Positions 1-64,000 of a DNA stretch of 64,000 nt are shown piece after piece; positions within the stretch are counted from its first letter, which is position 1; every line of letters begins with the position of its first letter. The notes below the pieces were generated by a model that ran no database searches, had not been told where the DNA came from, and saw only the letters and a program-made list of their open reading frames with translations. Origin of the DNA: Dyadobacter sp. (GTDB taxonomy: Bacteria > Bacteroidota > Bacteroidia > Cytophagales > Spirosomataceae). Where the stretch lies: NCBI RefSeq assembly GCF_017744695.1, contig NZ_JAGIAS010000001.1, positions 649,013-713,012 on the forward strand, given 5' to 3'. The position numbers and the translations under genes were made by a program.

Positions 1-119
1 ACCTTATATCCCCTTAAAACCGCATCCAGGGCACATCCGGCCCCACTGGCACCTGCGCCGATGATACAGATATCGAAGAATTCATTTTGTAACCTGGCAA
101 GCGATGTGGTGCGGTTCAT
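1..119 (-). CDS. glpD: FAD-dependent glycerol-3-phosphate dehydrogenase (partial, N-terminus)
   Basis: Only the first 39 or so codons lie in the window; the gene runs off the left edge. The ATG is at 119 on the minus strand. The translated start has a hydrophobic strand followed by the FAD-binding GxGxxG pattern (IIGAGASGAGCALDA, residues about 19-33), then a short helix and a basic strand (RGYKV). This wording is typical of the GlpD family, which oxidises glycerol 3-phosphate at the membrane and passes electrons to quinone. The family call rests on this short stretch only; another FAD oxidoreductase with the same N-terminus cannot be excluded. Confidence 0.6.
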   Translation of the reverse strand, partial: MNRTTSLARLQNEFFDICIIGAGASGAGCALDAVLRGYK

Positions 120-317
120 TGAGACTTAAAGCAGATTCAGCGTAGTTGTGACCAGCTGCAAAAGTACGAAGTTGCGCCGGGAAATAACCATATTATCAAA
201 TCAATATGCGCTGGCAATTTTGGCATAATAATTGCATCTTACCGGCAAGAAAGTTAACATTACCGCTACCTTTCATTTACAAACTCAAATCTATTATCTA
301 ACCAAAACCAACAAAAC

Positions 318-785
318 ATGGGCTTAATCTCTTTTATCAAAGGCGTTGGAGAAAAAGTATTCGGTGGTAAAGATGCTCCCGCAGCAGCTCCTACCCCGGA
401 AGCAGAACCGCTGCGGGCCAGCGCATTACTCGCGCACGTGAAGTCACTCGGACTTGCGTATAACAGCCTTACAGTGAAAACATCGGGTGACACGGTTACC
501 CTCGAGGGCGAGGTTGCCCAACAGCAGGACGCGGAGAAAATCGCATTGGCCGTAGGTAACGTGGAAGGCGTAGGCGTGGTCGACAACCGCCTGTCGGTCG
601 CAACACCGGAGCCGGAAGCAACCTATCACACGGTTGTAAAAGGCGATACCCTCTCCAAAATCGCCCAGACTGTTTACGGCGACATGATGAAATACCCGAT
701 CATCTTCGAAGCCAACAAGCCTATGTTGAAGGATCCCGATCTGATTTATCCGGGACAGGTATTGCGGATTCCGGCGTTGAAATAG
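318..785 (+). CDS. BON-LysM protein (Kbp/YgaU-like)
   Basis: A 155-residue protein with a BON domain (about 35-95, including a G-x-V-x-L-x-G-x-V strand) and a C-terminal LysM domain (about 103-153, starting YHTVVKGDTLSKIA). This is the architecture and size of E. coli Kbp/YgaU, a soluble potassium-binding protein. There is no signal peptide, so a cytoplasmic location is likely despite the LysM module. An alanine/proline linker (about 20-32) precedes BON. It stands alone, divergent from the glycerol-3-phosphate dehydrogenase gene. Potassium binding is inferred from the architecture. Confidence 0.8.
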   Translation: MGLISFIKGVGEKVFGGKDAPAAAPTPEAEPLRASALLAHVKSLGLAYNSLTVKTSGDTVTLEGEVAQQQDAEKIALAVGNVEGVGVVDNRLSVATPEPEATYHTVVKGDTLSKIAQTVYGDMMKYPIIFEANKPMLKDPDLIYPGQVLRIPALK

Positions 786-796
786 TTGGGGATGTG

Positions 797-991
797 AGCA
801 GTAGGCTTTAAGCAGTAAGCTTTAAGCAGTAAGCAGTAGGCGTTAAGCTATAAGCAATAGGCTTTAAGCTGTAAGCTTTAAGCAGTAAGCAGTAGGCCTA
901 AGCTATAAGCAATAGGCTTTAAGCTGTAAGCTTTAAGCAGTAAGCAGTAGGCGTTAAGCTATAAGCAATAGGCTTTAAGCTGTAAGCAATA
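797..991. repeat. 28-unit degenerate heptamer array, RGCNNTA
   Basis: The stretch splits into 28 consecutive units of the form (A/G)GC-N-N-TA, 27 of 7 bp and one of 6 bp. Within it a higher-order repeat of eight heptamers occurs three times (818-873, 874-928, 929-984; 56, 55 and 56 bp). Positions 4-5 of the unit vary while the others are almost fixed. A few units in inverted orientation (TANNGCY) follow at 1025-1044. There is no open reading frame. Confidence 0.9.
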
Positions 992-1045
992 GGCGAAGGC
1001 AGAATGTATATTGAGCATATAGCTTAAAGCTTAGAGCCTAAAGCA

Positions 1046-1104
1046 TTTCCAAGATCATAAAAAAAGGCAACCCGAAAGGTTGCCTTTTTTTATGATCTTG
1101 GAAA
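1046..1104 (-). terminator. Intrinsic terminator of the rpsF-rpsR-rplI operon
   Basis: Perfect 27-bp inverted repeat (1046-1072 and 1078-1104) with a 5-base loop. The GC-rich core GGCAACC/GGTTGCC is flanked by seven A and seven T, so it would work as a terminator on either strand. It lies 4 bp past the rplI stop codon. Confidence 0.9.
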
Positions 1105-1107
1105 CAA

Positions 1108-1554
1108 CTAGTCTTCCGCTGCAACAACGTTCAGGGTAACTTTGTGTTTCACTTCTTTATGAAGGTCGATCAATGCGGCGTAAGTACCGATCGATTTCAC
1201 GTCATCCACAGTGATTTTCTTACGGTCGATATCGAAGCCTTTTGCTTTCAGGCTGTCAGCCACCTGTGTGTTGGTAACACGTCCGAAGATACGGCCGCTT
1301 TCACCTACCACAGTTTTGATATCGATTACCAGGTCGCCGATCGCCGTTGCGATATCTTCTGCGTCCTTTTTCAGCTTCTCAGCTTTGTGCGCAGCCTGAC
1401 GCACGTTTTCAGCAACGATTTTGCGGTTCGACTCATTCGCGAGCAACGCAAAACCTTGCGGGATGAGGTAGTTACGACCGTAACCTGCTTTCACAGTTAC
1501 GATATCGTTCTTGTAACCTACCCCAGCAATATCCGTTAAAAGTATGATTTCCAT
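1108..1554 (-). CDS. rplI: 50S ribosomal protein L9
   Basis: A 148-residue protein with the L9 N-terminal fold: MEIILL start, then the GxxGDIVxVKxGYxRNYLxPxGxA pattern (seen as KAGYGRNYLIPQGFALLA). A long connecting helix (about 45-75) and a C-terminal rRNA-binding domain follow. L9 binds the base of the L1 stalk on 23S rRNA and supports reading-frame fidelity. It is last in the rpsF-rpsR-rplI operon and followed at once by a strong terminator. Length is normal for the family. Confidence 0.97.
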   Translation of the reverse strand: MEIILLTDIAGVGYKNDIVTVKAGYGRNYLIPQGFALLANESNRKIVAENVRQAAHKAEKLKKDAEDIATAIGDLVIDIKTVVGESGRIFGRVTNTQVADSLKAKGFDIDRKKITVDDVKSIGTYAALIDLHKEVKHKVTLNVVAAED

Positions 1555-1574
1555 TATGATAGCTCTTTACTGTA

Positions 1575-1826
1575 TTATTTCAATTGGTCAGCAACAAACG
1601 GCAACAGGGCCAGGTGACGTGCTCTTTTAATTGCCTGTGATACTTTGCGCTGATATTTCAGGCTGGTACCGGTAAGGCGGCGCGGAAGGATTTTACCTTG
1701 CTCGTTTACAAGTTTCAGAAGGAAATCCGGGTTCTTGTAATCGATGTATTTGATGCCTGCTTTTTTGAAACGGCAGTATTTTTTGCGGTTAATGTTTTTT
1801 TCAACCGGCTCGTTTACGAGTGACAT
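1575..1826 (-). CDS. rpsR: 30S ribosomal protein S18
   Basis: An 83-residue basic protein with the S18 signature: KKYCRFKK near residue 15, IDYKNPDFL, and the C-terminal [22 protein letters not shown] block that contacts 16S rRNA. S18 pairs with S6 on the platform of the small subunit, and its gene follows rpsF by 3 bp here, as in most bacteria. The CxxC zinc pair found in some S18 proteins is absent, as expected for a C-minus form. Confidence 0.97.
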
Positions 1827-1829
1827 AGC

Positions 1830-2210
1830 TTATGCGTTTTCGGTTTTTGACTCAGTTGCTTCTTCTTTCTTCTTGCCTACCAGACCCTTACGTTTTTTCT
1901 CGTTGTAAGCAATCGAATGCTTATCCAGGGCGATGGTCATAAAACGCAAAACGCGCTCGTCACGACGGAACTCGGTTTCCAAAACATCCACCACGTTTCC
2001 TTCATTCGCAGTATATTCTACTACGTGATAGAAACCTGAGTTTTTCTTTTGGATGGGGTAGGCCAGCTTACGCAATCCCCAGTTTTCTTCATGTACAATC
2101 TTAGCACCGTTTGAAGTGATGATTGTCGTGAATTTTTCAACGGCGTCCTTTGCCTGGGCCTCAGACAAAATGGGAGTTAGAATGAACACCGTTTCATATT
2201 GCTTAGACAT
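1830..2210 (-). CDS. rpsF: 30S ribosomal protein S6
   Basis: A 126-residue protein starting [11 protein letters not shown] at 2210. The frame is open for 23 more codons upstream, but homologues begin at this Met and the putative promoter lies inside that extension. The S6 fold shows in the YETVFI strand, the [19 protein letters not shown] segment and the RDERVLRFM segment. The lysine/glutamate-rich tail (about 100-126) is typical of Bacteroidota. S6 forms a heterodimer with S18 during 30S assembly. First gene of the operon. Confidence 0.96.
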
Positions 2211-2276
2211 ACGGTAATTGGTTATTGTATGATAAATTAAAAACCTCATTCTGACAGAATCATCAAAATGAGGGTG

Positions 2277-2312
2277 CAAAAATAGGGCTTGAAATTTAAA
2301 ATTCCAAGCCCT
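2277..2312 (-). promoter_or_regulatory. rpsF operon promoter overlapping an upstream terminator hairpin
   Basis: On the minus strand a -33 TTG (2307-2305) is followed after 20 bp by TATTTTTG (2284-2277), matching the Bacteroidota consensus TTG-N19-TAnnTTTG. The same DNA forms an inverted repeat AGGGCTTG/CAAGCCCT (2284-2291 and 2305-2312, extended by AT pairs), 30 bp past the stop of the preceding gene. The T-run after the hairpin is also the -7 box. Confidence 0.65.
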
Positions 2313-2341
2313 GCAATGACTTAACCAAAACTACGGCCCTG

Positions 2342-3283
2342 TTATCTCACCGTAAAATCGCCCTGGCCGATCTTGAAACCTTCGCTGTACAGCTCGATCA
2401 CGTATTTTCCGTCTTTCATCGGAATGCCGCCGCGGCCATAGAAAATATCCACCGACTGGCCTGTATTCGTGAAACTTACGGTCTGTTTAGAGCTATAAAT
2501 CAACTCCTTGCCATTAAACATGAACGAACCTGAGCCGGTAGCCATGTCGGAAAGCACCGCTCCGTCCGGATCGAGCACGCGCAGGTAAATATCTTTCTCG
2601 TTCTGCTTCGCAACGGCGTTTTCCGCCAGTTTGAAATTCACTCTGAGCTTATCGATGCGTTTCGCCTTGTATTTGCCGCCTTCGCGCTCTTTTCCTTTGG
2701 AAGAAACCGCATTGACGCTCACATTCTCGGCATGCAGTGCAGAAGCCAGTGTTACTTTTTCGGCCAGCTCCTTGTTTTGAGCCGAATAGGTCGACACCGA
2801 ATCCGCGAGCACCTGTTTTTCTGATTCCAGACCGGTCACCTTTTGGTTCAGCTCTTCGTTTTTCGTCGTAGCAATACCCAGTTCCTGTTTCAAGCGGGCA
2901 ATCTCGCCGTCCTTTTCAGACAGTACCGATTCGTAGTTCTTGATCTTCTGGTTATAATTGGCAGCCGAATAGGTGCTGGCATTTTTGAGCTCTTTCTTAT
3001 CTTTTTCAAGCTGGGCTTTCAATGCCACCAGTGAATCCACGCTTCCACCCAGTTTCTGGATTTCCGCGATTTTAATGTCAAGCTCTGTGGAAATAGAATC
3101 CAGTTTGGTTTTAATGGAAAGTACCTCTTCGGTTTTGGCGGTAATGATCTCGTCCTTCGCGAGGTTTTCCTGCTTCTCGTGATATATAAAGTACACAAGC
3201 ACCAAATTAAGCAACAGCAAAACGGCCAATGCGGCCCATAGGAGAGTTTTTCTGTCTTGCTTTTGTTCCTGGTTGTAGTCCAT
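2342..3283 (-). CDS. Membrane-anchored coiled-coil protein of unknown function
   Basis: A 313-residue protein with a short charged N-terminus, one transmembrane helix (about 14-33, ALAVLLLLNLVLVYFIY), and a long heptad-rich coiled coil (about 38-185, rich in K, E, S and L). A compact C-terminal domain (about 200-313) looks like beta sandwich, with GKYVIELYSEGFKIGQGDFTV at the end. The topology suggests an inner-membrane anchor with the coiled coil in the periplasm or cytoplasm. No catalytic motif is seen. Similar proteins are often annotated loosely as SMC-like because of the coiled coil; nothing here supports that role. It is transcribed ahead of the S6 operon but ends in its own hairpin. 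Confidence 0.7.
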   Translation of the reverse strand: MDYNQEQKQDRKTLLWAALAVLLLLNLVLVYFIYHEKQENLAKDEIITAKTEEVLSIKTKLDSISTELDIKIAEIQKLGGSVDSLVALKAQLEKDKKELKNASTYSAANYNQKIKNYESVLSEKDGEIARLKQELGIATTKNEELNQKVTGLESEKQVLADSVSTYSAQNKELAEKVTLASALHAENVSVNAVSSKGKEREGGKYKAKRIDKLRVNFKLAENAVAKQNEKDIYLRVLDPDGAVLSDMATGSGSFMFNGKELIYSSKQTVSFTNTGQSVDIFYGRGGIPMKDGKYVIELYSEGFKIGQGDFTVR

Positions 3284-3423
3284 ACAGAAGGTTAAATTTT
3301 GAATTTAGTTGGTAAAAGAAGTATGTTTTTTTCAATTTTGAAACACGCCAACGGCGATTTATAGTGTCCGGTCAATAAATTCCTGCATTAACCGCTTAAT
3401 TATCAATTTTTTAGTCACTCCAC

Positions 3424-4086
3424 ATGCCTTCCATAGCCGACAATCTGGCCCAGATACAACAAGGATTACGCCCCGAGACACGCCTGGTAGCGGTTACAAA
3501 AACCAAACCAACCAGCCTGCTGACCGAAGCCTACGAGGCCGGAGCGAGGCTTTTTGGTGAAAACAAGGTGCAGGAAATGGTGGCGAAATACGAGGAGCTC
3601 CCCAAGGATATCGAATGGCATATGATCGGGCATTTGCAAACCAACAAGGTGAAATACATGGCGCCTTTTGTGAGCCTGGTGCATTCCGTCGATAGTTTCA
3701 AGCTGCTGAAAGAAATCAACAAGGAGGCTAAAAAGCATAACCGTGTGATCGACTGTCTTTTGCAGATCTACATTGCAAGGGAAGAAACCAAATTCGGTCT
3801 TTCGGAAGAAGAAGCATGGGAAATCATCACCTCCGCTGAACTCACGGCACTGACGAATATAAGGATTGTCGGATTGATGGGCATGGCTTCCAATACCGAC
3901 GACCTCCGTATCGTAAGGGCGGAATTCCGCGGTCTGAAAAATACTTTCGAATCCTTCAAAACCCACGAAAATGGCCAGGTTACGATGCGTGAGCTCTCTA
4001 TGGGCATGAGCGGCGATTACCTGATCGCCCAGGAAGAAGGCAGCACGCTCGTGCGTGTCGGAAGCGCCATTTTTGGCTCACGATAG
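3424..4086 (+). CDS. YggS/PLPBP family pyridoxal-phosphate homeostasis protein
   Basis: A 220-residue single-domain protein with the fold-type III alanine racemase-like barrel of the YggS/PROSC family. The PLP lysine is K26 in VAVTKTKP. Family motifs FGENKVQEM, WHMIGHLQTNKVKY and the C-terminal MSMGMSGDY-like block (seen as LSMGMSGDYLIA) followed by RVGSAIFG are all present. The family binds PLP without known catalysis and buffers B6 vitamers and amino-acid pools. Its 3' end overlaps the convergent glycosyltransferase gene by 9 bp. Confidence 0.95.
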   Translation: MPSIADNLAQIQQGLRPETRLVAVTKTKPTSLLTEAYEAGARLFGENKVQEMVAKYEELPKDIEWHMIGHLQTNKVKYMAPFVSLVHSVDSFKLLKEINKEAKKHNRVIDCLLQIYIAREETKFGLSEEEAWEIITSAELTALTNIRIVGLMGMASNTDDLRIVRAEFRGLKNTFESFKTHENGQVTMRELSMGMSGDYLIAQEEGSTLVRVGSAIFGSR

Positions 4087-5151
4087 CACCCGGGGCGCAT
4101 TATCCGCGCTCTTTTCGAGCACCGACTTCACCTGCTCCTGTACAAATTCGAATGGTAGCTGTGCACAAGGCACGCCTGCCTGCCGCACCAGCAATGCATT
4201 CTCCTCCCGACCGTACCTGCCCGAATACGGATTGTAATTCAGGAAGTTATTCAGCGCACCCATCAGGATAATGCCGAACGTACCTGTTGCATTACCCAAA
4301 TGCGAAGGCCCGCTGTCGAGTCCGATAAAAAATGACGCGCGACGGATCACCTCCGCAGTTTCCAAAATGCTCAGCTGGCCGCACAGGTTCCGGTATGCGG
4401 GTGTTTTTACATTCAGATTGCTTTCCAAGCCAATTTCAACCAACTGATAATCATACTGTCCAGCCATCCAATGCACCAACCGGTTCCAGTGTTCGGCCGG
4501 CCAGTCTTTGGGTTCATAGTTGGAGCGGCAATGCATCACAATGTATTTTTCGGGTAAACCCAGACTAGCTACTTTCGCCTGGTGGGACGGTTGCAGGTAC
4601 AAACGCGGCTGATCATCTGCCGGAAAAGCGGCCTTGGGAGGAATAAGATCGCCCGTCTGTGCGAAAACTTCCAGCAGATTGCCGTAGTCAAAATAGTTAA
4701 GAACATTAATATCCCGTTTCAGTGCCACCGGATTATCGGTAAACACCTGACATTTAGGACAATAATTATTATTTGCGAATTGCAGTTCGATAACCTTGTC
4801 AAACACATTGCCTTCCAGCAACACCCGTCGCTCCGTGACGCAGAACTCCTTAAAAACCTCATCCACATTCGGGTTATGGCTTACCAGCTCCGCAAAACCG
4901 GGCTTAACAAACCAGACAATGTGCGCATCCGGATATTGCTCGCGCACGTAACGTGAGATCGGCTCAGCAGCCACAATGTCCCCGAAATGCTCGGTACGAA
5001 TGATACCGATCAGTTCCCGGCCTTTTTTCAGCCCCCGTTTCACGCCCCGGAAATGCGCCCGGGCCTGCCGGCCTTTTAAATGCGCCTTTGCAATGTGTGT
5101 GTATTTATGATAGCGGTGTGTCCACAGCTGGATAAGTCGTTCTATCGTCAT
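4078..5151 (-). CDS. Glycosyltransferase family 9 (heptosyltransferase-like)
   Basis: A 357-residue protein with a basic N-terminal stretch and the two Rossmann halves of GT-B family 9 enzymes. The first half has GIIRTEHFGDIVAAEPISRYV, matching the family's nucleotide-sugar lipid-A-side motif. The second has VMHCRSNYEPKDWP and SFFIGLDSGPSHLGNATGT, the donor-binding block. Such enzymes add heptose or related sugars to lipopolysaccharide core on the cytoplasmic face. There are no LPS neighbours, so the acceptor is unknown. A Cys pair (CPKC near residue 130) in the linker is unusual for heptosyltransferases and could bind metal. Confidence 0.85.
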   Translation of the reverse strand: MTIERLIQLWTHRYHKYTHIAKAHLKGRQARAHFRGVKRGLKKGRELIGIIRTEHFGDIVAAEPISRYVREQYPDAHIVWFVKPGFAELVSHNPNVDEVFKEFCVTERRVLLEGNVFDKVIELQFANNNYCPKCQVFTDNPVALKRDINVLNYFDYGNLLEVFAQTGDLIPPKAAFPADDQPRLYLQPSHQAKVASLGLPEKYIVMHCRSNYEPKDWPAEHWNRLVHWMAGQYDYQLVEIGLESNLNVKTPAYRNLCGQLSILETAEVIRRASFFIGLDSGPSHLGNATGTFGIILMGALNNFLNYNPYSGRYGREENALLVRQAGVPCAQLPFEFVQEQVKSVLEKSADNAPRVLS

Positions 5152-5343
5152 TGGTCAAATCGTTTCCCCTAAGATCGGCATTCGGAAATGCCTTTCCGAA
5201 GCGCGCAAGTTAATAAAATTGGCATAAAGAGTTGGTCGCGCCTCCGCCCGGGCCTAACTTTACCGGACCGATTTGCCCGTATTCTACTAAACGGCAAATG
5301 GCTTTTATCACAATTTAACCCATACCTAATACCGGTTTACGAT

Positions 5344-5721
5344 ATGAAATTCATGATACAGGCAGGCGGCATCCTTGGTGCTCTGGCAGTTTCCCTCGGC
5401 GCATTCGGCGCACATGCATTAAAAGGAATGCTGGAAGCTTCCGGTCGCACCGAAACGTTTGAAACAGCCGTGAAATACCAGTTTTACCACGCGCTCGCGA
5501 TGGTACTCGTGGGCATTCTCATGCAACGCGCAGGCGAAGACGCGGTGAAGCTGCTGGGCTGGTCCGGTAATGCATTTGCGGTAGGCGTGATCATTTTCTC
5601 GGGCTCCCTGTACGCGATCTGCTTTACCGGGATCACCAAATTCGGCGCAACGGCCCCGATTGGCGGACTCGCGCTGATTGTTGGATGGGTGCTGCTGATT
5701 TTGGCGGCGGGGAAGTTTTAA
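5344..5721 (+). CDS. DUF423 small membrane protein
   Basis: A 125-residue protein of about four hydrophobic helices, starting MKFMIQAGGILGALAV at 5344. The frame is open to 5188, but the upstream part is not hydrophobic or family-like, so the internal Met is chosen. GAFGAHALK near residue 22 and the FYHALAMVLVG segment are hallmarks of DUF423 (YgdD-like) inner-membrane proteins. Function is unknown across the family. It stands alone and is followed by a repeat-rich intergenic region. Confidence 0.85.
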   Translation: MKFMIQAGGILGALAVSLGAFGAHALKGMLEASGRTETFETAVKYQFYHALAMVLVGILMQRAGEDAVKLLGWSGNAFAVGVIIFSGSLYAICFTGITKFGATAPIGGLALIVGWVLLILAAGKF

Positions 5722-6148
5722 TGAGTGAATGATTGAATGATCCGCCGTGGAATGGGGAATGAGTGAATTTTGAATGATTGAATGAGTGAATGATTGAATG
5801 GAGGCTGCGGCATTTTCGGGAATGGACCGTTGGCCGTAGAGGATATTTAAGCCTTAGTAAATCGCGTAGCGGTGCAATATTGGTAGAAACAAAGAGGTAA
5901 GATGTTTTCAAAATCCCGTCAGGGATGCGACAACAAAGCATCAGCGCGGTTGTTACATGCCCAAGGGCATTTTAGAACTTTCTGGCAAAGATTTCTTCTA
6001 CCAATATTGCATGCCTAACGGCATTCCAACTCGCACGACTACTTTTAAAAAATTCAAACATCCATTCACTCATTCAAAATTCACTCATTCCCCGTTCCAC
6101 GGCGGATCATTCACTCATTCACTCATTAACTCATTCACTCATTAACTC
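5721..6148. repeat. Repeat island: inverted octamer arrays around a modular palindrome
   Basis: A 428-bp gap with three nested layers. Outer: arrays of an NTGAATGA-like 8-bp unit on the left (5721-5800) and its inverse on the right (6064-6148). Middle: a 41-bp inverted repeat with one mismatch (5737-5777 and 6070-6110). Inner: a 16-bp perfect inverted repeat TGCAATATTGGTAGAA (5873-5888) and its inverse (5996-6011), next to mini-palindromes such as CCCGTCAGGG and ATGCCCAAGGGCAT. No credible gene is present. The inner part resembles the element at 11236-11457. Confidence 0.85.
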
Positions 6149-6149
6149 A

Positions 6150-7433
6150 TTACCCCCTCGAAAGCGTAAACGGCCTTTGCGCGTCGATTTTCAGGAAAAT
6201 GAAGAGCAGTACGGAAAACGACCACAGCGACGATCCTCCGTAGCTGAAAAACGGCAACGGGATACCAATTACGGGCATTAGCCCGATGGTCATGCCGACG
6301 TTGACCAGGAAGTGGAAGAAAATAATCCCGGCCACACAATAGCCGTATACCCTCGCGAAACGGCTGCGCTGCCGCTCAGCGAGCACTACAAGCCTCGAAA
6401 TCAATGCAACGAAAAGGAACACCACGATGGTTGTTCCCAGGAAGCCGTGCTCCTCTCCCACCGTGCAGAAAATAAAGTCGGTACTCTGCTCGGGTACGAA
6501 GTCGAATTTGGTTTGGGTGCCCTGTAAAAAGCCTTTGCCCCAAAGCCCGCCGGAACCGATGGCGATTTTGGACTGGATCACGTTCCAGCCGATACCCCGC
6601 GGGTCCGAATCGGGATCTAACAATACCATAATCCGGCCTCTCTGGTGCTTTTGAAGCACATTATTCATAAAGAAATCCACCCCGAACACAATGCCGATCA
6701 TCACAAAAGCCACGATGATCGTAGCCCAAAGCCCGCCTCGGCGTCGTGTCATGACCGGCATCAGCCAGATCACCAATCCGGCGATCACGATAATGGCACC
6801 GGCAATATACCATTTCACAAAAAGCAATGTAATGATCAGCAAAGCCGCGCCGATCATCCCGATGGCCGGGATGAAACCAGGCATGCCTTCACGGTACAGT
6901 ACGATCGCAAAGGAGGCGAAAACCAGCATGGAACCTGTTTCGTTCGATAAAAGGATCAGGAACGCGGGCAATGCGATAATCCCCATAATCGGGTAATAGT
7001 CCTTCAATTTCCGGTTGAGACTGATCGCCGGGTCGCTCAGGTATTTGGAGATGGCCAGGCTCACCGCCAGTTTCGAAAACTCTGCCGGCTGCAATGAAAA
7101 ACTCCCCAGTTTGATCCAGGAGCGCGATCCATTGATATTAGACCCCGCAAAGAGCACCACCACGAGCAGGAATATCACGACGGCATAGATGACGAAAGAG
7201 AATGTCTCGTAAAACTTGTAGTCTATCACCAGGATACAAATGATCAGCAATGCGGCCGTCCCGATCCACATCAGCTGCTTACCCGCATTGTTCGACAAAT
7301 CGAACATATTCGTGTGCGCTTCGGGATTGTAAACGGCAGCGTAGATATTCAACCAGCCAATCATCAGGCAAGCGATGTAAATCAGCACCACCATCCAGTC
7401 CACATTCTTGGTTATCGGCTTGCTTTCAGCCAT
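6150..7433 (-). CDS. rodA: Rod shape-determining protein RodA (SEDS glycosyltransferase)
   Basis: A 427-residue polytopic protein with about ten membrane helices and SEDS signatures: the NGSRSWI(K)LG loop, EQSTDFIFCTVGEEHGF(L)G, and the C-terminal GIPLPFFSYGGSS block. SEDS proteins polymerise lipid II into glycan strands; RodA works with PBP2 in the elongasome. The PBP2 gene lies 22 bp upstream in the same operon, the usual pairing. An extra hydrophobic segment (about 195-250) between helices is common in Bacteroidota RodA. mreB/C/D are not in the window. Confidence 0.95.
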   Translation of the reverse strand: MAESKPITKNVDWMVVLIYIACLMIGWLNIYAAVYNPEAHTNMFDLSNNAGKQLMWIGTAALLIICILVIDYKFYETFSFVIYAVVIFLLVVVLFAGSNINGSRSWIKLGSFSLQPAEFSKLAVSLAISKYLSDPAISLNRKLKDYYPIMGIIALPAFLILLSNETGSMLVFASFAIVLYREGMPGFIPAIGMIGAALLIITLLFVKWYIAGAIIVIAGLVIWLMPVMTRRRGGLWATIIVAFVMIGIVFGVDFFMNNVLQKHQRGRIMVLLDPDSDPRGIGWNVIQSKIAIGSGGLWGKGFLQGTQTKFDFVPEQSTDFIFCTVGEEHGFLGTTIVVFLFVALISRLVVLAERQRSRFARVYGYCVAGIIFFHFLVNVGMTIGLMPVIGIPLPFFSYGGSSLWSFSVLLFIFLKIDAQRPFTLSRG

Positions 7434-7455
7434 TTCAGTATCGGTTTGTAAGTTC

Positions 7456-9447
7456 TTAAAGTCTTTTTTGCTGGTTTTGCTTCGGCAGGGTTATCGGCCC
7501 CCTCATCGCGGCCGGGTTGGCCGGATGTGGTGCGCCCGGCAGGCGGTTGGCCGGATCATTCGGGTCACCGGTCGGCTTTTTCACCTCCTCGGTTTTCTTC
7601 TTCGTTTCCGTATCGTCCGGCTTTTTCGTCGTCGGCAACACCACCTTGCTCATCAGGTCGAGCTTCATCATCCGTTCTTCCAGCGCTTTGTTGGTCACCT
7701 TGCGCGACAGGTATTTCTCGATGATCAGGTTAGCAATAGGCGCCGCCGCCGAACCACCTGCACCTGCATTCTCTACGAATACGGCGATCGCGATTTTCGG
7801 GTCTTCCACAGGCGCGAACGCGATGAAAATCGAATGGTCGTCACCCCGCTTGTTCTGTGAAGTACCGGTCTTACCCGCAATCGTAATGCCTTCCACGCGC
7901 GAACGGCGTGCGGTACCAGCCTCCACTGCCCCGATCATCCCCTCGATTACCGGCTCAAAGTTGTGGGCATCCACACCGGTTTCATGTCTTTCCAGGAACT
8001 CGGGCTTCACGGTTTTCTTGTCACCAATGCCATGGATCACGTGTGGCGTGTAGAAATACCCTCGGTTGGCAATAATGGCGGCCACATTCGCCATTTTCAA
8101 AGGCGTAATGAGCAACTCTCCCTCGCCAATACTAAGCGAGTAGATATTCGAGAATTTCCACCGGTATTCGCCATAGAAGCGGTCGTAGTATTTTTTGTTA
8201 GGCAAATTCCCCTTGTACTCACTCGGCAAGTCGATCCCGAGCCGCTGCCCGATCCCGAACTTGGCGATGTCGTCGTGCCACGCATCCAGACCAACCGCCG
8301 AAGCTTTAAAGGTATTTTTAATATTGTTTTTATAAATCAACCGCCTGAATACATTGTAGAAATAAGGGTTGCATGAATGCGTCACCCCAAGTGCCACCGT
8401 GCTTGTCGCGGGGTGATTGTGACATCCTACCGGGCAGTTGGCATGCGTAAAACCGCTGCTGGGGGTTATCACTCCCTCCTGCAAACCGATCAGCGCCTGG
8501 ATCAGTTTGAAAGTGGATCCCGGACGATAACTCGCCATGACCGGCCTGTTGAACAACGGCTTGTAAGGGTTACGGGCCAGCGCAGCGAAGTTTTTGGAAA
8601 AATAGCGGCTCGCAAGGATGTTCGGATCATACGTCGGGGCCGACACCATGGAAATGATCTGCCCGGTCTTCGGTTCTATCGCCACCACGCTTCCTACCTT
8701 GTTCACCATCAGGCTGTCGGCGTACTGCTGCACTTCAAGGTCCAGACCGGTGTAGAGGTTCTCTCCTGCCACGGCCATCGTATCGAGTTCCCCGTTTTTC
8801 CACGGGCCTTTATACACTCCGGCCACGTTTTGCATCACAAACTTGGTTCCCCGTTTTCCCCTCAGCTCATTTTCATAAATGCGTTCGACACCGCTCTGCC
8901 CTATATAATCGCCTTGACGGTAATAGGGCTCTTCCTGTTTTTCGAGCTGACCTTTGGTGATCTCACTCACATACCCGAGCGTATTCGCGAGCGTAGGCGC
9001 GGTGTAGGTGCGCAGGGAGCTTTTGGCAAACTCAAAACCCGAGTAATCGACCATAATGTCCTGGATCGAGGCAAAATCCTCTTTGGAAAGCTGCCGTAAA
9101 AACAGCGACGGCTTTACCGGGCTGTAAGCTCTCGCCGCGGCCATGAGACTGTCGAAATCATGTCTTTCAATTCCCAAAACCTGGCAAAAACGGAGCGTAT
9201 CGTCCATTTTCACCCTGTTTGGCGTCACAAGCAGGTCGTAAACGGGGGTATTATATACGATCAGTTTCCCGTAACGGTCATAGATCTGGCCGCGGAACGG
9301 GATTTCGGTAACACGTTTGATGGAATTGCTGGAAGACTCGATGGAATAGCTCTCATCCAGCACCTGGAGGTAGAAAAGTCGTAATAAGTATATAACACCT
9401 ACTAAAGCAAAAAATCCAATGATAACAAATCGACGACTTTCGAGCAT
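7456..9447 (-). CDS. mrdA: Penicillin-binding protein 2 (peptidoglycan D,D-transpeptidase)
   Basis: A 663-residue class B PBP. One N-terminal membrane helix (about 8-28) is followed by a pedestal/dimerisation domain with RGQIYDRYG (about 52-60) and a transpeptidase domain. The active-site serine is S311 in the SxxK motif STFK; SCN follows near residue 363 and KTGTS near 530. PBP2 crosslinks side-wall peptidoglycan and is activated by RodA, encoded just downstream. The C-terminus carries a charged K/E/D/P-rich tail of about 60 residues, which is longer than in E. coli and probably disordered. Confidence 0.95.
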   Translation of the reverse strand: MLESRRFVIIGFFALVGVIYLLRLFYLQVLDESYSIESSSNSIKRVTEIPFRGQIYDRYGKLIVYNTPVYDLLVTPNRVKMDDTLRFCQVLGIERHDFDSLMAAARAYSPVKPSLFLRQLSKEDFASIQDIMVDYSGFEFAKSSLRTYTAPTLANTLGYVSEITKGQLEKQEEPYYRQGDYIGQSGVERIYENELRGKRGTKFVMQNVAGVYKGPWKNGELDTMAVAGENLYTGLDLEVQQYADSLMVNKVGSVVAIEPKTGQIISMVSAPTYDPNILASRYFSKNFAALARNPYKPLFNRPVMASYRPGSTFKLIQALIGLQEGVITPSSGFTHANCPVGCHNHPATSTVALGVTHSCNPYFYNVFRRLIYKNNIKNTFKASAVGLDAWHDDIAKFGIGQRLGIDLPSEYKGNLPNKKYYDRFYGEYRWKFSNIYSLSIGEGELLITPLKMANVAAIIANRGYFYTPHVIHGIGDKKTVKPEFLERHETGVDAHNFEPVIEGMIGAVEAGTARRSRVEGITIAGKTGTSQNKRGDDHSIFIAFAPVEDPKIAIAVFVENAGAGGSAAAPIANLIIEKYLSRKVTNKALEERMMKLDLMSKVVLPTTKKPDDTETKKKTEEVKKPTGDPNDPANRLPGAPHPANPAAMRGPITLPKQNQQKRL

Positions 9448-9568
9448 TCTGCACTAAAAATTCCGGTTCTCAATTTTCACACGAAGTTCGCAATAGCAAA
9501 AGATTATTCAAAGTAGGATTTCGGTTAATAAATAATAAAAACTTCATTTTTAGGACATTTGCCCCCTT

Positions 9569-11167
9569 CTACTCCCCCTTCGCGACTACCATCACAATAT
9601 CCTCCTTGTCTATCAGCACAAGTCCGTCGGGGAGGCCTTTCGGTTTGCGGATAAATTTCTTCGGCGTGACGATCACCGGGCACAGCGAATCATTCTTTCG
9701 TTTCGAATAAAATGCCGCCAGTTCCGCCGCCCGCTCGATCACCGGTGCCGGAAATTTGCGTCCGGGCTGGTTCTTCACCACCACGTGCGAGCCCGTAACA
9801 TCCTTTGCGTGGAGCCACAAATCTTCCTTATGGGCCTGCTTCGTCAGCAAATCGCTGTTCTTCGCATTGCGGCCGATCAGAATGGTGTAGCCCATAAAAT
9901 CCAGCCGTTTGAAAAGATCGTCGATCGTAGGGGCTGCGCTTCCCTGTTCCAGCTTGTTGGCCTTGATGTATGCCCGCAAATCGCGTAGCATTTCTATGAC
10001 TTCAATATGCGTCAAATGCTCCTGCAACCGCTTCCTGTCTGCCTCACGCGCGGCGAGGCTGTCGTTCAGTCGATCTATTTCGATCTTTTCGTTCTTCGCC
10101 TTGCGGTAATAGCCTTCTGCATTCTTCTGTGCGGACAGGTCTTTCTTCAATTTAATGGTAATCGGCTGATCGCGGTAAAAGTCGTACAGTTCCACTTTTT
10201 CCGCGCGCTCCGGAATGATGTGAAGATTGGCCATGATAATGTTAGCCAATTCATCGTTTTTGGTCGCATTTTCCAGATCCACGAGTTTCTGGAAGGTATT
10301 TTCAAGATAATTATCCGTCTGCTGAATACGCTTTTTCAGCAGCCTTATGATATCGGCCTTCTCCTTATCCAGCCCACTCAGCCGGATGTAAGCGAGATAG
10401 AAGGCGTTTAACGCCTCGATTGGATCGTGTAAAACCTGCACGACTTCGCCGGTTTCGAAGAGTGTGAGGGCAGGGATATTTTCAATTTTAGTAATGTAAA
10501 AAACCGATGATTCCAGCTCTGCCAAAACCTCCTGCACAATCTGCCAGCGCTCGGTAAGATCACTTTTGCCTTCCAGTTTGCCAGCAAGGTATTTATTCAC
10601 CACCTTTCCAAATGTAGGAAAAAGCGGTTCAAAACGGCCGTCATTGGCAACGAATGCCTTCCACGACTGATCGATGTCACGGTTCAGCGACGCTACGGTC
10701 AACGCGCGGTCCGTTGAAAGTTTGTTGTTAAAAAGCTGTGTAGCCTCCCCGTCCGCATTCAAAGCGATGAAATTGGAGCGATTCCCGAAGAGTTTGAATA
10801 TCAAATCCCTGCCACTTTCGAAATGCACCTGAATCGCCCGCTCGTTTTTACAGACTTTTACAAAATCGACCTTATCTCCTTCGAAATCGTTGAAAAGATT
10901 GACGCTATTCCGTCGCGCCCGGTCGAAACGTTCGGGAAAGCTGAGGCATGAAAAGCTATTGGTTAAAGTGGCTTTGATGAAGAATGGGTTAATCAATGGA
11001 TGATCCTGCTGCTCTGGCTGATCATTCCACTCACCGTCTGCTTCTTCTGCAAACATGATGATCAGCTCATCCTTCTGCTGGCTGAATGCTTCCACAAACC
11101 GCTTACCTGCCAGTTCAGAATGCAGGCGTGGCGCGAGTTGTTTGATGAAATGGTAATTCTGATGCAC
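9569..11167 (-). CDS. NFACT family protein (RqcH-like ribosome quality control factor)
   Basis: A 532-residue protein with an NFACT-N domain (about 1-190), a long helical coiled-coil middle (about 270-400) and an NFACT-R RNA-binding domain (about 425-530, containing GYTILIGRNAKNSDLLT and LWLHAKDVTGSHVVVKN). This is the order in RqcH/Rqc2. Those proteins bind stalled 50S-peptidyl-tRNA and recruit tRNA-Ala to add C-terminal alanine tails. D82-R83 probably matches the Asp-Arg pair needed for tRNA binding in RqcH. The protein is slightly shorter than Bacillus RqcH. Older databases name it fibronectin-binding. Monocistronic, with its own promoter. Confidence 0.88.
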   Translation of the reverse strand: MHQNYHFIKQLAPRLHSELAGKRFVEAFSQQKDELIIMFAEEADGEWNDQPEQQDHPLINPFFIKATLTNSFSCLSFPERFDRARRNSVNLFNDFEGDKVDFVKVCKNERAIQVHFESGRDLIFKLFGNRSNFIALNADGEATQLFNNKLSTDRALTVASLNRDIDQSWKAFVANDGRFEPLFPTFGKVVNKYLAGKLEGKSDLTERWQIVQEVLAELESSVFYITKIENIPALTLFETGEVVQVLHDPIEALNAFYLAYIRLSGLDKEKADIIRLLKKRIQQTDNYLENTFQKLVDLENATKNDELANIIMANLHIIPERAEKVELYDFYRDQPITIKLKKDLSAQKNAEGYYRKAKNEKIEIDRLNDSLAAREADRKRLQEHLTHIEVIEMLRDLRAYIKANKLEQGSAAPTIDDLFKRLDFMGYTILIGRNAKNSDLLTKQAHKEDLWLHAKDVTGSHVVVKNQPGRKFPAPVIERAAELAAFYSKRKNDSLCPVIVTPKKFIRKPKGLPDGLVLIDKEDIVMVVAKGE

Positions 11168-11191
11168 TTTTTATTCGGGATTGTATTCGGG

Positions 11192-11225
11192 CAAATGTAG
11201 GGAGGAAGAAGGAAACATATACCAA
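11192..11225 (-). promoter_or_regulatory. Probable promoter of the NFACT gene
   Basis: On the minus strand TACATTTG (11199-11192) fits the -7 consensus TAnnTTTG, with TTG at 11225-11223 after 23 bp. The spacing is at the long end of the accepted range. The start codon lies 25 bp downstream of the -7 box. Confidence 0.5.
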
Positions 11226-11235
11226 ACAAACCTTG

Positions 11236-11457
11236 AATCGCGTAGCGATGTAATGTTGGTAGCACAGAAAAGAATAAATGGTATAGCAATCCCGTCAGGG
11301 ATGTAACAACCATAATGGCGAGGCGGTGAAGTGGCGCAGGAATAGCAAAACGCCCTCATGAAGTGGTTGGTGCGTCGATTTGTTGTTACATCCCTGACGG
11401 GATTTTCCGCTATACACCTCATTCTTTTGGCTACCGATGTTACATCGCTACGCGATT
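11236..11457. repeat. Modular palindromic element (nested inverted repeats), family A
   Basis: Outer arms are a perfect 18-bp inverted repeat (AATCGCGTAGCGATGTAA at 11236-11253, inverse at 11440-11457). Inner arms are a perfect 23-bp inverted repeat (11288-11310 and 11382-11404) built on CCCGTCAGGGATGTAACAA. Each arm contains its own mini-palindrome. The intervening 70 bp is unique and has no coding sense. A related copy is at 5859-6024. Confidence 0.85.
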
Positions 11458-11509
11458 TGTCCCTGCCAAATGAGTAGCACTGCGTCTAAAAATCTGATAT
11501 ATGCGATCC

Positions 11510-11700
11510 GAATAGCCGCGGAGCGGCTGCTTGTTTAAAGGTACGGTTCCACTATATTCCTGGCTCCGGAGGAGCCTCCTTCGACACAAGCAGGAGGCTC
11601 CTCCGGAGCCAAATTTCGCACAAATCCCTTTTGCTATAAACAGGATGGCCCTCCGGGCCGTGATTCGTGCACACCCGACCGGCCTCCATCGTCCCTTTCC
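11510..11700. repeat. GC-rich palindromic repeat, family B
   Basis: Contains a perfect 19-bp inverted repeat (GGCTCCGGAGGAGCCTCCT at 11562-11580, inverse at 11592-11610, 11-bp loop), preceded by CCGCGGAGCGG and followed by CTATAAACAGG and GGCCCTCCGGGCC. The same words recur near 39355-39530 and 55645-55760. No coding potential. Confidence 0.75.
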
Positions 11701-11719
11701 TCCTTTTAAACAAAACAAG

Positions 11720-11747
11720 AGAAGCCTCCCGGTGTCGGAAGGCTTCT
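11720..11747 (-). terminator. Terminator of the efflux operon
   Basis: Inverted repeat AGAAGCCT (11720-11727) and AGGCTTCT (11740-11747), lying 28 bp past the stop of the EmrB-like gene. On the minus strand it is followed by a T-rich tract. Confidence 0.65.
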
Positions 11748-11774
11748 TCTGCAATACTACTACACTTAAAAACA

Positions 11775-13349
11775 CTAGTGCACGGACGAAGCGTCGACTT
11801 TTGTTTTGCCGCTCCGCGTCCATAACACAAAGGGAACACAAATCAAAAACATCACGCCCAGGTACAGGAACACATCCATGTACGACATTACCTGTGCTTG
11901 CTTGGACACCGTGTAGTCCAATATCTTATACCCGCTGTTCAGCGCGACATCGGGCGTCATGCCCTTAGCCATAAAACTGTGCTGCAGGCCTTCTACGCGC
12001 TGCTGAACAATGGGACTGTTCACGTCCAGTTTACTTACCAGGTCGTTGCGGTGCGCCATGTTCTGGCGTGCGATAAATGTCGTGATCACCGCCACCCCGA
12101 ACGAGCCGCCCAACTGCCGCATCATACCGGTAAATGCCGCACCTTCTCCAATCTCGCGGCCTTTCAGCGTCGATAATGCAAGGGTGGTAATGGGGACAAA
12201 AAGAAGCCCCAGACCAATCCCACGAACGATCAGCATGCTGAAAAATGCATCCTTACCGGTGTCGGGTGTCAATATCAGGTAGCCCCAGTAACTGTATACG
12301 AAGAAGAATATCATCCCGATTGCCACGAGGTACTGTTGCTTCACGCCGCGTTGCAGCAGCTGGCCGACGACGGGCATCATCATTGCCGTCACGATCGCCG
12401 CGGGCACCATGAGCATACCCGATTGCGTGGCCGTCCAGCCCAGCGTAGCCTGGGTGTAAAGCGGAATGATGAATGTTGACCCATACAAACCGAAGCCCAG
12501 GATGAAAGACAGCACCGTTCCGACGCGCAGGTTACCGTTGGATAGTACGCGCAGGTTCACGATCGGGTTTTTGTAAGTCCATTCCCTCCAGATGAAGAAG
12601 AAGAATGCAAAAACGGAAACTACGGTAAGAATCAAGATGATCTCATCATTGAACCAGTCTTCTTCCTGACCTTTTTCCAGCACATATTGCAATGAGCCTA
12701 CTGCGACGGCCAGGAAAATAATGCCCCACCAGTCGATTTCGTTGGCTGCCTTTTTGTTGGCAAACTTTGGACTTCTTACAAATTCCATAGTCAGCATGGC
12801 TGCGATGATACCCAGCGGGATGTTGATATAAAAAATGTAAGGCCAGCTGTAATTATCTACGATAAATCCCCCCAGCGGCGGACCCAATGTAGGGCCTACG
12901 ATCACACCCAGACCATAAATAGCCTGTGCGATTCCGCGTTTTTCAGGCGGGTAACTTTCGGTGATCAGCGTTTGCGCGGTTACGAGCAATGCACCGCCAC
13001 CGAAACCTTGTATTAATCTGAAAAATACCAGCTCCCAGATATTGTCGGCATTACCACAAAGAAATGAGGCAACCGTAAATATGATGATCGAAGCGGCAAA
13101 GTAGTTACGACGACCAAATTGCTGCGAGAGCCAGCTGGTCATCGGCACGATGATCACATTACCGATTGCGTAAGCGGTAATCACCCAGCTCACCTCCGAC
13201 AATGTGCCGCCCAGGTTTCCGCGCATGTCGTTGAGCGCCACGTTCACGATCGTGGTATCCACGATTTCCAGCAGCGCGCACAGTACAGCCGTGATGGTAA
13301 TGATTACCCTGCGGTAGCCGTACTCGACGAGTGATTCCTGTAATTCCAT
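11775..13349 (-). CDS. DHA2 family MFS drug efflux permease (EmrB-like)
   Basis: A 524-residue transporter with 14 predicted membrane helices, the DHA2 (QacA/EmrB) layout. The family motif LDTTIVNVAL appears as IVDTTIVNVALNDM (about 29-42), and the motif C stretch G(L)GVIVGPTLGPPLGG is seen at about 146-161. EmrB-type pumps work with a HlyD-family adaptor and a TolC channel to move drugs across both membranes by proton antiport. The adaptor and channel genes lie directly upstream in the same operon. The substrate is unknown. Confidence 0.93.
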   Translation of the reverse strand: MELQESLVEYGYRRVIITITAVLCALLEIVDTTIVNVALNDMRGNLGGTLSEVSWVITAYAIGNVIIVPMTSWLSQQFGRRNYFAASIIIFTVASFLCGNADNIWELVFFRLIQGFGGGALLVTAQTLITESYPPEKRGIAQAIYGLGVIVGPTLGPPLGGFIVDNYSWPYIFYINIPLGIIAAMLTMEFVRSPKFANKKAANEIDWWGIIFLAVAVGSLQYVLEKGQEEDWFNDEIILILTVVSVFAFFFFIWREWTYKNPIVNLRVLSNGNLRVGTVLSFILGFGLYGSTFIIPLYTQATLGWTATQSGMLMVPAAIVTAMMMPVVGQLLQRGVKQQYLVAIGMIFFFVYSYWGYLILTPDTGKDAFFSMLIVRGIGLGLLFVPITTLALSTLKGREIGEGAAFTGMMRQLGGSFGVAVITTFIARQNMAHRNDLVSKLDVNSPIVQQRVEGLQHSFMAKGMTPDVALNSGYKILDYTVSKQAQVMSYMDVFLYLGVMFLICVPFVLWTRSGKTKVDASSVH

Positions 13350-13390
13350 TCGTTATTGGTTTTTAGAATCAAAAATTCGGTTCGAACACC

Positions 13391-14500
13391 TTAGTTCAGC
13401 TCCACGTCCACGAACACGTTCATGCCCGGGCGCAGTTGCGCGATCTTTTCATCGTCGGCTTTGGTAAACTCGATGCGCACCGGCAGACGTTGTACCACTT
13501 TCACGAAGTTACCGCTTGCATTATCAGGAGGCAGCAACGCAAAACGAGCGCCTGTGGCAGGTGAAAACGACGCTACTTGTGCTTCGAACTCGTGTTCCGG
13601 ATAGGCATCGACATGGATTCTAACATGTTGGCCGATTTTCATTTTAGTCAGCTGTGTTTCCTTGAAGTTTGCGGTAACCCATGGTTTGTGGGTTGAAATA
13701 ATGCTGAACAGCGATTGTCCGGCTTGCAGGTACTGGCCCAGTTGTGCATTCACTTTGGACACGCGACCATCGGTAGGCGCGGTAATAACGGTATACGACA
13801 GGTTCAGTTCTGCATTCGCAATTTCAGCCTGGCGTGCCTTGATGTTCGCATTCGCCACAGCCGACTGAACCGAAGTAGCTTTGGTTTGGCGACCAGCTGC
13901 TTTTGCCTGACGTTCCGCTGCACCTTTCTGTGCTTCCAAAACCGCCAATGCGCGTTCCGCTTTCTGCTTGGTTGCCTGCGCCTGCTCAAATTCCTGTTGG
14001 GTGATCGAATGATCTTTGATCAGGTTTTCGTAGCGTGCATAGTCCTGGTTAGCTCTCCACAAATTCACTTTCGCTTCTTCGATCTGCGCTGCTACCACGG
14101 CGATGTTCGCTTCGTAGGTAATGCCGCTGGCCGCGGAGGCATTCGTCGTTTCATGTGCTACGGTCAGGCTGCCTTCCGAACCCAGGAGGCCCGCTTTGGC
14201 TTGTTCGAGTTTGATAATCTGGTCACGGTTGTCAAGCACGATCAGGGTATCGCCTTTTTTCACAGTCTGGTTATCCTTCACCCGGATCTCGGTCACATAT
14301 CCTGAAATTCTGGGAATTACGGGACTAATGTCTGAGTCGATCTGTGCGTCGTCGGTTTCTTCGTGGTGCTGTCCGTGGTTATATTTGGTAAAACCCCAGC
14401 TACCGCCGCCAATAATCAGCACGGCCAGGATAATGAGGAAGCGGGTGTTTTTCTTTTTAGGTGCTTCTTCGGTGGTGTTTTGTTTCGTTTCCATATTCAA
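13391..14500 (-). CDS. HlyD/EmrA family periplasmic adaptor
   Basis: A 369-residue protein with one N-terminal membrane helix (about 22-40), a biotinyl-lipoyl-like half motif (VKDNQTVKKGDTLIVLD at about 73-89), an alpha-helical hairpin rich in A, Q, E and K (about 95-215), then the second lipoyl half (ITAPTDGRVSKV) and a beta barrel. This is the EmrA layout. It bridges the inner-membrane pump and the TolC-like channel encoded on either side. The start could be the second Met, two codons in. Confidence 0.93.
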   Translation of the reverse strand: MNMETKQNTTEEAPKKKNTRFLIILAVLIIGGGSWGFTKYNHGQHHEETDDAQIDSDISPVIPRISGYVTEIRVKDNQTVKKGDTLIVLDNRDQIIKLEQAKAGLLGSEGSLTVAHETTNASAASGITYEANIAVVAAQIEEAKVNLWRANQDYARYENLIKDHSITQQEFEQAQATKQKAERALAVLEAQKGAAERQAKAAGRQTKATSVQSAVANANIKARQAEIANAELNLSYTVITAPTDGRVSKVNAQLGQYLQAGQSLFSIISTHKPWVTANFKETQLTKMKIGQHVRIHVDAYPEHEFEAQVASFSPATGARFALLPPDNASGNFVKVVQRLPVRIEFTKADDEKIAQLRPGMNVFVDVELN

Positions 14501-14502
14501 TT

Positions 14503-14533
14503 GTGAATGACTGAATGATTGAATGAGTGAATG
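14503..14533. repeat. Short NTGAATGA octamer array inside an operon
   Basis: Four consecutive units (GTGAATGA, CTGAATGA, TTGAATGA, GTGAATGT) fill most of the gap between the adaptor and channel genes. The same 8-bp word makes up the arrays at 5721-5800 and 6064-6148. Confidence 0.85.
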
Positions 14534-15874
14534 TCAGTTAATAACTCCTGCCGTTTGTTCGAGTTTCTTATAAGCTACGACGGCGTCTGCCTTCGCTGCT
14601 TCGTAATCGATACGTGATTGGACCTGTGCCACATCTGCATCCAGCAATTCGGTCGTAGTCACGAGGCTGTTATCGTATTTGTTTTTGGTGATGCGATAGT
14701 TTTCGTTGGCTTGTTCTACTGCTTTCGCATACACATCGATCTTTCTTTTGCTCAGCACGTAGTTGTAGTAGGCAGTGTTCACTTCCAGGTGAATCTTGTC
14801 GAGAATGATTTGCTCGTTGGTTTTCAACTGATAAGCCTTTGTACGAGCCTGGGCGATCTTCGCTCCCGATTTCCAGAGCGATGCTACATCGTATTTAAAA
14901 CCGATGCCTGCATTCACCGCATTCGGAACGGTCACTACACCCGGAATACTCAATGCTACATACCCTGCCGAAAGCGCCACGCTGGGATACAAATCTGCTT
15001 TCGCTACCTTGATATCGCTATCGGCCGCTTTCTGGCGGATACCGTTCGCTGCGAAGTCTTTGCGGTGTTCCAGGGCTGTTTGCTCCCACTCTGCTGCAAT
15101 ACCTTCTTCTTTGAGCGCGGTAAAGCTGTTGGAATCTGCTTCAAGCACTGTTTCCTCCGGCAAGCCCAGCAAGAGGTTCATATTAATGGTAGTAATTTTC
15201 AAATCATTCTGCGCGTTCAGTAAAGCCAGTTCCACATTGGATTCCTGCAATTTCGCCTTCATCAGGTCGTTGCGGGCCAGCATTCCGTTTTTTTCACGGT
15301 TGGTAAACTCCTGCACCCGTTCGCGCTCGCTCGCCAGGTTTTCCGTTACAAGGTCAACCGCCTTTTGGGCTTTGTAAAGGTTTCCATAAGCGGCCACGGT
15401 ATTCTGGATCACCGCTTCGCGATCATTGTCGGCATCCAGTTTTGCGGCTTGCTCCACATACCTGGCCGATTCGAGGCCGTATTTGAAACGGAAACCCGAA
15501 AACAAGGGCATCGAAGCGCTCGCCATTCCGTACATCGCCTGATGTACATTCGGCATTCCCCCCGAGTTACCTGTGCTGTCGTTACCTTCCTGTTTGATTT
15601 TCAGGTTCACATTCGGCGAGTTCACCCGCAAATAGGAACCCGATACACTGAAGCTCGGCAACTGATTTTCCTTCACCTGGCGGATACCCAGTCCGGCGAG
15701 GTCGATATTGCTTTGGCTCAGTTTCAGCTGCTTGCTGTTTTGCAGGCTCATCGTAATGGCCTCTTCCAGCTTGATCGTGCGTGCGCTTTGTGCGTACGAA
15801 TGGCCGGTCACGGTAATCCAGATGATCCCGGTTGCCAGACAAACCATTCTTTTAATTCTGGATGTGGTGTTCAT
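14534..15874 (-). CDS. TolC-like outer membrane efflux channel
   Basis: A 446-residue protein with a signal peptide (about 1-28, ending SYAQS) and two long helical repeats of the OEP/TolC fold. The second-repeat motifs (KADLYPSVALSAGYV, and near the end LLDADVAQVQSRIDYEAAKADAVVAYKKLEQTAG) are typical. It would form the trimeric outer-membrane duct of the pump. Its start overlaps the 3' end of the TetR gene by 23 bp, so translation is probably coupled. Order in the operon is tetR, tolC-like, emrA-like, emrB-like. Confidence 0.93.
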   Translation of the reverse strand: MNTTSRIKRMVCLATGIIWITVTGHSYAQSARTIKLEEAITMSLQNSKQLKLSQSNIDLAGLGIRQVKENQLPSFSVSGSYLRVNSPNVNLKIKQEGNDSTGNSGGMPNVHQAMYGMASASMPLFSGFRFKYGLESARYVEQAAKLDADNDREAVIQNTVAAYGNLYKAQKAVDLVTENLASERERVQEFTNREKNGMLARNDLMKAKLQESNVELALLNAQNDLKITTINMNLLLGLPEETVLEADSNSFTALKEEGIAAEWEQTALEHRKDFAANGIRQKAADSDIKVAKADLYPSVALSAGYVALSIPGVVTVPNAVNAGIGFKYDVASLWKSGAKIAQARTKAYQLKTNEQIILDKIHLEVNTAYYNYVLSKRKIDVYAKAVEQANENYRITKNKYDNSLVTTTELLDADVAQVQSRIDYEAAKADAVVAYKKLEQTAGVIN

Positions 15875-16496
15875 TGGTTATTGTTGATTTGAATAAGTTC
15901 TTTAGGTGTTGGCTCAGCTCATTCCGCAGATGCGCCTGAAACTCGTCATCGGTGAGGTGTTCGAGGTTATTGAAGATTCTGTAAAAATCCTGCGTAGCGA
16001 TGGCGTAGTTCACCGTGCCATAGAGTGTAGTAGTTACCAGGCTCACGTTGATATCCTTCCGGAAATCCCCGGCTTCCTGGCCCTCGTGGATCATCCGCTT
16101 GATCAGTTCCACATTCCGCATTTTCAACCCGCGGATATATTCGGAAATCACGGGCGTTCGCTCCGAAGACAGCTGCTCGCGCAGCATGATGTTATGAAAA
16201 CACTGGTTACCCATCAGACGGTCGATCACACTGTCGATAAACACATTGAACTTCTGGAGCGCCGACAGCTCGCTGAGCATCATCAGTGTTTCGAGCCGGG
16301 ATCTCGATTCCGTCATACGTAGCTGAAAAAGCGCCTCGATCAGCTTTTCCTTCGAACCAAAATAGTAGGATATCATCGAGACGTTCACATCTGCTTCCTG
16401 GGCGATATCCCTGACCGAAGTTCCGGCAAAACCTTTCTGTGAAAACAGCCGCTCCGCCACTTCTATTATCTGCAATTGTTTCGCGTTGTATTCCAT
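15852..16496 (-). CDS. TetR family repressor of the efflux operon
   Basis: A 214-residue regulator with the TetR helix-turn-helix at the N-terminus: AERLFSQKGFAGTSVRDIAQ (about 14-33) and VNVSMISYYFGSKEKLIEAL (about 37-56). The C-terminal ligand domain is all-helical and not assignable. It is the first gene of the four-gene efflux operon, and a palindromic site overlapping the promoter lies upstream, so negative autoregulation released by a pump substrate is likely. The stop overlaps the next gene. Confidence 0.93.
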   Translation of the reverse strand: MEYNAKQLQIIEVAERLFSQKGFAGTSVRDIAQEADVNVSMISYYFGSKEKLIEALFQLRMTESRSRLETLMMLSELSALQKFNVFIDSVIDRLMGNQCFHNIMLREQLSSERTPVISEYIRGLKMRNVELIKRMIHEGQEAGDFRKDINVSLVTTTLYGTVNYAIATQDFYRIFNNLEHLTDDEFQAHLRNELSQHLKNLFKSTITNEHHIQN

Positions 16497-16547
16497 TTAA
16501 GTAGCTCATTAGCAGGGATTCTTTTCTTCTTTTTGCTAATGACAATA

Positions 16548-16610
16548 CAAAGGTAACCGGCTGTCAGACAAAAATCAAACGATCGTTTGATTTTATTAAA
16601 CAAACGTTTG
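16548..16610 (-). promoter_or_regulatory. Promoter and TetR operator of the efflux operon
   Basis: On the minus strand TACCTTTG (16555-16548) and TTG (16578-16576) with 20 bp between them match the Bacteroidota promoter. The -33 TTG lies inside a perfect 24-bp palindrome (16571-16594, core AATCAAACGATCGTTTGATT). A second, partial copy with ACAAACGTTTGATT sits at 16599-16612. The arrangement suggests repression by blocking RNA polymerase. Confidence 0.75.
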
Positions 16611-16744
16611 ATTAGTAAAAGCAAATGTTGGATTAGTACCATTAATTTTTTTTAATACTGAGATTAAAAAGGTGCAACCCTCGAAGGGACTTTTTTTGTC
16701 TAACACTGGAAACCGACCGGTTACATAGCCTCTCCAACCTTTCC

Positions 16745-19700
16745 ATGAAAACATGTTATACCTTTAAAATTCTGATAATCATCCTATTATCCATCACATC
16801 CCGCATGCTTACCGCCCAGCAGGCGGTACCGTCATGCGGCACCAACGATTCCCTTGCAGCGAAATACCTCGAAAAAATCAGTAAACGAATTGACCTCACA
16901 CGGGCCCGTACAGCCAATCAGCCCGTGCTCGAATACCGGCTCGGCGTAGATATAGATCACAAAACCTACCTGGATTACGGGGGCGACGTCATGCGCATTC
17001 GTCGGCGGGTCTACGAAATATTCAGAGAGGCGTCGGCGATTTTTGAGGAGGAGATGCGTATCAAACTCACGGTTTATCACATTCATATCTGGGACAAGCC
17101 GGAACCTTACGCATTAACCACTTCGGAGGACTATTTCGGCAATGTACTGACTTACTGGAATGCAGAGCGTCATGAGGTGCGGGATGCCGTGGTGGGCATG
17201 TCGAACCGGTATGGTACTTTTTATGGCGGATTTCGCATGTGCACTTCTAACTTCCCGGACCCGAACCAATATTTCTCCATCGATCTGCTTTGTCATGAAC
17301 TGGGACACACGCTGGGATCGCCGCATACGCACAACTGCTTCTGGCCAGGCGGACCGATTGACCGCTGCGTGGCGGTAGAGGGTACTTCCGAAAGTTGCCT
17401 TGACGGTTTCAGGGAGGAGGCGAACGGTACCATCATGTCGTATTGCCTGGGCGAAATGACCTTTCATCCACTATGCCGGAACTTGATACGCAATTATGCG
17501 GAAGGGACGGTGAACCCCGCATTTAAATTGACGGAACTGGAAGAGAAACCCGCCGCCCCCGGTCTGATTTCGAAACTTCCCGGTGAATCCGGCGGCTCGG
17601 CGGCATTGCCTGCGTTCGAGTGGTATCCGTCCGCAAAGGCTAGTCGGTACCGGGTGCAGATTGCCCGCGATGCCGGTTTTCAGGGCATTATGGACGACAC
17701 ACTGGTAACTCAGCCGTTCTTCCGTTCCCCAGGCCTGAATCCCGGCAACTATTTTGTGAGATACCAACCACAGAACGCCTCCTCGTCCGCCGAATGGTCT
17801 CAGGCGCTTTCATTTAATATCGATGATACCCAAACCCAGGGCGCCCCTCCTGTGCTCCTGTCGGTTGCATTGGACAATGAAGGGAATATTGTCGGATCAT
17901 TCAGAGCATTATCAGGTATTACCGCCTATCAGGTTCGGACATCCGAACAATGGCGCGATTCCGAGGAAACGTTCGATCTTATCCCGAAAGGGACAGCCAT
18001 AGAAACATTCTCTTTACGACCCGAAGAAGGTGTGGTCCTCAGGGCCAAACTCAGGTACAGGGTATTTCGGAACAACCAGTGGAGCGTGTGGTCTGACAAT
18101 ATAAATGTGGTCACCATTCCTACCTCCGCCCCCTTGCGGAGCAACCCCGTCGTTTCGACCGATCCCATTCTGGCAATCCGGCAATGGACCCCCACGCCTA
18201 CCGCGGGCCCGGTATCCGGTATTTTCCAGCTCGCCACCGACCCGGAATTCAAAAACCTGGTCATCGACGAGCTGTTTACCCATCCCAATGCGCCCAATAA
18301 CGGCTTCTTTGACAAAAAACTCCTGTTCCCCACTCTTGCAGAAAATACCACCTATTATTCGCGGTCGAACATTGGACTTAAAACAGGTTTTCAGTCGCTA
18401 TGGGCGAACGGCCAGTTCCGGACGGGTGTAAAAGACACACGGTTCACTTACCTGGGCGTTCCGCATCCCGCCATGCTCAGCGCACGCGGCTCGGGCAGCT
18501 ACATCAGGACGATGAAGCTATTCAAATCACGGGAAAAACTATTTGTCGCCAGCACATTGGCCGGATATTACGAAACCACCGACCTTGAAACCTGGACCCC
18601 GTTCCTGCCCTCGACTACCAACGGCCAGAGCCCGGAAAGGGTAACAGCCATTACCGCTTACCCGGATGGTATCACCTATACGGTCGACGGACTGGATGCC
18701 ATGGTCAAGAAAACTGACAATACCTATACCCGGCTGCCGCTCCCACCACTCAGCGGCGTGAGCGGCATGGAGGATTTGTTTGCCACCGAAACTGCCGGCC
18801 TGTTTTATATGAACTATACTGCCGGTATCACGCAATTCCTGAACGGAAACTGGATCTCCCACAATGCCGCGTTGCAGTCACTGCGCCCTATTTGCCTTGC
18901 GAAGGACAACAAGGACAGGATTTGGACCATCACCGAGGGCGGTGCTACCTGGTATTTTGAAAACAATCAATGGGTATCCCAACCCCGAATGCCATTCTGG
19001 AACGCGCTTCATGGCCTTGCGTTCGATAACGACAACAACGCATACGCCTATGGCAACTGGGGCGTGATGGGATTTAACAAGGAGAAAGGCGAATGGGAAG
19101 TGATCCGCCCACTGTTCGACAAAAGCATTCAGAGAATCCTATTTGATGACCAGAACCGGATGTGGCTCGTTATGTACCGCTGGCCGGAGGTTTCCGATGA
19201 TGATTTCACCCAATTCGGGCTTCTTCGTTATGCCAATGGGAAAGTTAATGCTTACACCGAAGGCCTCAATTTCCTTCGCGAGCCCTTTGAGATCGAGTTT
19301 TTCAAAGGCGAGCTCGTTATCCTCACCACCGGCGGTGAACTCCATACGTTCGATGAACGCCAGATCCTTTCCTTTGAACCGCAAGCAAGCTACCCTGCCG
19401 GCTCTTCCGTTACTGTCAAGCTCAGTACCAATTCGACATTTGATGCCGAGAACCGGATTTCCATCCAATTGAACAACCAAACCACCGGCGCCCAAATAAC
19501 CCTTACCCAGACCACCGTGAATGGCCATGCCGTCGATTTTACACTACCCGACACACTTCGTGCAGGCCAATATACCATCAACCTCCTAACCACCGCGCCT
19601 GAAATCATGAGCCATGAAAGCCAGCCATTCCGGGTCGTGCCGAAAGATTCGCCGACCAATACACAGCCGGATGAGGTGACGCTGTTGCAAAACACGCCCA

Positions 19701-19927
19701 ACCCTGCGACAGGCCCGACGGAGATTGCGTTTTACCTTCCGCAAGCCGCAGAAGCACGGATCGACTTGTTCAATGTACGCGGACAATTCATCAGACAGCT
19801 TCGCAATACCGCATTTCCGGGAGGATGGAATTTTATACAAACGGACCTGGCCGATTTGAGATCGGGCGTATATGTCTACCGCCTGACAACAGGCAAAGTC
19901 GTCAAATCATTGAAACTCATTCACTGA
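16745..19927 (+). CDS. T9SS-secreted metzincin metalloprotease with sorting domain
   Basis: A 1060-residue secreted protein. Signal peptide about 1-24 (ending LTAQQ). The protease domain (about 60-255) has the zinc motif HELGHTLGSPHTH (H184, E185, H188, H194), a zinc-ligand pattern HExxHxxGxxH, and a Met-turn MSYC at 231-234, so it is a metzincin of reprolysin/M43 type. Then come fibronectin-like beta repeats (about 275-600) and a propeller-like region (about 620-870) with kelch/Reg_prop-like WxxFDxxN repeats. The last 80 residues are a type A T9SS sorting domain (NTPNPATGPTEIAFYL ... GVYVYRL). The prodomain is very short for the class. Monocistronic. Confidence 0.9.
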   Translation: MKTCYTFKILIIILLSITSRMLTAQQAVPSCGTNDSLAAKYLEKISKRIDLTRARTANQPVLEYRLGVDIDHKTYLDYGGDVMRIRRRVYEIFREASAIFEEEMRIKLTVYHIHIWDKPEPYALTTSEDYFGNVLTYWNAERHEVRDAVVGMSNRYGTFYGGFRMCTSNFPDPNQYFSIDLLCHELGHTLGSPHTHNCFWPGGPIDRCVAVEGTSESCLDGFREEANGTIMSYCLGEMTFHPLCRNLIRNYAEGTVNPAFKLTELEEKPAAPGLISKLPGESGGSAALPAFEWYPSAKASRYRVQIARDAGFQGIMDDTLVTQPFFRSPGLNPGNYFVRYQPQNASSSAEWSQALSFNIDDTQTQGAPPVLLSVALDNEGNIVGSFRALSGITAYQVRTSEQWRDSEETFDLIPKGTAIETFSLRPEEGVVLRAKLRYRVFRNNQWSVWSDNINVVTIPTSAPLRSNPVVSTDPILAIRQWTPTPTAGPVSGIFQLATDPEFKNLVIDELFTHPNAPNNGFFDKKLLFPTLAENTTYYSRSNIGLKTGFQSLWANGQFRTGVKDTRFTYLGVPHPAMLSARGSGSYIRTMKLFKSREKLFVASTLAGYYETTDLETWTPFLPSTTNGQSPERVTAITAYPDGITYTVDGLDAMVKKTDNTYTRLPLPPLSGVSGMEDLFATETAGLFYMNYTAGITQFLNGNWISHNAALQSLRPICLAKDNKDRIWTITEGGATWYFENNQWVSQPRMPFWNALHGLAFDNDNNAYAYGNWGVMGFNKEKGEWEVIRPLFDKSIQRILFDDQNRMWLVMYRWPEVSDDDFTQFGLLRYANGKVNAYTEGLNFLREPFEIEFFKGELVILTTGGELHTFDERQILSFEPQASYPAGSSVTVKLSTNSTFDAENRISIQLNNQTTGAQITLTQTTVNGHAVDFTLPDTLRAGQYTINLLTTAPEIMSHESQPFRVVPKDSPTNTQPDEVTLLQNTPNPATGPTEIAFYLPQAAEARIDLFNVRGQFIRQLRNTAFPGGWNFIQTDLADLRSGVYVYRLTTGKVVKSLKLIH

Positions 19928-19929
19928 CA

Positions 19930-20514
19930 TTACCGGACCCGGTTGGGGTTTTCGCTCACAAAAGCATCCCAGCCGCCTTTTTTGGCCTTTTTGGAGCTAC
20001 CGCTTGCCGCCGAAGCCGGCGAATTGGCATGGTACTGATGGCAAATCGCGATGGCAATGCCATCCGTGGCATCCATAAATTCGCGGCTGAGCTCCATTTT
20101 CAGGATCTTTTCGAGCATATAGGCAACCTGCTCTTTGGAAGCATTACCGCTGCCGGTCACGGATTGCTTTACTTTCTTGGGGGAATATTCGACGATCGGG
20201 ATGTTGCGGGCAAGTGCGGCGGCCATCGCTACGCCCTGCGCACGGCCGAGTTTGAGCATGGATTGCGCGTTTTTACCGTAAAAAGGATCTTCAATGGCCA
20301 TTTCATCGGGCAGATAATCCTCGATCAGCTGGGTAAGGCGTTCAAAGATTTTCTTCAACTTCAACTCGTGCGTACTATATTTGCTCAAATGAATCACACC
20401 GTATTGAACCAGCGAAATCTGCTGTCCTTTGACCGATATCACCCCGTAACCCATCACCTGGGTACCGGGATCGACCCCGATAATGACCTTTTCCGAAACC
20501 TCCGTTTTTAACAT
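19930..20514 (-). CDS. ruvC: Holliday junction endonuclease RuvC
   Basis: A 194-residue nuclease starting MLKTEVSEKVIIGVDPGT at 20514; the frame is open 23 codons further but without family similarity. Catalytic acidic residues fit RuvC: D15 in GVDPGT, E75 in MAIEDPFYGKN, and D148/D151 in FMDATDGIA. RuvC cuts Holliday junctions as a dimer with RuvAB. The C-terminus has an extra 25 residues rich in A, S and K. Its start codon overlaps the start of the divergent gene within a shared CATG. Confidence 0.95.
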   Translation of the reverse strand: MLKTEVSEKVIIGVDPGTQVMGYGVISVKGQQISLVQYGVIHLSKYSTHELKLKKIFERLTQLIEDYLPDEMAIEDPFYGKNAQSMLKLGRAQGVAMAAALARNIPIVEYSPKKVKQSVTGSGNASKEQVAYMLEKILKMELSREFMDATDGIAIAICHQYHANSPASAASGSSKKAKKGGWDAFVSENPNRVR

Positions 20515-21514
20515 GGTGCAAGATAAGGAACTCTCCCCTCCAAAGCCAAAAAGCAACCAGGCAAAGCTGCTCTGGGTGATCAAACTCGTGGTGACGGCTC
20601 TGGTGCTGAGTTACATTTACCGCACATTCCGCAACGAGCAAAAGGGCATTGGCGATATTGGAAGCGTGTTCGGCGAAATCTGGACTGCGCCAAACGCACC
20701 GGTATTTGTGCTGATGGTTTTACTCGTGCCCGTCAACTGGGCGCTCGAAAGCCTTAAATGGCAGAAACTCATCTCGCGCATCATACCGCTTTCGTTCCGT
20801 GACGCGATGCGGGGAACCCTTACGGGCCTGGCCGTGGGTGTGGCCGTACCAGCACAGCTGGGCGATACGCTCGGGCGCGTGGCTGCCCTCAAATCCGACC
20901 GCCGATTAGAGGCAATCGGCGCCGCCCTCGTTTCAAACGGGATCCAGTTTTACGTGTCGGTACTCGCCGGCGCTTGCGGCTGGCTTTATTTGAATAATCA
21001 GCTCGACATACCTCAAACAGCGCGATTAATCGTGAACAGCGTTTTGTTCCTGATCATCTGCCTGGGCCCCGCGCTGGTCCCTTTCAGAAAGCAGATTGAT
21101 AGTTGGGAGCCTTCGCGAAAGATTTTTATCAAGACAAAAGAATATCTAAATGTAATAGGGCGCTACACGCCTTCCGAACTGGCAACCGGTACCGGCTACG
21201 GCCTGCTGCGTTACCTGGTCTTCCTCACACAGTTTGTACTCGCATTGTCGTTGTTCCACTTTCACGTGGGCATCGAACAGCTGGCAGCGTGCGTTACATT
21301 GATTTTTTTGGCCAAAACACTGATACCCGCGATCAATGTGCTGGGCGATCTGGGTTTACGCGAATTTACGGCCCTGCTGGTATTCGCCCCATTCAAACTG
21401 CCCGCCGAGCAGGTCATCGCGGCCACATTCCTGATCTGGATATTAAACGTCCTGGGTCCGATCCTCGTAGGCATATTTCTGATCTGGAAATACAAATGGA
21501 AGAAATCCCGATGA
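20513..21514 (+). CDS. Lysylphosphatidylglycerol synthase TM-like (flippase-like) membrane protein
   Basis: A 333-residue polytopic protein with about eight helices, matching the UPF0104/LPG_synthase_TM family in layout. Typical segments are VNWALESLKW, the GLAVGVAVPAQLGDTLGRVAAL stretch and the ending LNVLGPILVGIFLIWKYK. The family includes lipid flippases attached to MprF and stand-alone proteins. The start is taken as ATG 20513, which shares CATG with ruvC; ATG 20483 is an alternative that would add 10 residues inside ruvC. The next gene overlaps by 4 bp (ATGA), so the two are coupled, suggesting a lipid-linked glycan job. Confidence 0.8.
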   Translation: MVQDKELSPPKPKSNQAKLLWVIKLVVTALVLSYIYRTFRNEQKGIGDIGSVFGEIWTAPNAPVFVLMVLLVPVNWALESLKWQKLISRIIPLSFRDAMRGTLTGLAVGVAVPAQLGDTLGRVAALKSDRRLEAIGAALVSNGIQFYVSVLAGACGWLYLNNQLDIPQTARLIVNSVLFLIICLGPALVPFRKQIDSWEPSRKIFIKTKEYLNVIGRYTPSELATGTGYGLLRYLVFLTQFVLALSLFHFHVGIEQLAACVTLIFLAKTLIPAINVLGDLGLREFTALLVFAPFKLPAEQVIAATFLIWILNVLGPILVGIFLIWKYKWKKSR

Positions 21515-22665
21515 GCAGTACGGCATTCATTTCCTGGACCGCCACAGTCATCTGGATATTGCTGGGCAGCTATGCGGTGTTCACTTTCGCGCTGACGTTT
21601 CTGTGGTCCAGGATTCGCAGGTCTGCGGCAGTAGCGGCTATTCCCGATGATCTTTATATTACCGTCATCGTACCGGTGCGGAACGAGGCCGAAAATATCC
21701 GCTTCCTGCTCGAAGACCTGGAACGACAAACCTTGCCCGTTACCCATTTCGAGGTTTTGGTGATGGATGACAGCTCTACCGACAACACCGCCGACATCGT
21801 ACGTGCATTCGCGAAAAGTTCAAAGGCGCAGATCAAACTGATACCCCTCCCCGACATACGCACTTCGGCACCGAAGAAACGGGCGATCGAAACGGCGATC
21901 GGGCACGCGCAAGGGAAACTGATCGTAACCACCGACGGCGATTGCCGCGCGCAGCCAGGCTGGTTACACGCGATCGCGGCGTGCTACCTGCATACGGGTG
22001 CGAAGCTCATCAGTTCGCCGGTCACATTTACCGACGAAACCAGTCTAACCGACCATTTGCAGACGGTCGAATTCGCCAGCCTGATCGGCAGCGGGGCAGC
22101 TTCGATGTCGGCTGGCTATCCGTCGATGTGCAATGGGGCAAACCTTTCCTACGAGAAAGAAGCTTTCCTGGAAGTAAGCGGATACGACGGCGTCCGGCAT
22201 ATTGCCTCCGGCGACGACGAGTTTCTGATGCATAAAATCGCTGCGCGGTACCCCGGGTCGGTACATTTCCTCCGCCACCGCGATGCCATCATCCGCACCG
22301 CACCACACCGTAACTGGGCGAGCTTTTACAGGCAGCGAAAACGATGGGCCAGCAAATGGAAGCATTACCAGAGCAAAACACCGCTGATATTGGCCGTTTA
22401 CATATTCGCAAGCAATTTTTCGGTACTACTCGCAGGCGGACTCGCAGCCGCAGGAAGCATTTCTGCCGCCGCTTTTGGCGGGATGCTGGCCTTGAAATGT
22501 GTGCCTGAATGGTTTTTCCTGGGTTCCGTGCTCAGCTTTCTGCAAAAAAGGAAGTCGCTCGCATTCATTCCGGTAACCCAGCTCTTTTACCCGCTATACG
22601 TTTGCTTTTTCGGATTGGCAGCTCAGAAAGGCCAGTACGAGTGGAAGGGAAGGCAACTGTCCTGA
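21511..22665 (+). CDS. Family 2 glycosyltransferase, membrane bound
   Basis: A 384-residue protein starting MSSTAFISW at 21511, overlapping the previous stop by ATGA. The frame is open far upstream, but that part lies inside the previous gene. One N-terminal helix (about 8-30) precedes a GT-A domain: ITVIVPVRNEAENIRFLLEDL, the DxD-like VTTDGDCRAQPGW, and the Q/RxxRW motif seen as YRQRKRWASKW. Three C-terminal helices follow. It resembles hydroxypropyl/carotenoid or lipid glycosyltransferases of GT2. The coupled flippase-like gene hints at a lipid acceptor; the sugar is unknown. Confidence 0.85.
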   Translation: MSSTAFISWTATVIWILLGSYAVFTFALTFLWSRIRRSAAVAAIPDDLYITVIVPVRNEAENIRFLLEDLERQTLPVTHFEVLVMDDSSTDNTADIVRAFAKSSKAQIKLIPLPDIRTSAPKKRAIETAIGHAQGKLIVTTDGDCRAQPGWLHAIAACYLHTGAKLISSPVTFTDETSLTDHLQTVEFASLIGSGAASMSAGYPSMCNGANLSYEKEAFLEVSGYDGVRHIASGDDEFLMHKIAARYPGSVHFLRHRDAIIRTAPHRNWASFYRQRKRWASKWKHYQSKTPLILAVYIFASNFSVLLAGGLAAAGSISAAAFGGMLALKCVPEWFFLGSVLSFLQKRKSLAFIPVTQLFYPLYVCFFGLAAQKGQYEWKGRQLS

Positions 22666-22697
22666 GCCAAAGGGGCGCGGCCCGCCAGGCATATAAA

Positions 22698-22726
22698 AAA
22701 GCTGCCAGCAAAATGCCGGCAGCTTT
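22698..22726. terminator. Bidirectional terminator between convergent genes
   Basis: Arms AAAGCTGCC (22698-22706) and GGCAGCTTT (22718-22726), flanked by an A-run on the left and AT-rich DNA on the right. It lies between the glycosyltransferase gene and the convergent surface-protein gene. Confidence 0.75.
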
Positions 22727-22761
22727 AAGTTTCACATAACGCTATATAAGATCAATTCATT

Positions 22762-24870
22762 CTATTTTTTGAGCACTTTGGAAGAATACTTCCCTTCTGC
22801 ATTTACCACGTTCACAATATACATTCCCTGCGCAAAAGCCTGAACATTAACTTTGATTTCTGTTTGACCGGTCACCGGCATTGCCTGGTAAACCTGCTTT
22901 CCTCCTAGTGTGTAGATTTCGATTTTTTTCACCGGCGAGAAGCTTCTGACATTCATTTCGTCCTGGGTCGGGTTCGGGAAGAAGTCCACCGCCAACCGGG
23001 CGTCGCACGTTCCGGCTTGTACGCTACGGATTGCGCTATATTCGAATGTCTCGTCGCTGTCTACCTGCTTCAGACGATAATAGTAGCTCTTTACAGGTAC
23101 AGACTCTGATGAAAATGGTGTGTCGTTGAAACTATATGTGGCCTTGGTGGCGTCGTAATCGATCCGGGCAACAGCATTGTAAGTCTTTGCATCTGATGAG
23201 CGTTCGACTTCAAAATGTGAGAAATTTTTGGCCTCGGTTACCTTCCATTTCAGTTCCGCACTGCAATTTACATTTTGTACGGTAAAATATGCTAATGTTA
23301 CAGGTAAAGCTGTTGAAGGAGGTGGCGAAGTGTAACATGTTGTGGTCGACGCAGGGAAGGTAATATTCAACACAGTCGATGGATCAACGGTCACACGGAT
23401 GGTCGCACCATCTGCGCGCAGCGAGCCGTAACGATCGCTCGGATCCTCCACCCATTTGCTGTTTTCCTGCTTGTATCCGGGCCATGCTATGCCGTTTCCG
23501 TTAACATCCACGGCAGCACCGGGGAACAGGAGGCTGCCTGTCAATGGTAAGTCGCTATCCTCCTGGATCACTTTTCCTTCCGAATTGATCCATTCAATTT
23601 TCGCCGTCTTGCCGGTAGCGTCGTAATTGGGTGTTACGCTGTAATCCAGCCAGGCAGCATTTTTCAAGCATTTCGATGAAGCGGCCGCATCGATTTTCTT
23701 TTCAACCGGCTCGGGGACCGACGGCAGGAACGGCCAGAAGTGTACCTCGTCGCTCTTGTGTACGAAACTTTTCGCGATGATCTGCCCGTTGATATTTCCG
23801 TTGTTTTCTTTCACCAAATCGGCCTGTGGTGCGAAAATGGTACCGCTGATCTGCGCATTGCCGCCCAATGTAATGCCTTTGGTGGCATCGGTGAAGTTAT
23901 AGATTACATAGCTGCCTTGCGAATCGGACAGTCCGCCGAAACCAGGAAAATTAATCTTGTTACTGCCCGTCATTCCGCAGAATGTGGGGAAATCGACAAT
24001 GTTGATGACCAGGCCAAAACTGTTGCCGGAAGCGGTTTGTCCCAGTTGCGGGCCCTGGGGTATACCTTCGATATTGGCATTTCCGATCTTGTTCCAAACG
24101 GCTGCCGATACGGTCAGGACGTTGATTTTATTGGGATCAACGACAATTTTGGGGTTATTGCCTATCACATTGGGGTCCAGGTAAGGTCCCATCGGCGCAG
24201 AGGCCATGATATTACCGTTCTGATCACGGATCGGCAGGTTATCTGCCATATCCCTCAGTTGGTTCGACCGCTTAATAAATGTTGCGAACGCACCGTCGAT
24301 ATCGATCTGATTTGCACCGGTCCCGAAGACATTTTCGCAAACCGGGTTCACCGACTCGCTGACGCTTGGCGACCAGGCGTTGATATTTGCATTGATCGTG
24401 ATATTCGGTGTTTCCCAATACTGCTTGTTGTTTTCCGTAATGCGGATCGTGGAAGCAGCATTATTGTTGTCCTTATACCAGACTTTCAGGCTCGTGCCTG
24501 AACCATTCGAAGGATCACAGTTGCCGATTTTGACATAGTTGTCGCCATTCACGGTAAGGCTTCCGCTATTGAGCTTTACTGCCCCGCGAACCGCCAAGCC
24601 GATGGATGCATTGTTTACGAAAAAAGCACCGTGCTGCTTATTGAAGCTGATCTGGTATTGATTGGTTGTTACATTACCGCCAGCCGCAATCGGGCCTTCG
24701 GTTTCACTGGATTGTAGTGTGGCATCACCTTTGACGAATATATTGAACCGCTGAGCAGCAGATGTAGGGCTCTGAGCGGATACCTGGCTTGCATTTAACG
24801 AAAGGAGCGCTAATAGACTTATAAGGAAAGATTTGACGAGCATATTGTTGAGTTTTATTTTCTTGCTCAA
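22762..24870 (-). CDS. Choice-of-anchor A family surface protein with T9SS sorting domain
   Basis: A 702-residue secreted protein. Signal peptide about 10-33 (ends NASQVSAQS); Met10 (24843) may be the true start. A choice-of-anchor A domain (about 40-375) begins FNIFVKGDATLQSSETEGPIAAGG and contains the GTIFAPQADL segment typical of this extracellular beta-helix family. After a linker comes a fibronectin-like domain (about 535-625, FSHFEVERSSDAKTYNAVA) and a type A T9SS sorting domain at the end (DFFPNPTQDEMNV ... GMYIVNVVNAEGK). A role in adhesion or surface coating is likely but not shown. Confidence 0.85.
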   Translation of the reverse strand: MSKKIKLNNMLVKSFLISLLALLSLNASQVSAQSPTSAAQRFNIFVKGDATLQSSETEGPIAAGGNVTTNQYQISFNKQHGAFFVNNASIGLAVRGAVKLNSGSLTVNGDNYVKIGNCDPSNGSGTSLKVWYKDNNNAASTIRITENNKQYWETPNITINANINAWSPSVSESVNPVCENVFGTGANQIDIDGAFATFIKRSNQLRDMADNLPIRDQNGNIMASAPMGPYLDPNVIGNNPKIVVDPNKINVLTVSAAVWNKIGNANIEGIPQGPQLGQTASGNSFGLVINIVDFPTFCGMTGSNKINFPGFGGLSDSQGSYVIYNFTDATKGITLGGNAQISGTIFAPQADLVKENNGNINGQIIAKSFVHKSDEVHFWPFLPSVPEPVEKKIDAAASSKCLKNAAWLDYSVTPNYDATGKTAKIEWINSEGKVIQEDSDLPLTGSLLFPGAAVDVNGNGIAWPGYKQENSKWVEDPSDRYGSLRADGATIRVTVDPSTVLNITFPASTTTCYTSPPPSTALPVTLAYFTVQNVNCSAELKWKVTEAKNFSHFEVERSSDAKTYNAVARIDYDATKATYSFNDTPFSSESVPVKSYYYRLKQVDSDETFEYSAIRSVQAGTCDARLAVDFFPNPTQDEMNVRSFSPVKKIEIYTLGGKQVYQAMPVTGQTEIKVNVQAFAQGMYIVNVVNAEGKYSSKVLKK

Positions 24871-25251
24871 CGAAATTAGACCTCCTCCTTCGATCCATTA
24901 TTCTTTTTGTGACCAGTCCGGGGGACTTTGGGGTGATTTCAACGTTTTCGGGGGTGACAACTTCCATAAAAATTGCACTAATCGAAGATAACGCACACTT
25001 GATAGCAAAGTAGTATTAAGTCTATGAAAACATTTTTAATGTGTAAATAGTCGTACTAGTTTTACACAAAATATTTAAAACCATCGTTATTCCTAGAATT
25101 TCGTATCCCGAAAACTGTAAAATGTTCGATTCCCCACCGTTAACCCCCATTTTAATCACTATAACATTTCCAAGACAACCACCAGCCCTCAAATGAAAAA
25201 AGGCCGGGTATCAGCCAGCCTGTCCAATTATTTGTAGGTGTCCGATCGCCC
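24871..25251. other. AT-rich intergenic region, no gene seen
   Basis: Lies upstream of the surface-protein gene and downstream of the XRE-S24 gene, both on the minus strand. It is AT-rich with no credible reading frame, no clear TAnnTTTG box in the expected place and no strong hairpin. It probably holds the promoter of the surface-protein gene. Confidence 0.5.
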
Positions 25252-26073
25252 CTATTTATAGGTCGACCGCTTCTTTAACTCCCGTAATTCGTTCTGCATT
25301 TCCTGCAACATCCGCATGAGCTGCTGCATGTCGGTTTGCGGTTCGGGTAACGCCTTGCTGTGGAAACTGTAATATTCCCAGAGCTCGATCACCTCGCCAA
25401 CCGGCACCGTATAGGCGAAATACTGCTTATTGAATGATTGCAACAGCATAGTACCTGCCGACTGATTGATCGTTACCTGTTTGAAGACAAAATCCTGGTC
25501 GCCCTTTAAAATAACGATACAAGGGGTTTCAGGTTTGAGGGTCGTCCAGTCTTGCACGTATCTCGTGATAATATCCGCACCTTCGGGTACTGGCAGCATC
25601 GAGTCTCCCACAGTGGGGAACATCCTGAACGTACCGTTTTTAGGCACGGTGGGCAAGTTGAAGCGGGGCAATGAAGCCAGAAACTCCGGATCGGCATATC
25701 CCGAGCGGTAACCAGCCCGCGCCTGCACTGGCACATACTCGATATTTTCCTTGTCTTCCTTATCAACCGTAATAGCCAGCACGCGGATCTGGCTGCCTTT
25801 CATGAACAGCTCGCTCCCCTCTTCCAGGTCTTTCAACTTCTGGCCGGAAAGCTTGCCCAGATCCATTTTCAGAAGGCTGTCAATACTCATCCGGAAATAC
25901 TCGGAGAAATTGATCAGGTCGTCGACCGTGGGATTGGCCGTCCTGCCACTCTCGATCGCGTTGAGCTTCACCCTGCTGATCCCGAGTTTTTCCGCCAGCG
26001 CCTCCTGGCTCAGTTTCTGACGCAAACGAAGGAACTTGATATTGACAGACCAGAATGTATCCTGCGCACCCAT
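25252..26073 (-). CDS. XRE regulator with S24 (LexA-like) peptidase domain
   Basis: A 273-residue protein. XRE helix-turn-helix at about 12-65 (LSQEALAEKLGISRVKLNAIESG). S24 peptidase fold at about 110-235 with the nucleophile S158 in GDSMLP and general base K198 in FVFKQV. An Ala-Gly pair at 120-121 (QARAGYRSGY), 38 residues before the serine, has the place of a LexA/CI cleavage site. A coiled-coil tail (about 248-268) may aid oligomerisation. It may be a self-cleaving repressor responding to damage or another signal. Its promoter carries a likely autoregulatory operator. Confidence 0.88.
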   Translation of the reverse strand: MGAQDTFWSVNIKFLRLRQKLSQEALAEKLGISRVKLNAIESGRTANPTVDDLINFSEYFRMSIDSLLKMDLGKLSGQKLKDLEEGSELFMKGSQIRVLAITVDKEDKENIEYVPVQARAGYRSGYADPEFLASLPRFNLPTVPKNGTFRMFPTVGDSMLPVPEGADIITRYVQDWTTLKPETPCIVILKGDQDFVFKQVTINQSAGTMLLQSFNKQYFAYTVPVGEVIELWEYYSFHSKALPEPQTDMQQLMRMLQEMQNELRELKKRSTYK

Positions 26074-26075
26074 GA

Positions 26076-26148
26076 TTTGATATTTTTAAAATCAGACATA
26101 AGATATTATCAATATCAAAAGTAGCAGCAATTTTTATTTTTCCTACAA
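26076..26148 (-). promoter_or_regulatory. Promoter and candidate operator of the XRE-S24 gene
   Basis: On the minus strand TACTTTTG (26123-26116) and TTG (26148-26146) are 22 bp apart. Just downstream of the -7 box is GATATT-ATC-AATATC (26102-26116). A third half site within TTTGATATT (26076-26084) forms a 9-bp inverted repeat with AATATCAAA (26111-26119). The half sites cover the expected transcription start, fitting self-repression. Confidence 0.6.
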
Positions 26149-26311
26149 AAAAGTAAAGAATTTATTTTATAAAACAATCGGGCTAAGTGCCTAACAAACG
26201 AAACCCCAACAGGCGAGATAAAAGCATTGGTATGATCGACCCAACTTACGAATCCGGATATCGATAAGGTTTCGGTCATTACTGGGGCACCAGTTTGACC
26301 TTTTATGACGT

Positions 26312-26350
26312 TTTTGTGTTGTACAGGGGGGATATACCCACAACACAAAA
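26312..26350. promoter_or_regulatory. Inverted repeat upstream of idi
   Basis: Perfect 11-bp arms TTTTGTGTTGT (26312-26322) and ACAACACAAAA (26340-26350) around a 17-bp loop with a G6 run. It ends 18 bp before the idi start codon, so it is either an operator or a leader hairpin. Confidence 0.5.
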
Positions 26351-26368
26351 CCTGAAACCCACCATCCT

Positions 26369-26884
26369 ATGAACGACCAAGTGGTGCTTGTAACGGAAAA
26401 CGACGAAGCCATTGGCCTGATGCCCAAGCTGGAAGCGCATGAAAAAGGTGTGCTGCACCGCGCGTTTTCGGTGTTTATTTTTAATTCAAAAAACGAAATG
26501 CTGTTGCAAAGGCGCGCATTCGGAAAATACCACTCGGAAGGCCTCTGGTCGAATACCTGTTGCAGTCACCCGCTCCCGGGCGAGGCCGTACACGACGGGG
26601 CCGTGCGACGCCTGCGTGAGGAAATGGGGATCGAAACCGACCTCGAATTCCTCTACACCTTTCAATACCGTGCCGATCTGGAAAACGGCCTGACCGAAAA
26701 CGAACTGGACCATGTGTTCTTTGGGGTGACGGACGCCACACCGGCCATCGACCCTGCGGAAGCCAGCGACTACAAATACCTGACAGTACCTGAAATCCAG
26801 GCCGACATCGCGCAAAACCCGCATGCCTACACCGAATGGTTCAAAATATGCATGCCGGTCATAGCCCGCAGGATTGGCGACTAA
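26369..26884 (+). CDS. idi: Isopentenyl-diphosphate delta-isomerase, type I
   Basis: A 171-residue Nudix-fold enzyme that interconverts IPP and DMAPP, the starting units for isoprenoid chains. The catalytic cysteine is C65 in SNTCCSHP, and the metal-binding REEMGI stretch (about 83-88) and a conserved acidic C-terminal segment are present. Length is normal for bacterial type I enzymes. It is convergent with, and only 8 bp from, the FAD enzyme of the UbiA-polyketide synthase operon. That placement suggests it feeds prenyl donor to that pathway, though it may simply serve general isoprenoid synthesis. Confidence 0.95.
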   Translation: MNDQVVLVTENDEAIGLMPKLEAHEKGVLHRAFSVFIFNSKNEMLLQRRAFGKYHSEGLWSNTCCSHPLPGEAVHDGAVRRLREEMGIETDLEFLYTFQYRADLENGLTENELDHVFFGVTDATPAIDPAEASDYKYLTVPEIQADIAQNPHAYTEWFKICMPVIARRIGD

Positions 26885-26892
26885 AGCAATTC

Positions 26893-28032
26893 TTAAAACA
26901 CGTCCCCATGCGTAAGCGCAACCAGCTTTGATGTGAGCCAGGGGGATTTGTTCAGCGCTTTTAATGCGAAATCGGTCGTGCGGCTTTTCCCGAAAAGCTT
27001 TTGCAAATGGTACCCCGCCCTGATGCGCCTACCGAACACCGCGTTCCATTCGCGACGGTAATTTTGCGCGGCCTGGCCGTGCGTTTGCTTTCCATTAAAA
27101 AGGTGCAGTAACTGCCCCGCAAGCAGCTTGGAAGCACGCATGGCCATACTCATGCCATTACCACAAAGCGGCGTAATGGAACCTGCCGCGTCACCAAGCA
27201 GGAATATGCCGCTTAAATCGGTTTGCTTTTTGCTGAATTGCACATTACTGATGACTAGTGGCCGCGCATTTACAAACTTGGAGTTTTGAAAGTATTTTTT
27301 CAGAAATGGGTTTTTAAATAGAACTGCTTCCTCCATTTGCTTTACATCCTTACCATTTTCAAGCAAGTTCCGTGCGGTGGTGAGGTAGCAGAGGCAATAC
27401 CAGTCGTGGTCCACTTTGGAAATACCACAATAGCCATCACTGAAATTGTGCAGTTCAATTCGATTGGCAGGAAAATCAGTTTTAATATGGTATTTAACGC
27501 CGATATAATTCTGGTTATCAGCATTTAATCTTTCACTTTCGGAAAACCGGACAAATTGCGGCGCATATTTGCCATAACTTCCGCAAACAACCTCCGAACT
27601 AAAATCCCCGGCAGAAGTACGGATCTGAAAACCATCCGCGGCACTCCCCTGCACATCCGTAACCCTGCATTCCTGCATCACGCGCACGCCCTTGCGCAAG
27701 GCTATTTCGCACAGGTAATGATCGAGGCTGTACCGGCTAATGCCGAAACCACCCATTCCGAGGTTGTGATTTAATAGAAATCCGCGGTCAGAACTAATAC
27801 CCAGGCTATTGATTTTGGGCAATGCGAGATCGGCAAGCGGCAATCCTAAACTTTCCAGAAACGGCCAGCTTTCCATCGAAATATACTCCCCGCAAACCTT
27901 ATGGAAAGGATACTTGCCTTTTTCGAATACCACCACTGAAACACCGCCGTCAGCCAATTGAATCGCCAGGCAAATGCCCGCCAGCCCTCCGCCGATAATA
28001 GCGCATTCGAAATGTTCATTACTGGTTTCCAT
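26893..28032 (-). CDS. FAD-dependent oxidoreductase (geranylgeranyl reductase/monooxygenase-like)
   Basis: A 379-residue flavoprotein. The N-terminal dinucleotide motif is G14-G16-G19 in AIIGGGLAGICLA; the second FAD motif is GDAAGSITPLCGNGM (G280-D281). CGEYIS near residue 47 is typical of geranylgeranyl-reductase-like and tryptophan-halogenase-like members of the PHBH superfamily. It is last in the three-gene operon and overlaps the methyltransferase gene by 14 bp. It may hydroxylate the aromatic ring, as flavoproteins do in phenolic-lipid clusters, or reduce a prenyl chain. The sequence alone does not decide. Confidence 0.85.
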   Translation of the reverse strand: METSNEHFECAIIGGGLAGICLAIQLADGGVSVVVFEKGKYPFHKVCGEYISMESWPFLESLGLPLADLALPKINSLGISSDRGFLLNHNLGMGGFGISRYSLDHYLCEIALRKGVRVMQECRVTDVQGSAADGFQIRTSAGDFSSEVVCGSYGKYAPQFVRFSESERLNADNQNYIGVKYHIKTDFPANRIELHNFSDGYCGISKVDHDWYCLCYLTTARNLLENGKDVKQMEEAVLFKNPFLKKYFQNSKFVNARPLVISNVQFSKKQTDLSGIFLLGDAAGSITPLCGNGMSMAMRASKLLAGQLLHLFNGKQTHGQAAQNYRREWNAVFGRRIRAGYHLQKLFGKSRTTDFALKALNKSPWLTSKLVALTHGDVF

Positions 28033-28711
28033 AAACGATCACTTCATGCCTGAATGCCCATTTGTTACGCACAGAAAATCGAGTGGCACCGGACTGTTTC
28101 AATATTTCGTGCCATTCTTTCTTCTTAAAACCCCTCAAAACCGACAACGGGGCATCGTTTTTCACGAGATATGATTTTGAAAAAAACCGGGTCAGTATTT
28201 TGATCGAATAATGTGCCAAGGGATTTCTTTCAAGGTCGTTGATAACCAGCACAGCCCGGTTGCGCAACGCAAATTGCACCAACTCCCGGAGATCGTCGTT
28301 GGTAAGGTGGTGACAAAAAAGGCACGCATGGATGATATTGACCTTCGCCAAATGCTGGTAAGTATTCCGATAATCATCACAAATGAGTGTCACACCGCTG
28401 TTTTTCAGGTTTTCTTCGGCGTATGCGATGCAATCCGGTTTCAAATCGACGCCGTATAGATCGAGCGCGAAACCCGCTTTTCGGTTCCAATGGGCAATGC
28501 GTTTCAATGTATCTCCGCCCCCGCATCCAATGTCGACCAGCGTGTAGCGCCTGCCTTTTTGCAGCACACGTTTCAATGCCGTGAATGAAATGTTATAACC
28601 GCCCAGCCAATGGTTGATAAAATCCAGCTCCCGGAGATTTTGAAAAAGATCTGCCGAAGGAATATCGTCCCGGTCGAGCAGTTCCTTTTGCAAGCTCCTA
28701 TGCCTGAACAT
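28019..28711 (-). CDS. Class I SAM-dependent methyltransferase
   Basis: A 230-residue Rossmann-fold methyltransferase. SAM motif I is VDIGCGGGD (59-67), with an acidic residue near 95 after YGVD(L)KPD and motif II/III region IHACLFCHHLTNDDL (about 128-142). The C-terminus is basic and could dock on the membrane. It overlaps the upstream fusion gene and the downstream FAD gene by 14 bp each, so the three are translationally coupled. Probable task: O- or C-methylation of the polyketide product. Confidence 0.85.
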   Translation of the reverse strand: MFRHRSLQKELLDRDDIPSADLFQNLRELDFINHWLGGYNISFTALKRVLQKGRRYTLVDIGCGGGDTLKRIAHWNRKAGFALDLYGVDLKPDCIAYAEENLKNSGVTLICDDYRNTYQHLAKVNIIHACLFCHHLTNDDLRELVQFALRNRAVLVINDLERNPLAHYSIKILTRFFSKSYLVKNDAPLSVLRGFKKKEWHEILKQSGATRFSVRNKWAFRHEVIVYGNQ

Positions 28712-30668
28712 ACTGCAACTGCATGGTTTCGATACTCAGTCCCGGGCCAAATGCCGCAGCGAAAATGCGGTTACCCAGGTGTTCGGGCTGTGCTTTTTCG
28801 AGCACTTCTTTCAGGACAAACAGCACCGTCGGCGACGACATATTTCCATAATTTTTCAGCACGTCATAGGTAGGCCCGAGCAGACATTTGTCCAGCTCCA
28901 ACGCCATAGCGAAGTCGTCCACAATACGTTTTCCGCCGGGATGCACCGCCCAATGCCGGTAATCCTCCGGTTTGAGCCCCACGGCTTTGAGCATAGGCCC
29001 GATATTCTCTCGGATAAGGTCGGGTACGTAGGACGACAAATTCATGATGAAACCCGTTTCAGAAAGCTGCCATGCCATGTCGGAATAACCATTATGCAAC
29101 ACCATCGAATTGAAACCATCGATTTTCACGGGATGCAAATACCGGTCGTCCGGCTGAGACGATACCAGCAAGGCCGCCGCGCCGTCGCCGAAAATCATAT
29201 TCGAAAGCAGGTAATCGTCATTATACCGCTTTTGGAAGTGAATGGAGCAAAGCTCCGTGCATACGACCAACACTTTGGCATTTGCATGGCTTTTACAAAT
29301 AGCATCGGCGTTCTTCAATGCGAGAATGGCGGCATTACAACCCATAAAGTTGACGCTGCTACGCTCGATAGCGGGATTCAAACGCAACTCGCGCATTAGC
29401 TCGATGTCCAGACCGGGCGCAAACAAACCGGTGCAGGTGACTGTGATCAGATGGGTGATATCCTCTTTTATGTTTTCAAAACCGGGGATTTGCCCGATGG
29501 CCTTTTTTGAAAGCGCGGTCGCGTGTTTTTGGTAAAGCTGCATCCGCCGCGAAAGCGTGGGCTCCGGGAGTAATGTAGCATCCCGGTTGAAGAACTCGAA
29601 TTCTTCGGGTGTTTTATCAAAATCGGGAATTACGGAATAACGTTTTTCGATACCCGTTTTTCTTGCGACGATCTTGATTTTCCGGCGGGTATTCAGGTCG
29701 TCGGTCGATCGCAAATAGAAATCGGTGAGCGTTTCCTGTGTATAACCATATTCGGGAACGGCTGTTTCAATAGAGGATAGATAACTCAATGGAATTCTGC
29801 TGATAATAATTAAAACGATGAAACAACTATTCATGCAAATCGCCGCCACCCAGTTCATCCGCATGGTATTCCGGAAATTGGCCTGCCGGCGGTCTTTCCA
29901 AACCAGCGAAAACCATATCCCGAACCAGATCACAATGGGAATAAAAAACACCTGGACAATGTAAAAAATCATTCCAAGCTCCCTGGTCGTAAAATACAAA
30001 TAATAAAACACATTGCAGAGCACAAACATGGCGGCCGTGAATGCAAAAGTGCCGATATAGCCCAATTTATAGCTCAATGTAACCACGCCGTCGCACAGGT
30101 CCTGCTCGTGCTGGTACACCTGCGTGAGCGGATACGCGCCCGCGATCTGGAAAGAGCAACCCAACAATACGAAGATATTGGCCGTATCGAGCCGCAGCGC
30201 GCCTCCCGAAATCCCGGCAATCGACATATAATAGGTGAACGCCCCCTGAAAAATCACCACGGTCAGAAAACCGATGATCGGGTACTTTTTCAGCCTGACC
30301 TGCCGCGAACTATACGCCCTTGACGCCCCGATGTACAGCACCAGGCAAAACGCGAACAATGTATTTACGAAAACAAGTGCGAGAACGGTTGCGGCAACGT
30401 CCAAAAAAATCGTGAGGTAAAAAAGGTCCCTGGTGGGAAGCGGCGGCTTTTCCAGCCCGCCAATGCTGTCTTCGTCGCGGTCGACATAGCTGTTATACCC
30501 GTTACTCGCCGGATAAACGAGGAAATGGATGATCAGGAAACTCCACAATGCCTGCCTGTGTACCACTGCTTCGGCCTGGCTGTATGCAAACAAAAACAGC
30601 GGCGCGAGAAATAATGAGAAAGGGATTCTCAGGAGTTTGATGGTGTTGCGGTCGACGGCGAATGGCAT
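28698..30668 (-). CDS. UbiA-type prenyltransferase fused to type III polyketide synthase
   Basis: A single 656-residue reading frame. Residues 1-293 form about eight membrane helices with UbiA aspartate motifs: N56 to D68 in NGYNSYVDRDEDS, and D190/D193 in EQDLCDGVVTL. Residues about 297-656 are a full-length type III polyketide synthase with the Cys-His-Asn triad C444 (FMGCNA), H576 (AVHPGG) and N609 (YGNMSSP), plus the GFGPG-like loop seen as AFGPG. Both halves keep their catalytic motifs and normal lengths, so a frameshift join is unlikely. The product is probably a prenylated or membrane-embedded alkylphenol. First gene of the operon. Confidence 0.9.
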   Translation of the reverse strand: MPFAVDRNTIKLLRIPFSLFLAPLFLFAYSQAEAVVHRQALWSFLIIHFLVYPASNGYNSYVDRDEDSIGGLEKPPLPTRDLFYLTIFLDVAATVLALVFVNTLFAFCLVLYIGASRAYSSRQVRLKKYPIIGFLTVVIFQGAFTYYMSIAGISGGALRLDTANIFVLLGCSFQIAGAYPLTQVYQHEQDLCDGVVTLSYKLGYIGTFAFTAAMFVLCNVFYYLYFTTRELGMIFYIVQVFFIPIVIWFGIWFSLVWKDRRQANFRNTMRMNWVAAICMNSCFIVLIIISRIPLSYLSSIETAVPEYGYTQETLTDFYLRSTDDLNTRRKIKIVARKTGIEKRYSVIPDFDKTPEEFEFFNRDATLLPEPTLSRRMQLYQKHATALSKKAIGQIPGFENIKEDITHLITVTCTGLFAPGLDIELMRELRLNPAIERSSVNFMGCNAAILALKNADAICKSHANAKVLVVCTELCSIHFQKRYNDDYLLSNMIFGDGAAALLVSSQPDDRYLHPVKIDGFNSMVLHNGYSDMAWQLSETGFIMNLSSYVPDLIRENIGPMLKAVGLKPEDYRHWAVHPGGKRIVDDFAMALELDKCLLGPTYDVLKNYGNMSSPTVLFVLKEVLEKAQPEHLGNRIFAAAFGPGLSIETMQLQYVQA

Positions 30669-30696
30669 GATGCCAAGATAGCGAAAAAAGCTAGAT

Positions 30697-30731
30697 GACC
30701 GCCGACGACCGACCGCTGACCGCCGACGACC
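30697..30731. repeat. Heptamer array GACNNCC
   Basis: Five 7-bp units (GACCGCC, GACGACC, GACCGCT, GACCGCC, GACGACC), upstream of the fusion gene. The same unit forms the arrays at 41394-41421 and, inverted, 41438-41469. Confidence 0.85.
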
Positions 30732-30755
30732 GATAGCATTTTTATCACGGTGGTG

Positions 30756-30932
30756 GTCAGGTGTAGTCAGGAATGGTCATTTATTGTCAGAAATAGTAAG
30801 TTGGCTATGCTTTATTCTCACTACGTGACAGCGGCTCCAAACCGACATTCAAGATATTTGACTACACCTGACTACTCTTGACAACTCTTGACTACTCTTG
30901 ACTACTCTTGACTACTCTTGACTACTCCTGAC
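30756..30932. repeat. Inverted pair of 10-bp arrays (GTCAGGTGTA-like)
   Basis: Four forward units of GTCAG-N5 type lie at 30756-30795. Seven units of the inverse form (ACTACTCTTG) lie at 30861-30930. The 65 bp between them is unique. One unit equals about one helical turn. A related forward array is at 57142-57178. The array ends 14 bp before the stop of the acetyltransferase gene. Confidence 0.88.
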
Positions 30933-30946
30933 AAATGCCCCCATCG

Positions 30947-31747
30947 CTACCCTTCCCCGCGGGTCGTAATCCGCAGCTGATGTGTATTAAACACCTGCGA
31001 ATTGGGTGCGACGCTTTTGGTGAGAAAAACACTGCCACCGATGACGCTGTTTTCGCCGATGACAGTGTCGCCTCCCAGGATGGTTGTCCGAGCGTAAATG
31101 ATAACGTTATCGCCGACCGTGGGGTGGCGTTTGGTATTGTAAAGCTCCTTCGCGACCTGCAATGCGCCCAACGTAACGCCCTGATAAATACTTACATTCC
31201 GGCCGATCACCGAAGTGGCGCCGATCACAATGCCGGTACCGTGGTCGATCATGAATGGCACGCCGATGGTGGCTTCCGGGTGAATGTCTACGCCCGTTTT
31301 ACCATGCGCATATTCGGTAAGGATACGCGGCAAAACGGGAATTTGCAGGATACTCAGGTAATTGGCGATTCGGTAAACGGCGATCGCGTAAAAACCAGGA
31401 TACGAAACGATCACTTCGTTGACACTCGTAGCGGCCGGATCGTATTCATAAATTTTGCTGGCGTCGAGGCGCAGGTTCTTGTAAATCGTTTCAAGCTCGT
31501 CGTAAAATGAAGCCACTTTTTGCTCGATGGCTACCTTTTTAGGATCGAGGTAACTGAGCAGGATGTTTTCAAGATCGATCTGGTTCTTCTTTAAAATACC
31601 TTCATATGAGGTCTTTTTGGGCAAATGATTGCTGGGGAAAAGAAAACGGATCAGATCGTCGAGCCAGGCTGTGGCATCATGCCAGGAGGGAGTCGCCTCC
31701 CACTCGGCATGATGTGTTTTTTTAAGAAGATCGATGAGTGGTGACAT
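30947..31747 (-). CDS. Serine O-acetyltransferase (encapsulin-associated)
   Basis: A 266-residue enzyme with an N-terminal helical domain (about 1-135) and a left-handed beta-helix of hexapeptide repeats (about 150-255). Active-site features typical of serine acetyltransferases are VPFMIDHGTGIVIGATSVIGRNV and KRHPTVGDNV. It makes O-acetylserine for cysteine synthesis. The gene follows the encapsulated cysteine desulfurase by 5 bp. This trio is a known arrangement for family 2A encapsulins and suggests the compartment is tied to cysteine supply. Alternative: another acyltransferase of the same fold. Confidence 0.88.
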   Translation of the reverse strand: MSPLIDLLKKTHHAEWEATPSWHDATAWLDDLIRFLFPSNHLPKKTSYEGILKKNQIDLENILLSYLDPKKVAIEQKVASFYDELETIYKNLRLDASKIYEYDPAATSVNEVIVSYPGFYAIAVYRIANYLSILQIPVLPRILTEYAHGKTGVDIHPEATIGVPFMIDHGTGIVIGATSVIGRNVSIYQGVTLGALQVAKELYNTKRHPTVGDNVIIYARTTILGGDTVIGENSVIGGSVFLTKSVAPNSQVFNTHQLRITTRGEG

Positions 31748-31752
31748 GCTTT

Positions 31753-33645
31753 TTATCTCCTCTGGCCGCTCAGCCGGTGCAGCGTTGTCACAAGCACGTC
31801 TATCTCTCCGCAGGTATTATAAAATGCCAGCGACGGACGCACGGTGGTTTCGAGACCGAACCTTCTGAGAATGGGCTGCGCGCAGTGGTGGCCTGAGCGC
31901 ACGGCAATGCCTTCCTTGTTGAGCGCCGCGCCTACTTCCTCGGTTTTATAACCATCCAAAACAAATGATAGCACCGATGCTTTTTCCTTCGCTGTGCCGA
32001 TCAGACGCAGGCCCGGCACCTGCTTCATCAAACCGGTCGCATATTCGAGCAGGAAGTGTTCGTACTGGTGAATATTCTCTATACCGAGCTGATTCACATA
32101 ATCCAATGCCGCACCGAGGCCTACTGCGTCGGCGATATTGCCGGTGCCCGCTTCGAAGCGCGAAGGCGCGTTATGATATTGAATATGCTCGAATGTCACA
32201 TCCACGATCATGTTACCGCCACCTTGCCATGGCTGCGTCGCATTCAGGATTTCCTCCCTGCCATACAAGGCACCGATGCCCGTCGGACCGAAAACTTTAT
32301 GCCCCGAGAAGACAAACCAGTCGCAGTTGAGGCCCGTCACATCCGTACGCAAGTGCGAAACGGATTGTGCGCCGTCGAGCAGCACTTTTGCACCGACAGC
32401 GTGGGCCATTTCGATGATCTGCTTTGCGGGTGTTACCGTGCCCAATGCATTCGAAACCTGCGTAAAAGAAACGAGCTTGGTTTTCGGGTTCAGCAATCCT
32501 GCGTAAGCGTCGAGCAAAATCTGACCGTCGTCATCGACAGGGATTACACGTAGCACAAGGCCCTTTTTATCCGCCAGCTGCTTCCAGGGAACGATATTCG
32601 CATGGTGTTCGAGATGGCTTACAATGATTTCGTCGCCCGCATTCAAGTTTTGGTCACCCCAGGTTTTCGCTACGAGGTTAATCGCCTCGGTAGTGCCCCG
32701 TACAAACACGATCTCATTCACCGATCTCGCATTCACAAATGCGCGTACCTTCTCACGTGCGCTCTCGTATGCGTCTGTTGCGCGGGCCGCGAGCTCATGC
32801 GCGGCACGGTGAATGTTGGAATTTTCGTGTTCGTAGAAATAGCTGATCCGGTCGATTACCTGTTTCGGCTTCTGGGTAGTAGCCGCATTGTCGAACCAGA
32901 TCAACGGCTTGCCGTTCACCCTTTCCTTAAACACCGGGAAGTCGTTTCGAACGCGATTTACATCAAAGGGTATCTTGCCAATCGGACTCTGTACGGCCCG
33001 GCCTAGCTGGTCGCGATCGTTGCCGACATGGATATTACCCAATGAAAACGGTGAAAAGCTATGTGGCAAAAAGTTGGCAGCGCCCGGGACATGCGGCTTT
33101 TCTGTGAAATTTTCATTCAGAAAATAATAGGATGGCAGCGATGGCGAAGCACCTGAATAGGGCAAATGCGCAGAACTCCCAAAATTCGGAAGTCTGTTGA
33201 ATACATCCGTCAAATCATGCTGGCTATCCTGGTAAGGCAATGCCGGATTCGTATTACTGACCGGCGACTGCCCCGTAGGCACCTGGCCAGCCGGGGAAAT
33301 ACCTACGCCGGCGGCCGATGGCGGAACATGGCCATCGGTAAAATGCGGGTCAGGCAGGCTCGTCTGCGGCTCGCTCAGATCAAAATCCTGATGCGATTGG
33401 GAATACGGGTCTGATGGCGATTGCCCGCCTCCGAATTCCTGCTGAATGATCCCCAGCATCTTTTGCGCCCTCGGATGGTCTTCGAGATTCGCCGAGAATA
33501 CGGGAGACGGCATTTCGCCCGGCAGTGCCTTGAAAAGCTCGTTGGCGAGCCGCTCCAAAGCGCCGGTATCGGGCAGACCGCTTGAAGAACCGCCCGGAAA
33601 ACCGTTTGGGATGCCTTCCGGCATTCCATCAATATTTGTACTCAT
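31753..33645 (-). CDS. Family 2A encapsulin cargo cysteine desulfurase
   Basis: A 630-residue protein. Residues 1 to about 225 are low-complexity, rich in G, P, S and N, and look disordered; in this family such tails direct loading into the shell. The rest is a SufS-like (group II) desulfurase: the segment PLIWFDNAATTQKP, PLP lysine K450 in FSGHKVFGPTG, and catalytic cysteine C588 in RSGHHCAQP. It turns cysteine into alanine plus a persulfide. The start overlaps the shell gene by 17 bp. No suf genes are adjacent, which argues against ordinary Fe-S duty. Confidence 0.93.
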   Translation of the reverse strand: MSTNIDGMPEGIPNGFPGGSSSGLPDTGALERLANELFKALPGEMPSPVFSANLEDHPRAQKMLGIIQQEFGGGQSPSDPYSQSHQDFDLSEPQTSLPDPHFTDGHVPPSAAGVGISPAGQVPTGQSPVSNTNPALPYQDSQHDLTDVFNRLPNFGSSAHLPYSGASPSLPSYYFLNENFTEKPHVPGAANFLPHSFSPFSLGNIHVGNDRDQLGRAVQSPIGKIPFDVNRVRNDFPVFKERVNGKPLIWFDNAATTQKPKQVIDRISYFYEHENSNIHRAAHELAARATDAYESAREKVRAFVNARSVNEIVFVRGTTEAINLVAKTWGDQNLNAGDEIIVSHLEHHANIVPWKQLADKKGLVLRVIPVDDDGQILLDAYAGLLNPKTKLVSFTQVSNALGTVTPAKQIIEMAHAVGAKVLLDGAQSVSHLRTDVTGLNCDWFVFSGHKVFGPTGIGALYGREEILNATQPWQGGGNMIVDVTFEHIQYHNAPSRFEAGTGNIADAVGLGAALDYVNQLGIENIHQYEHFLLEYATGLMKQVPGLRLIGTAKEKASVLSFVLDGYKTEEVGAALNKEGIAVRSGHHCAQPILRRFGLETTVRPSLAFYNTCGEIDVLVTTLHRLSGQRR

Positions 33646-34549
33646 GGTAGTTACCGATTTCTACGTCTTCCAACACCGCAATCGCGTCGTCGACCAGTAC
33701 GGCCAGCGAGCAGTAAAGCGAAACCAGGTACGAGGCGATCGCCTTGTCGTTGATACCCATAAAACGGACCGAAAGCCCTGGCGACTGCTCACCCGGCAAT
33801 CCCGGTTGATACAACCCTACCACGCCCTGGCGGCTTTCGCCGGTCCGGAGCAAAAGGATTTTCGTTTTGCCGTTTTCAATCGGCACCTTGTCGGATGGGA
33901 TCAGTGGAATGCCCCGCCATGTGATAAATTGGGAGCCAAAAAGCGAAATTGTCGGAGGCGGAACGCCCTTGCGCGTACACTCGCGACCGAATGCGGCGAT
34001 GGCCTTGGGATGCAGCAGGAAGAAACCAGGCTCTTTCCAGACTTTCGTGAGCAGTTCGTCCAAATCGTCCGGTGTAGGCGGGCCGAGGCGGGTAGAAATC
34101 TTTTGTCTATCGGCTATGCTCGAAAGCAGGCCATACTCCTGGTTGTTGATCAGCTCGCTTTCCTGCCGCTCTTTAATGCTTTCAATGGTCAGGCGGAGCT
34201 GCTCGCTAATCTGGTTATAAGGCTTGCTGTACAAATCCGACACGCGGGTATGCACGTCGAGCACCGTGTTCACGGCCGTCAGGTTATACTCGCGCGGATT
34301 TTCAACGTAATCGATAAAGGTATGCGGCAATTCACGTTCGTCGCGACGGGAGCAATCCACCTCAGCGGTACTGCCTTCTTTCACCTTGTTCAGGCGGTAC
34401 ACGCCAGACTCTACCGGTATCCAGTTTAGCAAATGCGTCAGCCAACGCGGTGTGATCGCCTCGAATTGAGGCACCGTACGGGTTGCGATCGCCAACTGCC
34501 GTGCTGCCACGTCACCGAGCGCAGTTTGATTTTGGTTTAACTTGGCCAT
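33629..34549 (-). CDS. Family 2A encapsulin shell protein
   Basis: A 306-residue HK97-fold protein that self-assembles into an icosahedral nanocompartment. Recognition rests on the family 2A pattern: an extended N-arm ending TRTVPQFEAITPRWL, the VDCSRRDERELPHTFIDYVENPREYNLTAVNT block near residues 63-95, and the FITWRGIPLIPSDKVPI E-loop region. No cyclic-nucleotide-binding insertion is present, so it is 2A not 2B. The order shell, desulfurase, acetyltransferase with overlapping or nearly touching genes makes one operon. Confidence 0.93.
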   Translation of the reverse strand: MAKLNQNQTALGDVAARQLAIATRTVPQFEAITPRWLTHLLNWIPVESGVYRLNKVKEGSTAEVDCSRRDERELPHTFIDYVENPREYNLTAVNTVLDVHTRVSDLYSKPYNQISEQLRLTIESIKERQESELINNQEYGLLSSIADRQKISTRLGPPTPDDLDELLTKVWKEPGFFLLHPKAIAAFGRECTRKGVPPPTISLFGSQFITWRGIPLIPSDKVPIENGKTKILLLRTGESRQGVVGLYQPGLPGEQSPGLSVRFMGINDKAIASYLVSLYCSLAVLVDDAIAVLEDVEIGNYHEYKY

Positions 34550-34949
34550 TCTGTATTTGATTATTAATGAGAAACGAGCTGCATTGCGCCGCCGGACATT
34601 GCCGGAAAGCGGCCGGATTAACGATCACAAACATACGTGAACTATAAATCAGGCATTTAAAGAACCCCATAACCTGCCACCAGCCGTTTGCCACTGCATT
34701 TCTCCAATCGGCCAGCCTCCATAGATTATACCAAGATACTGTTTTCATTAATCAAACACCAGAAATAATGTATTCAAAAACCACCCGAAAGCCGACTAAA
34801 ATTTGGCTAATTTCCCTATCGTTTTTATAGAATTCGTGGATTGATCGATTCGAAAGTATACCACTAAAATTATTCTATATAAATTCGATAGACTTTATAT
34901 TATATTGACTTTTTTGTTAGCTTTGGACTTCTCATTCTATCATTTTACT
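34550..34949. other. Divergent promoter region between encapsulin operon and IS1595-like gene
   Basis: On the minus strand TATGTTTG (34635-34628) fits a -7 box for the encapsulin operon, without a good -33. On the plus strand TAGCTTTG (34918-34925) fits a -7 box 25 bp before the ATG at 34950, again with a weak -33. The stretch near 34780-34910 is very AT-rich. No gene is seen. Confidence 0.45.
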
Positions 34950-35399
34950 ATGCAAGCGGGCAATCTGATCGACATTTACAAGAACGAAACCATCGCGACG
35001 GAGGCATTTAAGGATTTCAGGTTACGGCGCGGGATCGTCTGCAAGAAGTGTGGCGGCACCCATCATTACTGGCTCGCGCCGAAGCAGCAGTTCCAATGCA
35101 AGCAATGCCGGTTCCGCACCACATTGCAAAGCGGCACCGTGCTCGAAGGCAGCAAACTTCCGATCTCGTACTTTTTCATCGCTGTTTATATGATCCTGAA
35201 AAAAGGCAATGCGTTCACGATCCAGGATTTCCAGGAGGAGACCGGCCATAAGTATTACGAGCCGCTTTACGATTTCATCCGAAAAGTCCGCACCTATCTG
35301 AATACCAATGACCCCAATACCGTGCTGATCGATCTGGTGGAACTATTCAATTACCACCTCGTCAGCAGGAAGTTTCAGGAGCGGGCGGTGCACGATTAA
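34950..35399 (+). CDS. IS1595-type transposase N-terminal protein lacking the DDE domain
   Basis: A 149-residue protein starting MQAGNLIDIYKNE at 34950; an upstream TTG at 34905 is less likely because a good -7 box lies between. A four-cysteine zinc ribbon (C31, C34, C50, C53) is followed by RTTLQSGTVLEGSKLPISYFFIA, the helix-turn-helix-like block that precedes the catalytic domain in IS1595/ISXO2 transposases. The DDE domain is absent and the gene ends cleanly. No terminal inverted repeats were seen. It is probably a domesticated DNA-binding protein; an IS remnant is the alternative. Confidence 0.75.
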   Translation: MQAGNLIDIYKNETIATEAFKDFRLRRGIVCKKCGGTHHYWLAPKQQFQCKQCRFRTTLQSGTVLEGSKLPISYFFIAVYMILKKGNAFTIQDFQEETGHKYYEPLYDFIRKVRTYLNTNDPNTVLIDLVELFNYHLVSRKFQERAVHD

Positions 35400-35854
35400 T
35401 AGGTTTTAGTAAAACTGTTATCGGCGTAGCGTACCTCGCCGCCTTTCAGTTTTACATACGCCCGATAACTCAGGGCGTGCTTATCCGTGGGGAAACCAAT
35501 TTTAAAAGTTTCGGTGTTAGCGCCCAGCTTGGCCGTCTCTTTGAATCTGGCCATTGGGTAGGGGCCGTCCACAACCAGGTCTACCAAAGTAGTTTCGGGT
35601 AGAAATGCATACACGACCCCATACTCCTCCACCGGGATGTTGCCAAACTTGTCGAAGTTGACACTGAAAGTCTCAACCACACCGCCCAGCACATGAAACG
35701 TAGCGGGCCCCGTATGGATTTCCGGAAAGGTCTTCTCCTCGGGCTTGACATCGTTCCTATGCGTGTGGTTGGTGCATGAGAATGTGCAGGCGAAAAAAAA
35801 CAGCCATAGTAAAAGTTGGTGTGTATAGCGGATAAGTTTTTGATTGCTCGTCAT
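35396..35854 (-). CDS. Lipoprotein of unknown function (paralogue 1)
   Basis: A 152-residue lipoprotein starting MTSNQKLIR at 35854, with a hydrophobic stretch ending in a lipobox-like FSC (C27). The mature part is one beta-rich domain with EEYGVVYAFLPETTLVDL and HALSYRAYVKLKGGEVRYAD. Such strands recall a fibronectin III or IPT-like domain. It is a diverged copy of the gene upstream at 35976-36425. Its stop overlaps the convergent IS1595-like gene by 4 bp. Function unknown. Confidence 0.75.
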   Translation of the reverse strand: MTSNQKLIRYTHQLLLWLFFFACTFSCTNHTHRNDVKPEEKTFPEIHTGPATFHVLGGVVETFSVNFDKFGNIPVEEYGVVYAFLPETTLVDLVVDGPYPMARFKETAKLGANTETFKIGFPTDKHALSYRAYVKLKGGEVRYADNSFTKTY

Positions 35855-35975
35855 CGTTGCCGGATGTTTTTTCAGCAATGATAACCCGCAAAAATCATCC
35901 GCTTCCAACTTAACCACCAAGCGGCTATCGCGCAATGAGCAAACGGCCGGATGTTCCGGAACTGACTGCGCAGGA

Positions 35976-36425
35976 TCAGTAGGTTTTGGTAAGCCTGTTG
36001 GAGGCGTAACGCACTTCGCCGCCGGTAACTTTTGCGTAGGCGCGGTAGGATAATGCGTGCGTACCAGCGGGAACCGCGATATTGAATGTCTTTGAATTTG
36101 CACCCATCCTCGGAGCATCAGTGAACTTTGCCGCCGGATAAGAGCCGCCGATTGAGAGGTCTACTGCGGTGGTATCGGGTAAAAACGCATATACAATGCC
36201 GTATTCTTCGATCGGCACATTTCCAAGGCTTACAAAATTGAGGTAGAATTTTTCGATCGCGTCGCCTTTAAAAGTGGCCGTACCCGTCGTTAATTCCGGA
36301 AGTAACCTGTCCGGCGCAGGTTTGGGCTCATACTTGGGCGCGCAGGAAACGGCAACGAAAATCACCAGCGCACCGGTCAAATGGAAAAGGGTTTTACAGT
36401 TGATGAGTTTTTGAATGAAAGTCAT
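35976..36425 (-). CDS. Lipoprotein of unknown function (paralogue 2)
   Basis: A 149-residue lipoprotein with a signal ending AVSC (C28). The mature domain matches its neighbour along its whole length: EEYGIVYAFLPDTTAVDL, a GANSKTFNI strand and HALSYRAYAKVTGGEVRYASN, both ending LTKTY or FTKTY. The proline/lysine-rich linker after the cysteine (CAPKYEPKPAPDR) would lift the domain off the membrane. The two genes are 121 bp apart on the same strand, an evident tandem duplication. Confidence 0.75.
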   Translation of the reverse strand: MTFIQKLINCKTLFHLTGALVIFVAVSCAPKYEPKPAPDRLLPELTTGTATFKGDAIEKFYLNFVSLGNVPIEEYGIVYAFLPDTTAVDLSIGGSYPAAKFTDAPRMGANSKTFNIAVPAGTHALSYRAYAKVTGGEVRYASNRLTKTY

Positions 36426-36526
36426 AATGTTTTCTACAACAATTTTATTTAAATCTTAGCCCTTATGCTACGCTGCAACAGCACGATAACGATCAGGCAA
36501 CCGCTGGTTATTATGGACCGGCACAT

Positions 36527-37636
36527 CTATTTATAAACTTCCTTTAAATCCTTTTCAAATATTGTATAAGGATCGTGGTAAAACTTCACGAAATCGGCTT
36601 CGCTCACCTGCCCGGGATACGGAGCGTAGTAATGCGTCGGACTTTTCGTGTCGTTGCGCCACACGAGCACGTAAGCGAGCTGCAATTTCCCGGCTTTCAG
36701 TGTTTTGAGCAGTGTTTCCGTCCACCAGGTCGGGTTAGGAATGCTTTCGAGGCCAGTTTCGGTGAATGCGGCCAATTTACCGGCTTTTTGCGCATAATCT
36801 GAAACAATTTTAAGTTTTTTCAATCCGGCCTCAAGGTTGTATTTGCCATCGCGGCCGAAGTCGCCATAGTTGTCCATCCCTACCATATCCACCCACTCGT
36901 TGCCGGGATAGCGTTCGAGGAACTCGTATTCAGAAGTAAACTTGTTGTCGGGAGAAAATGCGTACAGGAAGTTATGAACGCCCAATTGATCGCGCAGGTA
37001 GGAAACGGTGAACCGCCAGACAGCGATAAAGTCTTCCTTCGAAGTGTGTCCCTTACCCCACCAGAACCAGTCCCCATCAAACTCATGGAACGGCCGGAAA
37101 ATCATCGGCGCCAATGTGCCGTCTTTGCCTTTGACCGAATGGGCAAAATCGGCGAGTGTTTGGAGGATCAGCTTATATTGCTCGTGATGCGAACCGCCGG
37201 GTTTGATGAGCGCCATCGCGGGCTTTGAAACGTCGTCCTTCCAGTAAAAACCACCCTCCGACGCCGGGTTGGAAAAATGCCAGGCCACGGTAGTAATGCC
37301 GCCGCGGTTATAAGTAGCCACCACATTTTTCCGCAATGCTTCGGCCGTTTTAGCGATCTCGTCCGCAGGCCGGCCTGAAAGCCCCATGAAATCGACCCCG
37401 ATAACGGCGGGGTGCGAGCCCGTCACCGATTTCACATCAGATCGCTCGGCGTCGCCCGACCAGCCGTGCCCGTACTCCGTCGCGTGCTGGTGACCGAAAA
37501 GAATGTACTGTTCAGACAGCTTTTTGAGGTTACGGTAGAGCGCGGCGGTCTCCGGCGTCGCTTTGGTATCGATTTGCGCATTTGCGGCCGTGGCACAGAG
37601 CAATGCACTTAACAGGCTCACTACAAGTCTTTTCAT
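36527..37636 (-). CDS. GH26 beta-mannanase, secreted
   Basis: A 369-residue enzyme starting MKRLVVSLL at 37636 (a Met nine codons upstream is possible). Signal peptide about 1-20 (ATAANAQ). The GH26 barrel has catalytic acid/base E185 in RPFHEFDGDWFWW and nucleophile E293 in FTETG. GHQHATEYGHGW near residue 49 is a typical family start. GH26 enzymes cut beta-1,4-mannan or glucomannan in the periplasm or outside. It is not next to either SusCD locus; its divergent neighbour is the Lrp gene. Confidence 0.93.
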   Translation of the reverse strand: MKRLVVSLLSALLCATAANAQIDTKATPETAALYRNLKKLSEQYILFGHQHATEYGHGWSGDAERSDVKSVTGSHPAVIGVDFMGLSGRPADEIAKTAEALRKNVVATYNRGGITTVAWHFSNPASEGGFYWKDDVSKPAMALIKPGGSHHEQYKLILQTLADFAHSVKGKDGTLAPMIFRPFHEFDGDWFWWGKGHTSKEDFIAVWRFTVSYLRDQLGVHNFLYAFSPDNKFTSEYEFLERYPGNEWVDMVGMDNYGDFGRDGKYNLEAGLKKLKIVSDYAQKAGKLAAFTETGLESIPNPTWWTETLLKTLKAGKLQLAYVLVWRNDTKSPTHYYAPYPGQVSEADFVKFYHDPYTIFEKDLKEVYK

Positions 37637-37680
37637 GCGTATATGGTTCAGGATTCGAGCCAATGCAAAGATGGAAAATA

Positions 37681-37820
37681 ATCGTATTCCGTACGATCGC
37701 CATTTATTTTTCGATTATTTCGAATAAAATTCGAAAATACCACCATTACAACGAACTTTTATAGCGTTACCATTGTAATACGTGAACTATATTCAAAATA
37801 TAAGTCATTTCTTTGAATAT
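37681..37820. promoter_or_regulatory. Palindromes in the GH26-Lrp divergent region
   Basis: Three inverted repeats: ATCGTA/TACGAT (37681-37686 and 37692-37697), TTCGAAT-AAA-ATTCGAA (37719-37735), and TATATTCAAA/TTTGAATATA (37788-37797 and 37812-37821). The last lies 29 bp before the Lrp start and is the best candidate for Lrp self-control. AT-rich palindromes of this sort suit Lrp-family proteins. Confidence 0.45.
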
Positions 37821-37850
37821 AATTCTATTCAGCCCCCATCTCACAGCATC

Positions 37851-38327
37851 ATGAACGGAACAGATATCGTTTTAGATAAAACCGACCTCAGCATTCTCCG
37901 CCTCATGCAGGAGAATGCGCGCATCACCAATGCCGACCTTGCGCGCGAACTGGAAATGGCCCCCTCGGCAGTGCTCGAAAGGGTCAAGAAACTAGAACAG
38001 AAGCAGGTGATCGTCAAATACACGACGCGGATCAGTCCGGTGGCTTTGGGTCAGACATTGCTCGCATTCATCGCGATGAAATCGTCGGAGGGCATGGGCA
38101 GCAACAATACCGCGAAGGAGCTGGCCAAAATACCGGAAGTACAAGAGGTTCACCACATTGCCGGCGAGGATTGTTACATGGTGAAAGTCCGCACGGCCGA
38201 CTCGGCGTCGCTCATGGACCTGATGCGCAACAAATTCAGTAAAATACAAAGTATCACATCCACCCGCACCACGATCGTCCTCGAAACGGTCAAGGAAGAG
38301 CAACAAATAGTTATACCACAAAAATGA
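37851..38327 (+). CDS. Lrp/AsnC family transcriptional regulator
   Basis: A 158-residue regulator starting MNGTDIVLDKTDLSIL at 37851, which gives the normal family length; the longer frame from 37782 has no family similarity in its extension and would include the palindrome. The winged helix-turn-helix (about 10-60, RITNADLARELEMAPSAVLERVKKLE) is followed by the RAM ligand-binding domain (about 70-150) with HHIAGEDCYMVKVR. The family senses amino acids. The EamA transporter gene starts 7 bp later, so it probably controls amino-acid or metabolite export. Confidence 0.92.
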   Translation: MNGTDIVLDKTDLSILRLMQENARITNADLARELEMAPSAVLERVKKLEQKQVIVKYTTRISPVALGQTLLAFIAMKSSEGMGSNNTAKELAKIPEVQEVHHIAGEDCYMVKVRTADSASLMDLMRNKFSKIQSITSTRTTIVLETVKEEQQIVIPQK

Positions 38328-38334
38328 AATCGCC

Positions 38335-39282
38335 ATGCAAACATCAACAAAAACTCCGTCAACTTTAATGGTGGTACTGGCATTTGCCACCGTGTACATC
38401 GTTTGGGGATCCACCTATTTCTTTATTCAGAGAGCCCTCGAAGGCTTTCCGCCGTTTTTCCTGGGCGCATTTCGCTTCATTATTGCCGGCTTGCTCATGC
38501 TGGGCTGGAGCCTGATGCAAGGCGAAAAGATATTTTCCTGGAATGTGATGAAACCCGCCATTTTGACGGGTTTATTGTTGCTGTTCGTCGGCAACGGAGT
38601 GGTCATTTGGGTGGAACAGTTCCTGCCGAGCGCGATGGTGGCGATCATGGTGTCGTCGTCGCCGCTGTGGTTTGTACTGCTGGATAAACCGAAATGGTCG
38701 GAGAATTTGAGCAACAAATCCACTATTCTGGGGCTTGTTGTTGGTTTTGCGGGTGTAATACTGCTGTTTTATGAGAAAATAGTGGATACAATGTCGTCCC
38801 TGAACAGCGGTCGCGACCTTTTTGCGATGACCCTCGTGGTAATAGGTTCGATGGCCTGGGCAGGTGGCTCGCTGTATTCCAAATATAACTCGGTGTCCAC
38901 TTCCGCCACCGTCAACTCTACCTGGCAAATGCTCGCAGCAGGCATCGCATTCATTCCCGGTGCATTTTTTTCGGGCGAATTCGCATCCGTTGAACTGTCA
39001 ACAATTCCAGCCAACGCCTGGCTTGCGACCGGTTACCTGATCATATTCGGCTCGATTGCGGCTTTCAGTGCTTATGTATGGCTTTTGAAGGTGCAGCCCG
39101 CCACCAAGGTAAGTACTTATGCATATGTTAATCCCGTCGTGGCAGTACTCTTAGGCGTTTTCTTCGCCCATGAATCCATCACGCCCTTGCAGATTTCCGG
39201 TTTGATCGTGATCCTGGGAAGTGTTTTGTTGATCAATTTGCACAAATACAGAAAACCAAAGCAGGTGGCTGCTACCGTTTAG
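38335..39282 (+). CDS. EamA/DMT superfamily transporter
   Basis: A 315-residue protein of ten membrane helices in two EamA repeats (about 15-145 and 160-300). Typical motifs are YIVWGSTYFFIQRAL in helix 1 and ASVELSTIPANAWLATGYLIIFGSIAAFSAYVWLL-type packing in the second half, of which only parts are conserved. Such proteins export amino acids, purines or other small metabolites. It is co-transcribed with the Lrp-family gene, which fits amino-acid export, but the substrate is not readable from the sequence. Confidence 0.9.
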   Translation: MQTSTKTPSTLMVVLAFATVYIVWGSTYFFIQRALEGFPPFFLGAFRFIIAGLLMLGWSLMQGEKIFSWNVMKPAILTGLLLLFVGNGVVIWVEQFLPSAMVAIMVSSSPLWFVLLDKPKWSENLSNKSTILGLVVGFAGVILLFYEKIVDTMSSLNSGRDLFAMTLVVIGSMAWAGGSLYSKYNSVSTSATVNSTWQMLAAGIAFIPGAFFSGEFASVELSTIPANAWLATGYLIIFGSIAAFSAYVWLLKVQPATKVSTYAYVNPVVAVLLGVFFAHESITPLQISGLIVILGSVLLINLHKYRKPKQVAATV

Positions 39283-39301
39283 GTGACAGCCTCTTTTCCG
39301 T

Positions 39302-39342
39302 GCAAAAAAGACCAGGGACATGCATCTTTCTGGTCTTTTTGC
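39302..39342 (+). terminator. Terminator of the Lrp-EamA operon
   Basis: Arms GCAAAAAAGACCAG (39302-39315) and CTGGTCTTTTTGC (39330-39342), 20 bp past the transporter stop codon, with a T-run in the descending arm. Confidence 0.85.
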
Positions 39343-39354
39343 TTTGTTAGGGAA

Positions 39355-39530
39355 GCTCCAATGGAGCTCGGAAGACTTTGCGCCATTTGGTTGGCTATAA
39401 ACAGGAGGCCCCTCCGGAGCCCAGGACAGGCTGCCGTATGCATTCGCGCGACCGCAGAGCGGTCACCTGTTTCTAGCAAACCGCATCACCTCCAAATGTC
39501 GGCCCCGGGGGGCCTCCTGCGCTCATATTA
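39355..39530. repeat. GC-rich palindromic repeat, family B (copy 2)
   Basis: Contains GGCTATAAACAGGAGGCCCCTCCGG, CCGCAGAGCGGTCACCTGTTTCTAG and CCCCGGGGGGCCTCC, the same vocabulary as 11510-11700. It lies between the transporter terminator and the ChrB-AraC gene. A TATATTTG box at 39556-39563 just after it may be the -7 element of the next gene. Confidence 0.65.
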
Positions 39531-39587
39531 CGCCCATATTGTCGACTTGCATCACTATATTTGGTCCCTAACATCTACCTAAAATCA

Positions 39588-40451
39588 ATGAAATGGATCA
39601 CGCGCGAGCGCCCGAAAATTGACCGTCTCGCTTGTCCGTGGCTTATCCTGCGGTTTATCGACGCAAACGCGGAAATCATTTATGTGCCCGAAAGCGAGGT
39701 ATTGAGCCAGGCAGCAGCGCTCAATGCCACGCCTTTCGATATTCCCGGCGTCGAATTCACCCATTATGACGACCAATGCACATTCGATTATTTTATCAAA
39801 AAATACCAATTAAAAGACCCTGCACTGGCCGTCATGGCGCCGATCGTTCGCGGAGCTGACACCGACGATCATACATTGGCACTGCAGTCGTCAGGGTTGT
39901 GGGCCATTTCTGCCGGGCTGGCCTATAATACCACAGACGACAGAGAACTGCTCGAAAAGGGCATGCTGATTTACGATGCATTGTACAGCTGGGCCACGCA
40001 TTTGCGCAAGGAAAAGCACACGCAAAGCCCGACAGAGCATTTGCTTTTGCAGATTTACAAAACCTATATCAGTAACAAAGGAGAAAAGAAGACGAAAGTA
40101 CCTGCCTGGACGAAAGATCTCAAAAACATGATCCAGGACCATATCGACACCAATTTGAACCTGAACTTAAAAATTGCCTCTGAGGAACTCGACGTCAATC
40201 CCGCCTATCTTTCACGGGAATTCTCGCGGTATTTTGATAACCTTTCTTTCGGGGAATACATCAGGAAACTGCGTATCGAAAAGGCCATTCAGCTGCTCGA
40301 ATCTTCGGAGGACACGCTTGCCGAGATCGCGTACCTGACGGGTTTCTCCGACCAGAGCCATTTCAACCGCGTTTTCAAGGCGCATACCGGTCAAACGCCG
40401 TCGGAATACAGAAAATTTGTCCGAAAAAGTAAAGGAAATACAAAACGTTAA
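39588..40451 (+). CDS. Chromate-resistance (ChrB-type) domain fused to AraC DNA-binding domain
   Basis: A 287-residue protein starting MKWITRERPKIDRLACPWLI at 39588. Residues 1 to about 145 match the ChrB C-terminal domain, including the DRLACPWLIxRFID start and the PGVEFTHYDDQCTFD segment. Residues about 178-278 are an AraC/XylS domain with two helix-turn-helix motifs: LKIASEELDVNPAYLSREFSRY and LAEIAYLTGFSDQSHFNRVFKAHTGQTPSEYR. ChrB is a sensor or helper in chromate resistance, so here it probably serves as sensor of the AraC unit. No chrA transporter gene is in the window. Confidence 0.85.
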   Translation: MKWITRERPKIDRLACPWLILRFIDANAEIIYVPESEVLSQAAALNATPFDIPGVEFTHYDDQCTFDYFIKKYQLKDPALAVMAPIVRGADTDDHTLALQSSGLWAISAGLAYNTTDDRELLEKGMLIYDALYSWATHLRKEKHTQSPTEHLLLQIYKTYISNKGEKKTKVPAWTKDLKNMIQDHIDTNLNLNLKIASEELDVNPAYLSREFSRYFDNLSFGEYIRKLRIEKAIQLLESSEDTLAEIAYLTGFSDQSHFNRVFKAHTGQTPSEYRKFVRKSKGNTKR

Positions 40452-40527
40452 AACGGTTCTATCCTGTCGGCCCATTGGTTTTTAGAATTGCATGGCGGTT
40501 TGCCGCTTTCATCTAAAATCCCATACC

Positions 40528-41094
40528 ATGCTCCGTTATTTTACCGGAAAACTCCTTGTTACGCTCTGTATCCTTGTTTTGCTTACCCATGCCTTGCGCG
40601 CACAACAGCAGGCACAGCCCGCACCCGCGAACACAGTCGCTCCCGCGCCTGCACCCGCCCCCTCGTACCCGCGTGTAGCCGGTTACGTAGGCATTCTGCA
40701 CCCGATCGTGACATTCAGCGACGAAGGCACTACGACCAATTTCGATAGCTATTATGTAGTTGGGCTCCCCACCGGCATTAATATATGGAAAAGCCCGAAA
40801 ATCGGCTTTTCAGCGGAATTTGTGCCTTTGGTAAGGGCTGAGAAAGGAACGAGCAAGATGGCCAATTTCCTCTTCCACCCAGGCATTCTCGTGACATTAG
40901 CACCCGGGCTTACCTTCGCCGGCCGCGCCGCTTTCGAAACGGCCGGGAGGTACGGCTTCACGCCGGTTTTGAATAAAATCGTGAAGAAAAATAAGAACAG
41001 CGGCTATTTTGTAGCGGTACCGGTGCCATTCCGCTTCGGGAACGGGCATCCGGCGTCCGTCACGATAGGATTTCAGTTTGGAATCACATTCTGA
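40528..41094 (+). CDS. Secreted beta-rich protein of unknown function
   Basis: A 188-residue protein starting MLRYFTGKLL at 40528. Signal peptide about 1-26 (HALRAQQ), then a proline/alanine-rich stretch (about 28-50), then a domain of alternating hydrophobic residues ending in GFQFGITF. The terminal aromatic residue and amphipathic strands suggest a small outer-membrane barrel. No family is recognised. It follows the ChrB-AraC gene by 76 bp in the same direction, but a functional link is not evident. Confidence 0.65.
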   Translation: MLRYFTGKLLVTLCILVLLTHALRAQQQAQPAPANTVAPAPAPAPSYPRVAGYVGILHPIVTFSDEGTTTNFDSYYVVGLPTGINIWKSPKIGFSAEFVPLVRAEKGTSKMANFLFHPGILVTLAPGLTFAGRAAFETAGRYGFTPVLNKIVKKNKNSGYFVAVPVPFRFGNGHPASVTIGFQFGITF

Positions 41095-41100
41095 TCACGC

Positions 41101-41355
41101 TCAACAACACAGGGAGCCGTCCATGATCCGTTCAACTTCTGAAATGTCGCGGTTACGGCGGATCAGCGTCATGATTTTTTCGAAGTCGATCAGTTGGGAA
41201 GCCTCAAAAGCGATCACCCCTACGAAACTTTTGCCTCTGCTGATAAAATTCAAATGCTTGATCTTCGCCCCGTTTACGGACTCCACACTGGAAGTGATTT
41301 TGTGCAGGTTCCCGGCATTCCGGTAAATGATCCGGAGAAAAAAGGTTTTGCTCAT
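41101..41355 (-). CDS. Small ACT-like domain protein
   Basis: An 84-residue protein starting MSKTFFLRIIYRNAGNLHKI at 41355. The predicted order of strands and helices (strand, helix 15-25, two strands, helix 53-65, strand) and the spacing resemble an ACT domain, as in the acetolactate synthase small subunit. The sequence ends in CC. It is transcribed toward the secreted-protein gene and ends 6 bp from it. No biosynthetic partner is adjacent. The call is from pattern only. Confidence 0.5.
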   Translation of the reverse strand: MSKTFFLRIIYRNAGNLHKITSSVESVNGAKIKHLNFISRGKSFVGVIAFEASQLIDFEKIMTLIRRNRDISEVERIMDGSLCC

Positions 41356-41393
41356 TGTGTTGACGTTTATGTGGTTTGTTGAGAATATGATTT

Positions 41394-41469
41394 GACCACC
41401 GACGGCTGACAACCGACCGCCGATTTTTGCTTTTGTGATCGGCGGTCCGCGGCCGGCCGTCAGTGGTCC
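41394..41469. repeat. Inverted pair of GACNNCC heptamer arrays
   Basis: Forward units GACCACC, GACGGCT, GACAACC, GACCGCC (41394-41421) and inverse units of the same kind (41438-41469) flank a 16-bp AT-rich loop. The pair GACCGCC/GGCGGTC next to the loop forms a stem. It lies just past the SusD stop and could serve as its terminator. Confidence 0.8.
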
Positions 41470-41532
41470 CTACTACCTTTACGCCCCCGGCTTCCATTTG
41501 GTGCCAAAAGGGCACATTAAATTTTGTTAAAA

Positions 41533-42975
41533 TTAGAATGCATCGAACCAAAGCTTCGTCGTCAGGCGGTCTTCCCCCTGGGCTGCGACGGCCGCTTTGT
41601 AGTTGGCTGCATTGAGTGCCTGTTCACCGGTCGGGTATGTGAGGCGGAGCGGTAATTTTCCGTTTAAAACGCCTGCATAGGCCGGTTTTAGCTGCGGATA
41701 ATCGAGGCGGCGCCATTCCGCGAATGCTTCCAGGCCCTGGCTGAACAGCGCCAGCCATTTCTGCTCCCCGATCGATTTTTTATAATTCGCTGCATTGTAA
41801 GCGACCGACGGCTGGGCCAGGTAAGTCGCAATATCCGCATTGCTTACTTTGAACTGCTGCAAAGAGGCCGTCACGGCCGCTTTGTACAACTCGGCCGCAT
41901 TTTCCGTAATAAAACCGCGCTGTGCAGCTTCTGCGAGGTTGAACAAAACTTCGGCATAACTCACAAAAACCGCTGGTGAAGCCGGCGCTGTGAAGTAATC
42001 GCCTAGTTTCGAGGTTTTGGTAAAACCCAGTTTTGCGGCCGAATCGGCAGGAAGGCCATTTGTCACACCAATATAGCCGGTAGGCGTCGCGTCGACGGTT
42101 TTGTTCGCAAAAACAGCCAGGCGCGGGTCTTTGAGTTCCTGCAACTTATCGATGACCGATTTGCTCACGCGGTAATCGTCGCGGGTTTCACGGTCGCGGG
42201 AAACAGGGTTCTGGTTAGGCGATGCGAGGTAAATCAGCTGCGCGATCTCGTCATTGGAGGCAATGAGGGCGCTTTTGTCTCTGGCCAGTTCCGCCACCAC
42301 CGCTTTCGCCGTTTCGGGCTCCTTGTCGGCAATGCGCAATGCGATGCGCAAGCGCAATGCATTCGCGAACTTCTTCCATTTGGTGAGGTTGCCATTGTAA
42401 ACAAGGTCCCCGCCGATCGGCGATCCATTGGTGTTGATCAGCTCCGTAGCCTTTTTCAAGTCAGCCAAAAGACCAATGTAGACGTCCTTTTGCGAGTCGT
42501 ACTTCGGCGTGAGCGTTTCGTCCAGTTTCAGCGCCTGACTATACGGGATATCGCCGTAAAGATCTGTCAGCAATTGGAACGACCATGATTTCAGGATCAA
42601 CCCCACGGCCTGGTAATTGGTATTGCCACTCTCCTCTCCGAGTTTGATAATGGCCGCAAAATCGGTCAGCCCTTGTGAATACAGGTTCGTCCAGACATTC
42701 TGCACATTGGCAATGCTGACCGTGTATTTATCCGGGTCGGTATACTGGATTTTCGCCCAATGCTGGATAAACAGCGTGGTAGTCTCCATCGAAGCGTCCG
42801 AACCGAGCGTCAGATCCGCGTTCGATTTGATCGCATTCGCAAGCAGGTACTCCGGCTGTGCCTTAATCGCCTCATTCGGGTTGGTATTGGTTTCTTCGAG
42901 CTGATCCTGGCAAGCCGTCAGTAGCAGACCGGCGGCGGCGATCACAAGTCCTTTGGTAATGTTATGGGTATACAT
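41533..42975 (-). CDS. SusD-like starch/glycan-binding lipoprotein (family 2)
   Basis: A 480-residue outer-membrane lipoprotein with lipobox LLLTAC (C22) and the N-terminal pattern NTNPNEAIKAQPEYLL of the SusD-like family 2. The FIQHWAKIQYTDPDKY segment and TPR-like helices are typical, with LPLRLTYPTGEQALNAANY near the C-terminus. SusD proteins sit on the TonB-dependent SusC channel and capture glycans. The SusC gene is 14 bp upstream. No enzymes flank this pair, so its substrate is unknown. Confidence 0.93.
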   Translation of the reverse strand: MYTHNITKGLVIAAAGLLLTACQDQLEETNTNPNEAIKAQPEYLLANAIKSNADLTLGSDASMETTTLFIQHWAKIQYTDPDKYTVSIANVQNVWTNLYSQGLTDFAAIIKLGEESGNTNYQAVGLILKSWSFQLLTDLYGDIPYSQALKLDETLTPKYDSQKDVYIGLLADLKKATELINTNGSPIGGDLVYNGNLTKWKKFANALRLRIALRIADKEPETAKAVVAELARDKSALIASNDEIAQLIYLASPNQNPVSRDRETRDDYRVSKSVIDKLQELKDPRLAVFANKTVDATPTGYIGVTNGLPADSAAKLGFTKTSKLGDYFTAPASPAVFVSYAEVLFNLAEAAQRGFITENAAELYKAAVTASLQQFKVSNADIATYLAQPSVAYNAANYKKSIGEQKWLALFSQGLEAFAEWRRLDYPQLKPAYAGVLNGKLPLRLTYPTGEQALNAANYKAAVAAQGEDRLTTKLWFDAF

Positions 42976-42989
42976 GAATATGGGTCAAT

Positions 42990-45900
42990 TTAAAAGCCTA
43001 TTGAAAGATTGAAGCCGTAAGAAGCGGTCGTCGGCAGCTGCAACGATTCGAGCCCCTGACCAGTGTTGCCGGTGTTGAATGCCGTTTCGGGATCGATATT
43101 ATCCGCTTTCTTTTGCAGGAATGCGAGGTTACGGCCGTACAGCGAGAGGATCAGGCTTTGCAGTTTGAATTTGGAAATAAATGCCTGGGGAACGGTGTAG
43201 CCGAGTTTCACTTCGCGTAATTTGATGAACGACGCGTCGAGAACGCTGGCCTCGTTGATGCCTGCGCTGTTACTGTAAACGCCCTTGTAATAGCGCTCCG
43301 CGGGAACAATCACCGTATTCGGCTTGCCATCGGTGGTTACGCCCCTGGCAATGATGCCGTCGTCGTACACAACCGCGCCCGAGGGCGCTGCGGCGGCATT
43401 CGCAACTTGTACAGCCACGCCCGCTTTGTTGTTACCCGGGTAATAGTAGGTCAAGCCGCCGTGATCGGCATCGCGACCAGGCAAAGTCGATTTCAACACG
43501 CCGGTATAACGGCCGGTGGCATTGGTGGCGGAATAAATGGAGCCCCCTTGCTTGGTATCGATGAGCACGCTCAGGTTGAACCCTTTGAAGGAGAAAGAGT
43601 TGCTGATTCCGCCCATCCATTTCGGCGTGTAATGGCCCAGCACTTGCAGACTTGGGTTCTTGGCGGGCAATCCGTTGGGGCCGATAATCTGCTCGCCATT
43701 TTCATCCCGTGCAAATGCGGATCCGAATATCGCGCCGTAGCCAAGCCCTTTGCTGGCATAAACCGTCACACCATTGGTACCGAGCTTGTAATCATTCAGA
43801 AAACCCTCGTCGTCGAGCTCCACTACCTTACTCCTGTTTCTTGAAAAATTGATCCCGATATCCCATTTAAAACCCGACTCCGTTTCAATCGGCTTCACAT
43901 TCAGCATCGCCTCGACGCCCCGGTTGTTAATATGGCCCGCATTCAGGAGTTTCTGCTTATAACCGGTCGCAGGGCTTACGTCCGCACGCAAAATCTGGTT
44001 ATAGCTATCCGTGTTGTAATAACTCACATCCAACCGAACGCGATTACGGAACAACGCCACATCCGCACCGATCTCGGTCGACTGTGTGATTTCCGGTTTC
44101 AAATTCTCACTCAAAAACACATCCGAAACCGTCAGTAAAGGCGCACTGCCAAATGGCTGGTTAAACGGAAAAGTATTCACAAGCTGATAAGGATCGGTGT
44201 CTTTGCCTACCTCGGCCCAGCCGCCGCGAAGTTTGGCATACGTCAGCACATTGCTCTTGATATCGAATGCGTCGGTCAGCACAAGGCTGGCATTCACCGA
44301 CGGATAGAAGTACGAATTGTTGCCGGTAGGCAATGTCGAAGACCAGTCGTTACGCGCCGTGAGGTTCAAGAACGCATAGTTACGGAAACCCACCTGCGCG
44401 GAGCTGAATGCACTGTAAACCTTCTGCTTTCGCAACACATTATAGGATACCAGCGGGTCGCGCGAGTTATTCAGCGTGTACAGGTCGGCCACGGCCAGGC
44501 GCGGTGCCTGCTGGTAGTTCTGTTCGTTGAAATTGCTGCGAAGGTTACCGCCGACGAGCCAGTCGATTTCAAAGTCGGTACTTACATTCTTGTGGAAATT
44601 GAAATTGAAATCGGTGTTGTTCTCGTTCACCACGTAGCTATCCTCGGTATAGGAACCATAAGGTGTGCCGTTGGTACCGTAAGCGACTTTAAACTTGCGC
44701 TTGTCATTATAGTAGTCGTTTCCTGTCCGCACATTGGCCGTGAGCCAGTCGGTAATTTTGTAATTCAAATTCACATTACCAAAAAAGCGGTCGCGGCGTT
44801 GCTGGGCGGTGTTTTCGTATTGCAGCAAATAGGGGTTGCTGTAATAGCTGTGGTTCCAGTTATAATCGAAACCGCCTTTATTGTAATCCTTCAACAACTC
44901 GGTATCCACCTGCCGCCCGAACCACAGGAATTGCAACATCACACTGCTGCCCCGTCCGGAGGTACCCGGCAGGTTATCGGAGCTGTTCCGTGCAAAATTC
45001 GCGCTGGTCGACAACGTCAGCTTATCGTTCAGCCGGTATGTCGTATTCACCCCGAATGAGTTTTTGGAGATATCCGTGTTTGGGATCACACCGGTTTGCT
45101 TGCTGTTGTTGAATGAAAAGCGGTAGTCTACCTTATCGTTCGAGCCTGCCACCGATACGCCTGTGGTGCGTGTATGGCCCGTTACGAAAAAGTTCTTGAC
45201 ATTATCCGGATGCGCCACAAACGGTACAGCCTCGCCATTCGAAAAGAACTGGGGAATCAGCCGGCCATCCATTCTCGGGCCCCAGCTTTCGTCGGTAGCG
45301 TCGTTGATCCCGCCGCCTTTACCATTCACATAGGAAAATGCACCGCCGGTTCCCTGCCCGAAAACATTCTGATACTCGGGCAATACCAGCAGCTTTTCCG
45401 AAGAATAGCCAAAATTCACATTTACTCCCAGGCCTCGCTGCGTCCCTTTGCCGCTCTTGGTTTTGATCAAAATCACCCCGTTGGAAGCGCGGGAACCGTA
45501 CAATGCAGCTGCATTCGGTCCTTTCAGCACGCTGATCGACTCGATGTCGTTCGGGTTAATGTCGGCGATCGCATTCGCGAAATCGCGTGAGCCGTTGGCA
45601 CCCGCACCGAGCTGTGAGTTATCGACCGGAATACCGTCCACCACGAAAAGTGGCTGGTTATTACCGGCGATAGACGTTTCGCCCCGGATCACGATCCGCG
45701 ACGAGCCCATCCCGCCCTGGCTGTTGGTGATGTTTACGCCCGCGATCTTGCCCGAGAGCGCATTCACGAGGTTGCCCTCCCGCGCCTCGGCGACGTCTTT
45801 GGTTTGCAACTCCTGCACCGCATAACCGAGCGATTTTTTCTCTTTGGCAATGCCGAGCGCCGTCACGACCACTTCCTGCAAAATCGTCTCGTCGCTTTCC

Positions 45901-46184
45901 AGCCGGACGTCGAGCTTTCCGTCGCGCGGGACAGGTAATTCAATGGATTTTAAACCGATAAACGAAAATTTCAATATCGAACCGGCGTCGGCGTCGATCG
46001 CGTAGCTGCCGTCGCTATTGGTAGAGGTGCCTTTGGAGGTACCTTTGATCAGGACGGTCACGCCGGGAAGCGCTTCACCGCTGGTGGAGGTCACCTTACC
46101 GGTAACCGGGATCGTTTGTGCCCGCGCCGGTTGCAGCCAGGCGACGCTGAAAAGGAGGAAAATCAGTACTAAATTTCTTCTCAT
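42990..46184 (-). CDS. SusC/RagA-type TonB-dependent transporter
   Basis: A 1064-residue outer-membrane protein. Signal peptide about 1-22 (ending ARAQ), a carboxypeptidase-regulatory-like beta domain (about 25-110, VTGKVTSTSGEALPGVTVLIKG), then a TonB-plug domain with the SusC signature LQEVVVTALGI and a plug repeat (PLFVVDGIPVDNSQ, about 180-195). A 22-strand barrel follows, ending GFNLSIGF with the terminal Phe. It imports the glycan bound by SusD and energised by TonB. Together with the next gene it forms the SusCD core. A good promoter lies upstream. Confidence 0.95.
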   Translation of the reverse strand: MRRNLVLIFLLFSVAWLQPARAQTIPVTGKVTSTSGEALPGVTVLIKGTSKGTSTNSDGSYAIDADAGSILKFSFIGLKSIELPVPRDGKLDVRLESDETILQEVVVTALGIAKEKKSLGYAVQELQTKDVAEAREGNLVNALSGKIAGVNITNSQGGMGSSRIVIRGETSIAGNNQPLFVVDGIPVDNSQLGAGANGSRDFANAIADINPNDIESISVLKGPNAAALYGSRASNGVILIKTKSGKGTQRGLGVNVNFGYSSEKLLVLPEYQNVFGQGTGGAFSYVNGKGGGINDATDESWGPRMDGRLIPQFFSNGEAVPFVAHPDNVKNFFVTGHTRTTGVSVAGSNDKVDYRFSFNNSKQTGVIPNTDISKNSFGVNTTYRLNDKLTLSTSANFARNSSDNLPGTSGRGSSVMLQFLWFGRQVDTELLKDYNKGGFDYNWNHSYYSNPYLLQYENTAQQRRDRFFGNVNLNYKITDWLTANVRTGNDYYNDKRKFKVAYGTNGTPYGSYTEDSYVVNENNTDFNFNFHKNVSTDFEIDWLVGGNLRSNFNEQNYQQAPRLAVADLYTLNNSRDPLVSYNVLRKQKVYSAFSSAQVGFRNYAFLNLTARNDWSSTLPTGNNSYFYPSVNASLVLTDAFDIKSNVLTYAKLRGGWAEVGKDTDPYQLVNTFPFNQPFGSAPLLTVSDVFLSENLKPEITQSTEIGADVALFRNRVRLDVSYYNTDSYNQILRADVSPATGYKQKLLNAGHINNRGVEAMLNVKPIETESGFKWDIGINFSRNRSKVVELDDEGFLNDYKLGTNGVTVYASKGLGYGAIFGSAFARDENGEQIIGPNGLPAKNPSLQVLGHYTPKWMGGISNSFSFKGFNLSVLIDTKQGGSIYSATNATGRYTGVLKSTLPGRDADHGGLTYYYPGNNKAGVAVQVANAAAAPSGAVVYDDGIIARGVTTDGKPNTVIVPAERYYKGVYSNSAGINEASVLDASFIKLREVKLGYTVPQAFISKFKLQSLILSLYGRNLAFLQKKADNIDPETAFNTGNTGQGLESLQLPTTASYGFNLSIGF

Positions 46185-46262
46185 GATGTGGATTGGAAGT
46201 TAGGGACAGCTTAAATGTTTGTGAATCAATTATTACTCTATTTATTTTATAGATTTAATATA

Positions 46263-46291
46263 CAAATGTAATATAACCCTGCTAATTCCAA
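46263..46291 (-). promoter_or_regulatory. Promoter of the SusC-SusD operon
   Basis: On the minus strand TACATTTG (46270-46263) and TTG (46291-46289) are 18 bp apart, a close match to the Bacteroidota consensus. The leader before the SusC start codon would be about 70 nt. No anti-sigma or regulator gene adjoins it. Confidence 0.7.
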
Positions 46292-46325
46292 CGGCTGCCG
46301 CCGCTATTTTCGGGTTATTTCTGTG

Positions 46326-47504
46326 CTAGGCCCAGCTGGCGATCCTTTTCCATCCCACCCGCGTCGAAATGACGGGGTCCGATTCGTAGATCCTTGTAAT
46401 GGCATCCACTACCAGGTCCAGCTCCTCAAAAGTGTTGAACTTGCTGAACGAAAACCTGACGTTTTCCTTGTCGGCTTCACACGCCAGCGCCTGTATCACA
46501 TGCGATGCGCCGCCTCCCTGGCACGCGCTCCCGCCCGAAACCTGTATCCCGACCTGGTCCAGCTTGGTCACCAGGCTCCCCGTGCTCAAACAGGGAAACG
46601 ACACGTTCAGCACATTAACCACGCTATTTTCAATCGATTTGCTCTCGCCGTTATAACAAATGCCTTCTATCCCGCTGATCGCGAGTTTCGACACCAGGTA
46701 TTGTTTCAGCTTGGAGACTTTGCTCCGGTTCGCTTCCAGGTTGCGGCAAGCTACTTCCAGTGCCTTGGCCAGCCCGACGATGCCCACCACATTTTCGGTG
46801 CCGCCACGCTGGCCCCGCTCCTGCCCGCCGCCGTAAATCAGCGGTTTCAGGTGGTGTTTTTGATGGATGTAAACAAATCCAACGCCTTTCGGCCCATGGA
46901 ACTTATGCGCCGAGCCCACCAGGAAATCGATTCCGGCCTCCTGTAAATCGAAATTCGCTTTACCCATTGTTTGCGTCGTGTCGGTAAAAAACACCGCATT
47001 ATACCGCTTAGCCAGCACACCGATCGCATGGATGTCAGTCAGGTTGCCGATCTCATTGTTCCCGTGCATGAGCGCGATGAGCGTGCGCGGGTTCGCCCGC
47101 AGGAGGTTTTCCAGATGGTACAGGTCTATGTTACCGCGTTCATCCAGCTTCACGAAACTTGTTTCAATATCACCCTCTTTCTCATGGCGTTTCAATGTTT
47201 GCAACACCGCCTTATGTTCGATCCGACTGGTGATCACGTGGCTCAGGTCATAAGCCTGGATCGCGCCCGATAGCACAAGGTTGATCCCCTCCGTCGCACC
47301 GGCTGTAAAGTAAATTTCCTCCGGCGAAGCACTCAGCAGATGTGCTACCGAACGGCGCGCCTGGTCTACGGCTTCCTTTACCCTTCTTCCCGCACCGTGC
47401 GCCGACGAAGGATTGGCATAATGGGTAGTCAAAAACGGCAGTATCGCCTCTATCACTTCCGGGTCCAGGGCGGTTGTAGCCGCGTTATCCAGATAAATTT
47501 CCAT
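46326..47504 (-). CDS. IscS/NifS-like cysteine desulfurase
   Basis: A 392-residue PLP enzyme of group I. PLP lysine K201 in GSAHKFHGPKG; catalytic cysteine C328 in VSGGSACQGG, on the loop typical of IscS/NifS. MEIYLDNAATT is the usual start. It removes sulfur from cysteine as a persulfide for Fe-S clusters, tRNA thiolation or other uses. It stands alone with no iscU, nifU or thiI nearby. The window thus has two different desulfurases, this one free and one encapsulated. Confidence 0.93.
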   Translation of the reverse strand: MEIYLDNAATTALDPEVIEAILPFLTTHYANPSSAHGAGRRVKEAVDQARRSVAHLLSASPEEIYFTAGATEGINLVLSGAIQAYDLSHVITSRIEHKAVLQTLKRHEKEGDIETSFVKLDERGNIDLYHLENLLRANPRTLIALMHGNNEIGNLTDIHAIGVLAKRYNAVFFTDTTQTMGKANFDLQEAGIDFLVGSAHKFHGPKGVGFVYIHQKHHLKPLIYGGGQERGQRGGTENVVGIVGLAKALEVACRNLEANRSKVSKLKQYLVSKLAISGIEGICYNGESKSIENSVVNVLNVSFPCLSTGSLVTKLDQVGIQVSGGSACQGGGASHVIQALACEADKENVRFSFSKFNTFEELDLVVDAITRIYESDPVISTRVGWKRIASWA

Positions 47505-47861
47505 GTGTCTCTGGTTTGTTGTTGATCAAAGTTTTTTCGGCAAGACACAGGTTTCCGGAGGCCTGACCAGCCTGATCCACTGCGCAATACCAGTTTACTA
47601 CTGTGGTTGGATTTTCAGATTTATCAATAGAATTAGGTTGGGGCACCTTGACGAGTCACAGGTTGCCAGAAGATCATAGAGCCTAACCTCTCCCTTCGTT
47701 CTCAATAAATCTATAAATTCGATGGACAAAGATTGATAAAAGATTTTAAGAATGCAAAAAAACGGGGGCGTTTTTTACTTTCGAAATTTGAACGAGGGCG
47801 TTTTTTTGATATTTTTACTCTCGTTTGGAAAACGAAGGTAAAAAACGTCCTCGTCCTTACC
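47505..47861. other. Upstream region of the Fic cassette with AACGRGGGCG repeats
   Basis: AACGGGGGCGTTTTTT (47761-47776) and AACGAGGGCGTTTTTTT (47791-47807) lie exactly 30 bp apart, three helical turns. A third copy, AACGGGGGCGTTT, is at 49848-49860 beyond the cassette. A TCGTTT/AAACGA inverted repeat follows at 47821-47836. The stretch 47505-47750 is AT-rich with no gene. These elements may hold the fic promoter or mark cassette borders. Confidence 0.6.
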
Positions 47862-48950
47862 ATGAAATACAGCCCGTTAAAACCGTACAATAATCTGCCT
47901 GATTTGCCTCCCAAGGGTAAAATAGAAACAAAAACTGTCTTCAAAAAGGTGATTTCGGCTAGCAGGGCACTGTCGGAACTGAAAGGTGCTATCACAAATC
48001 TTCCCAATCCGCTCCTGTTTATCGACACGATCAATTTACAGGAAGCGCAGGCGAGTTCGGCCATTGAGAATATCATCACCACTCAGGATGCGCTTTTTCA
48101 GGCATCCATTGTTGAAAAGAATATCGACGACGCTCCCACCAAAGAAGTAATCCATTATAAAGATGCATTATGGTATGGCCTGGAAGAAATCAGAAAAAGG
48201 CCCGTCCTGACGACCAATCTTTTCATTGCCATTATGCAGATCATCAAAGAAAACCAGTCAGGCATACGAAACATCCCGGGAACCCAGCTGAAAAACCCGG
48301 CAAGCGGACAAGTTATTTACACACCGCCGGACAGCGCAGAAGTGATCCGGAAAAAGCTCGCGGCACTTGAAAACTTCATTAATATCGACGATGACCTGGA
48401 TCCGCTCATCAAACTCGCATTAATACATTACCAGTTTGAAGCCATCCACCCGTTTTTTGACGGCAATGGGCGCACCGGCCGGATTATTTTACTGCTTTAC
48501 CTGAAACAATGCGGCCTGCTCGACCTGCCTGCGCTTTATTTGAGTAGTTATATTCTCAAAAACAAGAACGCTTACTATCTCAACATCCGCAATGTCACAG
48601 AGAAAGGTAACTGGGAGAACTGGGTCCTTTATATGCTGGATATGATTGAGGTCACTTCGCGCGAGAGCCGCACCAGAATCGAGCACATTGCCCTGTTAAT
48701 GAAGGAAATGGGTGAAGAAATCCAGAAGATCCTTCCGAAAATCTATTCCAAAGATCTACTGGAAGTGCTTTTCAGGTTACCCTATACCAAAAGAAGTTCA
48801 CTGGAAAATGCGGGATTAGGTAATATCAAAACGGTTGGAAACTACCTGAAAACGCTCGAAGAGAAGAATTTCCTGCGAAGTGTGACGGTTGGGAAGGAGA
48901 AGCTTTACCTCAATTTCAGGTTAATGGAGATTTTGAAAAATCAGGGATAA
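47862..48950 (+). CDS. Fic family protein (adenylyltransferase), class II type
   Basis: A 362-residue protein starting MKYSPLKPYNNLPDLP at 47862; the longer frame begins with TTG in repeat DNA and is rejected. An N-terminal domain carries the inhibitory motif [ST]xxxE[GN] as S65-S-A-I-E69-N70, and the Fic motif HPFFDGNGRTGR starts at H196. The C-terminal winged-helix-like part (about 285-362) is common in class II Fic proteins. Fic enzymes transfer AMP from ATP to Ser/Thr/Tyr of targets. The glutamate of the inhibitory helix suggests autoinhibition. First gene of an AT-richer cassette. Confidence 0.93.
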   Translation: MKYSPLKPYNNLPDLPPKGKIETKTVFKKVISASRALSELKGAITNLPNPLLFIDTINLQEAQASSAIENIITTQDALFQASIVEKNIDDAPTKEVIHYKDALWYGLEEIRKRPVLTTNLFIAIMQIIKENQSGIRNIPGTQLKNPASGQVIYTPPDSAEVIRKKLAALENFINIDDDLDPLIKLALIHYQFEAIHPFFDGNGRTGRIILLLYLKQCGLLDLPALYLSSYILKNKNAYYLNIRNVTEKGNWENWVLYMLDMIEVTSRESRTRIEHIALLMKEMGEEIQKILPKIYSKDLLEVLFRLPYTKRSSLENAGLGNIKTVGNYLKTLEEKNFLRSVTVGKEKLYLNFRLMEILKNQG

Positions 48951-49076
48951 CCTAATATATGCTACTAAGACCGCTTGCATATCAATCCCTCGACTTTGCT
49001 CATTTGATTGATTACCTAAGCTGGACAGAGCCTAGTTTGCGGAAAAAATTCATCATCAAGCTAACCTTTTCAAACT

Positions 49077-49496
49077 TTGGCAAGTGCTGCAACATTGAAA
49101 TTACTGGCATTCGAGCGGCTGCGCGATGCGGAATGCCTCATCGCGAACGGTCATGCTGGCGCGGCGTATTACATTGGTGGGTATGCGATTGAATTAGCCC
49201 TCAAAGCCGTGGTTTGTAAAAGACTGAACATCGAAATATTTGAAAGAGAGGTGGTGCCACGGCATATTGCCAAGTCATTTATGATTCATGACCTCCTCGA
49301 CCTTTTAATTCTGTCTGGGCTGACGAACGATTTGGAAAACGCCTGTATAGAGGACTATGTCTTTCAGGTAAGCTGGACCCGGATAGCGATATGGTCGGAA
49401 CAACGCAGATACGAACTGGGCTGTTCGGCTACAAAAGTCGAAGTATTTGTTATTTCTCTAAAAATTGTTATGCAATGGTTGCAACAGCATTGGTAG
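49077..49496 (+). CDS. HEPN domain protein with a TTG start
   Basis: A 139-residue all-helical protein. The frame is closed by a TAA at 49062-49064 and its first internal Met is at residue 69, so TTG at 49077 is the likely start. The first helix (LLAFERLRDAECLIANGHAGAAYYIGGYAIELALKAVV) and the C-terminal WSEQRRYELG plus long helix ending WLQQHW fit the HEPN families that pair with minimal nucleotidyltransferases. A KSFMIHDLLDLL segment (about 66-77) gives the usual H. The canonical RNase motif Rx4-6H is not certain. It overlaps the next gene by 22 bp. Confidence 0.75.
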   Translation: MASAATLKLLAFERLRDAECLIANGHAGAAYYIGGYAIELALKAVVCKRLNIEIFEREVVPRHIAKSFMIHDLLDLLILSGLTNDLENACIEDYVFQVSWTRIAIWSEQRRYELGCSATKVEVFVISLKIVMQWLQQHW

Positions 49497-49837
49497 AAAC
49501 ACTGCAAAAAGTGTTTCAGGAAGCAAAAAAAGACGGTCTAATCATAGATGCAATCGGCCTAGCACCCGCCTTTCACGGAATGGGAAAAGACAGCTACGTG
49601 CTCGGTGTCAGTGCGCCATCACTCTCGGAAGTACATGAGTATGAAAGTATGGAGATCATCCTAAAATTACTGTGGCAACGTGTAACACCAGAACAACGAA
49701 GGATGATAAACCGGGTCAGGGTATTTAACAATATAGAAGACCTCGATGACCATAAATACAATGACTTTGCAGATTACCCTTACGAAGGTTACGTTGGCAT
49801 TCAACGAAAATTGCCTCAATTATATCCAGTCGATTAA
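49475..49837 (+). CDS. Unknown 120-residue partner of the HEPN protein
   Basis: Starts MVATALVETLQKVFQEAKKDGL at 49475 inside the end of the HEPN gene (frame +1 to it), so the two are probably coupled. A central strand-rich stretch (DAIGLAPAFHGMGKDSYVLGVSAPSLSEV) is followed by a helix with LLWQRVTPEQRRMINRVRVFN, then an acidic segment and an aromatic-rich tail. The GSxxxG pattern of nucleotidyltransferase antitoxins is missing. No family is recognised. Its position mirrors a toxin-antitoxin partner, but that is inference. Confidence 0.6.
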   Translation: MVATALVETLQKVFQEAKKDGLIIDAIGLAPAFHGMGKDSYVLGVSAPSLSEVHEYESMEIILKLLWQRVTPEQRRMINRVRVFNNIEDLDDHKYNDFADYPYEGYVGIQRKLPQLYPVD

Positions 49838-49867
49838 ACGCCCTCCAAACGGGGGCGTTTAATCGAC
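49829..49867 (+). terminator. Perfect 15-bp hairpin overlapping the last stop of the cassette
   Basis: Arms GTCGATTAAACGCCC (49829-49843) and GGGCGTTTAATCGAC (49853-49867), 9-bp loop. The TAA of the preceding gene (49835-49837) lies inside the left arm. The right arm also carries the AACGGGGGCGTTT word found at 47761. Confidence 0.8.
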
Positions 49868-49911
49868 GTTTTTCACCCTCGTCCGAGTACCGAAGGTAAC
49901 TTTTGTCCTTG

Positions 49912-51285
49912 TCATTTCACTTCCTTCTTCAACTCTTCATACCGCTTCCGTAGCTTTTTCAGCGTGGATTTCGCCGAAGGCCGCTTCGCGAGATTCACCG
50001 TTTCATACGGATCTTTTGCGTTGTTATAAAGCTCCTCATACCCATGCTCGGTGTAAAGCATGTACTTCCAATGCCCGCTCACAACGCCTTCGACTTTCGG
50101 CAAGCGCGGGCTTCCTAAATAGGTGTGTTCATAGAAAAAATCCTTGCGGGCCGGTAGCTTCTTTTGTTCGACCGCGAGCAGGTCGTAACCCTGAATGGCA
50201 GGTGCAGCGGCTATGCCTGCGAACGAAAGAATAGTAGGCGCAATATCAATATTGAGTGCCAGCTGATTGGACGAACGGTTTTGTAAACTTTTAGGCAATG
50301 CGCCGCCGGAAATGATCAGCGGTACGCGGATGGATTCTTCAAAACCAAACCATTTCCCTTCCAAGCCGTGCTCTCCGAGCGAAAAACCGTTGTCACCCAT
50401 GAAAATAATGACCGTGTTCTGATCGATTTGCAGGTTTTTGAGCTGGGCTACCATCTTGCCGACTACTTCGTCCACGCCGGTAATAAGGCGATAGTAGTCA
50501 CGGGTAGTTTGCTGGCGCAATTCGGGCGTGGATAGCAGGGGCTTCCATCTGTCACGGCCGATGTTCTGGTCGGTGCGGAAGAACGCGGGAAGGCTATCCC
50601 AATATTGCGGCGCGGCCGTGAGCGGGTCCGGGATCTTCACATGCTCATACAAAGACTTAAAACGCTCCTGCACCGGGTATTGCGGAGGGTTACCATCGAG
50701 TTCGTGCGGCGCTTTGAAACTCACGGAAAGACAAAAAGGGGTTTCCTGGTTTGCGAAACGATCGAGAAATTGCGTAATATCCTTCCCTACGCTATCGGTG
50801 TGGTGAATGATGTGACCGCTTTGATTGACCAATTCATAGGGCGGCTGCCCTTCCTTCCTGGCCGCCCAGTAATCAAACAGCGTATCGGGCTGGTTCTTCA
50901 CCCCTATCCCGAATTTCCCGATAAAACCGATCTTATACCCCGCCCTTTTGAGCAATGCGGGATAGGTTCGAGCGAGCGCCTCCGGTTTGAAATCCGTGTT
51001 AAAATCATTGATCCCGTGCCGCGACATATATTGCCCGCTCAGTAAACTGGCCCGGCTCACCATGCATATGGCAGTGGTCACATGCGCATTCCTGAACAGA
51101 ATGCCCCGTTTCGCCAGTGCATCGAGGTGTGGGGTTTGGATGATCTTATTGCCCATTGCACCTAACGCATCCCAACGGTGGTCATCGGTAAGGAGGAAGA
51201 TGATGTTCGGCCTTTTGGCCTGCTGCGCGAGCGCCGCGCAGGTACACGCCAGCACGAGCACGGTGATGATCAACGTCTTTTGCAT
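49912..51285 (-). CDS. Secreted sulfatase with non-standard CMVSR motif
   Basis: A 457-residue family S1 sulfatase; signal peptide about 1-20 (AALAQQ). Metal site begins NIIFLLTDDHRWDALG. The formylglycine site reads C74-M-V-S-R-A-S-L-L-S-G: the usual proline of CxPxR is valine. The rest of the site and the second metal block (MGDNGFSLGEHG) are intact. Formylglycine conversion may still work since the arginine is kept. Last gene of the eight-sulfatase operon, 1 bp after the next sulfatase. Substrate unknown. Confidence 0.9.
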   Translation of the reverse strand: MQKTLIITVLVLACTCAALAQQAKRPNIIFLLTDDHRWDALGAMGNKIIQTPHLDALAKRGILFRNAHVTTAICMVSRASLLSGQYMSRHGINDFNTDFKPEALARTYPALLKRAGYKIGFIGKFGIGVKNQPDTLFDYWAARKEGQPPYELVNQSGHIIHHTDSVGKDITQFLDRFANQETPFCLSVSFKAPHELDGNPPQYPVQERFKSLYEHVKIPDPLTAAPQYWDSLPAFFRTDQNIGRDRWKPLLSTPELRQQTTRDYYRLITGVDEVVGKMVAQLKNLQIDQNTVIIFMGDNGFSLGEHGLEGKWFGFEESIRVPLIISGGALPKSLQNRSSNQLALNIDIAPTILSFAGIAAAPAIQGYDLLAVEQKKLPARKDFFYEHTYLGSPRLPKVEGVVSGHWKYMLYTEHGYEELYNNAKDPYETVNLAKRPSAKSTLKKLRKRYEELKKEVK

Positions 51286-51286
51286 A

Positions 51287-52753
51287 TTACAAACCGCTCA
51301 CGCGGAGACTATCCTTGCCGTCGTACCGGTAATTCCATTGCCGCATATATTCGTCGGCGGTCAGGAATTTGTCTTTTGCCTCAGCCAATTTCGTGCGGAG
51401 CGCTTTTTCGAGTTTTGCCTGTAGGTTAGCGTAGGCCGGTGAACCGACGAGATTTTTCATTTGATAAGGATCTTTTGCATTATCATACAAAAGCCACGGA
51501 CCTTTCAAATCTCTCACATAGGTGTATTGTTTCGTCCGAATGCCCCGATATTCCTTACCGCCATTCATGAAATTGTTTTCATGAAACGGAACCGGCACCT
51601 GGATCAATGCGGCCTCGTTACCGGTTGGCTTTTGTTTGCCGGCGAGGATAGCGGCGTAGTTGGTCCCCTCCACCCCTTTCGGGATTTTTATTTGGGTGAT
51701 GCCCAGCAGAGTAGGAAGTATATCTACATTCGAAAACGGCATTGCAAGCTCACGTTTGGTATTTCCCAAACCTGCCGGATAATGCACCAGCAGCGGCACC
51801 AATACCGATTCGTCCCAGGGTTTCTGCTTCCTGATTTTACCTTGCGAGTAAAGCATATCACCGTGATCGGAAGTAAAAAGCACGACCGTATGCTCCTCTA
51901 CACCTGCCTTTTTCAACGCTTCCAGCAAATCACCTGCCGATTTATCGAGTGCGGTGCAGTGGGCATAATATCCAGCCAGGTCCTTCCGGGCTTTCGATTC
52001 GAGTGAATCGGGCACATTCGGGCGTAGTTTCAGCTTCGCCGGATCGTACATTTTGCGGTAGGACTCGGGTGCGGTCTGGTAAGGATCATGCGGCGGTCCC
52101 CATGAAAGTACCAGCAGAAATGGCCTTTTTTTGTTTCTGTCAATAAAACTAATGGCGCTGTCGGTCTGAGGAAATACATCGTAACCCGCCCATTCATAAC
52201 GCACATCATTTTCATCGAAATAGAATGAGCTGTTGTAATCGTGCGTCACTTCCCGGGCTTTCCAGTAATCGAACCCCTGCCGGCGATCGCGGGGGACGGC
52301 ACGGTTGCGGGCGGCGAATTGCTTTTCATAGTTGGCCTGCCCGTTAATATGCCATTTGCCGATGTACCCGGTCGCGTAACCCGCAGCCTTGTAAATCTCG
52401 GCCATGGTGAGCGCCTCGTTCCGCAAGGGGCGGTCGTTGTAAAAAACGCCGTGCGTAAGGGGGTACTGGCCTGTGAGCAGGCTCGCACGTGCCGGGCTGC
52501 ATACCGGCATCACCGACACCGCTGTCGTAAAAACTACGCTGCGTTTCGCCAGCTTGTCGAGATTGGGCGTTTTCACATCCGTATTACCGGCATATCCGAG
52601 CGACTGTGCATTCCATTGGTCGGCGAGCACGATGACGATATTAGGCTTTCGTGGCGCAAGTGGCTGGCCGGCTCGCCAGGCAAATCCGGTTGCCATGGCC
52701 AGCACAATGCCAACCATAGATAAACGGATCGCATATCGATATTTTGAAATCAT
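51287..52753 (-). CDS. Secreted sulfatase (CSPAR)
   Basis: A 488-residue family S1 sulfatase with an N-terminal membrane or signal segment (about 8-30). The formylglycine site is C85-S-P-A-R. The first metal block reads IVIVLADQWNAQSLGY, with Gln in place of the second Asp, a variation seen in several sulfatase subfamilies. The second block TSDHGDMLYSQG follows near residue 300. The gene overlaps the next sulfatase upstream by 4 bp (start/stop overlap), so they are coupled. The substrate cannot be read. Confidence 0.92.
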   Translation of the reverse strand: MISKYRYAIRLSMVGIVLAMATGFAWRAGQPLAPRKPNIVIVLADQWNAQSLGYAGNTDVKTPNLDKLAKRSVVFTTAVSVMPVCSPARASLLTGQYPLTHGVFYNDRPLRNEALTMAEIYKAAGYATGYIGKWHINGQANYEKQFAARNRAVPRDRRQGFDYWKAREVTHDYNSSFYFDENDVRYEWAGYDVFPQTDSAISFIDRNKKRPFLLVLSWGPPHDPYQTAPESYRKMYDPAKLKLRPNVPDSLESKARKDLAGYYAHCTALDKSAGDLLEALKKAGVEEHTVVLFTSDHGDMLYSQGKIRKQKPWDESVLVPLLVHYPAGLGNTKRELAMPFSNVDILPTLLGITQIKIPKGVEGTNYAAILAGKQKPTGNEAALIQVPVPFHENNFMNGGKEYRGIRTKQYTYVRDLKGPWLLYDNAKDPYQMKNLVGSPAYANLQAKLEKALRTKLAEAKDKFLTADEYMRQWNYRYDGKDSLRVSGL

Positions 52754-54180
52754 TTTCCTGCTTCTTGCTGCGCTTCCGGATAACCTTTTTTTAGCAAAAC
52801 AGCCAATTCATTAACTGTAATGACGAAATTGTTATCCTTCGCCAGGTTTGTAAATTCTCCCGGGTCCTTCTGGTGGTCATACAACTCCACACCAGCCTTC
52901 CCGCCGTCCCATTCGGTATAACGGAAGCGTTCCGTACGCACGCTGCGGCCGAAAATCTGGCCTCTTCTTACCTGAGTATAGGCAGGTTTATCCCAAACGG
53001 CCGAAGGGTTTTTCAACAATGGTGTAAGGCTTTTGCCTTGCAGATTCTGTTTAGGATCCAGGCCACAGAGGTCGGCGAGCGTAGGATAAATGTCGACCAG
53101 CTCCACCGTACGGCCCGAGGCTTTTCCCCTGGTACCACCCGGAACCGTAATAATGAGCGGTACGCGCGCCGAGTTTTCAAAAAGGCTCTGCTTCATCCAT
53201 TGTCCGTGCTGCCCCACGTTATAGCCGTGATCGCTCCAAAGCACGATAATTGTTTTCTCAGCCAGTTTCAATTGATCGACAGCGTCGATCAACCGGCCCA
53301 CCTGCGCATCCATGAAGGTGATCGTCGCATAATAAGCCCGCAATGCCTCGCGGCGTTTGGCTTCGTCGAGGCCCCAGTGCGGTGGTTTGGTGAACAATGC
53401 AGCTTCGGGAACGTCGTCGAGGTCGTTCGGGACTTCTTTGGGAAGCGGCACCTTGTCCACATCATACATATCGAAGTACTTTTGAGGTGCGACATAAGGT
53501 GTATGCGGCCTGAAAAAGCCCACTGCCAGGAAAAACGGCTCATTCTTTTTCTCAGTCATGATTTTGATGGCCTCGCTGGCGATCATCCCGTCGGTCTGCT
53601 CCTCGTCGGCACCCTCCGTCGCGCGCCATGCCAATGCGCTTCCGAGTGCGCGGTCGGGCGTGAGATTTTTGATCAACGGCTCCTCGGTTTTATCACGCCC
53701 TTTCGGATTCACGCGATAGTTCCATGAATCCGGGTCGTCCAGCCCGTCGGTACCGATCTGTCCCGGCACACCGTAATGGTATATTTTGCCGACGCGGGCG
53801 CTGTAATAGTCGTTATTCTTGAAAAGTTGTGGCAGCGTCACAATGTCCGGCAGATTTTTGCGGAAGTGCGTCTGCAATTCGTAGATCTTCGTCACATCGG
53901 GCCGCTGGCCGGTCAGCAGCGACGAACGGCTCGGACTGCAAAGCGGAAACTGCGTATAAGCCCTGTCGAACCGTACACCCCGTTTGGCCAGACGGTCGAT
54001 ATTCGGGGATTTCACGAATGTATTCCCGTAAGTACCCAGGTCGTTGTTAAGGTCGTCGACCGCGATAAACAGGACGTTGTACTTCGGTTTGGCCTTGTCG
54101 TCTCCATCCGCGGCTACCGACGCAGCGAACGGGGTAAGTGAAAGCGCCGCCAGCGCCAGCAATGCATATTTTTTCATCAT
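52750..54180 (-). CDS. Secreted iduronate-2-sulfatase-like sulfatase (CSPSR)
   Basis: A 476-residue S1 sulfatase, signal peptide about 1-24. The formylglycine site is C81-S-P-S-R. VLFIAVDDLNNDLGTYGN is the start typical of iduronate-2-sulfatase relatives, and the pattern FFLAVGFFRPHTPYVAPQKYFDMY matches that subfamily. Second metal block WSDHGYNVGQHGQWMK. Such enzymes remove 2-O-sulfate from uronic acids or fucose. It and the next gene upstream are paralogues of the same subfamily, which points to a 2-O-sulfated polymer. Confidence 0.92.
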   Translation of the reverse strand: MMKKYALLALAALSLTPFAASVAADGDDKAKPKYNVLFIAVDDLNNDLGTYGNTFVKSPNIDRLAKRGVRFDRAYTQFPLCSPSRSSLLTGQRPDVTKIYELQTHFRKNLPDIVTLPQLFKNNDYYSARVGKIYHYGVPGQIGTDGLDDPDSWNYRVNPKGRDKTEEPLIKNLTPDRALGSALAWRATEGADEEQTDGMIASEAIKIMTEKKNEPFFLAVGFFRPHTPYVAPQKYFDMYDVDKVPLPKEVPNDLDDVPEAALFTKPPHWGLDEAKRREALRAYYATITFMDAQVGRLIDAVDQLKLAEKTIIVLWSDHGYNVGQHGQWMKQSLFENSARVPLIITVPGGTRGKASGRTVELVDIYPTLADLCGLDPKQNLQGKSLTPLLKNPSAVWDKPAYTQVRRGQIFGRSVRTERFRYTEWDGGKAGVELYDHQKDPGEFTNLAKDNNFVITVNELAVLLKKGYPEAQQEAGK

Positions 54181-54195
54181 AGATTGTGGTTTAAA

Positions 54196-55578
54196 TTATT
54201 CCTTGCCCTCTTTCACTGTCGGGGCGTCGTTTGCATCAGTTTTAGGCAAAGACTTTGCCAGTTCCGCCTTCACAGATGCATATTTCGCATCGGTAGCCAG
54301 GTTCTTCCATTCCTGCGGGTCGGTATCGTGGTCGTAAAGCTCCTCCGATCCGTCCTGGTAGCGGATGTAACGGTATTTCTCGGAACGCACCGCGTGATTG
54401 CCCAAGCCATGGGTGGTAACCGACGGATGGTTCCAAGCCAGGGCCGGATTTTCCAGCAGCGGTACAATGCTGTTGCCCTCCACTCCTTTTTTCGCAGGTA
54501 ATTTACACAATTCGGTAAGCGTCGGGTAGATATCCATGAGGTTCACAGTACGTTCCGAAACGCCATTGGCTTTCGATAAGCCGGGCGCATAAACAATGAA
54601 GGGCACACGTGAAGCCTCTTCCCACAAGGCAAACTTCCGCCAATGCTCCTTCTCGCCCAGGTGCCAGCCGTGGTCGCCGAAGAAAACAATGACCGTATTT
54701 TTGGCATAGTCACTTTTTTCCAATGCATCCAGCAAGCGGCCGATCTGCCCGTCGGCAAACGTAATGCTTGCCAGATATCCCTGTACAGCCTTTTCCCATT
54801 GTTTATGTTCGACGATAAACCGGTGGTCTCCCTTCGGCTTGGCGATTTTCACGCCTGCGTCCGGCACGTCCTGCAAGTCGTTGGCAATGGTTTTAGGCAG
54901 TTGGATAGAAGACAATGGGTACTGGTCAAAATACTTTTGCGGTACATACCAGGGCAAGTGCGGCCGTGTAAAACCGACAGCCAGGAAGAACGGCTTTTCA
55001 TGTTTATCGTTCAGGAAACCAATGCCTTCATTCACAACCTTATAATCACCCATATCCTCATCCTGCACATTCACAGGGCTCCAATCGAAATGCGCGAAGC
55101 CATTAACAGGCGCCTTGGGCGGCTCGGGAGATTTGGGGATGTCGAAATAGGAAGGCCACGAAGCGTCGTCGTTGAATGCGTTGTGAAAAATTTTGCCGGC
55201 TCCCTTTACCTCGTACCCGTTGGCCGTGAAGTATTGCGGAATGGTGACAGCGTCCTTCAAAACGGGCCGCCAGGGCTGGTTGTTATGGTAAACCCCGGAA
55301 CTGGAAGGCCTCACGCCCGTGAGCAGGCTCGCGCGCGACGGGTTGCACGCAGGCGCAGAACAATAGGCTTTTTTGAAAACCACTCCCTTTTTCGCCAGCT
55401 TGTCGATATTCGGTGTTTTAATGCCCGGGTACCCGCCAAACGGCCCGATCCAGTCGTTCATATCGTCGACCGCGATAAACAGGACGTTGTATTTCGTGTT
55501 TTGGGCGCATACAGGTTGAGCCAGCGTCCAGATCGCCAGCCACATTGTTCCAAAAACAAAGCGATAGTTTTTAAGCAT
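54196..55578 (-). CDS. Secreted iduronate-2-sulfatase-like sulfatase (CNPSR)
   Basis: A 460-residue S1 sulfatase starting MLKNYRFVFG at 55578; the open frame upstream to 55731 is repeat DNA, so it is not used. Signal peptide about 1-25 (QPVCAQ). Formylglycine site C78-N-P-S-R. NVLFIAVDDMNDWIGPFGG and FFLAVGFTRPHLPWYVPQKYFDQY place it with iduronate-2-sulfatases. Second metal block FFGDHGWHLGEKEHWRK. Upstream of it a repeat-filled gap of 193 bp may give a secondary promoter or RNA structure in the operon. Confidence 0.92.
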   Translation of the reverse strand: MLKNYRFVFGTMWLAIWTLAQPVCAQNTKYNVLFIAVDDMNDWIGPFGGYPGIKTPNIDKLAKKGVVFKKAYCSAPACNPSRASLLTGVRPSSSGVYHNNQPWRPVLKDAVTIPQYFTANGYEVKGAGKIFHNAFNDDASWPSYFDIPKSPEPPKAPVNGFAHFDWSPVNVQDEDMGDYKVVNEGIGFLNDKHEKPFFLAVGFTRPHLPWYVPQKYFDQYPLSSIQLPKTIANDLQDVPDAGVKIAKPKGDHRFIVEHKQWEKAVQGYLASITFADGQIGRLLDALEKSDYAKNTVIVFFGDHGWHLGEKEHWRKFALWEEASRVPFIVYAPGLSKANGVSERTVNLMDIYPTLTELCKLPAKKGVEGNSIVPLLENPALAWNHPSVTTHGLGNHAVRSEKYRYIRYQDGSEELYDHDTDPQEWKNLATDAKYASVKAELAKSLPKTDANDAPTVKEGKE

Positions 55579-55644
55579 TTTTTTGAATTGTCTGTTAAAA
55601 AGGCGACTCCGATAGAGTCTTACATTTCTTTGATATTCACTTTT

Positions 55645-55760
55645 GCTACAAACAGGTTGCTCCTCCGGAGCTTGCGTAGCGCCATTACCGCGGAGCGGTT
55701 CCCTGTTTGTAGAAAGGTGGTCATCCGGCATGCTGCTCCGCAGGTGCCTCGCTGGCTATG
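55645..55760. repeat. GC-rich palindromic repeat, family B (copy 3)
   Basis: Perfect 11-bp inverted repeat CTACAAACAGG (55646-55656) and CCTGTTTGTAG (55702-55712) enclosing GCTCCTCCGGAGC and CCGCGGAGCGG, the same words as in copies 1 and 2. It lies between two sulfatase genes of the operon. Confidence 0.75.
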
Positions 55761-55771
55761 ACGCCAATAAA

Positions 55772-57136
55772 TTAATCTCCCTTTTCCGCAAATGCCGGAT
55801 CAGGCTCCAAGCCCGGCAATATTACCTTCGCTACGCCGGGATCGCCGAATTTCCAGGCCGGCAGCTTATCCATCTCTGCCTGAAATACCTTCCTGATCTT
55901 CTCCCCTTCCGGACCGGCTTTACCCGTTGCAATCGGATTTTTCTCTTCAATATCTTTTTGCAAATCATAAAAGCGGCCGTCGGAATAGAGCTTGTAATGT
56001 TTGTCCCTGAAAAACCGCGCCGACTGCCTGTTGGCCGCTTCGGAATGGATGGGCTGGTAATGCGAGAAAATCCATTTCCGGGGCGTGCCTTTTTCACCCT
56101 TAATCTGCGGCAGAATGCTCGTACCATCTGTATTCCAGCCCGCCGGCACTTTCACGTTCGCGGCTTGTGCGATGGTCGGAAGGATGTCGGTGAAATCTAC
56201 CAGGTCGTTCGTTTCGTGGGTCTTGTAGCGCCCTGAGCCCCAGTTCACGATCAGCGGCACGTGGTGGCCCCGGTCGATCGTCAACCCTTTGCCGCCTTGC
56301 AGCTTGCTGCCATCTTTCAGTTGCGTCACGATGGGCCTGCCGGTGCCATTATCGCCGGTAAAAATGATAATCGTGTTCTCGTACAATCCGAGGTCTTTCA
56401 GCTTCTGCACGATCTTGCCGACATTCTTGTCAAGATAGGAAACCATATCCCTGAAATTGGCCGTATCCTTTTTGAAACGCCCTTCCACATCCGATTTCCA
56501 GCTTTTACTGTCCGGCGTCGGCAAGAAAGGGTCGTGCACGAGCGCCATCGGGAAATAAGCCAGGAACTTGCGGTCCTTGTTCTTTTCGATGAAGTCGAGC
56601 ATATAATCGGTGAAAATATCGGGGCCGTAATCGTCGGCGTCCGTTTTCAGGATTTCACCGTCGCGGTCGATGAGCGGCTTGGCATAACGTTCGCCCTCGC
56701 GGCGCGGCTTGCTGAGCTGCCAGAGGCAATATTGGTCGAAACCAAAGTGTTTCGGCAACTTCTGATTGGCGCCGAGTTGCCATTTCCCCGCGATTGCCGT
56801 GGCGTAACCCGCTTCTTTCGCCAGATGCGCGAAAGTCTTCTGATCCTGGTTCAGAAATCCGAATTCAGAATAATTCTTGTAGTTATACTTCCCGGTCATG
56901 ATCTGCACACGCGAAGGCGTGCAAAGCGGTTGGGAAAAACCGTAGTTGAATTTCAAACCCTCTTTCGCAAGCTGATCGATATTCGGGGTCCGGTAGGTAC
57001 TTCCGTACGTTCCAATGCATTCCTTACCCATGTCATCGGCCAGGATCAGGACAATGTTGGGCGATTGCTTCTGCGCCCAGGCAGTCGCCAGTGTAAAGAG
57101 CGTCAGAAGTAGGGTCAGATGTTTTTTAATGGTCAT
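55772..57136 (-). CDS. Secreted sulfatase (CTPSR)
   Basis: A 454-residue S1 sulfatase, signal peptide about 1-21 (ATAWAQ). Formylglycine site C72-T-P-S-R; first metal block NIVLILADDMGKECIGTYG and second FTGDNGTGRPIVTQ. The central region (RDGEILKTDADDYGPDIFTDYML) is shared with the group often annotated as arylsulfatase A-like. Its upstream leader contains a 10-bp repeat array. Substrate position cannot be read from the sequence. Confidence 0.92.
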   Translation of the reverse strand: MTIKKHLTLLLTLFTLATAWAQKQSPNIVLILADDMGKECIGTYGSTYRTPNIDQLAKEGLKFNYGFSQPLCTPSRVQIMTGKYNYKNYSEFGFLNQDQKTFAHLAKEAGYATAIAGKWQLGANQKLPKHFGFDQYCLWQLSKPRREGERYAKPLIDRDGEILKTDADDYGPDIFTDYMLDFIEKNKDRKFLAYFPMALVHDPFLPTPDSKSWKSDVEGRFKKDTANFRDMVSYLDKNVGKIVQKLKDLGLYENTIIIFTGDNGTGRPIVTQLKDGSKLQGGKGLTIDRGHHVPLIVNWGSGRYKTHETNDLVDFTDILPTIAQAANVKVPAGWNTDGTSILPQIKGEKGTPRKWIFSHYQPIHSEAANRQSARFFRDKHYKLYSDGRFYDLQKDIEEKNPIATGKAGPEGEKIRKVFQAEMDKLPAWKFGDPGVAKVILPGLEPDPAFAEKGD

Positions 57137-57141
57137 GGGTA

Positions 57142-57178
57142 GTCAGGTGTTGTCATGAATGGTCAGGTATTGTCGGGA
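57142..57178. repeat. 10-bp array (GTCAGGTGTT-like) inside the sulfatase operon
   Basis: Three and a half units of GTCAG-N5 type (GTCAGGTGTT, GTCATGAATG, GTCAGGTATT, GTCGGGA) fill the 42-bp gap between two sulfatase genes. The same word makes the arrays at 30756-30932. Confidence 0.85.
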
Positions 57179-58810
57179 TTATTTTCCGCTGCCGGCGCTG
57201 GCTTCTTTTTTGGCTTTATCGTAATCATAAAACCACTTGAAAGTCTTGTCATAATCCTCGGCGCCGACGCGTTTGTACCACGCTTCATATTGGGCAACGA
57301 GCTTTTGGGCGATCTCAGGCTGCTTGTCGAACTGGTCGTGCAGTTCCGTACGGTCCTTTTCTACATCGTACAATTGCCATTTCTCCGTCTTTTCGGCCAC
57401 GAGTTTCCACTTGCCTTCGCGGACAGCGCGGTTCCCTTCATGTTCCCAGAAAATCGGGTTTTTACGGTTGATGGGCTTTCCGGCGAATGCGGGTTTCAGG
57501 CTTGCTCCTTCCAGCGGCTGGATGGTGTTACCTGCGTAATTGGAGGGATATTTTGCATTCCCCAAATCTACCAATGTGGCCATAATGTCGATAATATGCG
57601 CCGGCTGGCGTTCGAATTGGCCATTGCGCGATGCCGGGATGCCCGCGGGCCACGAGATAATGCCCGGCGACGAAATGCCGCCCTCGTGCGTATGGTGTTT
57701 GTAAGCCCAAAACGGCGTGCAAGCCGCTTCCGCCCAGCCCTGCCCCAGGAAAACGGACGATTTTGCGGTACCCGGTTGCTCACCTTCGTAACGGCCTTCG
57801 ATACCGGGCTCGGCATTACCGCCGTTGTCGGATACAAAAAGAATGACCGTGTTGTCAAAGACCCCGCGCTTTTTCAGGCCCGCTACCAGGTCGCCGATGC
57901 TTTTGTCGAGCCGGTAGATCACCGCCGCGTAAATCGCCATCATGTCGTCATACCGTTTCTTTTCCGCGTCGCTCAGACTGTCCCATTGCTTCACATTCGG
58001 GTTAATGGGCGGCAGTTTCCACGACGGGTCCACCAAGCCGAGCTTGATTTGTTTCTCATACCGCTCCTGGCGTAATTTCTCCCAGCCTTTCAGGTATTTA
58101 CCTCGGAATTTCGCAATATCCGCTTCGGGCGCCTGCAATGGGAAATGGGGCGCATTGTGTGCGAGATAGAGCATAAACGGCTTTTTCTCAGCCGCCGCTT
58201 CGTCGATAAACCGCAGGCCGTAATCCGTCCAGAGATCGGTCGAGTACCAATCTTTCGGCAGCTTGTCCGAGTCGTTGGGGATTTCCTGCCCGTTCAGGAA
58301 CAGTTTCGCATTGGCGCCATTGGCATAATAAAAGCCTCCCGCAGGCGCATGTAGCGAGCGATCGAAGCCGCGGTTCGAAGGGTACACGCCGTGCTGGTGG
58401 CCGACGTGCCATTTACCGGTCATGGCCGTAAAATAGCCAGCGCTTTTCATGACCTCGGCGATGGTCACGCTGTTATGGTTCAGTTGCCCGCGGTAGGCAG
58501 GATGGTCGGCACCTTTGTCGTCCATCATATGCCCGATCCCCGCCTGATGGCTGTACACCCCCGTGAGCAGGGCCGCGCGCGTGGGACAGCAGCGGGCGGT
58601 ATTGTAAAAATTGGTCAGCCTTACGCCATTCCGGGCGAGTTCGTCGAGGTTAGGCGTCGTGATTTCGCTGCCGTAACAACCCAGATCGGCATAGCCCAGG
58701 TCGTCGGCCAGGATCACGATCACATTGGGTTTCTTTTGGGCAAAAACATTCTGCGCGGTAAGCGCGACGGCCAGCACGAGCCAGCTGATTCGTCTTTTTA
58801 GCATATACAT
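57179..58810 (-). CDS. Secreted arylsulfatase (CCPTR)
   Basis: A 543-residue S1 sulfatase, signal peptide about 3-24 (NVFAQK). The formylglycine site is C74-C-P-T-R in NTARCCPTRAALLTG; first metal block NVIVILADDLGYADLGCYG, second FVSDNGGNAEPG. HKHHTHEGG-like lysine/histidine elements appear in AYKHHTHEGGISSPG. This is the common arylsulfatase A-type layout of marine and soil Bacteroidota. C-terminal lysine/alanine-rich tail. The downstream gap holds a 10-bp repeat array. The start could be the third codon Met. Confidence 0.93.
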   Translation of the reverse strand: MYMLKRRISWLVLAVALTAQNVFAQKKPNVIVILADDLGYADLGCYGSEITTPNLDELARNGVRLTNFYNTARCCPTRAALLTGVYSHQAGIGHMMDDKGADHPAYRGQLNHNSVTIAEVMKSAGYFTAMTGKWHVGHQHGVYPSNRGFDRSLHAPAGGFYYANGANAKLFLNGQEIPNDSDKLPKDWYSTDLWTDYGLRFIDEAAAEKKPFMLYLAHNAPHFPLQAPEADIAKFRGKYLKGWEKLRQERYEKQIKLGLVDPSWKLPPINPNVKQWDSLSDAEKKRYDDMMAIYAAVIYRLDKSIGDLVAGLKKRGVFDNTVILFVSDNGGNAEPGIEGRYEGEQPGTAKSSVFLGQGWAEAACTPFWAYKHHTHEGGISSPGIISWPAGIPASRNGQFERQPAHIIDIMATLVDLGNAKYPSNYAGNTIQPLEGASLKPAFAGKPINRKNPIFWEHEGNRAVREGKWKLVAEKTEKWQLYDVEKDRTELHDQFDKQPEIAQKLVAQYEAWYKRVGAEDYDKTFKWFYDYDKAKKEASAGSGK

Positions 58811-58829
58811 GAATGATTAATTCAAAAAC

Positions 58830-61169
58830 CTATTGATACCGGATCGTGACCTTCTTCAACTTGCCCGTGAATGCGAATGGCGCCTGGTACTGGTCGGAAA
58901 CCGCGAATTTCTGATCCCGGCCCACGTCCGTCCCATCGATCTGGCGCGGCCCCTGCACCTGCGCCTGCGTGGCTGCAAAGTTACGTTCACCTACTTTTTC
59001 GTCGTTGATGTACACCGTCTCTTTCCCCACCGACTTGCTGCCTTCCGACGGCCCCGTAAACTCATAAATCAGTTTGAAATGCACCCGGCCGGTTGGTATA
59101 GCGCCGCTTGAAGCCAAATGGTAGGAGTCCCGGGCGGTCTTGTGCGCATAATGCAGCTTTCCGTCCTTCACAAACAAGCTGATACCACTCTTCTCCCCTC
59201 CCACGGCGAACAACACACCTTCCTCTTTGCCGGTAGCGATATCCGCTTCGGCATCCACCGTGAACGACCGTCCGTCATACAGGGGGCTGCTCACACCTAC
59301 AAGATTATCGACACCCGGGAAGAGCGTAATTTCCGGTACTTTGCCATAAACCGTCCGCCCTGCGGGCATATCATGCGCGGTGAAATCTTTCAGCGGGTAC
59401 ACGTTGTATTTCTTCGCTTCCTGATCGAAAACGGCCTGCAACGCTTTCAGCTTCTCCGGATTTTTAGCGGCCAGGTCAATGCGCTCATTGAAATCCTCAT
59501 TCAAATTATACAATTCCCAGACATCCTTGCTGAAATCCACCGACTTACCCGAAGGATCGGCCTTACTTCCCGCATCGAATCCCTCCCAAACCGAATGCCC
59601 TTTCGAAGCCTTCCAGCCGTCTTTGTAAATGGATAATGCACCTGCGATCTCGTAATACTGCACCGTATGCCGCGAAGGCGCATTCTTCTGGTCTACCACA
59701 TAGGCAAGGCTCGTTCCTTCAAAAGGTTCCTGCTTGTAGCCGTTGATCACCTGCGGCGCTTCGCCCTTCACCAGTTCCAGCGTTGTGGGTAGCATATCGT
59801 TCACATGCCCATACTGGTTACGAACTCCGCCCTTCTCCTTAATGCCTTTGGGATAATGCAAAATCATCGGATTGCGTGTGCCGCCTTCGGTATTGGCATC
59901 GCCTTTCCAGTAGCGGAACGGTGTATTGGCAGCGGCTGCCCAACCGATGGGGTAATCGGTACTCGATTCGTCGGTACCGATCAGATCCCGGGCATTCAGA
60001 ATAGCGTCGATCCGCGCCTCTCCTTGCAGGCGGTTGATCTGCGGACTGATGGTACCATGCTGGGTACCGCCTTTGCTCGCACCATTATCACCCAGGATCA
60101 CTGCAATGACCGTGTTATCGAGCTGGTCGATCTGTTCCAGGTAATTTATAATGCGGCCGATCTCATAGTCGGTGTAGGTGTAAAATGCCGCGTACACCTC
60201 CATGAAATGTGCGTAGGCCTTCTTTTCCTTTTCTGAAAGCGCCGCCCATTCTTTCACGCCGGGGTTACGTTCGGGCAGCACCGCGTTTTGCGGGATAATG
60301 CCGAGTTTCTTTTGCTTTTCGATCACGATCTCGCGGTACTTGTCCCAACCCATATCAAACTTGCCTTTGTACTGGTCGATCCACTCCTTCGCAACCTGAT
60401 GCGGCGAATGCGTGGCGCCGGTAGCGAGGTACAGGAAGAATGGCCGGTCGGCATCCACCGACTTCTGGTTGGCAATGTATTTGATCGCCTTGTCGGCCAG
60501 GAGTTCGTTCAGATGTTTGGTATTCGGCTCGATGTCGAGCTTCGTCACATCCTCCCACAGCTCGGGGTGCCACTGGTCGGTGGCGCCGGGCAGGAAGCCG
60601 TAATAATGATCGAAGCCGCGCCCGGTCGGCCAGCGGTTGAAGGGCCCGGCCTGCGAGTTTTCGGCCACGGGCGTAAGGTGCCATTTGCCTAACGCGAAAG
60701 TCGCGTAACCGTTTTCCCGCAACACCTCCGCGGCAGTACCTTTCTCGAAAGGGATGTAGGTATCGTATCCCGGAAAATCAACCGCGGCCGGCGTCAGCAA
60801 ACCCACATGCGCCGAGTGATGGTTCCTGCCCGTGAGCAGCGCCGCGCGCGTGGGTGAACAAATGGCGGTCGTATGGAAGTTGGTAAAACGCAAGCCGTTG
60901 TTGGCCAGCTTCTCGATATTCGGTGTTTCTACTAACCCGCCGAATGCGGTCGTTGCGCCGAAACCGGCATCGTCGATCAGTATCCAGACCACATTGGGTG
61001 CACCTTTGGCCGCCTTTTTGTTGTATTCAATATGAAACGGCGTCGATTCCTGCAGCGTCCTGCCTGCTTTGCCGTTCCATGGTTGCTGCGGACTATGCTG
61101 CGCCACCACCGGCTGAACGGCCAGGCCACCGGCCAGCACTATCGCACTGATTTTGAACAAGTTCTTCAT
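58830..61169 (-). CDS. Secreted long arylsulfatase with C-terminal beta domain (CSPTR)
   Basis: A 779-residue sulfatase, signal peptide about 1-23. Formylglycine site C104-S-P-T-R in TTAICSPTRAALLTGR; first metal block VVWILIDDAGFGATTAFGG, second ILGDNGASKGG. It is about 300 residues longer than the other seven because of a C-terminal beta-sandwich (about 600-779) with YDGRSFTVDAEADI and KVGERNFAATQAQ. This matches the AtsA-type long arylsulfatases of bacteria. The first 50 residues after the signal form a proline/glutamine-rich arm. Confidence 0.92.
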   Translation of the reverse strand: MKNLFKISAIVLAGGLAVQPVVAQHSPQQPWNGKAGRTLQESTPFHIEYNKKAAKGAPNVVWILIDDAGFGATTAFGGLVETPNIEKLANNGLRFTNFHTTAICSPTRAALLTGRNHHSAHVGLLTPAAVDFPGYDTYIPFEKGTAAEVLRENGYATFALGKWHLTPVAENSQAGPFNRWPTGRGFDHYYGFLPGATDQWHPELWEDVTKLDIEPNTKHLNELLADKAIKYIANQKSVDADRPFFLYLATGATHSPHQVAKEWIDQYKGKFDMGWDKYREIVIEKQKKLGIIPQNAVLPERNPGVKEWAALSEKEKKAYAHFMEVYAAFYTYTDYEIGRIINYLEQIDQLDNTVIAVILGDNGASKGGTQHGTISPQINRLQGEARIDAILNARDLIGTDESSTDYPIGWAAAANTPFRYWKGDANTEGGTRNPMILHYPKGIKEKGGVRNQYGHVNDMLPTTLELVKGEAPQVINGYKQEPFEGTSLAYVVDQKNAPSRHTVQYYEIAGALSIYKDGWKASKGHSVWEGFDAGSKADPSGKSVDFSKDVWELYNLNEDFNERIDLAAKNPEKLKALQAVFDQEAKKYNVYPLKDFTAHDMPAGRTVYGKVPEITLFPGVDNLVGVSSPLYDGRSFTVDAEADIATGKEEGVLFAVGGEKSGISLFVKDGKLHYAHKTARDSYHLASSGAIPTGRVHFKLIYEFTGPSEGSKSVGKETVYINDEKVGERNFAATQAQVQGPRQIDGTDVGRDQKFAVSDQYQAPFAFTGKLKKVTIRYQ

Positions 61170-61193
61170 TTTATTGGGATATATAAAAAATGA

Positions 61194-62693
61194 TTATTCC
61201 TCTGAAGCGCCGCTTCGGTCGCCCGGCGCCGATACGTCATTTGAAGCATTGCTGCGCGGCGAGCTGCCCGGAGCGTACTCCGGATTCAGCTGCGTCGGTA
61301 CCGGTGCATTGGTTTTTAACTTCCAGGCTTCGAGCTTTTCTTTCAACTCCTTCGTTTTGCCAGGATTAGCTTTGGCCAGATCTTTCGTTTCGCCGATATC
61401 TGCGCGGATGTTATACAGTTCCACATGTCCGTCTTCATAAAACTGGTGCAGTTTGAAATCGCCGGAACGAATGGTGCTCGCCGGGCGTGTCCGGAACGCG
61501 TCTTTGTTCCGCTTGTCACCTTTGTACGCTTCGAGGTAAGCCGGAAAATGCCAGAAAATATCGCGCTGCGCGGCCGGCCTGCCGGACAGAAGCGGCACAA
61601 AGCTCTGTCCGTCCACTTCTGCATTCAGGGGTTTGGAAACACGGGCCGCTTCCAGCAGGGTCGGGTAAAAGTCAATACCGATAACGGGCGAATCGGTCTG
61701 CGAGCCCGCCTTGGTTTTGCCCGGCCATTTCACGATCAGCGGCACGCGTACGCCACCCTCATAAAGCATCCCCTTCGAACCTCGCAACGGATGCTGGGCA
61801 GTGACAGCGCCCATCCCGCCATTGTCCGAGAAAAATACGATGAGCGTATTTTCGGTCAGTTCCAGGGCATCGAGTTGCTTCAAAACGCGGCCGATACCCT
61901 CGTCGGCACTCTGGATCATCGCTGCGTAAACAGGGTTATGGTGATAGGCGTCGCCCTTTTTGGATTGGTATTTAGCAATAATATCCGCTTTGGCCTCGAT
62001 GGGCGTATGCACGGCGAAGTACGACAGGTACAGAAAAAACGGTTTCTGCTTGTTGGTATCGAGGAATTTCAATGCCTCGTCGGTAAGCCGATCGGTAAGG
62101 TATTCCCCTTCCCGGCCGCTGGTAATGCCCTCGTGCGGCGATGCTTTCCCATCTTTATTATACGGGTAAAAATAGGCACTCGTGCCGCCCGTACCGCCCA
62201 CCACGTGCTCAAACCCCTGCGCATGGGCATCAGCTCCCTTGCCTTTCCCACCCAACTGCCATTTGCCGATCAACCCGGTGCTGTATCCCGCATTTTGAAG
62301 CTCCTCGGCGATAGTCACGAACGAAGGGTTCAAAACGGTGTTATTCTCGATCGGGATCAGCTTTCGGTCCACCGAGTTACCACGGTCGGCATTGCCCACG
62401 GTATAAATCCCATGGCGCGGCGTGTACTTGCCCGTCATGAGCGACGCGCGACTGGGCGCGCAATTCGGGCCCACGGAATAGGCCTGCGAAAACCACATAC
62501 CCTCTTTCCGTAGCCGGTCGATATTCGGCGTTTCGTAATATTTGCTCCCCGCCGAGCTCAGGTCGGTCCAGCCCCAGTCGTCGACGAGGATGAAGAGGAT
62601 ATTGGGTTTGTCTTTCGCCTGCGCGAAGGCATAGGCGGGTAGTAAACTCAGCCAAACAGCTATTTTCAGAATGGTCCTTTGCATTATTTCCAA
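61194..62693 (-). CDS. Secreted sulfatase (CAPSR)
   Basis: A 499-residue S1 sulfatase; signal peptide about 4-25 (AYAFAQ), with Met4 (62684) an alternative start. Formylglycine site C78-A-P-S-R in VGPNCAPSRASLMTGKY; first metal block NILFILVDDWGWTDLSSAGS, second FFSDNGGMGAV. The subfamily resembles N-acetylgalactosamine-6-sulfate/arylsulfatase A-like enzymes. It is first of the eight sulfatases, 12 bp after the SusD gene. The tail (about 470-499) is serine/glycine rich and looks disordered. Confidence 0.92.
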   Translation of the reverse strand: MEIMQRTILKIAVWLSLLPAYAFAQAKDKPNILFILVDDWGWTDLSSAGSKYYETPNIDRLRKEGMWFSQAYSVGPNCAPSRASLMTGKYTPRHGIYTVGNADRGNSVDRKLIPIENNTVLNPSFVTIAEELQNAGYSTGLIGKWQLGGKGKGADAHAQGFEHVVGGTGGTSAYFYPYNKDGKASPHEGITSGREGEYLTDRLTDEALKFLDTNKQKPFFLYLSYFAVHTPIEAKADIIAKYQSKKGDAYHHNPVYAAMIQSADEGIGRVLKQLDALELTENTLIVFFSDNGGMGAVTAQHPLRGSKGMLYEGGVRVPLIVKWPGKTKAGSQTDSPVIGIDFYPTLLEAARVSKPLNAEVDGQSFVPLLSGRPAAQRDIFWHFPAYLEAYKGDKRNKDAFRTRPASTIRSGDFKLHQFYEDGHVELYNIRADIGETKDLAKANPGKTKELKEKLEAWKLKTNAPVPTQLNPEYAPGSSPRSNASNDVSAPGDRSGASEE

Positions 62694-62705
62694 TATTTAA
62701 AACCC

Positions 62706-64000
62706 TTACTCCCACCCCGGATTCTGTACCAGTTTCGGGTTCAAATCCATTTCCCGTTGCGGAATCGGGTGCAGGTAATGTTTCTCGGCGGCGTTGGTCT
62801 TGCCGGCGGCGTGCAATGCGGTGATCATCCGTTTGGTCCGGATCAGGTCGAACCAGCGTTGGAACTCGAACATCAGTTCCAGCCGGCGCTCCAAATAGAT
62901 CGCCTCACGGAGCTCGTCCTTACTCAAACCGGACAATGCGTCCAGTCCTGCGCGCTTGCGGACGCGGTTCACGGCCGCGAACGCGTCGGTCGTCGGGCCG
63001 CTGCGTTCGTTCAATGCTTCGGCATAAATCAGCAATATTTCCGCAAACCGGATCACCGGGATATTCTTGGCCGATTCGGTCGGGTTTACGATCTGCGCCG
63101 GATCGAAATACTTAAAAAAGCGTGGCGGGAACGTGATCTCCTTTCCGGTCGTGGGGCTTACGAGCGATGTAAAAAAGGTAACGTCGCGCCGTTTATCCTT
63201 CTCGCTGAACAACTTATATACGTCCGCATGAGGCTCGTCCGTACCCGCCGAAGCCACACCGGGTATCCCTACCGGCGTCGCCGACGAAGCCAGGCGGTTG
63301 CCCTGCCCGTTGACATTGGATTTACATTGTGCCGAGAAAATATGCTCTTTCCCGTTCTTGGTAGCGACATTGAAAACATCCGCAAAATTCTCGAACAGAT
63401 CGTAGCCATAAGGGCCGTTGATCACTTCGAGGCTTTTTGCAGCAGCCTTGTCCCATTCCTGGCGGGTGAGGTACACCTTCGCCAGAATGGATTTGGCGGC
63501 ACCACCGGTGGCCCGGCCGGCATCAGCACCCGCGAAAGAGTTGGGCAACGCCTCCGCGTCTGTCAGGTCCTGGATAATCTGCTTGTACACATCCTCTTTA
63601 GGTGTGCGCGCAACCTGAATGGCCTCGTTGCTCAGCGAGCCGTTTTCTTCGAGGATCAGCGGAACGTCACCCCAAAGCCGTACCAAATTGAAATACAGTA
63701 ACCCACGCAGAAACTTCGCTTCGTTCACAAGCCGGGTACGCAGAGTCGCGTCCATTTCAATACCCGGAATACGTGCTATGGCGATGTTCGCCCGGTTAAT
63801 GGCCACATAGCTTTCTCTCCACAATTCATCCACGCGGTCGTTGGTCGTCGAATGCGCCAGCACGGAAATCGTGCGCACGTCGGCATTCGTCACCCGCAGG
63901 CCCGCGATGGCATCGTCCGACATGATTTCGAATGCGAGGTGAAACAGCCGGTTGTACATCGTAAGCCCGCCGTTGTTCAATGCGGCATTGTACACAGCGG
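62706..64000 (-). CDS. SusD/RagB-like glycan-binding lipoprotein (partial, C-terminal part)
   Basis: At least 431 codons; the gene continues past the right edge. Motifs are classic for RagB/SusD: GGLTMYNRLFHLAFE near the window edge, RAEVNFLRGLxYF seen as VNEAKFLRGLLYFNLVRLWGDVPLI, the C-terminal block RFAEILLIYAEALNE, LERRLELMFEFQRWFDLIRT, and the ending YLHPIPQREMDLNPKLVQNPGW. A SusC partner gene is expected just outside the window. It heads the sulfatase operon in transcription, so the polymer it binds is probably sulfated. Confidence 0.93.
   Translation of the reverse strand, partial: AVYNAALNNGGLTMYNRLFHLAFEIMSDDAIAGLRVTNADVRTISVLAHSTTNDRVDELWRESYVAINRANIAIARIPGIEMDATLRTRLVNEAKFLRGLLYFNLVRLWGDVPLILEENGSLSNEAIQVARTPKEDVYKQIIQDLTDAEALPNSFAGADAGRATGGAAKSILAKVYLTRQEWDKAAAKSLEVINGPYGYDLFENFADVFNVATKNGKEHIFSAQCKSNVNGQGNRLASSATPVGIPGVASAGTDEPHADVYKLFSEKDKRRDVTFFTSLVSPTTGKEITFPPRFFKYFDPAQIVNPTESAKNIPVIRFAEILLIYAEALNERSGPTTDAFAAVNRVRKRAGLDALSGLSKDELREAIYLERRLELMFEFQRWFDLIRTKRMITALHAAGKTNAAEKHYLHPIPQREMDLNPKLVQNPGWE

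Follow-up and report, generated by a model that had tools for sequence, protein, structure and literature searches.

A one-base gene fusion in Dyadobacter joins a UbiA-fold membrane protein to a type III polyketide synthase and keeps the former start codon

Genes at the locus

The window, a 64,000-nucleotide stretch of a Dyadobacter sp. genome, contains a single 656-codon frame that joins a UbiA-type membrane domain to a type III polyketide synthase (PKS) (Table 1). The frame, proposed in the initial annotation, is real: it is open throughout, and Pfam finds both domains, with matches to UbiA (residues 21-271, 58.5 bits, cut-off 34.2), Chal_sti_synt_N (residues 298-506, 96.8 bits, cut-off 27) and Chal_sti_synt_C (residues 524-653, 75.1 bits, cut-off 27). 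The initial annotation named no strand; the frame is on the minus strand. A methyltransferase gene and a gene for an FAD-dependent oxidoreductase follow, each overlapping the one before, so that the gene order is UbiA-PKS-methyltransferase-FAD. Beyond them lies a convergent isopentenyl-diphosphate isomerase gene, found at most about 1.3 kb from the FAD gene in 20 of 20 Dyadobacter loci (L039-L058) and not found at L059-L068 within the flanks examined, some of which are short. A link between the isomerase and prenyl supply is possible.

Table 1. Features of the fused gene and its surroundings (positions in the window)
Feature	Position	Strand	Basis or remark
Fused UbiA-type III PKS gene (P0001), 656 aa	28698..30668	-	Open frame, Pfam; fused in 32/48 genus genomes
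UbiA-fold membrane domain, residues 1-292	29793..30668	-	Pfam, AlphaFold2, Foldseek to A. fulgidus UbiA (TM 0.70)
Type III PKS, and the free 363-aa product predicted from TTG294	28701..29789	-	
TTGAGT, codons 294-295: retained PKS start TTG; former UbiA stop TGA now out of frame	29784..29789	-	Equals the stop/start overlap of split relatives
Codons 275-311: low synonymous change around the former start; local mRNA structure is weakest at codons 286-298	29736..29846	-	
Codons 217-235: second dip in synonymous change, UbiA part	29964..30020	-	Equal depth; internal promoter or RNA element?
Class I SAM methyltransferase (P0002)	28019..28711	-	Pfam/NCBIfam; frequent PKS neighbour; overlaps PKS end by 14 nt (28698-28711)
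FAD-dependent oxidoreductase, geranylgeranyl-reductase/monooxygenase kind (P0003)	26893..28032	-	Frequent PKS neighbour; overlaps methyltransferase by 14 nt (28019-28032)
Type I isopentenyl-diphosphate isomerase, convergent neighbour	26369..26884	+	NCBIfam above cut-off

The PKS half has the expected thiolase-like fold, with target-normalised TM scores of 0.84-0.89 to PKS18 and to the M. marinum and Ectocarpus PKSs; its best solved relatives are Steely1, PKS18 and the Ectocarpus PKS. The Cys-His-Asn triad is present as originally described (C444, H576, N609), and these columns are invariant in all 25 aligned PKSs. Residue conservation was read from 25 chosen PKS rows (alignment A2) and 20 chosen UbiA rows (A3); alignments A4 and A5 omit L091 and L063, respectively.

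The catalytic motifs of the UbiA half are less canonical. Of the motif residues first assigned to it, N56 and D190 are invariant in 20/20 rows, but residue 68 is Ser, not Asp, and D193 falls outside the conserved columns. The invariant polar set is N56, N59, D63, D65, Q186, H187 and D190; Y119 and S120 of the catalytic cluster are invariant too. Within motif 1 (canonically NDxxDxxxD), N59, D63 and D65 hold in every row, and position 67 varies in the family, with Asp in the window protein. Motif 2 is QxxxD where DxxxD is canonical, and the window protein reads Q186-H-E-Q-D190. Because Gln186 stands at the first Asp of motif 2 (20/20 rows), prenyl transfer is not certain, and we file the domain as a UbiA fold, not as a proven prenyltransferase. 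It could be another UbiA-superfamily enzyme of the same pathway, using a different donor or acting as a cyclase or hydrolase, and not a polyketide prenyltransferase; the same Gln, the unconserved third Asp of motif 1 and the weakness of the closest solved-structure sequence match (chlorophyll synthase, E 4e-4) all point that way. We nevertheless consider this rather unlikely, given the Foldseek match (TM 0.70) to the GPP-bound A. fulgidus enzyme (4tq3) and the invariance of N59/D63, D190, Y119 and S120, which pair by eye with N68, D202, Y139 and S140 named for A. fulgidus UbiA (PMC4106721).

Distribution and origin of the fusion

Among 48 Dyadobacter-group genomes, 32 carry the fused gene, 13 carry split genes with a 4-base TTGA overlap, and three have no close pair. 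In a separate collection that partly overlaps these genomes, 17 of 30 named loci are fused. Across the order sample the two-domain architecture, whose spread the initial annotation had proposed to trace, occurs in same-genus genomes only (G000, G073, G127, G159, G184), and the two enzymes are unfused in the relatives examined outside the genus, in line with the expectation that both families normally work as separate proteins. A 693-aa open frame reported for G118 would have been an independent fusion; there, however, the UbiA gene (L109) ends at a TAA, roughly 110 nt short of the PKS, and the open frame is 304 aa.

Fused and split states differ by one base, which is what could make an assembly or annotation artefact joining separate genes conceivable. 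We give this next to no chance: sequencing error is ruled out because the same fusion recurs in 32 of the 48 genomes, the second collection repeats it, and the fused genes are one clade. A stop or frameshift near residue 295, which had been named as grounds for doubting the frame, is seen in split relatives only. Comparison of the junction in split L094, AATCATTTCCTTTGAGTTAC, with that in fused L093, AATCATTTTCCTTTGAGTTAC, gives a net gain of one base at the TTGA overlap. The 32 fused genes form a single clade (bootstrap 90) in a tree of UbiA, PKS and methyltransferase from 49 distinct taxa (loci whose PKS is at least 55% identical). The fusion thus arose once within Dyadobacter, by a net gain of one base immediately ahead of the overlap.

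No reversal to the split state was found in the larger tree, and the frame is open in all 32 fused species. A first tree (UbiA and PKS, 62 distinct taxa) had placed split L095 inside the fused clade with support of 0.51; this reading was dropped because the 49-taxon tree did not show it nested. A one-base change could undo the fusion, yet its frame has lasted in 32 species.

The two enzymes are tightly linked in occurrence well beyond the genus. Of 194 order genomes searched (presence called at E 1e-60 and 1e-100), 132 have both UbiA and PKS, eight UbiA alone, two PKS alone and 52 neither. At the level of the phylum, strong forms of both are found in the same 21 of 296 genomes. Because of this co-occurrence (132 of the 142 order genomes having either, and the same phylum genomes), the conclusion that the UbiA is dedicated to this PKS is supported.

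The former start codon

What became of the old PKS start? Leu294 is encoded by TTG in all 32 fused genes, with no codon change over a neutral tree length of about 22 substitutions per fourfold site, whereas 36 other invariant Leu columns show 4-18 changes each (counted on the 32 distinct sequences left after 17 duplicates were taken out of 49 fused loci). Even among the 63 mostly-Leu columns, 294 alone is without change, so its conservation exceeds the amino-acid need. Ser295 is likewise unchanged, against 2-14 changes in 17 other invariant Ser columns. All 13 split genus members start the PKS on the same bases, and 12 of them also keep AGT. No fused gene has replaced this weak start, TTG, by ATG or GTG.

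Synonymous change around codon 294 falls to 0.34 of expectation, a level reached anywhere in 1 of 2000 permutations. Local mRNA folding of 12 of the 32 fused genes placed the 13 weakest structures among 625 codon positions at codons 286-298. This feature predates the fusion, because split genes show it to the same degree (mean -3.6 vs -4.0 kcal/mol), and it is partly due to AT-rich helix codons.

The sequence before the codon is mixed. Adenines at certain positions favour initiation (PMC6847099). We compared distinct 66-nt contexts, 23 fused and 12 split with TTG (of 16 split, four with GTG were excluded): A at -6 occurs in 21/23 fused and 0/12 split contexts, and A at -12 in 22/23 and 2/12, a contrast that rests on few ancestral changes. 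The early-branching fused genes L054 and L093 lack A at -6, and A at -3 and -13, two of the four favourable bases, is absent from all fused contexts.

The junction is not the sole quiet place in the gene, because a second dip lies at codons 217-235, where the sequence is AT-rich with high nucleotide conservation, and 13 of 456 columns, including V101, G232 and S281, show no codon change. The two dips are about equally deep, lie in one half of the gene and could reflect one cause, such as an RNA element or internal promoter, in which case the fusion would be a nearly neutral scar, with the fused protein alone being made and having no special role. This seems improbable to us, since the two adjacent unchanged codons are exactly the old start and its neighbour, on the start bases shared with the 13 split genes. 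Furthermore, a search for consensus RNA structure over both dips gave nothing convincing, and none was found in 150-nt windows beginning at codons 291, 301 and 311. The Bacteroidota promoter box TAnnTTTG had no match on the coding strand of the four fused genes scanned (L009, L010, L054, L093).

Programmed frameshifting that would release UbiA at the out-of-frame TGA is also not favoured, because the codon preceding TTG varies (CCA 16, CCT 13, CCC 3; judged by eye). The old start signal is still preserved in the joined gene, a pattern suggesting that the cell also makes the second enzyme alone.

Topology and the fused protein

AlphaFold2 predicts nine helices in the UbiA half (residues 15-31, 37-63, 80-101, 103-120, 130-154, 162-182, 198-228, 232-258 and 265-290). 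The model has a pTM of 0.70, and the membrane side is argued from helix number, residue charge and the A. fulgidus enzyme. Lys and Arg are more numerous inside than outside in 20/20 rows. In A. fulgidus UbiA the N-terminus is inside and the C-terminus outside, and both motifs face the cytoplasm (PMC4106721). Because there are nine helices and the UbiA C-terminus lies away from its active site, the model implies that the fused PKS should face the periplasm, opposite the aspartate motifs.

So, does a genomic fusion mean a working fusion? The initial annotation had read the layout as a bifunctional, membrane-anchored enzyme that makes a phenol at the membrane and hands it directly to its own prenyl-transfer site. 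Its attractions are a frame that stayed open in every fused species without reversal, the tight linkage of the two enzymes in occurrence, and a conserved linker (N290 in 29/32, R291 in 29/32, P293 in 32/32). However, judged by the odd number of helices and the charge pattern, the PKS lies opposite the aspartate motifs, and only a few residues separate the end of helix 9 (290) from the first PKS strand (296). A pure fusion does not need the constraint on TTG294, and the same cassette is kept in split relatives of other genera. With the fusion itself a net one-base event in one clade, the evidence turns against direct handover, which we regard as unlikely.

A candidate phenolic-lipid pathway

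The PKS, methyltransferase and FAD oxidoreductase genes are adjacent both in the window and in other genera. At 27 loci, the neighbours tallied were PKS (27), methyltransferase (16), FAD enzyme (15) and a separate UbiA (13); other families reach at most four loci each, two of them in four. Relatives without UbiA (L156 and L158) have the order FAD-methyltransferase-PKS. The likeness to phenolic-lipid operons pointed out at first, a PKS with overlapping methyltransferase and flavoprotein genes, thus holds, and from its gene content the set may be described as a hierridin-like phenolic-lipid cassette with a dedicated UbiA.

The best NCBIfam match of the FAD enzyme is the geranylgeranyl-reductase family, below cut-off (84.9 vs 158.8 bits). 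A role as prenyl reductase is less likely because PKS-methyltransferase-FAD sets also occur without strong UbiA, in four of 13 PKS loci from genomes lacking it (L153, L154, L156, L158); one genome of the 13 has a weaker UbiA, and it is none of these four.

Our preferred reading, to which we give a probability of roughly 0.6, is that one gene born from two overlapping genes makes both a fusion and a free PKS, and that the PKS is an alkylresorcinol-type synthase in a prenylated-lipid pathway. Since the fusion, the former start, the next codon and the surrounding stretch have seen less change than most of the gene. Translation would yield two products, the unbroken UbiA-PKS protein and, from a start at TTG294, a free PKS of 363 aa. 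The free form would be the working, cytosolic enzyme, because topology would place the fused PKS in the periplasm, away from CoA substrates and the UbiA active site. It would build an alkylresorcinol-type phenol, as the presence of PKS18 and Steely1 among its nearest solved relatives may hint. The methyltransferase would methylate this phenol, the FAD enzyme would oxidise its ring, and the dedicated UbiA would attach a prenyl chain to give a membrane meroterpenoid or quinone-like lipid. A prenylated product, as the initial annotation also envisaged, is plausible as a prediction from gene content. The persistence of the frame through 32 species points to a fused protein that is either tolerated or of some use.

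The fuller claim, that a gene born of one inserted base makes two enzyme forms under selection, within a four-enzyme pathway for undescribed prenylated, methylated phenolic lipids or quinones, we hold tentatively, at somewhat less than even odds. The UbiA and PKS of this pathway are present in about two thirds of the sampled order genomes (132/194), and the locus points to a pathway that is widespread in the order and probably directed to a prenylated phenolic lipid. Among the matches listed from open-licence literature on the pathway or fusion, a body that leaves most subscription journals outside, neither a product nor the fusion is described. The locus is a case of fusion by one base in which living relatives preserve each state, and it allows a clear test of the idea that joined genes act as joined enzymes. 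It also cautions that 'Rosetta stone' fusions of membrane proteins should not be read as channels without a topology check.

Comparison with known systems

Several known systems share parts of this arrangement. Streptomyces srsABC encodes a PKS, a methyltransferase and a flavoprotein hydroxylase that make methylated alkylresorcinols and quinones. The locus here is alike in these three functions; unlike srsABC, which is not known to include a UbiA or a fusion, it includes a UbiA that is fused in some Dyadobacter. Plants that make cannabinoids or daurichromenic acid prenylate the product of a type III PKS with a membrane enzyme of the UbiA type, but these are separate eukaryotic proteins with other substrates, whereas here a single bacterial gene joins the two domains. 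Dictyostelium Steely1 (PDB 2h84), the best profile match among solved chains, is also a fusion ending in a type III PKS; it is a type I/III PKS hybrid, whereas the partner here is a membrane prenyltransferase-like UbiA. SctQ of type III secretion has a conserved internal start that gives a free C-terminal protein from one frame. Both cases involve a long and a short protein from one frame; in Dyadobacter the internal start is a relic of what was once a separate gene, and the short protein is predicted.

The closest parallels in gene content are the hierridin genes hidABC of cyanobacteria and related operons of Planctomycetota, where 58 of 96 type III PKS genes are described as lying in a methyltransferase-oxidoreductase-PKS operon (PMC8086630, PMC10896814). 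One cyanobacterial hierridin-like cluster, that of Raphidiopsis, includes a prenyltransferase and is called unique in its description (PMC8086630). Compared with the hid operons as described there, the order at this locus is UbiA-PKS-methyltransferase-FAD, a dedicated UbiA is included, and some Dyadobacter encode it together with the PKS in a single gene.

A fused gene that arose within Dyadobacter

The initial annotation described one frame joining a UbiA-fold membrane domain to a type III polyketide synthase (PKS). The frame is indeed open, and all three of its domain profiles score above cut-off (table). The genome is 7.83 Mb and belongs to the Dyadobacter group; the nearest named relative at the locus is D. 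jiangsuensis (95% identity), although records very close to this genome were possibly excluded.

Features of the cassette and its surroundings (positions in the window)
Feature	Position	Strand	Remarks
Fused UbiA-PKS frame	28698-30668	minus	656 codons; one UbiA and two PKS domain profiles, each above cut-off
Methyltransferase	28019-28711		14-nt overlap with fused gene
FAD enzyme	26893-28032		14-nt overlap with methyltransferase
Type I IPP isomerase	26369-26884		convergent to cassette
Second low-synonymous stretch, codons 217-235	29964-30020		Gly232 fixed as GGA in 32 fused genes
Short tandem array	30697-30727		7-bp unit
Tandem array	30858-30932		10-bp unit TTGACTACTC, 7.5 copies, between acetyltransferase and fused gene
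Upstream genes	30947-34549	same as cassette	serine acetyltransferase-like protein, cysteine desulfurase, family 2A encapsulin shell protein

Counting rows and reading junctions across 48 genomes of the genus, we found 32 with the fused gene, 13 with two split genes and 3 with no close pair (G200, G205, G215). In 13/13 split genomes the UbiA stop TGA shares bases with the PKS start TTG in a TTGA overlap, and fused junctions carry a net +1 base before TTGA relative to these. The 32 fused genes form one clade with bootstrap 90 in a maximum-likelihood tree of UbiA, PKS and methyltransferase (49 distinct taxa); a tree of UbiA and PKS only places one split gene within it, with weak support. In the order sample, the UbiA matches from outside the genus included no fused frame.

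Among the papers listed in a literature search that covered few subscription journals, none reported a UbiA-type III PKS fusion or a product for the Bacteroidota UbiA-PKS cassette, which is weak evidence of absence. The individual parts are of known kinds and their combination is apparently new, as is a fusion with a predicted, retained internal start.

The old start codon is retained

The former PKS start is now Leu294 of the fused frame, encoded by TTG in 32/32 fused genes. When codon changes in these distinct genes were mapped on the tree, 36 of the 37 all-Leu columns showed 4 to 18 changes and Leu294 none. The adjacent Ser295 is AGT in 32/32, while the 17 other invariant Ser columns changed 2 to 14 times. 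A scan of synonymous changes over 456 columns revealed two dips, around codons 275-311 and 217-235, each with a minimum of 0.34 relative to expectation; of 2000 permutations, 1 produced a dip anywhere in the gene that matched the junction's depth. Thirteen of the 456 columns lack any codon change (Q31, Q39, V101, N102, Q186, G232, F235, S281, C282, L294, S295, Y653, V654). Columns 653-654, which the methyltransferase start overlaps, act as a positive control; no broad synonymous dip occurs at that start. V101, G232 and S281 are unchanged for no evident reason, so an unchanged codon cannot by itself establish a start.

Local mRNA structure, computed for 12 of the 32 genes, is weakest at codons 286-298, which make up precisely the lowest 13 of 625 codon positions. 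The junction is just as unstructured in split genes, and low structure therefore predates the fusion. Initiation in Flavobacterium is reported to use no Shine-Dalgarno sequences and to depend on low structure and on A at -3, -6, -12 and -13 (PMC6847099). An A occurs at -6 in 21/23 distinct fused contexts versus 0/12 split TTG contexts, and at -12 in 22/23 versus 2/12, although these counts do not represent independent events. A at -3 and -13 is absent from every fused context. The retained TTG294 fits a reading in which a coupled restart at the PKS start became a stand-alone internal start inside the fused gene.

Topology argues against direct hand-over

The AlphaFold2 model of the fused protein (mean pLDDT 92.6, pTM 0.70) has nine helices; helix 9 extends to residue 290, and the first strand of the PKS begins at 296. 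Modelled alone, the UbiA half has the same nine helices and matches A. fulgidus UbiA along its length (298 alignment columns). In the latter, the N-terminus is described as probably cytoplasmic and the C-terminus as external, and both aspartate motifs face the cytoplasm, in agreement with E. coli UbiA (PMC4106721). Lys and Arg are biased to the presumed inside (14 versus 3 outside in the window protein; higher inside in 20/20 rows). Helix number, orientation and charge together would thus place the fused PKS on the far side, opposite the active site and away from malonyl-CoA, provided that helix 9 is inserted. The direct hand-over of polyketide to the prenyl-transfer site proposed in the initial annotation is therefore unlikely.

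The PKS active-site residues (C444, H576, N609) are present as that annotation named them. For UbiA, residue 68, read earlier as Asp, is Ser. Invariant polar residues in 20 aligned rows include N56, N59, D63, D65, Y119, S120, R125, K127, Q186, H187 and D190.

Cassette composition, spread and setting

The methyltransferase and FAD genes overlap as previously proposed. Of 27 PKS loci compared, 16 have a methyltransferase nearby, 15 an FAD enzyme and 13 a separate UbiA. Gene order and strand differ from family to family. Only two other neighbour families are common to at least 3 loci, c4 (L121, L122, L127, L062) and c5 (L122, L125, L127, L133), at 4 loci each.

In 194 genomes of the order (UbiA subfamily E ≤1e-60, PKS E ≤1e-100), 140 have UbiA and 134 have PKS; 132 carry both, 8 UbiA alone, 2 PKS alone and 52 neither. 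Among 296 phylum genomes, strong UbiA (≥300 bits) and strong PKS (≥442 bits) occur in exactly the same 21. By match position the two adjoin in 16/21; in G010, G012, G030, G064 and G388 they lie apart or on separate contigs. Loci L114, L115, L118 and L119, from several other genera, likewise have UbiA distant from PKS or on another contig of the same genome. Weaker PKS matches occur in 114 further genomes, and weaker UbiA matches (142-145 bits) in 5, of family f42. In f42, a related PKS lies in many genomes ~10.6-13.9 kb from the contig start, adjoined by a weak methyltransferase match in the 4 fetched loci (L146-L149).

PKS, methyltransferase and FAD enzyme occur together without UbiA at 4/13 PKS loci from genomes lacking strong UbiA (L153, L154, L156, L158). 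UbiA thus seems to have joined a set of three enzymes that already existed, and a prenyl chain need not be the target of the FAD enzyme.

The type I IPP isomerase is convergent and within ~1.3 kb of the cassette in all 20 Dyadobacter loci L039-L058; none was found in the flanking sequence covered for L059-L068. The upstream encapsulin is SrpI-like (360.6 bits), with an SrpI match beside the cassette in 8/20 of L039-L058, and the upstream cysteine desulfurase has a long N-terminal extension.

Predicted pathway and comparison with known operons

The best solved relatives by PKS profile are Steely1, PKS18, an Ectocarpus PKS and a M. marinum PKS, several of which take long acyl starters. The PKS would form an alkylresorcinol, the methyltransferase would methylate it, the FAD enzyme would oxidise the ring and UbiA would prenylate the product; we infer step order, acyl and prenyl chains, and prenylation itself. 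Gln replaces the first Asp of UbiA motif 2 throughout the aligned family, a real reservation about prenylation. Operons of PKS, methyltransferase and oxidoreductase, the same three enzyme kinds as in the window cassette, have been linked to alkylresorcinols in planctomycetes (PMC10896814) and to hierridins in cyanobacteria (PMC8086630). Given this likeness and the PKS relatives, we propose an alkylresorcinol-type pathway akin to those operons.
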